DNA from: Pseudomonadota bacterium
GTDB taxonomy: Bacteria; Pseudomonadota; Gammaproteobacteria; Burkholderiales; Thiobacillaceae
DNA length: 32,126 nt
NCBI GenBank assembly: GCA_030691265.1
Contig: JAUYET010000024.1
Location: 1 to 32,126, forward strand
Direction of reading: 5' to 3'
Below are positions 1 to 32,126 of this stretch, piece by piece (positions within the stretch are counted from its first letter, which is position 1; each line of letters opens with the position of its first letter). The notes under the pieces were generated by a model. That model did no database searches. It had not been told where the DNA came from and saw nothing but the letters and a program-made list of their open reading frames with translations. A program made the translations under genes and the position numbers.

Positions 1-1
1 C

Positions 2-36
2 CAGCCGTAGTGCGGGCAATGCCCGCACTACGGCTG
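2..36. repeat. Perfect short palindrome downstream of the OmpA-like gene
   Basis: Two 17-base arms (2-18 and 20-36) are exact reverse complements around a single central base. It lies 18 bases beyond the stop codon of the minus-strand OmpA-like gene, so the transcript could fold it into a strong hairpin that ends transcription or protects the 3' end. No U-tract can be judged because the window starts here. The sequence differs from the other palindromes in the window but has the same style (a GTAGTGCGGGC-type REP). Confidence 0.75.
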
Positions 37-54
37 AACAGTCACAAAAATTGA

Positions 55-756
55 TTACTGAATAACGACCAACACCACGCGCCGGTTCTGCTTGCGGCCT
101 GCCTTGACATGATTATCGGCGACCGGCTCGGCCTCGCCGTAGGAGATCGCCGCCATGCGGTGCAGCGGAATGCCGCCCTTGATATTGAGATACCGCTTCA
201 CCGCCTCGGCGCGCGCTTCACCGAGTTTCAGATTGGCGGCCGCTTCACCCGTGCTGTCGGTATGGCCCTGAATTTCGATGTAAACGCTCTTGTTATCGCC
301 CTTGAGACGGGTCACGAACTCATCCAGCGCCGCCTCGGCGACACCGCCCAGATCGGCTTTACTGGAACCGAATTTCAACTTGTCGTCCGACAACACCACC
401 TCATAAGTCAGCTTGCCCTCGGCCAGTTTTCCTGCCGCACTGGCGCGTTCCAGCGCCTCTTGCGCCGTCTTCGACAATTGCGCGATGTCGGTCTCATTTT
501 TCGTCATGCGGTCGGCATGCACTTTCAAGGTGACCTGCACTTCGGCGATGGCGGCGTCCAACTGCTGAGCCTTCTGCCGAGTTTTCGCTTCGTTGGCTTT
601 AATGTCGGTCTCGGCAGCGCCCAGCCGGCCATCAAGCGCATTCGCGCGCGCGCTCAGCGGATTGATCTGGCTCTGCACGTATTCATGCACATACTCACGC
701 GTGGCGCAGCCAGCCAGACTGATGGATAACAATGAGATAAAGAACAGCGTTTTCAT
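55..756 (-). CDS. OmpA-family peptidoglycan-associated lipoprotein
   Basis: The 233-residue product starts with a lipoprotein signal peptide whose lipobox is LAGC, with the lipidated cysteine at about residue 17. A central stretch (about 25-105) rich in A, E, K and Q looks like an alpha-helical coiled coil. The C-terminal 110 residues are an OmpA/Pal-type peptidoglycan-binding domain, with the typical GHTDSTG segment, the GEARAEAVKRYL helix and the final NRRV motif. By family it should sit in the outer membrane and bind diaminopimelate-containing peptidoglycan. The ATG at 756 is preferred over the upstream start at 849 because GGGAG lies about 8 bases before it and the signal peptide begins there. 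It is separated by 95 bases from the TRAP genes upstream and may have its own promoter. Confidence 0.88.
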   Translation of the reverse strand: MKTLFFISLLSISLAGCATREYVHEYVQSQINPLSARANALDGRLGAAETDIKANEAKTRQKAQQLDAAIAEVQVTLKVHADRMTKNETDIAQLSKTAQEALERASAAGKLAEGKLTYEVVLSDDKLKFGSSKADLGGVAEAALDEFVTRLKGDNKSVYIEIQGHTDSTGEAAANLKLGEARAEAVKRYLNIKGGIPLHRMAAISYGEAEPVADNHVKAGRKQNRRVVLVVIQ

Positions 757-851
757 GGATTCACTCCCATCAACCACACATTTGATCGTTGAAATTATCG
801 GCACAAGCCAAACGAACTTAAATTCACAGGCGAATGGAACGGTCTTCAAGA

Positions 852-2243
852 TTAATCCCCCGGCGGGCGCAGGTAGCTATCGCTAGCGGAATCGAGCTGA
901 ATCTCCATCATGCCGGCCTCCACTTTCTCGATCTGTCCGCCAACCAGCCCGGGGAAGGCCAGGACCAAAGCCACCATGACCAACTGGATCAACACAAAGG
1001 GAATCGCGCCCCAATAAATATCCGTCGTGCGCACTGATTTTGGCGCGACGCTGCGCAGGTAGAACAGCGCGAAACCGAACGGCGGGTGCATGAACGAGGT
1101 CTGCATGTTGATGCCCAGCAAGACGCCGAACCAGACCAGGTCGATACCCAGCTTGGCGGCCACCGGCGCCAGCAACGGCACGATGATGAAGGCGATCTCG
1201 AAGAAATCGAGGAAGAAGGCCAATACGAAGACCAGCAGGTTGACGGCGATCAGGAAGCCGAGTTCGCCGCCGGGCAACCCGGTGAGCAGATGTTCGACCC
1301 ACAGATCGCCTTCCAGCAACCGGAACACCAGCGAAAATACGGTCGAGCCGATCAGGATGAAGATGACGAAGCTGGTCAGGCGCGAGGTGGAATCCATCGC
1401 CTGTTTGAGCAGGTCCAGGCTCAGGCGGCGTTTCGCCAAGGCCAGCGCCAAGGCGCCGGCCGCGCCCATCGCGCCGCCTTCGGTCGGGGTGGCGATGCCC
1501 AGGAAAATGGTGCCCAGAACCAGGAAGATCAGCAGCAGCGGCGGCAAGATGGACGCGCCGGCCTTGAGCCATAAATCCTTGCCGCGCAATATCCGCGCCG
1601 CAGCCGGCATTGCCGGGACCATCCCTGGCCGCGCCAGCGTGAGCGCAAACACGAAGACCAGATAAAACCCGGCCAACATCAGACTGGGCGTCAACGCGCC
1701 GCGATAGATGTCGCCGACGGAAATGCTCAACTGGTCGGCCAGGATGATCAGCACCAGCGACGGCGGAATGATCTGCGCCAGCGTGCCGGAAGCCGCGATG
1801 ACGCCGCAGGCGACCCGCTTGTCGTAGCCGTAGCGCAGCATGATCGGCAGCGAAATCAGGCCCATCGCGATCACCGTCGCCGCCACCACGCCGGTGGTCG
1901 CCGCCAGCAGCGCGCCGACAAAAACCACGGCGTAGGCCAGGCCGCCGCGCAATGCGCCGAACAACTGCCCCATCGCATCCAGCAATTCCTCCGCCAGGCC
2001 GCTACGTTCCAGAATCAGGCCCATGAAGGTGAAGAACGGAATCGCCAGCAAGGTGGCGTTGGACATGATGCCGAACACGCGCTCCGGCAAGGCTTGCAGT
2101 TGGGCAAACTCGACATAGCCCATCTGCATGCCGATCAGACCGAACAGCAGGCCGTTGGCGCCCAGCGCGAAAGCGACCGGGTAGCCGATCAGCAGGAATA
2201 CCACCAGGCCGGCGAACATCAGCGGCGCCATCAGTTCGAACAT
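852..2243 (-). CDS. dctM: TRAP transporter large permease subunit (DctM family)
   Basis: This is a 463-residue, very hydrophobic protein with about 12 predicted membrane segments and the DctM-type core, including the GTLAQIIPPS segment, the GALTPSLMLAG loop and a Pro/Gly-rich TPTEGGAMGAAG stretch. DctM is the channel-forming half of TRAP carriers, which import organic acids and related solutes with Na+ or H+. The start is the ATG at 2243, which shares bases with the TGA of dctQ (ATGA overlap), so translation is coupled. The frame stays open further upstream to 2726, but that part is only a shadow of dctQ. The substrate cannot be told: no periplasmic DctP binding protein is encoded nearby. Confidence 0.92.
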   Translation of the reverse strand: MFELMAPLMFAGLVVFLLIGYPVAFALGANGLLFGLIGMQMGYVEFAQLQALPERVFGIMSNATLLAIPFFTFMGLILERSGLAEELLDAMGQLFGALRGGLAYAVVFVGALLAATTGVVAATVIAMGLISLPIMLRYGYDKRVACGVIAASGTLAQIIPPSLVLIILADQLSISVGDIYRGALTPSLMLAGFYLVFVFALTLARPGMVPAMPAAARILRGKDLWLKAGASILPPLLLIFLVLGTIFLGIATPTEGGAMGAAGALALALAKRRLSLDLLKQAMDSTSRLTSFVIFILIGSTVFSLVFRLLEGDLWVEHLLTGLPGGELGFLIAVNLLVFVLAFFLDFFEIAFIIVPLLAPVAAKLGIDLVWFGVLLGINMQTSFMHPPFGFALFYLRSVAPKSVRTTDIYWGAIPFVLIQLVMVALVLAFPGLVGGQIEKVEAGMMEIQLDSASDSYLRPPGD

Positions 2244-2806
2244 CAGACGATTTCCTCGGACTGCTCGGTGGCAAATTCGGCGGCGAACGGCAATTGCCCG
2301 GCCAGCATGCCGGCGCGTTTGATGATTTCCGCGACACCTTGCAGAAACAGCAGCCCGAAACCCACCGGCAACGCCAGCTTGATCGGCCAGCGCAACAGGC
2401 CGCCGGAGTCCGCGGAGACCTCCTGGATCGCCCAGGATTCGGCGAACACGCCCCAACTGAACCAGGCCAGCAAGCCGGCCACCGGCAACAGAAACAGCAC
2501 GCCGCCGAGCAGATCGACCCAGGCTTGCGTGCGCGGCGAATAACGCCCGTACAGCACGTCGATGCGGACATGGCCGTTGTGTTTGAGGGTGTAGCCGGCG
2601 CCCAGCAAAAAGATCAGCGCGAACAGATACCACTGCAATTCCAGCCAGGCGTTGGAACTGAGATCGAAGCCGTAGCGCAGGCTGGCATTGGTCGCCGAAA
2701 CCAGTGTCGCCGCCAGCACCAGCCACTTCACGGCGCGGCCGACAGTCTCGTTCAGTGCATCGATGGCGCGCGCTAATGGCAAGACCGAAGCCAGCAAACC
2801 CCGCAT
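2243..2806 (-). CDS. dctQ: TRAP transporter small permease subunit (DctQ family)
   Basis: The 187-residue protein has four predicted membrane helices and the DctQ pattern: an N-terminal amphipathic segment, then NASLRYGFDLSSNAWLELQWYLFAL, and a KHNGHVRIDVLY motif followed by two further helices. DctQ is the small membrane partner of DctM. The chosen ATG at 2806 is one base after the pmbA stop (TGA-G-ATG) with GGGCGAG just upstream. A TTG five codons earlier, inside pmbA, is a less likely alternative. The tight pmbA-dctQ-dctM arrangement implies a single transcript, although PmbA and TRAP transport have no known functional link. Confidence 0.9.
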   Translation of the reverse strand: MRGLLASVLPLARAIDALNETVGRAVKWLVLAATLVSATNASLRYGFDLSSNAWLELQWYLFALIFLLGAGYTLKHNGHVRIDVLYGRYSPRTQAWVDLLGGVLFLLPVAGLLAWFSWGVFAESWAIQEVSADSGGLLRWPIKLALPVGFGLLFLQGVAEIIKRAGMLAGQLPFAAEFATEQSEEIV

Positions 2807-2807
2807 C

Positions 2808-4172
2808 TCACTCGCCCGCAACGGTCATCTGGTCGATCAGGATGGAACCCACCCGGCGCGAACCGCGCGTCTCCACATCGCTGCCCAGGGCGGCAATGCC
2901 CTTGAACATGTCGCGCAGATTGCCGGCGATGGTGATCTCCTCCACCGGGTAGGCGATGACGCCGTTCTCCACCCAGAAGCCCGCCGCACCGCGCGAGTAA
3001 TCGCCGGTGACCATGTTGAGGCCGTGGCCGAGCAACTCGGTGACCAGCAAGCCGTTGCCCATTTTCTTCAGCAAGGCGGCGAAGTCTTCACCGGTCGAAG
3101 GCACGATCAGGTTGTGATTGCCGCCGGCATTGCCGGTGCTGTGCAGCCCTAACTTGCGCGCGCTGTAGCTGCCCAGGAAATAGCCTTGCACGACGCCATC
3201 CTTGACCACATCGCGGTCTTGCGTGGCGACGCCCTCGGAATCGAACGGCGCGGAAGACAGGCCGCGCGCAATGAACGGCCGTTCCTGGATTTGCAGGAAC
3301 GCGGGGAACACCTGGCTGCCCAGGCTATCGAGCAAAAAGGAAGACTTGCGATACAGATGGCCGCCGGAAATCGCCGAAACGAAGCTGGCGATCAGACCGG
3401 TGGCGATCGGCGCTTCAAACAGCACCGGACACTGGCGCGTGCTCAACTTGCGCCCGTTCAACCGCCGTACCGTGCGCTCACCGGCACGCTGGCCGACGCT
3501 CTCGGCGCTGTCCATATCGGCCGCGGCGCGCGCCGTGGTGTACCAGTAGTCGCGCTGCATGGCCTCGCCGGGGTTGCCAATATCTTCAGCGATCACCGCG
3601 CAGGAAAGGCTTTGTCGGCTGGACGGATAGCCGCCGGAAAAGCCCAGCGAGTTGGCATAAATGAACTGGGAAACCTGACTCGACAGCGAACCACCCTCGG
3701 AATTGGTAATCCGATCGTCCACGCTCAACGCGCCCGCCTCGCACGCGCGCGCCAATTCGGCCGCGGCTTCGACGCCGATATCCCAGGGGTGATAAAGATC
3801 CAGATCCGGAATCTCGCGCGCCAGCAGGCCGGGTTCGGCCAGGCCCGCACATTCGTCCTCGGCGGTATAGCGCGCGATGCTGAGCGCCTTTTCCACCGTG
3901 CGCGCCAATGCGTCGGCGGAAAAGTCGGAAGTGGAGGCATGCCCGCGTCGCTGACCCAGATACACGCTGACACCGATGCCCTTGTCGCGGTTGTGCTCGA
4001 TGGTTTCAATCTCGCCATGCCGCACGGAAAGAGACAACCCGCTGCCCTCGGATACTTCGGCTTCGGCGGCGGAAGCGCCCCCAGCTTTGGCCAGATCGAG
4101 CACCTGAGCGGCAAGCCCTTGCAGGGCCTCACGGGTAAAACTGAACGGACTATTCGTTTGGCTTTTGGACAC
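2808..4172 (-). CDS. pmbA: Metalloprotease PmbA (TldE family)
   Basis: The 454-residue product has the TldD/PmbA fold throughout, with segments such as YRKSSFLLDSLGSQVFP, SYSARKLGLHSTGNAGG and the C-terminal LLGHGLNMVTGDYSRGAAGFWVENG. PmbA (TldE) works with TldD as a zinc-dependent protease. In E. coli it matures microcin B17 and helps degrade the antitoxin CcdA; in this family PmbA is the non-metal-binding partner. The length matches the E. coli protein (about 450). The start is taken as the GTG at 4172, with AGG about 8 bases upstream; the frame is open to 4244 but that extension crosses into the divergent gene. It is divergent from yjgA, a neighbourhood seen widely in Proteobacteria. No tldD is present here. 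Confidence 0.93.
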   Translation of the reverse strand: MSKSQTNSPFSFTREALQGLAAQVLDLAKAGGASAAEAEVSEGSGLSLSVRHGEIETIEHNRDKGIGVSVYLGQRRGHASTSDFSADALARTVEKALSIARYTAEDECAGLAEPGLLAREIPDLDLYHPWDIGVEAAAELARACEAGALSVDDRITNSEGGSLSSQVSQFIYANSLGFSGGYPSSRQSLSCAVIAEDIGNPGEAMQRDYWYTTARAAADMDSAESVGQRAGERTVRRLNGRKLSTRQCPVLFEAPIATGLIASFVSAISGGHLYRKSSFLLDSLGSQVFPAFLQIQERPFIARGLSSAPFDSEGVATQDRDVVKDGVVQGYFLGSYSARKLGLHSTGNAGGNHNLIVPSTGEDFAALLKKMGNGLLVTELLGHGLNMVTGDYSRGAAGFWVENGVIAYPVEEITIAGNLRDMFKGIAALGSDVETRGSRRVGSILIDQMTVAGE

Positions 4173-4202
4173 GGCGTAACCTGATGGGATCGGCAAAGTC
4201 GT

Positions 4203-4208
4203 TATGAT
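4203..4208 (+). promoter_or_regulatory. Candidate -10 element for yjgA in the pmbA/yjgA divergent gap
   Basis: The 70-base gap between the divergent pmbA and yjgA starts contains TATGAT at 4203-4208, close to the sigma-70 consensus TATAAT. It would give a leader of roughly 28 bases before the yjgA ATG. No clear -35 box is visible, so this is a weak prediction. Confidence 0.3.
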
Positions 4209-4242
4209 ACCAACCCATCCCCCTGCTTCTGCCAACACAACC

Positions 4243-4755
4243 ATGCACGATCAAGATCATGAAGATGACGAGAACATCGTCAGCAAAAGCCAGCGCAAGC
4301 GAGAAAGCACCGCGCTGCAGGACCTGGGCGAGGAACTGTTCGAACTTTCACGCGACCAGTTGAAGAAAATGGACCTGCCTGACTCGCTATTGAGTGCGCT
4401 GCTGGAAGCCAAACGCCTTACCCCTCGCCACGAAGCCATGCGGCGGCAGATGCAATACGTCGGCAAGGTGATGCGCAATATCGAAACCGAGCCGATCGAC
4501 CAGCAACTGGCGGTCATACGCGGCGAATCGAACATCGCCAAAGCGGCATTTCACGGCATGGAAAACTGGCGCACCCGCCTGATAGAAAACGACTCGGCAC
4601 TGAATGAGTGGTTGGCGCTGCACCCGGATACCGATGTCCAGCAAATCCGCCAACTGATACGCAATGCGCGCAAGGAAGCCGCCGAAGCGAAGCCGCCAAA
4701 ATCCAGCCGTGCATTGTTCAAACTCATTCGCGAGCATTCGGAGCGCACAAGCTAA
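4243..4755 (+). CDS. darP: Ribosome-associated protein DarP (YjgA, DUF615)
   Basis: The 170-residue, highly charged, mostly helical protein matches the DUF615/YjgA family over its whole length: SKSQRKRESTALQDLGEEL near the N-terminus, the LEAKRLTPRHEAMRRQMQYVGKVMR core and the C-terminal LFKLIREH. YjgA (renamed DarP) binds 50S ribosomal precursors and helps late assembly of the large subunit. The ATG at 4243 is preferred over one at 4204, because it gives the usual acidic N-terminus and leaves room for a promoter in the divergent gap with pmbA. E. coli YjgA is slightly longer (about 183). Confidence 0.93.
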   Translation: MHDQDHEDDENIVSKSQRKRESTALQDLGEELFELSRDQLKKMDLPDSLLSALLEAKRLTPRHEAMRRQMQYVGKVMRNIETEPIDQQLAVIRGESNIAKAAFHGMENWRTRLIENDSALNEWLALHPDTDVQQIRQLIRNARKEAAEAKPPKSSRALFKLIREHSERTS

Positions 4756-4794
4756 CCGGACTTTTCGTCACGCCAGTCGAGATACCGACATACA

Positions 4795-4858
4795 CGCTTT
4801 GGATAATCGGCCAGCCGCATCGTTTTCCCCGGCTGGCCAAGGGTGTAATCCAAAAGCG
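4795..4858 (+). other. Imperfect long hairpin between yjgA and the kinase gene
   Basis: The stretch can fold into a two-part stem. The inner arms GGCCAGCCG (4809-4817) and CGGCTGGCC (4830-4838) pair perfectly around 12 bases, and the outer arms CGCTTTGGAT (4795-4804) and ATCCAAAAGCG (4848-4858) pair with one bulge. A second small hairpin with arms GTGGCTT (4868-4874) and AAGCCAC (4887-4893) follows. No U-run follows either, so they are not standard intrinsic terminators. They could mark the yjgA 3' end or a structured leader of the kinase mRNA. Confidence 0.4.
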
Positions 4859-4909
4859 GGATGGCACGTGGCTTGCTGTAAGCCCTAAGCCACTTATCCG
4901 ACAAATACC

Positions 4910-6892
4910 GTGCCCCGTCCTGCTCGCCCCAACGCCTTGCCTAGTGAATCCCCCAAGGGTTCGGCACGGCCATTCCTGAGTCATACCGGCGTACTGGCGC
5001 ATATTCTTGGCGAACTGGGCGGTCGCAATGAACTGGATGCGCAAACCGCAAATCTGCTCGTACTCGACCCGGCACTGGCATTTCAAGCACTGGAAACCTA
5101 TGCGCAAGCGCATGCGGGCGAGTCCTTGAACACATTCACCCATGCCGATCTGTTGGGTTCACTCGACGCCTGCACGCTGAAAAGCATGGCGACTACAGCG
5201 GCAACCGAACAACTCACCCGCACCCGCAACGACAGCCAGGATGCAAGCTGGCGTCTTGCCTTGCGCTGCGCCGTGCTGAGCCGCCTGCTGGCAGAAAAAA
5301 CCGACTACCCGAGCCCGGATGAAGCCTGGCTTGCCGGCCTGCTGATCTGGCTGCCCCAATTTGCGCACGATGTTGCCGACGATGTGGATCACGCGCGCCA
5401 ACTCAGTCAGGCCGCGCTGGATCGTTTGCCGCTACGGACGTTTCTGCCGGACGCATTGCGTTATCTGGATGAACCCGCCCAGCGCCTGAGCGATGCCGCG
5501 CCCCTCGTGCAACTCGTTGTTGCAGCACATAGACTGGTCCAGCTCAACACGGCCGCAGCAGCAAGCAAAACTAATATTTCCCTGCTGGATGAGCTATTCT
5601 TGGCCTCGAAAATCAGCCCAAAAACGCTCGGGGACATGTTGAACAAAACGAATACAGCGGTTGACGCCATCTATTCCGAGAATGGACACAAACAGCTTAG
5701 CGATATTGCCCTGGAACTGATCCGCTACAACCAGCTTGAGCTTGCCGCCAGTGCCATGAACGAAAACAGCGAAGCCGCCATTCTGACCCTGGCCAACCTG
5801 CTTGCCAGCCAGGAAAGCCTGGCCGACCCGGTCTACCTGAAGCTGAACAAACGCACCAGTTTCCTGGAATCGCACGCGCTGGGCAGCCATGCCGCCGCCG
5901 CCATCTCGATCCGCGTCGAAGGCAGCAAAACCGCTGCCGTACGCGCGTTGTTCACGCGCTCCGCCGTCGTGGTTCTGGAAAGCGCCGGCAACAATGCCGC
6001 CGTCCTCGATCTCCAGTTGATTCGCCAGGCGGACGCCGACGGGCTGGTCGCAATTCCAGTCGGCGAAGGCAATAGTCAGGGTGTACTGCTGGTCTGCGGC
6101 AGCGCCACGGCCATTTCTGCCGTCGCCGCAATGCCGAAACACTACACCCGCATGGGCGAACTGGCTGGCCGCACGCCGGCGCAAAGCATCATCATCGAGC
6201 CCGCCAATGGCTACCCGGATGACCACCCCGATGGATTGTCGGCACGCGTGCGCCGCGCCGCACACGAGATCAACAACCCGCTCGGCATCATCAAGAATTA
6301 CCTGGCCATCCTGAAGATCAAGCTGGGCGACGACGCGCCGGTTTCCGACGAACTGCGCATCATCTACGAGGAACTCGACCGCATCGTGCGCATCGTGCGC
6401 AGCATGACCCATGACGATGTCGAACTCGACGAACTGTCCGACGCGACCGACCTCAACGCGCTGATTCAAGACCTGGTCAAAGTCACGCAGCCCACCTGGC
6501 AAAGCAAGGACATCCACCTATCCACCCTGCTCACACCCGGACTTGCCCGCCTGACCGGCGACCGCGACAAGCTCAAGCAGATCGTACTCAACCTGATGCT
6601 CAATGCGGTCGAGGCGACGCCGCCTGGCGGCACGGTGCGCATAGAAACCGCCGTGCTGTCGAATCACCGCCACGAGCGCTTCATTGAAATTCTGGTCGCC
6701 GACTCCGGTCTCGGCATTCCACCTGATATCGCAGAACAGATATTCGACCCGCTGGACACCTCCAAAGGGGACGGCCACGCGGGTCTGGGTCTATCCATCG
6801 TGAAGTCGCTTACGCAATCGATGGAAGGTAGCGTCACGTTCAAGACCGGTGCATCCGGTACGACATTCCATATATCATTGCCGGTGACTTGA
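4910..6892 (+). CDS. Soluble sensor histidine kinase with HDOD-like N-terminal region
   Basis: The 660-residue product has no membrane segment. Residues about 20-260 are helical and resemble a degenerate HDOD domain (LLVLDPALAFQALE, AWLAGLLIWLP). The next 150 residues look like a GAF-type fold (weak). The C-terminal 220 residues are a kinase core: H-box RAAHEINNPLGIIKNYL with the phospho-acceptor His near 452, N-box LNLMLNAVEATPPGG, G1 box DSGLGIPPDIAEQIFDPL and G2 box GLGLSIV. It should autophosphorylate and pass phosphate to the response regulator encoded 62 bases downstream. The start is uncertain: the first candidate is GTG at 4910 with no clear Shine-Dalgarno, and a TTG a few codons later is possible. 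The HDOD assignment is an inference; the kinase core is clear. Confidence 0.85.
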   Translation: MPRPARPNALPSESPKGSARPFLSHTGVLAHILGELGGRNELDAQTANLLVLDPALAFQALETYAQAHAGESLNTFTHADLLGSLDACTLKSMATTAATEQLTRTRNDSQDASWRLALRCAVLSRLLAEKTDYPSPDEAWLAGLLIWLPQFAHDVADDVDHARQLSQAALDRLPLRTFLPDALRYLDEPAQRLSDAAPLVQLVVAAHRLVQLNTAAAASKTNISLLDELFLASKISPKTLGDMLNKTNTAVDAIYSENGHKQLSDIALELIRYNQLELAASAMNENSEAAILTLANLLASQESLADPVYLKLNKRTSFLESHALGSHAAAAISIRVEGSKTAAVRALFTRSAVVVLESAGNNAAVLDLQLIRQADADGLVAIPVGEGNSQGVLLVCGSATAISAVAAMPKHYTRMGELAGRTPAQSIIIEPANGYPDDHPDGLSARVRRAAHEINNPLGIIKNYLAILKIKLGDDAPVSDELRIIYEELDRIVRIVRSMTHDDVELDELSDATDLNALIQDLVKVTQPTWQSKDIHLSTLLTPGLARLTGDRDKLKQIVLNLMLNAVEATPPGGTVRIETAVLSNHRHERFIEILVADSGLGIPPDIAEQIFDPLDTSKGDGHAGLGLSIVKSLTQSMEGSVTFKTGASGTTFHISLPVT

Positions 6893-6954
6893 GCGGGTTA
6901 TAACTTTCGATATAGCCTTAAGCATTTCCCCCAGACGAATTGAAGGGTTAACTG

Positions 6955-9126
6955 ATGCACGGTAACGCGGTATCCGGCACGAACCAGTCCCTGATCAGCT
7001 TGCTGATCGTCGAGGACGAGCCGCGTTATCTGGAAAGCACCCGTCTGCTGCTGGCGCAGTATGTACATAGCATCGACTCCGCCCTCACCGCCACGCAAGC
7101 CTACGCGCTGCTGGCCGAGCGACGTTACGACCTGGCCCTGCTCGACCTGCGTCTCCCCGATGGAAACGGCCATGAAATCATGGCCTATATCCGCGCACAT
7201 CATCCAGACTGCCGGGTCATCGTCGCCAGCGGCGACAGCCAGATCGAATCCGCCATTCAATCGCTACGCCTCGGCGCTTACGACTATCTGCGCAAGCCCT
7301 ACGAGCCGGAAGAACTGATCAAGACCGTGCGCAACGTCGTGCGCAAACTGCAACTCGAACACGACAACGCGTGCATGGTGCATCAGCTCGAACAATCCGA
7401 GCAGTGGCACCGCCTGCTGGTCAATGCCTCGCCGGATGTCATTTACACCCTCGACGCCGACGGCCGCTTCACCTACCTCAACGACAGCATCGAAGGCACG
7501 CTGGGCTATATGCCGGGCGAACTGATCGGCCGCGACTACACGACCCTCATCGCCGCGGATCAGCTGGAAATCGCGCTCTACCACTTCAACGAACGCCGCA
7601 CCGGCGAACGTGCCACACGCAATTTCGAGTTGCTGCTGCGGCGCAAGGACGACCTGCTCAGCAGCCTCACCGAACGCGTTTCCGATCAACGCGTGGTGGT
7701 GGAACTGTCCTCGATGGGCATGTACCGCCCCACCAGCCTGGGCATGGGCGAATTTCTCGGCACCTACGGCGTCGTGCGCGACATCAGCGCACGCAAGCAG
7801 GCAGAGGCGACCATCACATTCCAGGCCTATCACGACCTGCTCACCGGCCTGCCCAACCGCGCGCTGTTCAAAGACCGCCTCGGCCAGGCGATGGTGCATG
7901 CCAAGCGCCATGGACAGACCATGGCGACGCTGTTCCTCGACATGGACCGATTCAAGGTCGTCAACGACACCCTCGGCCATCTGGTCGGCGATAGCCTGCT
8001 GCAAGCCCTGGCGCAACGGCTGCGCGGCTGTTTGCGCGAGGGCGACACCCTGTCGCGCATCGGTGGCGACGAATTCATGCTGCTGCTGCCGCACATCCGC
8101 ACGCGCGACAACGCCGCCTATATCGCCCAGAAAATCATCACCTCGCTGAAGCAACCTTTCAACATCGAAGGCAACGAGATTTATGCCGGCATGAGTATCG
8201 GCATCGCCATCTTCCCGGACGACGGCGACAACATCGAACTGCTGATCAAGCATGCCGATATCGCCATGTATCACGCCAAAGACCAGGGTCGTAACGACTA
8301 CAAGTTCTTCACCCAGGACCTGCACAAATCGTTCACCGGCCGCCTGGCTATCGAAAACGAGATGCGCCACGCCCTGGAAAAGCAAGAATTCGAAGTCTTC
8401 TACCAACCCCAGGTCGCGTTTGGAAGCCAGCGTATCCGCGGCATGGAAGCCCTGATTCGCTGGAACCACCCGACGCGCGGCCTGGTTTCCCCGAACGATT
8501 TCATTCCCATCGCAGAAGAATCCGGCCTCATCACGCCGATCAGCGAATGGGTGATGGGCGCAGCCTGTCGCCAGGCCAAGCTCTGGCGTGACTCCGCACT
8601 GCCGCCGATCACGATGGCGATCAATCTTTCCGCGCGCCAGATCGAACACCCGCAATTCGTCGAAAAATTCCTGCATTGCCTGCACAAGCACATGGCGGAC
8701 GGTACCGGCATCGAAATCGAGATCACCGAAACCACGCTGATGCGCGACATGGATGGCGCCGTCAGCAAGCTGCGCAAACTGGCGGAAATGGGCGTCGAGA
8801 TTTCCATCGACGATTTCGGTACCGGCTACTCCTCGCTGTCCTACCTCAAGAAACTGCCGATCAACACCATCAAGATCGACCGCAGCTTTATCCATGACCT
8901 CACCGGCCACATGAACAACGGCAGCACCATCGTCGCGGGCATCGCCGCGATGGCCAAAGGACTCAAGCTCAAGGTCGTCGCCGAAGGCGTGGAAACGCGG
9001 GAGCAACTCGACTACCTGCAAACCCTGGGCTGCGATACCTATCAGGGCTACTTCTTCAGCCGCCCGGTTCAAGCCGCGGCCGCCACCGAACTGCTGACCC
9101 GCGGCCTGGCCCTGCCGATAGATTGA
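6955..9126 (+). CDS. Response regulator with REC-PAS-GGDEF-EAL domains (c-di-GMP turnover)
   Basis: The 723-residue protein begins with a receiver domain (LLIVEDEP; phospho-acceptor Asp about 64 in LLDLRLPDG; conserved Lys about 113 in RKPYEP). A PAS domain follows (about 145-280, SPDVIYTLDADGRFTYLN), then a GGDEF domain with an intact GGDEF motif at about 370-374, and an EAL domain with intact EAL at about 498-500 plus the DDFGTGYSS and VVAEGVET motifs. An RxxD inhibitory site (REGD) lies exactly five residues before GGDEF. Both catalytic halves look able to work, so the protein could make and break c-di-GMP under control of phosphorylation and the PAS ligand. AAGGG about 9 bases before the ATG supports the start. 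It is probably co-transcribed with the kinase upstream. A palindromic element starts immediately after its stop codon. Confidence 0.95.
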   Translation: MHGNAVSGTNQSLISLLIVEDEPRYLESTRLLLAQYVHSIDSALTATQAYALLAERRYDLALLDLRLPDGNGHEIMAYIRAHHPDCRVIVASGDSQIESAIQSLRLGAYDYLRKPYEPEELIKTVRNVVRKLQLEHDNACMVHQLEQSEQWHRLLVNASPDVIYTLDADGRFTYLNDSIEGTLGYMPGELIGRDYTTLIAADQLEIALYHFNERRTGERATRNFELLLRRKDDLLSSLTERVSDQRVVVELSSMGMYRPTSLGMGEFLGTYGVVRDISARKQAEATITFQAYHDLLTGLPNRALFKDRLGQAMVHAKRHGQTMATLFLDMDRFKVVNDTLGHLVGDSLLQALAQRLRGCLREGDTLSRIGGDEFMLLLPHIRTRDNAAYIAQKIITSLKQPFNIEGNEIYAGMSIGIAIFPDDGDNIELLIKHADIAMYHAKDQGRNDYKFFTQDLHKSFTGRLAIENEMRHALEKQEFEVFYQPQVAFGSQRIRGMEALIRWNHPTRGLVSPNDFIPIAEESGLITPISEWVMGAACRQAKLWRDSALPPITMAINLSARQIEHPQFVEKFLHCLHKHMADGTGIEIEITETTLMRDMDGAVSKLRKLAEMGVEISIDDFGTGYSSLSYLKKLPINTIKIDRSFIHDLTGHMNNGSTIVAGIAAMAKGLKLKVVAEGVETREQLDYLQTLGCDTYQGYFFSRPVQAAAATELLTRGLALPID

Positions 9127-9127
9127 T

Positions 9128-9307
9128 CCGTGCTTATCGGGTTGTCACACCCACCCACTAGATGTAGTGGCGCGTGATTTCGCGGCATGGCGCCGTAGGT
9201 TGGGCAAAGCGAAGCGTGCCCAACAGCGCACCGGTTCGTTGGGCCCGCTTCGCTTTGCCCAACCTACGTCACAACCGGTAGTGGGTGGGTTAACCGGATA
9301 AGCACGG
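9128..9307. mobile_element. 180-bp MITE-like palindromic element, full length
   Basis: The ends are near-perfect inverted repeats: CCGTGCTTATCGGGTT on the left and AACCGGATAAGCACGG on the right. Inside is a palindrome with 30-base arms (9195-9224 and 9238-9267, one mismatch) starting GTAGGTTGGGCAAAGCG and separated by 13 bases. The 7-base sequence TTGATCC occurs at 9123-9129 and again at 9309-9315, a possible target-site duplication that includes the stop codon of the preceding gene. No open reading frame is present, so any movement would need a transposase from elsewhere. Related copies lie near 15348, 19558 and 31898. Confidence 0.75.
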
Positions 9308-9379
9308 CTTGATCCATCCGGCGCATAAGCGCCGCGCTTTCCGGGACAATGGCGGCCAGTCCCAACCTCGCAGCAAACC

Positions 9380-11200
<1,821 letters not shown>

Positions 11201-11228
11201 CGGCAAGCCGACATTTCGCACACGCCTC

Positions 11229-11762
11229 TTACGCCGGAAACCGCAGCCGCGAGAAGCTTCGCCCGTTGCTGATCGCGGCGCGTTCGATCTCGGCGGCGGA
11301 GTCGATCCAGCCCCTTTCCTGCAGGAAAAGTAGCCAGGCGCGCGTGCTGATCTTGCGGCAGTTGGTCGGCAACAGAAAACTGGCACGGGCAATCTTGTGA
11401 TCCTCGAACAGGAATACTCCGGTCGTGATTGGTGCTGCGAGTGCGAGATCGGTCATGATTTCCTGAATCGCCAATTCCCCGAGATTCGCCTTTCGAAGTG
11501 GCGTTTGGTCGCTTGACTGCGCTGCCAGATGGCGCTGGAAGACACGTGTGCTCAAGATGGGAATCGAGTGTTCGACCACCCAACGGCGGATTTTTTCGCT
11601 AGTCGGGGTGGCATTGCGCGTAACTTCGTGCAACACCATGTCAACCATGTTCACCGGCCAACCGGACTTGAGCAGAAGATCCAGCGAGTCAGCATAGGCC
11701 AGCGTAATCAGCGGCCCGGCATCGGGTAGCAGAACGATGGGAGTTTTCGAGACTTCCGTCAC
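11229..11762 (-). CDS. PIN-domain toxin, probable RNase
   Basis: The 177-residue protein shows the spaced acidic residues of a PIN nuclease: Asp14 in LLPDAGPLITLA, Glu46 in VLHEVTRN, Glu96 in NLGELAIQE and Asp121 in FLFEDHKIA. PIN toxins are Mg2+-dependent RNases that, in toxin-antitoxin pairs, cut specific tRNAs, rRNA or mRNA. The start is a GTG at 11762, three bases after the stop of the small RHH gene upstream, so the pair is translationally coupled, which supports a toxin-antitoxin role. The C-terminal 40 residues run past the PIN core. The RNA target cannot be deduced. It overlaps nothing and is convergent with the ABC exporter gene (28-base gap). Confidence 0.78.
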   Translation of the reverse strand: MTEVSKTPIVLLPDAGPLITLAYADSLDLLLKSGWPVNMVDMVLHEVTRNATPTSEKIRRWVVEHSIPILSTRVFQRHLAAQSSDQTPLRKANLGELAIQEIMTDLALAAPITTGVFLFEDHKIARASFLLPTNCRKISTRAWLLFLQERGWIDSAAEIERAAISNGRSFSRLRFPA

Positions 11763-11765
11763 CGC

Positions 11766-12110
11766 TTACGCTGCCAACGCGTTCAGATCGTCCACCATGC
11801 CCTGCGTGGTTGCGGCGGACAAGCGTGGCATCGGCAGGCGGGCTTGGGTCATCAGCAAGAAGAGGTCTTCCTCGCTGTCGATACCCAGCTCGGTCATCGC
11901 GGCGAGATCGTCGATCCGTCCCAGCGAGAAGTCGAGCAGGGTACGGTAGTTATGGTTGCCGGCGACTTCGGCGGACTCGAAGGTTTCCACCAGGTAGCGC
12001 AGTTCGGCATTGAATAGCGCGTTAATCGACGTGTCCGTCTTGGCCGCGATGATCTTCGCCCGCTTGAGCAATTGGCGATCCACCGCGCCCGTGAAATTGA
12101 CTGTGGCCAT
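11766..12110 (-). CDS. Ribbon-helix-helix antitoxin
   Basis: The 114-residue product begins with a short ribbon-helix-helix DNA-binding segment (ATVNFTGAVDRQLLKRAKIIAAKTDTSINALFNAEL), as in CopG/MetJ-type antitoxins. The rest (about 45-114) is acidic and helical and would wrap the toxin. It precedes the PIN gene by three bases, the usual antitoxin-first order. A GGAG Shine-Dalgarno lies 8 bases before the ATG. The perfect palindrome upstream at 12140-12160 is a likely binding site for its own repression. The family assignment is by pattern only. Confidence 0.75.
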   Translation of the reverse strand: MATVNFTGAVDRQLLKRAKIIAAKTDTSINALFNAELRYLVETFESAEVAGNHNYRTLLDFSLGRIDDLAAMTELGIDSEEDLFLLMTQARLPMPRLSAATTQGMVDDLNALAA

Positions 12111-12139
12111 GCATAAGCTCCCTAACGAACAGAACGTTG

Positions 12140-12172
12140 AATCAAGTGTAGCACTTGATTATGTGTAATCCA
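12140..12172 (-). promoter_or_regulatory. Palindromic operator over the candidate promoter of the toxin-antitoxin operon
   Basis: AATCAAGTG (12140-12148) and CACTTGATT (12152-12160) form a perfect palindrome with a 3-base centre. Read on the minus strand it contains TACACT (12150-12145), a fair -10 box. TGGATT (12172-12167) lies 16 bases further upstream as a weak -35. The transcript would start about 28 bases before the antitoxin ATG. A repressor bound to the palindrome would cover the -10 box, which fits autoregulation by the RHH antitoxin. Confidence 0.5.
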
Positions 12173-12287
12173 GCGGCCACAGGATGCATACACCGGGCGG
12201 CAGACGTTTGGAATCCAGCCCGCGCAACAGAACCCGGACGACAGGTTTCAGCATCGATGCCGCCTGATAAAGCCAGGATTACTCCTT

Positions 12288-12316
12288 AGCTAAAAAAATG
12301 AATTTACCCGTAAATT
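12288..12316 (-). terminator. Weak AT-rich terminator behind the HAD phosphatase gene
   Basis: On the minus strand AATTTAC and GTAAATT (12316-12310 and 12307-12301) form a 7-base stem around two bases, followed by CATTTTTTT. This has the form of an intrinsic terminator just past the stop codon at 12320, but the stem is AT-rich and the loop is too tight for full pairing, so it would be weak. The remaining gap to the antitoxin (about 12173-12287) holds nothing recognisable. Confidence 0.4.
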
Positions 12317-12319
12317 TTC

Positions 12320-12979
12320 CTATTGCCGCAAGCTGATCACCGGCCAGCCCAGCCGTTCCGCATGCGCGCGCAGGGTCGCATCCGGGTCTACCGCGACCGG
12401 ATGGGTCACGATTTCCAGCAGCGGCAGGTCGTTCAACGAATCGCTGTAAAACCAGCTTTCGCTGAAGTCATCCAAACCTTGTCCACGCGCGGCCAGCCAT
12501 TCATGCAGGCGGCGCACCTTGCCTTCCTTGAACGAGGGCAGGCCGTGCGGGCGGCCGGTGAATTCGCCGTCGAAATGTTCCGGTTCGGTGGCAATCAGGT
12601 GCGGCACGCCCAGATGCGCGGCGATGGGCGCGGTGACGAAGCTGTTGGTGGCGGTGACGATGACGCAGGTATCGGCGCGATGTTTTTCCAGCAAAGCCGG
12701 CGTGCCGGCGGCGATCATCGGGACGATCTTGCGCGCCATGAAATCGGCGTGCCAGACATCGAGTTGCGCGCGCGGATGGCGCGACAGCGGCTTCAACTGG
12801 AAGTCGAGGAATTCGAAGATATCCAGCGTGCCGGCTTTGTATTGATCGTAGAAAGTCTGGTTGCGCGCTTCGTAAACTTCGCGATCAACCACGCCCTGTT
12901 CGATCAGGAATTGCGCCCATTCAAAATCGGAATCGCCGGCAAGCAGCGTGTTGTCAAGGTCGAACAAAGCGAGGCGCAT
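12320..12979 (-). CDS. HAD-superfamily phosphatase, SerB-like (HAD-IB)
   Basis: The 219-residue protein has the HAD motifs in order: motif I FDLDNT (nucleophile Asp7, acid/base Asp9), motif II Thr in IVTATNSF, motif III Lys in FKEGKVRRL, and motif IV YSDSLNDLPLL. A helical cap lies between motifs I and II (about 15-85), typical of the IB subfamily that contains phosphoserine phosphatases and several lipid or small-molecule phosphatases. The substrate is unknown. The ATG at 12979 is chosen because it puts motif I at the N-terminus; the frame extends further but that part overlaps the divergent gene. The Shine-Dalgarno is weak. Confidence 0.9.
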   Translation of the reverse strand: MRLALFDLDNTLLAGDSDFEWAQFLIEQGVVDREVYEARNQTFYDQYKAGTLDIFEFLDFQLKPLSRHPRAQLDVWHADFMARKIVPMIAAGTPALLEKHRADTCVIVTATNSFVTAPIAAHLGVPHLIATEPEHFDGEFTGRPHGLPSFKEGKVRRLHEWLAARGQGLDDFSESWFYSDSLNDLPLLEIVTHPVAVDPDATLRAHAERLGWPVISLRQ

Positions 12980-13036
12980 GGCGGGTCCATCAGTGTTTTC
13001 TAATAGAATGCGGCGGATTGTATCCGAGGCGAAAAC

Positions 13037-13699
13037 ATGAACATCCTGTCCGCCAACATCCCGCAATACTGGCTCTGGGGCCTGTGGCTGTTCGCCGCCG
13101 CGCTGGGCTGGCTGATCTTCCGTCGCGCCAACTGGCGCATGCTGGCCGATTCCGCCAACCTCAACGTTTTCCTCGCCGCCTGCGTCACCGTGCTGGGCAT
13201 CTGGTTCATCAAGGCCGGCATCAAACCCGGCCTGGATTTTCACCTGCTCGGCGCGACCGTGCTGACGCTGATGTTCCGGCCGCTGTTCGCTTTATTCGGC
13301 ATCGCCCTGATCACCGCCGCGATTGCACTCTGGCATGGGGAATACGCCGCCTTCGCGCCGAACTGGCTGATCATGGGCGCGGCGCCGGTGGCGGTGTCCT
13401 GGGCGATCTACAGTCTGGCCGATCGCAAGCTGCCCAATCACCTGTTCATCTACATCTTCATCAACGCCTTCTTCGGCTCCGCCATCGCCATCGCCGCGAC
13501 CGGCCTGACCGCGACCGGCTTCGCGGCGGCATCGGGCCTGTATCCGCTGGATTACCTGCTGCAAAGCTACCTGCCGTTTTTTCTGCTGATGGCGTTCAGC
13601 GAAGCCTTCCTCACCGGCATGCTGATCACGATGATGGTGATCTACAAACCCGAGTGGGTCGCCACCTTCGACGACAAACGCTATCTGCTCGATAAATAG
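13037..13699 (+). CDS. CbiM-like ECF transporter membrane protein (PF01891-type)
   Basis: The 220-residue protein has about six or seven membrane helices. The GLDFHLLGATVLTLMFRPLFAL segment resembles the CbiM/NikM core (HLLGA). CbiM-family proteins are substrate-binding components of cobalt or nickel ECF transporters. Two points argue for a changed role: the N-terminal His-containing MHI motif that binds metal in CbiM is absent (the protein starts MNILSANIPQYW), and no CbiN, CbiQ or CbiO gene is next to it. GAGG about 9 bases before the ATG supports the start. It is divergent from the HAD gene, with a 57-base gap that holds a TAATAGAAT-like -10 region. Confidence 0.7.
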   Translation: MNILSANIPQYWLWGLWLFAAALGWLIFRRANWRMLADSANLNVFLAACVTVLGIWFIKAGIKPGLDFHLLGATVLTLMFRPLFALFGIALITAAIALWHGEYAAFAPNWLIMGAAPVAVSWAIYSLADRKLPNHLFIYIFINAFFGSAIAIAATGLTATGFAAASGLYPLDYLLQSYLPFFLLMAFSEAFLTGMLITMMVIYKPEWVATFDDKRYLLDK

Positions 13700-13710
13700 G
13701 CGGCCGCGCC

Positions 13711-15036
13711 TCAGCGCTTCGCATCCGGCACGAACTTCAGCACATTGCCGTTGATGCAATAACGCTTGTAAGTCGGCGCCGGGCCGTCGTCGAAGACATG
13801 GCCGAGGTGGATGCCGGAACTGGCGCTGCGCACTTCGACGCGCTTCATGCCTAGCGCCACGTCTTCATGCAGGCTGACGGCGCCCGCCACCGGCGCGAAG
13901 AAACTCGGCCAGCCGGTGCCGCTTTCGAACTTGCCGTCGCTGCGGAACAGCGCCGCGCCGGTGATCGGATCGACGAAGGTGCCGGGACGCTTTTCGTCCA
14001 GATGCGAGCCGGTGCCGGGCCGCTCGGTGCCCTCCTCGAAGGCGATCTTCTGTTGCGCCGGGGTCAGCAAATGGAAGCCCAGCCATTTCCAGAAACGTGT
14101 TTTTTCGCCGGTGTAGCCGGTGTAGCGCGAGACCTCTTTGCCCTGCTCGAACAGCACGATGGTGGGCGTGGCGAACAAGCCTTTTTCCAGCTTCCAGTCG
14201 GTCGGCGCATTCGGGTTCAGGGTACTGACCACGGCCACTTCGGCCTTCCAGTGATCGAGCACTTCGGCCTTGAACTGTTTGCAGAACGGGCATTCCTCGG
14301 CTTCGAACACCACCAGTTGCCGCTCGAAGGCCAGCGCCTTGCCGTCCAGGCGCGGCGCCGCCGGCTTTTGCGCTGACTTCGAGCCGGGATACTTGACGCC
14401 GGTGCCGCCCAGGCCGCAATAGCCCTTGGGGTTCTTCTTCAGGTAATCCTGGTGGGCGTCCTCGGCGGAGAAATAGGCTTTCAGAGCGGCAATATCAGTC
14501 GTGATCTTGCCCAACCCACCCTGCGTCAGCGCCTGCTGATAGGCCGCGCGGGTTTTCCGGGCGACCTCCAGTTGCGCATCGGAATGCGTGTAGATGGCGC
14601 TGCGATAGTTGCTGCCGACGTCGTTGCCCTGACGATCGCCCTGGGTCGGGTCGTGGCTTTCCCAGAACTTGATCAGCACGGTTTCCAGGCTGGTCCGCGC
14701 CGGGTCGAAAGTCACTTTCACCACTTCCGCATGATTGCGTTTGCCGGTCGTGCCGGAACGCACGCTTCGTTCATGCGCGAGCACCGCTTCATAGTTGCCG
14801 GCGATGTCGCCGTTGGCATAACCGCTTTCGACATCGACCACGCCGGGAATTTCCGACATGCGTTTTTCCGCACCCCAGAAGCAGCCCATGCCGAGCACGA
14901 TGCTATCGACCTGGGCATTCGGGTTACTGACTACTTTTTTAGCGTGCATGGCGGATTTTTCCTCGGCGCAGGCGCTGAACAGAAAGCTCATGCTGAGCAC
15001 CAGAAGCAGGCCTTGAATCGTTCGACTGTTAACCAT
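13711..15036 (-). CDS. msrAB: Lipoprotein methionine sulfoxide reductase MsrA-thioredoxin-MsrB fusion
   Basis: The 441-residue product has a lipoprotein signal with lipobox FSAC (Cys23). MsrA follows (about 45-215) with catalytic Cys52 in GCFWGAE and a likely resolving Cys207 in KGYCGLG. Next is a thioredoxin-fold domain (about 235-325) with active site CPFC (249-252). MsrB is C-terminal (about 330-441), with SGTGWPSFF, HLGHVFDDGP and catalytic Cys427 in RYCING. The two CxxC zinc sites usual in MsrB are replaced (FVDPITG and RSASSG), and Cys427 is the only cysteine in that domain. It should repair both S- and R-methionine sulfoxide in envelope proteins. Neisseria PilB has the same three activities with the thioredoxin first. 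AAAGGA six bases before the ATG supports the start. Confidence 0.93.
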   Translation of the reverse strand: MVNSRTIQGLLLVLSMSFLFSACAEEKSAMHAKKVVSNPNAQVDSIVLGMGCFWGAEKRMSEIPGVVDVESGYANGDIAGNYEAVLAHERSVRSGTTGKRNHAEVVKVTFDPARTSLETVLIKFWESHDPTQGDRQGNDVGSNYRSAIYTHSDAQLEVARKTRAAYQQALTQGGLGKITTDIAALKAYFSAEDAHQDYLKKNPKGYCGLGGTGVKYPGSKSAQKPAAPRLDGKALAFERQLVVFEAEECPFCKQFKAEVLDHWKAEVAVVSTLNPNAPTDWKLEKGLFATPTIVLFEQGKEVSRYTGYTGEKTRFWKWLGFHLLTPAQQKIAFEEGTERPGTGSHLDEKRPGTFVDPITGAALFRSDGKFESGTGWPSFFAPVAGAVSLHEDVALGMKRVEVRSASSGIHLGHVFDDGPAPTYKRYCINGNVLKFVPDAKR

Positions 15037-15409
15037 GTTATGTCCTTTTTAGCCGTTCAGGCTGAAGTGTCGATGAGCGCGTCGACCGCTTGGGTGGAAG
15101 CATCCGGCTGGCTGGGTTGCTTCGCGTCGTCACCGCGCAAGCGGTCTTGCAAACGGTCTTGCAAGCGCTCTGACAACCGTTCCGCGTACCGAGTTGCAAC
15201 ATTGCTGGAAGCGCTGGAAGAACAGGCATTGATCGGCATATCGATCTCCACAAAAGGCATAGGTGATGGGTATCCAGCGTCGCCGGGCAAGCTGGTCTCA
15301 TGCATTAGTCGATGCTCGCCGCGATTCCTTACAGTCAGTTGGAAATTTGCGTGCTTAGCGGGTTTTCACACCCACCCGGCAGATGTCGTGGGGCGTGATT
15401 TCGCGGCAA
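15037..15409. other. Region between msrAB and the sensor kinase: possible small ORF and a repeat fragment
   Basis: These 373 bases hold no recognised gene. On the minus strand a frame from 15305 to 15057 encodes up to 82 residues (MHETSLPGDAGYPS..., with LSERLQDRLQDRL in the middle), ending 20 bases before the msrAB start. It has no convincing Shine-Dalgarno and no known domain. It contains two tandem copies of CGGTCTTGCAA (15142-15152 and 15154-15164). Whether it is a gene is undecided. The right part is a fragment of the palindromic element, listed separately. Confidence 0.35.
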
Positions 15410-15412
15410 CTA
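15348..15412. repeat. Partial copy of the MITE-like element
   Basis: The sequence from GCGTGCTTAGCGGGTT through GCGTGATTTCGCGGCA matches the left 65 bases of the full element at 9128, with about one difference in five bases, but lacks the central palindrome. Its inner end coincides with the stop codon of the minus-strand sensor kinase (TAG at 15412-15410), so the last codons of that gene abut or fall within repeat-derived sequence. Confidence 0.65.
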
Positions 15413-16873
15413 CGCCGCCGCAAGTGGCAGATGAAAAGTAAATGCAGCGCCCTGGCCTTGCTGACTTTCCACCTGAATATCGGTGTCGTGCAGACGCAAA
15501 ATTCGTCGCGCAATCGCCAGCCCCAGCCCGCCCCACGGGCGCGTGGGATCACGGCGTGCGGCCAGATAATCGCGGTCGAACAGGCGCGGCAAAATTTCGG
15601 GGTCTATCCCTTCTCCGGTGTCAGTCACGCGAACACTCACCCGGGTACCGTTGCGGTCGGCCTGGATATGCACTGCGCCGCCCTGCTGGGTATGGCGCAA
15701 GGCGTTGTCGAGCAGGTTGACCAGCACACGTTCGATCAGCCCGATATCCGCATTCACCTGCTCCGCGCCGGGCTGCACATCGGCGAGCAGATCGACGCCG
15801 CGATTCTTCGCCATCAGCTCGAATTTCTGCACCACATCCTGAATCAGATCGGCCAGCGGGAAAGGCTCGGCGTTCGCCTGCACTTCGTCGCATTCCAGTT
15901 TGGCCAACTGAAACAGCTCGTCCGACAGGCGGCACAGCTTGCGGCACTGGCGTGCGGCGACGCCGACATAACGCAGGCGGTCCGCTTCGGACAGCGTATC
16001 CAGTTTGCGCTCCAGCAAATCCAGATAGCCGCGCAACGAAGTCAGCGGCGTGCGCAAGTCGTGCGACACCGCCATGACCATGTCGCGCCGCTGATGATCC
16101 TTGAGCTGAATGGTGTGAATCTGCTCGCCGATGCGCGTCGACATGGCGTGAAAAGCCTGGGTCAGGCGGCCTATTTCGTCGCGTGCCAGGATGGTTTTTA
16201 TCTGTTTGTCCGGCTGCGCGGCATGCGCCAAGGCATCGACTTCGGCAGTCAGCGCGCGCAGCGGGCGGGTCAGGGCGAAAAACAGGCCGAAACCCACCCC
16301 CATCGCCAGCAGCAAAGCGCCGCCGAGCATTGCACCGAGCGTGGCGAGGCTGTAGCCCCCCGCCAACTGCTCGGCCAGGTTGCGCCCATCCTCGCCGGTG
16401 AGGACCACGTAAACATAGCCGGTGGTTTGACTGCCCGCCGTCAGCGGGGCGGCGGAAAATATGCGCGACGCGTTCAGCGATTTGGGATCGTCCGCCCGCA
16501 GGGGCAAACGCGCACCGGCGAGAAAACGTCGCAGCGGTTGCAAATCGATTTGTTCGCGTACCACCTTGGCGTCGGGTTGCGCGTGGCCGCGCACCCGCCC
16601 TTGCGCGTCCAGCAGATAGGCCTCCACATTGGGATTGACCACCATCAGCATGTGGAACAGGGCTTTCAACTGGGCAGGATCGGGCTCGCCCGTGCGGTCG
16701 GTCAGCGGCAGGTGATCGCGGATATACAACGCGAGGTTGCTGGACAGTTTCTGGCTGATTTCCTCGTGGTACAGCTCGCTGGCGTGGCGCGTGATGAAAA
16801 CCATCGCGCCGCCAAACGCCAGCAGCAACAGAACCAGCGCCAGCGCCAGACGCTTGTGCAGACTGTTCAACAT
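15410..16873 (-). CDS. Membrane sensor histidine kinase of an OmpR-type two-component system
   Basis: The 487-residue protein has a membrane helix at about 11-30, a periplasmic sensor domain (about 31-172), a second helix (175-201), a HAMP domain (202-255) and a kinase core. His271 is in the H-box VSHDLRTPLTSL. The N-box is VNLLDNALRH, G1 is DTGEGIDPE, and G2 is GGLGLAI. The periplasmic part has no cysteine pair or obvious metal motif, so the signal is unknown. The start at 16873 overlaps the stop of the response regulator gene by seven bases (ATGTTGA), implying translational coupling. The protein ends in LPLAAA at a TAG lying at the edge of a repeat. Confidence 0.92.
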   Translation of the reverse strand: MLNSLHKRLALALVLLLLAFGGAMVFITRHASELYHEEISQKLSSNLALYIRDHLPLTDRTGEPDPAQLKALFHMLMVVNPNVEAYLLDAQGRVRGHAQPDAKVVREQIDLQPLRRFLAGARLPLRADDPKSLNASRIFSAAPLTAGSQTTGYVYVVLTGEDGRNLAEQLAGGYSLATLGAMLGGALLLAMGVGFGLFFALTRPLRALTAEVDALAHAAQPDKQIKTILARDEIGRLTQAFHAMSTRIGEQIHTIQLKDHQRRDMVMAVSHDLRTPLTSLRGYLDLLERKLDTLSEADRLRYVGVAARQCRKLCRLSDELFQLAKLECDEVQANAEPFPLADLIQDVVQKFELMAKNRGVDLLADVQPGAEQVNADIGLIERVLVNLLDNALRHTQQGGAVHIQADRNGTRVSVRVTDTGEGIDPEILPRLFDRDYLAARRDPTRPWGGLGLAIARRILRLHDTDIQVESQQGQGAAFTFHLPLAAA

Positions 16874-17625
16874 GCCGCACCCGGCTCCGCCAGTTTGTAG
16901 CCGACCCCCCACACGGTGAGGATGCGGCGCGGCTGGGCGGGATCGGGCTCGATCTTGTTACGCAGGCGATTGATGTGGGTGTTCACGGTGTGTTCGTAGC
17001 CCGCGTGGCTGTATCCCCACACCCGTTCAAGCAACTCGATGCGCGAAAATACCTGCCCCGGATGCCGGGCGAAATACAGCAGCAAATCGAATTCGCGCGC
17101 GGTCAACGTCAACGCGCTGCCCGCCAGGCTGGCTGCACGCGTGACCGGGTCGAGATAGAGCCCGCCCAGTTCGATCGCGCCAACCGCACGCCGCGCATCC
17201 CGGCCGAGCGCCGCCTCGCGGCGAAACAGGGCGCGCATTCTCGCCACCAGCTCCAGCACCGAAAACGGCTTGGCAATGTAGTCATCCGCACCCAGCTCCA
17301 GTCCGAGAATGCGCTGCGACTCGGCGCCACGCGCCGAAATGATGATGATCGGGATATAGGCCGCACGCATCCGCGCCTGGCGGCACAAATCCAGTCCGCT
17401 CATGCCGGGCAGCATGATGTCGAGCAGAAGCATGTCGAAATCACCCTGCGCCATGCGTTTGCTTGCCGTGTCGCCGTCGGCCACGTGTTCGACGCGAAAG
17501 CCTTCGTCGAGCAAATTGATGGTCAGCATCTCGGCGATGTCGGGATCGTCCTCAACAACAAGAATGCATTTGCTTTCGCGGGCATACATGGGCGGATGGC
17601 CAGGCTGGAGAGAGGAGCGAGTCAT
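16867..17625 (-). CDS. OmpR/PhoB-family response regulator
   Basis: The 252-residue protein has a receiver domain with the acidic pair in VVEDDPD, phospho-acceptor Asp69 in LLLDIMLPG and Lys119 in IAKPF, followed by a winged-helix DNA-binding domain (about 155-250) with LTAREFDLLLYFARHPGQVFSR, VNTHINRLRNKI and VWGVGYKL. It should be phosphorylated by the kinase encoded directly downstream. The ATG at 17625, with AGGG about 9 bases upstream, is preferred over a TTG at 17643. About 18 residues precede the receiver fold, slightly long for the family; the ATG at residue 13 is an alternative. Confidence 0.93.
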   Translation of the reverse strand: MTRSSLQPGHPPMYARESKCILVVEDDPDIAEMLTINLLDEGFRVEHVADGDTASKRMAQGDFDMLLLDIMLPGMSGLDLCRQARMRAAYIPIIIISARGAESQRILGLELGADDYIAKPFSVLELVARMRALFRREAALGRDARRAVGAIELGGLYLDPVTRAASLAGSALTLTAREFDLLLYFARHPGQVFSRIELLERVWGYSHAGYEHTVNTHINRLRNKIEPDPAQPRRILTVWGVGYKLAEPGAAC

Positions 17626-17648
17626 TATGAATTCACCCTGCAAAAAGC

Positions 17649-17672
17649 AATATTCACAATTTGTTGAATATT
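17649..17672. promoter_or_regulatory. Inverted repeat upstream of the response regulator gene
   Basis: AATATTCA (17649-17656) and TGAATATT (17665-17672) are perfect reverse complements separated by 8 bases, in an AT-rich patch unlike its GC-rich surroundings. It lies 24-47 bases before the response regulator ATG, where a promoter and a regulator binding site are expected. It could serve autoregulation or, less likely, the divergent PEP-CTERM gene about 100 bases away. Confidence 0.45.
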
Positions 17673-17776
17673 TGTTTACCCCCGCGAGAGGACTTCGCTA
17701 CGCGCAAGTGTGACGCTGCCGTCCGGGGATCAACCACTCGACCCCGTCTTCCAGCCATCGCACCCAAGGAGTTCTC

Positions 17777-18571
17777 ATGACACGTATTCGCATCCTCGCC
17801 GCCGCGCTTGCCGCTGGCGCCCTGCTCACGCCCGCCGCGCACGCCATGCAAGTCAAGGTCACCATCACCAGCCTGGCGCCCAGCCAGGGAGTGGAATTCA
17901 CCCCGGTCTGGGTGGGTTTCCATGACGGCGGCTTCGATACCTACAATTTGGGCGCAGCCGCGTCCGCGAACCTGGAGCGCCTGGCCGAGGACGGCAACGC
18001 CGCACCGATCAGCGCGGCCTTCAGCGCGGCCGGCCATACCCAGCAAGCCACCCTGCAAGGCACGGCCATCGGCGGCCCGCGCTTTGAGCCGGGCGACTCG
18101 ACCTCCTTTATTTTCGATCTGGACGGCAGCAATCCCGATAGCCGCTATATCAGCTTCCTGTCCATGGTCCTGCCCAGCAATGACGCCTTCTTTGGCAACG
18201 GCAACCCAACCGGTCACCGCATCTTCAATGACGACGGCAGCTTCGACGGGGAAGATTTCATCGTGCTGGGCTCGCTCGTGCGCGACGCCGGAACGGAAGT
18301 CAACGACGAGATTCCGGCCAACACCGCCCGCCTTGGTCAGGCAAGCCCCAATACGGGCGTGGACGAGTTCGGCGTCGTAACCGCGCATGCCGGCTTTATT
18401 CCCGGCGGCAATATCCTCACCGCTTTCCCGAATGGCGACTTCACCCAGACCGGCTATCAGGTAGCGCGCATCCAGGTGGCTGCGGTACCCGAACCTGAAA
18501 CCTGGGCCATGCTTCTGGCCGGCCTGGGATTGGTCGGTTTTAACGCCGCGCGCGCGCGGCGGCGTGGATAA
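17777..18571 (+). CDS. Spondin-domain protein with PEP-CTERM sorting signal
   Basis: The 264-residue secreted protein has a signal peptide (about 1-23, cleavage after AHA). A Spondin_N-like domain (about 25-220) contains TPVWVGFHDGGFDTYNLGA and SFIFDLDGS. The C-terminal sorting signal is a PEP motif (VPEPETWAM), a hydrophobic helix and a basic ARARRRG tail. PEP-CTERM proteins are exported and processed by an exosortase, usually in organisms making extracellular polysaccharide. The exosortase is not encoded here. AAGGAG lies 7 bases before the ATG. It is divergent from the two-component system and is followed 119 bases later by a second PEP-CTERM gene. Confidence 0.9.
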   Translation: MTRIRILAAALAAGALLTPAAHAMQVKVTITSLAPSQGVEFTPVWVGFHDGGFDTYNLGAAASANLERLAEDGNAAPISAAFSAAGHTQQATLQGTAIGGPRFEPGDSTSFIFDLDGSNPDSRYISFLSMVLPSNDAFFGNGNPTGHRIFNDDGSFDGEDFIVLGSLVRDAGTEVNDEIPANTARLGQASPNTGVDEFGVVTAHAGFIPGGNILTAFPNGDFTQTGYQVARIQVAAVPEPETWAMLLAGLGLVGFNAARARRRG

Positions 18572-18600
18572 ACGTCTGTAAAGGCTGCCTGACGCAATCG

Positions 18601-18627
18601 AAAACCCACCTGCCTACAGGCGGGTTG
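18601..18627 (+). other. Hairpin between the two PEP-CTERM genes
   Basis: AACCCACCTG and CAGGCGGGTT pair with one mismatch around a four-base loop. No U-run follows, so it is more likely an RNA-stabilising or attenuating hairpin than a full terminator. Confidence 0.35.
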
Positions 18628-18690
18628 GTCAATTCTTCTCGAAGGCAAGGGCGGGCAGCCATCAATCCGAACCTCAACCAGGAGTGCAGC

Positions 18691-19404
18691 ATGCCGAATT
18701 TTCGTTTGATCTCACTGGGCTTTGCCGCCCTCATCTCGCTGAGCCCGGTCTCGGCTCTGGCCGCCAACGCTGTGGTGGATGCCTATGACGACTTTCTTCC
18801 CAGTTACACCGCCGGCCCGGCCAATGGCGACCTGGACGTGATCGCCGCCGCAGCCTTCTACGATGGCGCCGATCAGCGCTTCTCCTTCAGCACCATCCTG
18901 GCCGACAAGGTTGGACTGACCGCGGGCGCGCTGTATGTCTGGGGGATCGACCGCGGCCGCGGCACCGAGCGCTTCCTGGCCGGCTCGCCCGCCATCGGCG
19001 CCGGCGTGTTGTTCGACTCGGTGCTGATCGTCCGCCCCAACGGCACCGGTTTGTATAACGACTTCATCAACGCCGTGGTGACCAACCTGGATCCCGCCAA
19101 CATCAAGATCGGCAGCCTCACCGTCACGCTGGAGGATCTGCCGCTTGGCCTGTTCGCCCCCGGCACGACGGGTTTCAGGAGCGACCCCAGCCAGTACACC
19201 TGGAATCTGTGGCCCCGCGTGGGCTTGGGCAGCAATAACCAGATCAGCGACTTCGCCCCGGATGCCGCCAACCTGGGCTTCCAGGTAACCGCTGTGCCCG
19301 AGCCCGAAACCTGGGCCATGCTGCTGGCCGGCTTGGGTTTGGTCGGCTTGCAAGCAGCACGCACACGGCGTCATGCCCAAGCACTTGGTGACAGTCTCAC
19401 TTGA
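18691..19404 (+). CDS. PEP-CTERM sorting domain protein of unknown function
   Basis: The 237-residue product has a signal peptide (about 1-25, ending ALAAN), a beta-rich middle part with no domain I recognise, and a C-terminal PEP-CTERM signal (VPEPETWAM, hydrophobic helix, then ARTRRHAQ). The sorting signal is nearly identical to that of the gene before it, so the two are probably processed by the same exosortase. The middle part is acidic, with no cysteine, and contains a GIDRGRGTERF segment. AGGAG lies about 9 bases before the ATG at 18691; the frame is open to 18625 but no better start is seen. Confidence 0.85.
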   Translation: MPNFRLISLGFAALISLSPVSALAANAVVDAYDDFLPSYTAGPANGDLDVIAAAAFYDGADQRFSFSTILADKVGLTAGALYVWGIDRGRGTERFLAGSPAIGAGVLFDSVLIVRPNGTGLYNDFINAVVTNLDPANIKIGSLTVTLEDLPLGLFAPGTTGFRSDPSQYTWNLWPRVGLGSNNQISDFAPDAANLGFQVTAVPEPETWAMLLAGLGLVGLQAARTRRHAQALGDSLT

Positions 19405-19435
19405 GGCTGTCCTTGGCGTCTCCGAAAACCTGGCT

Positions 19436-19456
19436 GGGCCGGCCCGTCGCCGGCCC
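19436..19456 (+). terminator. GC-rich hairpin after the second PEP-CTERM gene
   Basis: GGGCCGGC (19436-19443) and GCCGGCCC (19449-19456) form a perfect 8-base stem with a 5-base loop, 32 bases past the stop codon. It lacks a U-tract, so termination would be incomplete or factor-dependent. Confidence 0.4.
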
Positions 19457-19467
19457 TGCGGCCAGAA

Positions 19468-19555
19468 GAACTTGCGTTCTGAATCCTTGATTGGAAGATC
19501 GTTGATCCTAGATTCCGCAGTTGGAGTAGTCGTAGGTGCGAATTTATTCGCACAG
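19468..19555 (+). repeat. 88-bp direct repeat, copy 1
   Basis: This 88-base sequence, beginning GAACTTGCGTTCTG and ending TTATTCGCACAG, occurs again without any mismatch at 19674-19761. Its last part is one arm (19532-19553) of the GTAGGTGCGAATTTATTCGCAC palindrome that is complete only in the second copy. No coding capacity is evident. Confidence 0.9.
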
Positions 19556-19557
19556 CC

Positions 19558-19674
19558 GTAGGTTGGGCAAAGCGAAGCGTGCCCAACAGCGCGCCGGTTC
19601 GTTGGGCACGCTTCGCTTTGCCCAACCTACGTCACTACCGGTAGTGGGTGGGTGTGTTAACCCGATAAGCACGG
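19558..19674. repeat. Palindromic element copy between the 88-bp direct repeats
   Basis: It has perfect 30-base arms at 19558-19587 and 19601-19630 (GTAGGTTGGGCAAAGCG... and its reverse complement) with a 13-base spacer, followed by TAGTGGGTGGGTGTGTTAAC and the right terminus CCCGATAAGCACGG of the element found at 9128. The left outer arm is missing and is replaced by the 88-bp repeat. Confidence 0.85.
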
Positions 19675-19761
19675 AACTTGCGTTCTGAATCCTTGATTGG
19701 AAGATCGTTGATCCTAGATTCCGCAGTTGGAGTAGTCGTAGGTGCGAATTTATTCGCACAG
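19674..19761 (+). repeat. 88-bp direct repeat, copy 2
   Basis: Identical to 19468-19555, offset by 206 bases. It leads directly into the complete 22-base-arm palindrome at 19738-19795, so this copy looks like the original and copy 1 like a duplicated partial one. Confidence 0.9.
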
Positions 19762-19795
19762 TCAAGGACTTCGGTGCGAATAAATTCGCACCTAC
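19738..19795. repeat. Palindrome of the GTAGGTGCGAATTTATTCGCAC type
   Basis: Perfect 22-base arms (19738-19759 and 19774-19795) are separated by 14 bases. Each arm is itself nearly palindromic (GTGCGAA/TTCGCAC), so it could fold as one long hairpin or two small ones. Similar GCGAATTTATTCGC palindromes are common REP sequences in Proteobacteria. From 19796 to the sigma factor start there is only unremarkable sequence with a GATAAT (19898-19903) that could be a -10 box. Confidence 0.85.
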
Positions 19796-19945
19796 AGACA
19801 TCGCGCGCTCGACACCAACTCGGTATTCAGACGCATCACCGCCTGATCGTGGGCGAGCATTTTCACCGGCGGATTCTGGAGACCCCGTTGTTTGGCCGAT
19901 AATCGCCGCGTTTCCCTTGCCGCAGCCGACCCGAAGGATGTCAGA

Positions 19946-20542
19946 TTGAAAACACACCCTGCTGGCGAACCGGAACAGTGGCTGGACGACCACGGCACGG
20001 CGCTCTACAGCTTCGCCCTGGCGCGCATTCGCGATGAACATCTCGCCGAAGAGGCCGTGCAGGAAACGCTGCTGGCGGCGCTGGAGTCGCGCGAACGCTT
20101 CAGCGGCGCAGCCTCGGTGCGCACCTGGCTGATCGGCATCCTCAAGCACAAGATCATGGACCATTTCCGGCGCGCTTCCCGCGAGGCGCCGCTGGATGAC
20201 CCGGCGGGTTGCGACGACCTCGACGAGGGCGCAAGCGACGAGATGTTCGCTGCCGATGGTCACTGGCGAGATCGCATGGCCGATTGGGGCGATCCGCAGG
20301 AAACCCTGGAACGCAGCCAATTCATGGCCATCCTGCAGCGCTGCCTGGACGCTTTGCCGCCGCGTCTGGCCCGCCTTTTCTGGCTGCGCGAGGTGATGGA
20401 AGAAGACAGCGAAATAATTTGTAAGGAATTGGCGATCACGCCGACCAACCTGTGGACGATGCTGCATCGGGGCCGTTTGGGTCTTCGGCAGTGTCTCGAC
20501 AGGAACTGGGTCGGCAACGTGACTATCGCCGCCCGGGGGTGA
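19946..20542 (+). CDS. ECF-type RNA polymerase sigma factor
   Basis: The roughly 198-residue protein has a sigma-70 region 2 (about 12-80: ALYSFALARIRDEHLAEEAVQETLLAAL..., then VRTWLIGILKHKIMDHFRR) and a region 4 (about 130-190: LPPRLARLFWLREVMEEDSEIICKELAITPTNLWTMLHRGR). An acidic linker joins them. There is no region 1 or 3, as in ECF sigma factors. The start is taken as the TTG at 19946 because GAAGGA lies about 8 bases before it; the frame is open back to a TTG at 19892. The stop TGA is immediately followed by the ATG of a small zinc-finger gene, so the two are coupled as sigma and anti-sigma. Its likely target is the HvfA-like gene downstream and its own promoter. Confidence 0.88.
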   Translation: MKTHPAGEPEQWLDDHGTALYSFALARIRDEHLAEEAVQETLLAALESRERFSGAASVRTWLIGILKHKIMDHFRRASREAPLDDPAGCDDLDEGASDEMFAADGHWRDRMADWGDPQETLERSQFMAILQRCLDALPPRLARLFWLREVMEEDSEIICKELAITPTNLWTMLHRGRLGLRQCLDRNWVGNVTIAARG

Positions 20543-20824
20543 ATGAAAATGCTGACCTGCAAGGATGCAAGCCACTTGATCTCGGAACGCCTGGAACGCC
20601 CGCTGGGGTTCCAGGAACGCTGGGGTCTGCGCATGCATCTCTGGATTTGCGTCAGTTGCCGGCAGTTTGTGCGGCAGTTGACCTTGATGCGACTCGCCCT
20701 GCGCAAGCTGGGCGAGCGCGCCAAAGCCGATGCAGCCGGCGCGGAACTTTCCCCCGAGGCGCGTGAACGCATCCGCAAGGCTTTGGCCGAGCGGGGTGGT
20801 CACGAAAATGAACACGAGCACTGA
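20543..20824 (+). CDS. Small zinc-finger (zf-HC2/ZAS-type) anti-sigma factor
   Basis: The 93-residue protein has the zinc-binding anti-sigma pattern: Cys near residue 6 (LTCKDAS) and the H-x3-C-x2-C motif in HLWICVSC at about 32-39. A helical C-terminal part ends in a His/Glu-rich tail (GGHENEHEH). ZAS domains hold an ECF sigma factor inactive until a redox or metal signal alters them. There is no membrane helix, so it would sense a cytoplasmic signal. The ATG directly follows the sigma factor stop (TGAATG) and GGGGGTG serves as the Shine-Dalgarno. The His-rich tail suggests possible metal binding (inference). Confidence 0.82.
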   Translation: MKMLTCKDASHLISERLERPLGFQERWGLRMHLWICVSCRQFVRQLTLMRLALRKLGERAKADAAGAELSPEARERIRKALAERGGHENEHEH

Positions 20825-20849
20825 AGCCGCCCGGCTCCCCGAGACCATC

Positions 20850-20879
20850 GTCATGAATCGCCCGTTTTGGGCCCATGAC
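20850..20879 (+). other. Hairpin between the anti-sigma gene and the HvfA-like gene
   Basis: GTCATG (20850-20855) pairs with CATGAC (20874-20879), and inside it GCCC pairs with GGGC around GTTTT. It sits in the 74-base gap and ends 19 bases before the HvfA-like ATG. No U-run follows, so it may be a processing or attenuation site that lets the precursor be expressed at a different level from the sigma factor. Confidence 0.35.
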
Positions 20880-20898
20880 CTTACTTTGGAGAATCGAC

Positions 20899-21270
20899 AT
20901 GAACGCAAGCAAAACCACGCTGACCCTCGCCCTGACTGCGGCCATCGGCGCTGCCACCGGTATTGCCGGTAGCGCCCACGCGGCGGGCAATCCGTTCGCC
21001 ATGCAAGCCCTGAACCAGACCTACATGGTGGCCGCCGCCGACGACAAGGCGATGGAGGGAAAATGCGGCGGCAAGAAGGATATGGAAGGCAAGTGCGGTG
21101 GCGAGAAAGAGAAAGCCGGCGCAAAAGCAAAAGCAAAAGCCAAAGCCAAGGAGGGCAAATGTGGTGAAGGCAAGTGCGGCGGCAGCAAAGCCAAGACCAA
21201 GGCGATGGAAGGCAAGTGCGGCGGTGACAAGGCGAAAGCCATGGAAGGCAAATGCGGCGGTAGCAAGTAA
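20899..21270 (+). CDS. hvfA: HvfA/bufferin-like secreted RiPP precursor with six EGKCG motifs
   Basis: The 123-residue product has a signal peptide (about 1-28, cleaved after AHA), a NPFAMQALNQTYMVAAADDK segment typical of HvfA N-termini, and a low-complexity Lys/Gly/Ala-rich core. That core has six EGKCG motifs, with cysteines at 56, 66, 88, 93, 107 and 119; these are its only cysteines. In Haemophilus HvfA and in the related bufferins, an MNIO (DUF692) enzyme with a partner protein converts such cysteines into oxazolone/thioamide or thiooxazole groups that bind copper in the periplasm. No such enzyme gene is in this window. GGAGA about 9 bases before the ATG at 20899 supports the start. The sigma/anti-sigma pair 75 bases upstream probably controls it. 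Confidence 0.85.
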   Translation: MNASKTTLTLALTAAIGAATGIAGSAHAAGNPFAMQALNQTYMVAAADDKAMEGKCGGKKDMEGKCGGEKEKAGAKAKAKAKAKEGKCGEGKCGGSKAKTKAMEGKCGGDKAKAMEGKCGGSK

Positions 21271-21273
21271 GTT

Positions 21274-21345
21274 GTAGGGTGGATAAGCGCAGCGTGCCCA
21301 ACGAGCCGGCGCGATGTTGGGAACGCTACGCTTTGCACAACCTAC
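21274..21345. repeat. Hybrid palindromic element directly after the HvfA-like gene
   Basis: The left arm begins GTAGGGTGGATAAGCGCAGC as in the next element, but continues GTGCCCAAC and pairs with a right arm GTTGGGAACGCTACGC...CAACCTAC of the 9128 type, across a 13-base spacer. The arms are only partly complementary. It begins three bases after the stop codon of the HvfA-like gene. Confidence 0.75.
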
Positions 21346-21356
21346 GGCGCCAAGTT

Positions 21357-21427
21357 GTAGGGTGGATAAGCGCAGCGCATCCACCGATAGCCGACGATGG
21401 TGGATGCGCTGCGCTTATCCACCCTAC
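21357..21427. repeat. Palindrome of the GTAGGGTGGATAAGCGCAGC type
   Basis: Perfect 29-base arms (21357-21385 and 21399-21427) are separated by 13 bases. The arm sequence differs from the 9128 family apart from the GTAGG/CCTAC ends, but the arm length and spacer length are the same. The rest of the gap up to 21498 has no feature I recognise. Confidence 0.9.
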
Positions 21428-21498
21428 GGCTACCAAGGAAATAAAGGGTATTTTGGCAATTTCCGACTCCCTGACTGCATGGCTGAACCGGAAGCGTG

Positions 21499-22059
21499 AT
21501 GAAGCGATACCGACGATTACTCACGGTGGCCCTGTTTCTGGGCTTGTTGCTGGCGGTGTTCCAGACGACCGGCCTGCGCGATCACTTCAGCATCGAGTTT
21601 CTGCGCCAAACCGTTCTGGACAACCGGCTCGGCGGGCTGCTGATTTTTATCCTGCTGTTCGCGCTGGGTAACCTGATCCAGATACCCGGGTGGATTTTTC
21701 TTGCGGCCGCGGTGCTTGCGCTGGGGCGAACCTGGGGCGGGCTTGCCACCTATGTCGCCGCCAGCATTTCCTGCGTGATCAGTTTTCTGATCGTCCGCCT
21801 CATCGGCGGCGATGCACTGCGGCAGATGAAGAACCGGATCGTCACCCGCATCCTCGGGCAACTGGACAGCCGCCCGATCGCAAGCATTCTGCTGGCGAGA
21901 GTCATGTTTCAGACCCTGCCGGCCCTCAATTACGCCCTCGCCATGTCAGGTGTCCGCTTCCGCGCCTACCTGCTCGGCACCTTGCTCGGCCTGCCACTGC
22001 CTATCGCCCTGTATTGCCTGTTCTTCGACACCCTGGCGAAGGCGCTCCACCTGATATAG
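21499..22059 (+). CDS. TVP38/TMEM64-family (VTT domain) membrane protein
   Basis: The 186-residue protein has about five membrane segments and the VTT-domain core: LGNLIQIPGWIFLAAAVLALG, the WGGLATYVAASISCVISFLIVR stretch, and the conserved Arg-containing SILLARVMFQTLPALNYALAMSGVRFRAYLLGTLLG. Related DedA/VTT proteins act in lipid flipping or membrane homeostasis; the role here is unknown. GGAAG lies a few bases before the ATG at 21499, and a GTG directly before it could also serve. Two palindromic repeats separate it from the HvfA-like gene, so co-transcription is doubtful. It is convergent with the next gene (10-base gap). Confidence 0.87.
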   Translation: MKRYRRLLTVALFLGLLLAVFQTTGLRDHFSIEFLRQTVLDNRLGGLLIFILLFALGNLIQIPGWIFLAAAVLALGRTWGGLATYVAASISCVISFLIVRLIGGDALRQMKNRIVTRILGQLDSRPIASILLARVMFQTLPALNYALAMSGVRFRAYLLGTLLGLPLPIALYCLFFDTLAKALHLI

Positions 22060-22069
22060 GCGTTGCGCT

Positions 22070-23257
22070 TCAGCGCGCATCCCCCGCTCCACCCGGCTCG
22101 AAGACGACATACCAGCGCGCGCGCTCGATCAATCGATCGCCAAAGCCGGTTCGGCGCGGGCCGGGGTGCAGCGCGATCTCGACCAGGTCGATTCGGGTCA
22201 GCCCGGCCAGTCTCAATGCGGCGAGTTGCGCCGCGCTGGGCGCTGGCGGCAAAGACACAACGGTCTCCACCTGCACGGCTTTCCCGCTTTCGCCCTGCAA
22301 CGCGGCTGGCGCCGCAAGCGCTTCAATTTCCGGGCAGCCGGTGGCGCGTTCCAGCGCCAGACGCTGGATCTGGGCGAATGCGCCGCGTTGTAGCTGGTCC
22401 AGCGCTTCAGCCACACGCTGGCTGGGGGCGCAGAGATCCCAGACGCGCAGTTGGACGCTGATGTCTGCCTCGTTTTTCGCCAGAGTGAGCAGTAAACGCC
22501 AGTTCGCCGACGGCGCGGATTCCGCCGGAGGCTGCACCTCCAACTGGCCGCCCTGGTTCCAGGCCAGCCGCGTCACCCGCGTATCGATGCGTTTCCATTG
22601 ATAGCCCTCGATGAACCAGGCCACGCCGGATGCGCTGAAATCGAGGCCGTAGCCGGTCACCATGCCATCGTCGCCCAGTCGCGCGATATCGTCCTGAACC
22701 AGCGCTTCCAGCACCTCGGCACTGGCTTGCGGGTAAAGGGTGCGGGTCTTGACCCAGTTCGTAGACGCAGGCGCAACCCCAAATTGAACGGCCGCCAACA
22801 AATCGAGCGCCACCTGCGGCAACGCCTCCGCCGCGGCTGGCGCGAACAGCAACACGCTGTAGGCGCGTCCCTCGAATACCGTCGACAGATGAAACACGCT
22901 GACGTCGCGCTCACTCGCCGGGCGACGGCACACCAACCATTTCTGTTGGCCTTGCACAGCGCCGGATTCGAGCCAGGAAATCTTTGCTCTGCTGCCATAC
23001 AGCGCCTGCCATTTCTCGTTCAGCCTGGCGTAATAGGTTGCCGCATCCGCCTTCAGTACCCGAGTCGGGCGCGGCACGGCCAGATGCAAGCCGGCTTCCG
23101 GCGCATCCAGCAGCAAGGCGCCGTCCTCGGCTTCCTGTTGCGGTGTCGCGCGTTGCCAGGGGCTGGCGTAAGGAATGGCAAGCGCCTCGACCCGTAACGC
23201 CGCCGCATCGGCGACAAACGCTGCAACCCACAGCAGAGCAAACAGCACCGCCCGCAT
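22070..23257 (-). CDS. Secreted protein of unknown function
   Basis: The 395-residue product starts with a clear signal peptide (RAVLFALLWVAAFVADAAA) and is otherwise soluble, mixed alpha/beta, with no domain I can name. Segments include KTRTLYPQASAEVLEALVQDDIARLGDDG and ENLE-free Ala/Gln-rich helices toward the C-terminus. It has three cysteines in the mature part. GAGGGGG seven bases before the ATG at 23257 fixes the start; the frame is open to 23410 but that part runs through the divergent hrpA start. The gene shares a short divergent gap with hrpA. It is a conserved-looking hypothetical gene rather than a chance frame, judged by its signal peptide and ribosome site. Confidence 0.7.
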   Translation of the reverse strand: MRAVLFALLWVAAFVADAAALRVEALAIPYASPWQRATPQQEAEDGALLLDAPEAGLHLAVPRPTRVLKADAATYYARLNEKWQALYGSRAKISWLESGAVQGQQKWLVCRRPASERDVSVFHLSTVFEGRAYSVLLFAPAAAEALPQVALDLLAAVQFGVAPASTNWVKTRTLYPQASAEVLEALVQDDIARLGDDGMVTGYGLDFSASGVAWFIEGYQWKRIDTRVTRLAWNQGGQLEVQPPAESAPSANWRLLLTLAKNEADISVQLRVWDLCAPSQRVAEALDQLQRGAFAQIQRLALERATGCPEIEALAAPAALQGESGKAVQVETVVSLPPAPSAAQLAALRLAGLTRIDLVEIALHPGPRRTGFGDRLIERARWYVVFEPGGAGDAR

Positions 23258-23303
23258 CGGACGCCCCCTCGATTCAAGAAATTTCATGCTAAAACGCCGC
23301 CCC

Positions 23304-26300
23304 ATGTCCGACTTTTCTACCCACCCCGCCACAACCATACCCGAAGCGCCCTTCACGCCGGAACTGACCTTCCCGGAGCACCTGCCGGTATCCAGCCGGC
23401 GCGCCGACATTGCAGCGGCGTTGAGCGCGCATCAGGTGGTCATCGTGTGCGGCGAAACCGGTTCCGGCAAGACCACGCAATTACCCAAGATCGTGCTGAT
23501 GGCGGGACGTGGAATCCACGGCAAGGTCGGCATGACGCAACCGCGCCGCATCGCGGCAAAGAGCGTCGCCAACCGCCTGGCGGAAGAGACCAAGAGCCGC
23601 CTCGGCGGCTTCATCGGCTGGCAGGTGCGCTTTACCGATCAGGTCGGCCCCGACACCCGCATCAAGGTGATGACCGACGGCATTCTGCTGGCGGAGACGC
23701 AATCCGACCCGGAATTCCGCGCCTACGACACGCTGATCCTGGATGAGGCGCACGAACGCAGCCTGAACATCGACTTCCTGCTCGGCTATCTGAAAATGCT
23801 GCTGCCGCGCCGGCCGGGTCTGAAGCTGATCATTTCTTCGGCGACGCTGGAAGCGGATCGCTTCTCGGCGTATTTCAACGGCGCGCCGGTGGTCGAGGTC
23901 TCGGGCCGAACGTATCCGGTGGAGATGCGCTACCGGACAGAACAGCGTGAATCGGTGCGCACGGCGCACCCTACGGCATCTCCGCCGGACCCCAACGATG
24001 AACCCGACATCGCTACCTTGCTGCTGCACGCCGTCGACGAACTCGCGGCCGATGGCCCCGGCGACATCCTGGTCTTCCTGCCCGGCGAGCGTGAGATCCG
24101 CGAAGCGCAGGAATCGCTGCGCAAACATCATCCACCGCAGACCGAAATCATGCCGCTGTTCGCGCGCCTGTCGGTCAGCGAGCAGGAACAGGTGTTCAAG
24201 TCGCACAGCGGCCGCCGCATCGTGCTGGCCACCAACGTGGCGGAGACCTCGCTCACCGTGCCGGGCATTCGTTACGTGGTGGACGCCGGTCTGGCGCGGG
24301 TGAAGCGCTATTCCATCCGCAACAAGATCGAGCAACTCAAGATCGAAAAGGTCTCGCAGGCCTCCGCCAACCAGCGCGCCGGGCGTTGCGGTCGGGTGGC
24401 GGAAGGCATCTGCATCCGCCTCTACGACGAGCCCGATTTCCTCGCGCGGCCGAAATACACCACGCCGGAACTGCTGCGTTCTTCGCTCGCCGGCGTGATC
24501 TTGCGCATGAAATCGCTGCGCCTGCCGGAGATCGAGGATTTTCCATTTCTGGACGCGCCGGAACCCAAGCGCATCCGCGACGGCCAGCAACTGCTGACTG
24601 AACTCGGCGCGCTCGACGACAACGGCCAACTCACCGGCATCGGCAAACAGCTCGCGCATCTGCCGGTCGATCCACGCATCGGCCGCATGCTGATCGCCGC
24701 ACGCGACAAGGCCTGCCTGCATGAAGTGCTGGTCATCGCCGCCGCGCTGACCAGCCAGGACCCGCGTGAACGGCCGCTGGAACACCAGGCCGCCGCCGAC
24801 CAGAAACATGCGCGCTTCGCCGACCCGAATTCCGATTTCATCGCGCTGCTCAAGCTCTGGCACTACCTCGACGAGCAGAACACGCACCGCAAATCGCAAC
24901 GCAAACTGCGCGAAGGCCTGAAAGCCGAATACCTGTCGCCGCTGCGGGCGCGTGAATGGCGCGATGTTTATAACCAGTTGACGACACAGGTGAAGGAACT
25001 GGGCTGGAAGGTGGAGGGCGAGTGGCATGCGCCAAGTCCGGTCGTAGGGTGCGCCGCGCGCACCATTGAATCGGTGCGCACGGCGCACCCTACGGAAGCG
25101 GACGCTGAATCCGATTTCAACGCCCTGCTCGCCTCTCGCTACGCAGTCATCCACCAGGCCCTGCTGCCCGGCCTGCTCGGCAATCTGGGCTTCCTCACCG
25201 AGGATGGCGCTTATCTCGGCGCGCGCGAAATCAAGTTCGCGATCTTTCCCGGTTCCGGCGTCAAGAAGAAACCGAAGTGGGTGATGGGGGCGGAAATCGT
25301 CGAGACGAAGCGGGTTTACGCGCGCACGCTGGCGAAGATCGAACCGGAATGGGTGGAGCACGCCGCCCGCCACCTGCTCAAACTTTCGTACAGCGATCCG
25401 CACTGGGCGAAGAAACCGGCGCATGTCGCCGCCAGCCTGCGCGCCACGCTGTACGGCCTGCCCATCGTCAACGGCCGCAAGGTGCATTACGGCCCGATCG
25501 ACCCGGTGTTGAGCCGCGAGTTGTTCATCCGCGGCGCACTGGTCAATGGCGATTACGGCAACCCCGGCGAGACGCGCGCGCCCTGGTTCGCCCACAACCA
25601 GCGCCTGCTGGAAGAAATCGACGATCTGTCGCACCGCTCGCGCAACGCCCGCATCGCGGTGGATGAAGAAGCGATTTACCAGTTCTTCGATGCGCGCATT
25701 CCATTGGAAATGCACAACGGCGCGGCGTTCGAGAAATGGCGGCGCGAGGCGGAGCGCAACAACCCGAAATTGCTGTTTCTCGAACGCGAGAATCTGCTCT
25801 CCGGCGACAAACACGCCAGCGAACGCGACTTTCCGCCAAGCATCGAATTCAACGGCGTGCGCGATGGGGTGTCTTTCTCGCTGACCTACCGCTTCGACCC
25901 CGGCACGCCGGACGATGGCGTCACGCTGGAAGCGCCGCTCGCCGCGCTGAACCAGATTCCGGTGCTGGCCTGCGAATGGCTGGTGCCCGGCCTGCTGGAA
26001 GAAAAAATCACCGCACTGATCAAGAGCCTGCCGCAGTCCATCCGCCGCGCCTTCGTGCCGGTGCCGGACTATGCCCGCGCGGCGACGCAGGCCTTGCTCG
26101 ACGGCAAACGGACGGCTGCACTCACCGACGCCCTCGCCGCCTTCCTGAGCAAGACCACCGGCACGCTGATCCCGCGCGATGCCTGGCGTCCGGAAGCGCT
26201 GCCGGCGCATCTGAACATGCATTTCCGGGTGCAGGACGAGCGCGGAAAAACACTCGCCGAGGGCCGCGATCTGGGCACTTTGCGACAACAACTCGGCGCC

Positions 26301-27299
26301 GAGGCGCGGCAGGAACTGGCGCGCTCGGCGGGTCAATTCGAGCGCGAATATGGCAACCGATGCATCACAAAGTGGGACTTCGGCGACCTGCCGGAGAGCA
26401 TGCACGTCGCCACGCAGGGCAAGCCTAACTTCGCCGCCTTTCCGGCGCTGGAGCACGTCACCGGCCAGGTCAGACTAGCGTTGTTCGATAGCGCGGAAAC
26501 CGCCGATGCCGCCCACCGCGAAGGCGTCGCGCGGCTACTCTGGCTCAGCCATCCGGATTTACTGCGCCAAAGCGAACGCGACCTGGGCAACAAACTGAAA
26601 GCCGCCAGCCTGCAATACGGGCTGATGTTCAAAGGCGCGCCGGACTTTGCCAGCCCCGGTGAATCTTTGGTGCGCGACGTGCTCAACGCCGCCGCGCTGG
26701 ATGTGCTGGGTTTCGACAAGCCCCTGCCACGTAGCCAAATCGACTTCGAAATCGCCGCCAAAACCGCCCGCCCACGTCTGCCTGAAGCTGTCGCACGCAT
26801 GGCCCAGACCGCCCAGGATTGCCTGGCTGTTGCCTTGAAAATCGAACAGGCACTCGCCAAAACGCCGCCTATCTGGAAAGCCGCTGTACTCGACCTGCGC
26901 GGCCAACTCGATGAGCTGGTGTTCCCCGGTTTCATGGCGCACCACCCATCCAGCCGGCTGGCGCACCTACCGCGCTATCTGAAAGCCATGGAGCTGCGTA
27001 TCAGCAAGCTTGCCAACCAGGCCGCACGCGATCTCGCCGCGATGAACGAAATGGCCAAACTACTGGCCGCCTGGCGTCAGCGCCGCGAACGCCTGGCCGC
27101 GCAAGGCCATATAGGTGGCAACATCGGAGGTGGCAACATCGGTGGCGGCAACATCGAGCCGGAAATGGAAGACTTCCGCTGGCGCCTGGAAGAACTGCGC
27201 GTGAGTCTGTTTGCGCAGGAATTGAAGACACCGGAACCGGTCTCGGTCAAGCGACTGGAAAAACGCTGGGCGGAAATCGCAGGCCTTTTACGCGCGTAA
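23304..27299 (+). CDS. hrpA: ATP-dependent DEAH-box RNA helicase HrpA
   Basis: The 1331-residue protein has Walker A GETGSGKT at 50-57, TQPRRIAA, the DEAH box at 147-150, SATLEADRF, the motif VI QRAGRCGR, a ratchet/OB-fold region and a long C-terminal HrpA-specific part (DUF3418). HrpA rescues stalled or collided ribosomes by pulling mRNA. Size matches E. coli HrpA (about 1300). Two palindromic-repeat sequences lie in frame: residues 216-224 (ESVRTAHPT), between the two helicase lobes, and about 580-598, ending in the same nine residues. Near the C-terminus (about 1267-1285) a Gly/Asn/Ile repeat (GGNIGGGNIGGGNI) looks like a slippage expansion. The start at 23304 has a weak Shine-Dalgarno; an ATG at 23286 is an alternative. 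Confidence 0.95.
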   Translation: MSDFSTHPATTIPEAPFTPELTFPEHLPVSSRRADIAAALSAHQVVIVCGETGSGKTTQLPKIVLMAGRGIHGKVGMTQPRRIAAKSVANRLAEETKSRLGGFIGWQVRFTDQVGPDTRIKVMTDGILLAETQSDPEFRAYDTLILDEAHERSLNIDFLLGYLKMLLPRRPGLKLIISSATLEADRFSAYFNGAPVVEVSGRTYPVEMRYRTEQRESVRTAHPTASPPDPNDEPDIATLLLHAVDELAADGPGDILVFLPGEREIREAQESLRKHHPPQTEIMPLFARLSVSEQEQVFKSHSGRRIVLATNVAETSLTVPGIRYVVDAGLARVKRYSIRNKIEQLKIEKVSQASANQRAGRCGRVAEGICIRLYDEPDFLARPKYTTPELLRSSLAGVILRMKSLRLPEIEDFPFLDAPEPKRIRDGQQLLTELGALDDNGQLTGIGKQLAHLPVDPRIGRMLIAARDKACLHEVLVIAAALTSQDPRERPLEHQAAADQKHARFADPNSDFIALLKLWHYLDEQNTHRKSQRKLREGLKAEYLSPLRAREWRDVYNQLTTQVKELGWKVEGEWHAPSPVVGCAARTIESVRTAHPTEADAESDFNALLASRYAVIHQALLPGLLGNLGFLTEDGAYLGAREIKFAIFPGSGVKKKPKWVMGAEIVETKRVYARTLAKIEPEWVEHAARHLLKLSYSDPHWAKKPAHVAASLRATLYGLPIVNGRKVHYGPIDPVLSRELFIRGALVNGDYGNPGETRAPWFAHNQRLLEEIDDLSHRSRNARIAVDEEAIYQFFDARIPLEMHNGAAFEKWRREAERNNPKLLFLERENLLSGDKHASERDFPPSIEFNGVRDGVSFSLTYRFDPGTPDDGVTLEAPLAALNQIPVLACEWLVPGLLEEKITALIKSLPQSIRRAFVPVPDYARAATQALLDGKRTAALTDALAAFLSKTTGTLIPRDAWRPEALPAHLNMHFRVQDERGKTLAEGRDLGTLRQQLGAEARQELARSAGQFEREYGNRCITKWDFGDLPESMHVATQGKPNFAAFPALEHVTGQVRLALFDSAETADAAHREGVARLLWLSHPDLLRQSERDLGNKLKAASLQYGLMFKGAPDFASPGESLVRDVLNAAALDVLGFDKPLPRSQIDFEIAAKTARPRLPEAVARMAQTAQDCLAVALKIEQALAKTPPIWKAAVLDLRGQLDELVFPGFMAHHPSSRLAHLPRYLKAMELRISKLANQAARDLAAMNEMAKLLAAWRQRRERLAAQGHIGGNIGGGNIGGGNIEPEMEDFRWRLEELRVSLFAQELKTPEPVSVKRLEKRWAEIAGLLRA
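23949..23976 (+). repeat. Half palindromic repeat inside hrpA, copy 1
   Basis: These 28 bases, running from GAATCGGTGCGCACGG to CGCACCCTACGG, recur exactly at 25068-25095. Only the right arm of the palindrome is present here. It is read in frame as ESVRTAHPT within a region that is variable among HrpA proteins. Confidence 0.85.
25043..25094. repeat. Complete palindromic repeat inside hrpA, copy 2
   Basis: Arms of 22 bases (25043-25064 and 25073-25094) starting CGTAGGGTGCGC are reverse complements with one mismatch and an 8-base spacer. The element is read through in frame, adding about 18 residues (VVGCAARTIESVRTAHPT) that separate two otherwise HrpA-like segments (GEWHAPSP and DFNALLASRYAVIHQALLPG). 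Confidence 0.88.
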
Positions 27300-27366
27300 A
27301 AAAACCTAAAGTTTTTGCCTACACCGCCGATAGCAGGCAACGTGAAACGATGTAATGGAGGCTCAA

Positions 27367-28983
27367 GTGAATCTAAAAATCTACTCCCGCACGGTTACCT
27401 CGAAGATCCTCGGCTTCACCGCCATGCTCTTCCTGGTATTGCTCACCGCCTCCCTGGTCCATTCCTTCCTCAGCGAAAAGAAACTGGCCGAAGAATTCAC
27501 GGTCGAGCAAACCAAATCCATCGCCGATGGCTATTTCGACGGTCTCAACAAGCTCATGCTCACCGGCGGCATGGCCGACCGCACCGTGTTGCAACGACAG
27601 ATCGCCAGCCAGCCGAACGTACAGGAAGCCCGCGTCATTCGCAGCACAGGCGTCAGCAGCCAATATGGCCCGGGCAACGAACAGGAAAAAGTCCGTGACG
27701 AGCTGGATCAGGCCGCGCTCAACGGACAGGAAACCGCACTCATCGAAAACACCGAAAAAGGTCGCCGGCTGACCGTGGTGCGTACTTACAAAGCCACGGA
27801 ACACACGCGCGGCGCCAACTGCATGGGCTGCCATAGCGTGCCGCCCGGCAGCGTATTGGGTGCAATCCGGATCAGCTACGACCTGGCCCCGGTGGATGCG
27901 CGCATCCGCAACTCCGGCCTGGAAAGCCTGGGCATCCACCTGACGCTGTTCGTGCTGGGCATGCTGTTGATCCACGCAGCGCTCAAACGGGTGATTTCGG
28001 TCCCCATGAACCGACTCACCGACACCATGAGCCGCATCGAACAGCAGTCCGATCTGTCTCTGCGCGTTCCGGTGCATGGCAAAGACGAGATCGCCTGCGC
28101 CGGCATTGCTTTCAACACCATGCTTGAACGCTTCACCGGAATCCTGATCCAGGTCAGCAGCGCAACTCACAACCTGACTCAGGTCGCCAGCCAATTGGTA
28201 AATGTATCGACCCATACGCAGCGTGGCGTCGAACGCCAGCTTGCCGATACCGAATCGCTCGCCGCAGCCCTGCACCAACTCGCGGCAACCGTTCAGGAAG
28301 TGGCGCACACCACACACGAGGCAGCCAACGAAGCGGCTCAGGCCGACAGCCAGGCCAAGGAAGGCGCCCACACCGCCACCACCGCCCTGGGCGCCATCTC
28401 CGCGATGTCCGAACAACTGGAACAGGCCGTGCAAATCATCCTGCGCCTGGATACCGATAGCCGCGACATCGGCCGGGTCATCGGACTGATTCGGGAGATC
28501 GCAGAACAGACCAATCTATTGGCCCTCAACGCCGCCATCGAAGCGGCGCGCGCCGGCGAGCAAGGCCGCGGTTTCGCCGTGGTCGCGGACGAAGTACGCA
28601 CCCTGGCGCAGCGCACCCAGTCCGCCACCCACGAAATCGAAACCATCATCGTCAACGTGCAAAACCACGCCAAGGAAGCTGCCGGTGCGATCCAGGCCGC
28701 CGAGCAGAAAACCGAAACCAGCGTGCAAAGCGTGGAAGATAGCGCCGAGGCGCTGGCCACCATCGCCGGCTCGGTCGGCGTCATCACCAGAATGAACGCC
28801 CAGATCGCCAACAGCTCCGGCGAACAAAGCAAAGTCGCTGAAAACATCAGCCGCAAGATCGGCAACATCAGCTCGGTCGCCCGCGATGCCGCCGACAACG
28901 CGCAAAACACTCAAGACGCCAGCCAGCAACTGGCGAACCTGGCGGCGGAACTGGAAAAACTGGTCGGGCAGTTCCGGATTTGA
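27367..28983 (+). CDS. Methyl-accepting chemotaxis protein with periplasmic c-type heme site
   Basis: The 538-residue chemoreceptor has a membrane helix at about 15-36, a periplasmic domain (about 37-190), a second helix (about 197-213), a HAMP domain and a long cytoplasmic coiled coil with the signalling tip [32 protein letters not shown]. The periplasmic domain contains a CMGCH motif (residues 152-156), a CXXCH site for covalent heme c, resembling the heme-binding sensor domains of Geobacter chemoreceptors and the Tll0287-like (DUF3365) fold. It probably senses redox state or a gas such as NO or O2. The start is taken as the GTG at 27367, which has GGAGG five bases upstream; the in-frame ATG at 27355 contains that ribosome site. 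It appears to be a single-gene unit. Confidence 0.92.
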
Positions 28984-29069
28984 CGCTGACCCGGGGCCGC
29001 AACCTCCACGCCCCCGTTTCGATTCACGCCCGGGTCCGATTGCGGGCGCAAGCCGACGAATTTCCCCCG

Positions 29070-29075
29070 TAAAAT
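29070..29075 (+). promoter_or_regulatory. Candidate -10 element of nadE, implying a very short leader
   Basis: TAAAAT at 29070-29075 ends six bases before the nadE ATG, and no Shine-Dalgarno is visible there. If it is the -10 box, transcription would start at or next to the ATG, giving a leaderless mRNA. No clear -35 is seen. The gap upstream (28984-29069) also holds an inverted repeat GACCCGGG/CCCGGGTC with a 33-base loop, of doubtful meaning. Confidence 0.3.
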
Positions 29076-29081
29076 CGCCGC

Positions 29082-30725
29082 ATGCAAATCAAGATCGCGC
29101 TGGCGCAAATGAACCCGACGCTGGGAGACCTGGCAGGCAATGCCGCCCAGATCGTCTCCCTAGCGCAGCAAGCCGCCCAGTCCGGGGCGGCGTTACTGGT
29201 CACGCCTGAACTGGCCTTGTGCGGTTACCCACCCGAAGACCTGGCGCTGCGGCCGGATTTTTATGACGAGAACGCTCGCGTGCTGGCCGATCTCGCCAGG
29301 CGCCTGCCGCCGGATATGGCGGTGGTCGTCGGCCATCCACTCCACGCAGGCGGGCAGTATTTCAACGCGGCGTCCTTGCTACGCGGCGACCATCAGGGCG
29401 GCCGCATCGAGGCGACCTATCGCAAGCAGAAATTGCCGAATCATTCGGTATTCGATGAGCTGCGTACCTTTGTCGCGGGTTCGGACCCCTGCGTGTTCGA
29501 CTGCGCCGGCGTGCGTTTCGGTATCAACATCTGCGCCGACATCTGGGAAACCGGCACGGCAACACAGGCGCGTGATGCCGGCGCGCAAGTCCTGCTGGTG
29601 CTGAACGCTTCTCCATTCCACGCCGGCAAGCAGGCTGAGCGCCTGGAAGTCGCGCGTGAGCGCATAGCCGAATCCGGACTGCCCTTGCTCTATATCAACA
29701 TGACTGGCGGCCAGGACGAACTGGTGTTCGACGGCGCTTCGTTCGCACTCGATGCCAGTGGCACGCTGGGCGCGCAATTCCCCGCTTTTGACGCCGGTAT
29801 GCACATCGTCGAACTGGACGTGGAAGCGGATGGCGTGCAGCCGCGTGGCGAGATGGCCGTGTTGCCGGAAGTGGAGGCCTCGGTCTACCAGGCCCTGGTC
29901 ATGGGCGTGCGCGACTATGTCGCCAAAAACGGTTTTCCCGGCGTGCTGGTGGGTTCCTCCGGCGGCATCGATTCGGCCTTGACCCTGGCCATTGCGGTCG
30001 ATGCGCTCGGCGCGGAGCGCGTGCAGGCGGTGATGATGCCGTCCCAGTTCACCGCCGACATGAGCCTGGAAGATGCCGAGCAACTCGCCGTGAATCTGGG
30101 CATACGCTACGACGTGCAGCCGATCAAACTGATGTTCGATACGTTTTTATCCGAGTTGGCGGATGAATTCGAAAACCTGCCCTTCGACCAGACCGAAGAA
30201 AACATCCAGGCGCGCGTGCGCGGCGTGATTTTAATGGCCTTGTCCAACAAGTTTGGTCAACTGGTCCTCACCACCGGCAACAAGAGCGAGATGGCCAGCG
30301 GCTACGCCACGCTCTACGGCGACATGGCCGGCGGCTTTGCGGTACTGAAGGATGTCTCGAAAACGCTGGTCTGGCGCCTGGCGCGTTATCGCAACCAGCG
30401 CTGCGCCCCGGACTCGCCGCTCATCCCGGAACGCATCATCACGCGCCCGCCCAGCGCCGAATTGCGCGCCAATCAATGCGATCAGGACAGCCTGCCGAGT
30501 TACGAGATTCTCGATGCGATCATGCAGCGCTATGTCGAACACGACATGGCTGCGCGTGACATCATCGCGGCGGGCTACAGCGAAGCCGACGTGCGTAAAG
30601 TGATTGGCTTGATCGATCGCAGCGAATACAAACGTCGGCAATCGCCACCCGGCATCCGCATCACCGCACGCGGCTTCGGGCGCGACCGGCGTTATCCGAT
30701 TACCAACAAATTCCGTACCCCATAG
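29082..30725 (+). CDS. nadE: Glutamine-dependent NAD+ synthetase
   Basis: The 547-residue enzyme has an N-terminal nitrilase-type glutaminase (about 1-260) with the catalytic triad Glu43 (TPELAL), Lys115 (YRKQKLPN) and Cys152 (NICADIWE). The C-terminal NAD synthetase domain has the ATP-binding SGGIDS at 294-299, LTTGNKSEMASGY and the YGDMAGGF segment. It amidates nicotinic acid adenine dinucleotide to NAD+ using glutamine-derived ammonia, the last step of NAD synthesis. The length is usual for the two-domain proteobacterial form. glnB follows 45 bases later, an order seen in other betaproteobacteria; it links glutamine use with nitrogen signalling. Confidence 0.96.
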   Translation: MQIKIALAQMNPTLGDLAGNAAQIVSLAQQAAQSGAALLVTPELALCGYPPEDLALRPDFYDENARVLADLARRLPPDMAVVVGHPLHAGGQYFNAASLLRGDHQGGRIEATYRKQKLPNHSVFDELRTFVAGSDPCVFDCAGVRFGINICADIWETGTATQARDAGAQVLLVLNASPFHAGKQAERLEVARERIAESGLPLLYINMTGGQDELVFDGASFALDASGTLGAQFPAFDAGMHIVELDVEADGVQPRGEMAVLPEVEASVYQALVMGVRDYVAKNGFPGVLVGSSGGIDSALTLAIAVDALGAERVQAVMMPSQFTADMSLEDAEQLAVNLGIRYDVQPIKLMFDTFLSELADEFENLPFDQTEENIQARVRGVILMALSNKFGQLVLTTGNKSEMASGYATLYGDMAGGFAVLKDVSKTLVWRLARYRNQRCAPDSPLIPERIITRPPSAELRANQCDQDSLPSYEILDAIMQRYVEHDMAARDIIAAGYSEADVRKVIGLIDRSEYKRRQSPPGIRITARGFGRDRRYPITNKFRTP

Positions 30726-31109
<384 letters not shown>

Positions 31110-31125
31110 TATCAGGAGAATCGGC

Positions 31126-31896
31126 ATGCACAAGCTTTCGTATCTCGCGCTGGCCCTGGCCGCACTGACGACCACAATGCAAGCGTCGGCGCAACAACCC
31201 GTGCCGATCACTGCCGCAGGCGCACCCAATCCGTTCCTGCAATTCACGCCGCCCGCGCCCTCCCCCTTCACGCTGCCCCAGTTCAGCCTGCCCGGACTGC
31301 CCGACTTGCGCGGTCTGCCCATTCCGCTGATTGGCACGTTGACGCCGGCGCCGACCAAGCCCTACACGATGCGGCCCGGCATTCCGCCGGCAGCCAAGAA
31401 ACAGATGATGCAGATGATGATGCCCATCATGAACAACGTGATGCGCATGTCGATGCCGGATGCGATGAACTGGTTCACCCACAAGATCAAGGTGAAACCG
31501 GGCTTGAGTTTCGACGAGGTGGTCGAATCCATGATGCTGCGGGCCAACAAACTGAACTTCAAATACGTCGGCAACAACCTGATGTACAAGGACTTCCGCG
31601 CCGTGTTGGGTGATATGGACTCGCCGCGCATCGAGGTGCACAGCTTTTGCGACATCGCCGTCGGCCGCGACCTGCTCAAGATCAGCCCGGAATTCCTGGT
31701 CTTTCTGCCTTGCCGCATCGGCGTCATGGAAGATGCCGACAAGAACATCTGGGTGATGATGCTGGACTGGAACCTGGAATGGATCGCCGGCTATGAAAAC
31801 CAGATGGGCGTGTCGCCGGAACTGTCCAAAGGCGCTATCGACATTCGCAACAAGATGGCCGAAATCATGCAGGCCGGCGCCGACGGCGAGCTTTGA
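31126..31896 (+). CDS. Secreted DUF302-domain protein
   Basis: The 256-residue protein has a signal peptide (about 1-23, cleaved after ASA), a Pro-rich stretch (about 24-85), a Met-rich segment (KKQMMQMMMPIMNNVMRMSMP, about 90-112) and a DUF302-like domain (about 120-225: LSFDEVVESMM, then VHSFCDIAVGRDLLKISPEFLVFLPCRIGV). DUF302 proteins are small alpha/beta proteins of unknown function, frequent in sulfur-oxidising and metal-rich-habitat bacteria. The Met-rich segment could bind Cu(I), but this is only a suggestion. AGGAGA about 8 bases before the ATG at 31126 supports the start. A palindromic element starts one base after its stop codon. Confidence 0.82.
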   Translation: MHKLSYLALALAALTTTMQASAQQPVPITAAGAPNPFLQFTPPAPSPFTLPQFSLPGLPDLRGLPIPLIGTLTPAPTKPYTMRPGIPPAAKKQMMQMMMPIMNNVMRMSMPDAMNWFTHKIKVKPGLSFDEVVESMMLRANKLNFKYVGNNLMYKDFRAVLGDMDSPRIEVHSFCDIAVGRDLLKISPEFLVFLPCRIGVMEDADKNIWVMMLDWNLEWIAGYENQMGVSPELSKGAIDIRNKMAEIMQAGADGEL

Positions 31897-31897
31897 A

Positions 31898-32009
31898 CCG
31901 TGCTTATCGGGTTAACACACACATACCGGTAGTGACGTAGGTTGGGCAAAGCGAAGCGTGCCCAACGAACCGGCGCGCTGTTGGGCACGCTTCGCTTTGC
32001 CCAACCTAC
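31898..32009. repeat. Copy of the MITE-like palindromic element after the DUF302 gene
   Basis: It has the left terminus CCGTGCTTATCGGGTTAAC and perfect 30-base palindrome arms (31937-31966 and 31980-32009) with a 13-base spacer. The right terminus seen at 9307 is not present. It lies immediately behind the stop codon of the DUF302 gene and could act as its 3' hairpin. Confidence 0.85.
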
Positions 32010-32047
32010 TGTGGTGTTGCACGCTATCCGGCCCATAAAAAGGCGTC

Positions 32048-32125
32048 TTTTCGGCCAGAGCGGCGTTGCAAATCCTCGCCATAGCTGAGCTATGGCTGTG
32101 GTTTGCGCCTTGCTCTGACCAAAAA
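32048..32125. repeat. Large imperfect palindrome at the right edge
   Basis: The centre CCATAGCT-G-AGCTATGG (32079-32095) is perfect. The outer parts TTTTCGGCCAGAGC and GCTCTGACCAAAA also pair with a few mismatches, with GCAAA/TTTGC in between. It belongs to a different repeat type from the others and may continue past the window edge. Confidence 0.7.
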
Positions 32126-32126
32126 T

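Follow-up and report, generated by a model that had tools for sequence, protein, structure and literature searches.

An EGKCG-type HvfA precursor behind an ECF sigma/anti-sigma pair whose hvfB, hvfC and doxX genes appear to have been lost in place

Here we report the gene content, synteny, retained motifs and family-wide recurrence of a locus that encodes a HvfA-type precursor peptide behind an ECF sigma factor and a zinc-finger anti-sigma factor, with no hvfBC beside it. The locus lies in a 32,126-base stretch of DNA (the window) that is the entire contig C117 of a MAG (2.02 Mb in 117 contigs, 58.15% complete). With barely better than even confidence, we conclude that it is a former sigma/anti-sigma/hvfA/hvfB/hvfC/doxX operon from which hvfB, hvfC and doxX were lost in place, and that its HvfA is served by enzymes encoded elsewhere. 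The best reading is that any modification of the precursor takes place in trans. Open reading frames together with NCBIfam and Pfam profiles bore out the neighbours named in a preliminary description of this DNA, a sigma factor, a small anti-sigma factor and a VTT-domain gene, the last being the next gene after the precursor (Pfam PF09335). Coordinates are collected in Table 1.

Table 1. Positions of the features discussed, in the window and in related loci.
Feature	Sequence	Position	Strand	Basis or remark
Candidate promoter box before sigma	window	19890..19909	+	position and likeness only, by eye
ECF sigma factor, TIGR02943 type	window	19946..20542	+	NCBIfam and Pfam profiles, ORF
Zinc-finger (ZAS) anti-sigma factor	window	20543..20824	+	NCBIfam and Pfam profiles, ORF
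Conserved 14-mer CCGAGACCATCGTC in the gap from the anti-sigma stop to the hvfA start	window	20839..20852	+	comparison of loci
hvfA-type precursor	window	20899..21270	+	ORF, NF050137, motif count, alignment
Junction region where L092 has hvfB, hvfC, doxX	window	21271..21495	.	synteny, repeat comparison
VTT-domain membrane protein	window	21496..22059	+	PF09335; follows DoxX in relative L092
Sigma C-terminal remnant (G136)	L244	1964-2044		
Sigma C-terminal remnant (G140)	L247	775-855		
Sigma C-terminal remnant (G041)	L257	372-458		
Enzyme locus sigma2-asig2-MNIO-HvfC (G131)	L262	5760-6084		~80 bases, no precursor, between asig2 and MNIO
Second stand-alone EGKCG-type precursor (G008)	L117	7582-7923		
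Second stand-alone EGKCG-type precursor (G009)	L118	570-908		
Second stand-alone EGKCG-type precursor (G006)	L253	7498-7884		
Second stand-alone EGKCG-type precursor (G005)	L252	2883-3389		

The precursor is 123 amino acids long, and all six of its cysteines fall inside EGKCG motifs, as the preliminary description had stated; EGKCG never occurred more than once in 20,000 shuffles of the 95-residue mature part. The peptide runs from MNASKTTLTLALTAAIGAATGIAGSAHA through AGNPFAMQALNQTYMVAAADDKA into a part rich in lysine, alanine and glycine that carries the six motifs. Residues 1-28 appear signal-like by eye and by conservation across 15 aligned precursors, the segment NPFAMQ..L...Y.VAAAD is conserved, and at N-terminal positions conserved to at least 90% the sole difference seen in the window's precursor is a change of G41 to T. 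Its score against NF050137, the NCBIfam HvfA family, exceeds the cut-off (32.4 bits, cut-off 19.5) and confirms it as a HvfA/EGKCG-type precursor. The score against the stricter equivalog NF050188 is below the cut-off (33.5 bits, cut-off 95); thus, we place the precursor in the wider HvfA family and do not call it a HvfA equivalog. No Pfam family matched up to E 0.1, DUF2282 of the Buf1 bufferins included, and no second hvfA was found among the recovered contigs of this 58.15% complete genome.

The sigma factor scored 195.3 bits against TIGR02943 (cut-off 162.2), with regions 2 and 4 recognized by PF04542 and PF08281, and its best 21 matches in relatives are 60-75% identical. The anti-sigma factor scored 73.2 bits against NF052368 (cut-off 50) and was also above the cut-off of PF13490. 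Its ligands, assigned by hand and numbered from the methionine at 20549, are C4, H30, C34 and C37. This gives H-x3-C-x2-C plus an N-terminal cysteine at the spacing of MseR, a ZAS protein of Neisseria meningitidis for which C4, H30, C34 and C37 are the positions reported (PMC2893595). From its length and sequence the anti-sigma factor is predicted to be soluble. Profiles and ligand spacing thus support the pairing of an ECF sigma factor with a small zinc-finger anti-sigma factor ahead of the precursor, as first described, and what that description missed is the known tie of ECF sigma/ZAS pairs to such clusters (PMC2893595, PMC7907618).

Between the anti-sigma stop and the hvfA start, the 14-mer CCGAGACCATCGTC recurs unchanged in 31 of 265 loci, many of which overlap one another, and it also occurs in G011 (L097 1076-1089), where hvfA lies ~2.5 kb further on. 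The candidate box before sigma partly resembles a GGTTCATAATCGCG block that precedes many, not all, sigma orthologues; among the 23 upstream sequences compared by eye, the block is not evident in several. By eye, no motif common to this box and CCGAGACCATCGTC was found. The stretch from anti-sigma to hvfA gave no support for a structured RNA (10 predicted pairs, one two-sided change, covariation term 0.22), and Rfam at gathering cut-offs gave no match anywhere in the window.

No MNIO, DUF2063 partner or DoxX gene adjoins the precursor on C117, and because the window is the whole contig, there is no MNIO just outside it on C117. The search for DUF692, HvfC and DoxX genes that had been proposed gave 0 matches to PF05114 (MNIO) and 0 to PF09836 (DUF2063) in the recovered genome (2.02 Mb, 58.15% complete). 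DoxX (PF07681) had one match, on another contig (C2:12156-12413), which shares 56% identity with the DoxX encoded at L092, the corresponding locus of a relative, and which is flanked by GGDEF-type and glucokinase-like genes as judged by reading of the translations. The claim that the precursor is an orphan holds for the contig, and its genome-wide part rests on a MAG that is 58.15% complete.

L092 comes from a genome of the same genus (G022) and has the order sigma, anti-sigma, hvfA, MNIO, HvfC, DoxX, VTT, whereas the window has sigma, anti-sigma, hvfA, VTT. The sigma, anti-sigma, hvfA and VTT genes are orthologous between the two loci (73% identity for sigma, 81% for anti-sigma and 78% for VTT), and the window is without all three genes that L092 has between hvfA and VTT. 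This synteny rules out a chance neighbourhood of an unrelated orphan. In place of hvfB, hvfC and doxX the window has 225 bp containing two dispersed palindromic repeats, at ~21285-21352 and ~21357-21429; further copies are at 9188-9268, 19555-19631 and 31936-32009 of the window. From this comparison, the three genes look to have been lost in place. It has the look of a sigma-antisigma-hvfABC-DoxX-VTT locus after a deletion, so that the VTT gene would be an old flank, a point that the preliminary description had also missed. The repeat has at least 85 match rows in the genome (both palindrome strands and the query itself counted), lies no more than 120 bases from the first base in 10 contigs among the matches listed, and limits the assembly. 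Given this abundance, also near contig starts, the junction is a plausible deletion site and a plausible assembly break point. Remnants of DoxX in the 225 bp were sought by tblastn of 11 DoxX proteins and rejected, as matches were at chance level only (best E 0.018). A GCGTGATG stretch before VTT is no sure DoxX relic, since it also occurs in G011 behind another gene.

Loss of hvfBC from the sigma locus recurs in the genus. A sigma orthologue is present in 12 of its 23 genomes, and hvfBC is beside sigma or within ~7 kb at nine of these 12 loci and absent at three (the window, G006 and G018). The sigma tree pairs G006 with G019 (support 97/93) and G018 with G002 (100/99), and both G019 and G002 have the enzymes. 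Because G006 and G018 are each sister to a hvfBC-bearing genome, we conclude that hvfBC was lost more than once; these two named pairs are the only ones used, because 14 of the 34 inner branches of the tree are open and some branches are long. In G006 there is a scar, with hvfA cut to three cysteines and running straight up to a 32-residue fragment from the end of hvfC, followed by DoxX. As a check outside the family we considered 80 loci, and in 23 of them sigma is followed within 5 kb, on its own strand, by an EGKCG frame. MNIO is absent there in only three of the 23 (L164, L167 and L185), which are G006, G018 and G070 again, and many sigma/anti-sigma pairs have no hvf gene of any kind nearby.

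Across the 117 genomes of the family, hvfA was matched in 81 and MNIO in 80. After merging 19 rows that fell inside ORFs already counted, there were 106 hvfA places, and we called a place linked when MNIO lay at most 1.5 kb downstream on the same strand. By this definition 75 of the 106 places are linked and 31 are unlinked; one genome, G129, scores as linked only because a second complete operon comes after its enzyme-free cassette. Three of the unlinked places are contig-end cases (G002:C203, G041:C16, G128:C134), leaving 28 informative places. The 31 places fall in 28 genomes. In 19 of these there is an MNIO elsewhere, counting G041 (a partial match of 71 bits) and G136 (a distant type), and nine have no MNIO match: the window's genome (58% complete), G005, G006, G008, G009, G023, G034, G048 and G063, with G006, G008, G023 and G034 being 96-99% complete.

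An enzyme-free arrangement of hvfA followed by DoxX, without MNIO or HvfC, is common to the Thiobacillus-like genomes G070, G122, G129, G131, G136, G138 (two copies), G140, G145, G154, G159 and G160. These cassettes keep the DoxX gene that the window lacks. Sigma and anti-sigma both lie upstream in G070, G122, G129 and one G138 copy; in the other cassettes sigma, or sigma and anti-sigma, were reduced or not found. No whole sigma or anti-sigma was found directly upstream in L243, L246, L247 (which has a sigma remnant), L248 or L250, the upstream sigma of L244 is a remnant only, and L249 and L251 have an anti-sigma but no sigma match. The sigma remnants upstream of hvfA in G136, G140 and G041 consist of a C-terminal stretch only, from residue 159 to ~187. 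G129 has its cassette immediately ahead of a second operon, sigma2-asig2-hvfA2-MNIO-HvfC. Genes for hvfA of this type (4-8 Cys) without an MNIO of their own occur in 12 genomes (G018, G070, G122, G129, G131, G136, G138, G140, G145, G154, G159 and G160), although in G160 the last motif pair is out of frame. All 12 genomes have an MNIO match, which in 10 is linked to another hvfA and in G136 is of a distant type (42%). A single genus accounts for eleven of the 12, which therefore do not count as independent cases.

The strongest evidence we have for action in trans comes from G131, where the precursor lacks enzymes beside it and the enzyme pair lacks a precursor. Its sole hvfA match is in a DoxX cassette, on another contig than the MNIO and HvfC genes, which follow a second sigma and anti-sigma (Table 1). 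The genome is 94% complete with 8% contamination, and its MNIO is 68% identical to that of L092. A KCGGMKQ stretch before this MNIO may be a relic of a precursor tail or may be chance. Tentatively, and at appreciably less than even confidence, we propose that in this family the EGKCG RiPP system has been split into separately switched units, with enzyme-free precursor cassettes, under a sigma and zinc anti-sigma of their own and often with DoxX, on one side and a maturase pair acting in trans on the other, the latter precursor-less in G131.

We compared rates of change along the branches leading to individual precursors, bearing in mind that repeats and gene conversion can distort omega values. 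Two triples put the omega of the terminal branch of the G018 orphan at 0.08 and 0.05, with upper bounds of 0.30 and 0.11, and its enzyme-bearing sister G002 gave 0.14, so the G018 orphan precursor looks constrained. The branch of the damaged G006 precursor gave 0.39 versus 0.08 for its sister G019. For the window's precursor, three triples gave omega 0.30, 0.21 and 0.58. The intervals are wide, their upper limits being 0.8, 0.9 and above 1; constraint is likely here. The sigma-locus precursor is damaged or missing in four genomes: G006 (3 Cys left), G023 (signal joined to DoxX), G034 (nothing but DoxX pieces) and G059. MNIO is absent from G006, G023 and G034 and present in G059. Setting the 12 enzyme-free 4-8-Cys genomes against these four gave a Fisher value of 0.007 for precursor state versus MNIO, or ~0.018 (10/560, by hand) once G160 was moved to the damaged class, figures that are not true probabilities because the genomes are related and the classes are our own. 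Sigma loci without any hvfA trace (L100, L104, L106, L107 and L112) were left out of this table; of their genomes, G031 and G025 have MNIO, G041 has a partial match, and G045 and G063 have none.

Three other explanations could account for an hvfA without enzymes. One is that hvfBC and doxX are present in reality and were dropped where the assembler crossed the dispersed repeats. The junction is largely made of this repeat, with its many match rows and its position near the first base of the 10 contigs listed, which favours an artefact. However, the locus is syntenic with the relative on both sides, and a collapse would take a repeat between hvfA and hvfB, which are ~18 bases apart in ten linked sigma-type loci (the spacing in G056 being taken from its start). 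Exact sharing within the window is also short, with 15 bases on the minus strand and, on the plus strand, 26 bases that are a repeat internal to the junction. We regard an assembly artefact as improbable. A decaying remnant, in which the enzymes are gone and the precursor is without function and not yet eroded, would fit the decay in G059, G034, G006 and G023, the sigma remnants in G136, G140 and G041, the frame-shifted tail in G160, the raised omega of the G006 branch relative to G019 and the poorly bounded omega of the window's branch. Yet the window retains all six motifs and, equally intact, its signal-like segment, NPFAMQ block, zinc ligands and 14-mer CCGAGACCATCGTC, and we consider decay to be quite unlikely.

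The third explanation is that the precursor works unmodified, as an exported free-thiol peptide rich in lysine and cysteine, acting by binding metal or taking up oxidants, and that loss of hvfBC was tolerated as a result. Nine of the 28 genomes with unlinked hvfA have no MNIO match, and four of these are 96-99% complete. A second stand-alone precursor type is found in the same-genus genomes G005, G006, G008 and G009, none of which has an MNIO match, and it gave omega 0.23 (G008 versus G009). In addition, a six-motif hvfA occurs separately in G023, a 99% complete genome in which MNIO has no match, and the same idea has been proposed for rare MNIO-free genomes (PMC12452194). Speaking against it, at the sigma locus MNIO-free relatives mostly have a broken precursor or none (G006, G023, G034), whereas each of the 12 enzyme-free cassettes that keep 4-8 Cys belongs to an MNIO-bearing genome. 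Function without modification is, in our judgement, unlikely but by no means negligible. The evidence against modification in trans is that no MNIO or DUF2063 gene is found in the 2.02 Mb recovered and that precursors retaining all or most of their motifs are present in G023 (99%) and G008 (99%) and, as a second precursor, in G006 (96%), nearly complete genomes in which MNIO had no match. The lack of DoxX, which sets the window apart from the Thiobacillus-like cassettes, also weighs against our reading; against loss in place with continued service by distant enzymes, one of the two other losses in the genus (G006) has a damaged precursor. Both modification in trans and function without it are alive in the family. 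Modification in trans or none at all was the pair of options first set out for this peptide, and it was the right one.

In G008 and G009 the second precursor adjoins nuo-like genes, by reading. Similar stand-alone precursors are present in G016, G019 and G022, each with an MNIO elsewhere in the genome. In G012 (L101 8000-8536), a precursor-like protein beside sigma/anti-sigma has two EGKCG-type motifs followed by long Cys-free DQAGGF-type repeats, and a complete hvfABC lies ~2 kb past it.

In the working we propose, oxidation or metal stress would free the sigma factor from the zinc anti-sigma factor, by analogy with MseR (PMC2893595) and RpoE2 (PMC7907618), and sigma would drive its own genes and hvfA. 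The Sec signal of HvfA would double as the leader, because HvfBC of H. influenzae prefer the full-length peptide (PMC13419390). With this segment intact, hvfA could be used by enzymes of another locus, and an MNIO-HvfC pair encoded in the unrecovered part of the genome would modify HvfA in the cytoplasm. Modified HvfA would then be exported and bind copper in the periplasm. The product would carry 5-thiooxazoles, at about -4 Da per Cys, which now take the place of the oxazolone/thioamide named in the preliminary description (PMC12668002, PMC13419390). For the window's HvfA, we infer expression, trigger, trans modification and copper binding.

We take NMB2141-2143 of N. meningitidis to encode HvfC, MNIO and the precursor. 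Like the window, the region NMB2140-2145 has an ECF sigma factor, autoregulated there, with a cytoplasmic ZAS anti-sigma factor; hypothetical genes and a DoxX-like gene are co-transcribed with that sigma, whereas the window is without enzymes and DoxX (PMC2893595). The Haemophilus influenzae hvf/oxazolin system has a Sec-signal precursor with six cysteines in EGKCG, as in the window (PMC13419390). There hvfB, hvfC and a DoxX-like gene are beside hvfA and sigma is encoded elsewhere, whereas in the window sigma adjoins and the enzymes are absent. RpoE2 of H. influenzae drives a cluster of DoxX-like, COG3767, COG3220/UPF0276 and DUF2063 genes, which is taken to be hvf, and its reported trigger is oxidative (HOCl, H2O2; PMC7907618). 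Stand-alone Buf_EGKCG/oxazolin precursors with no adjacent MNIO, as in the window, are described in PMC12452194, where MNIO genes are missing from 67 of the 2583 genomes that encode EGKCG precursors and where modification elsewhere or no modification is left open. The consulted parts of that paper describe neither loss from a sigma/ZAS operon nor a precursor-less enzyme locus, and in the open-licence literature, as far as consulted, we found no report of hvfBC loss from such an operon or of an enzyme locus without a precursor. Stand-alone precursors and both functional options are thus already known, and it is the evolutionary route that is new.

Repeated hvfBC loss provides natural test sets, namely relatives that have orphan precursors and, at a different locus, an enzyme pair, the G131 enzyme locus without its own precursor, and genomes with precursors in which no MNIO was found. 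If modification in trans is true, a single pair of enzymes could mature several copper-binding peptides that each answer to a different trigger. Elsewhere in the window, at 17777-18571 and 18691-19404, two adjoining secreted-type proteins have a common VPEPETWAMLLAGLGLVG near the C-terminus, a pair that is presumably PEP-CTERM-like.
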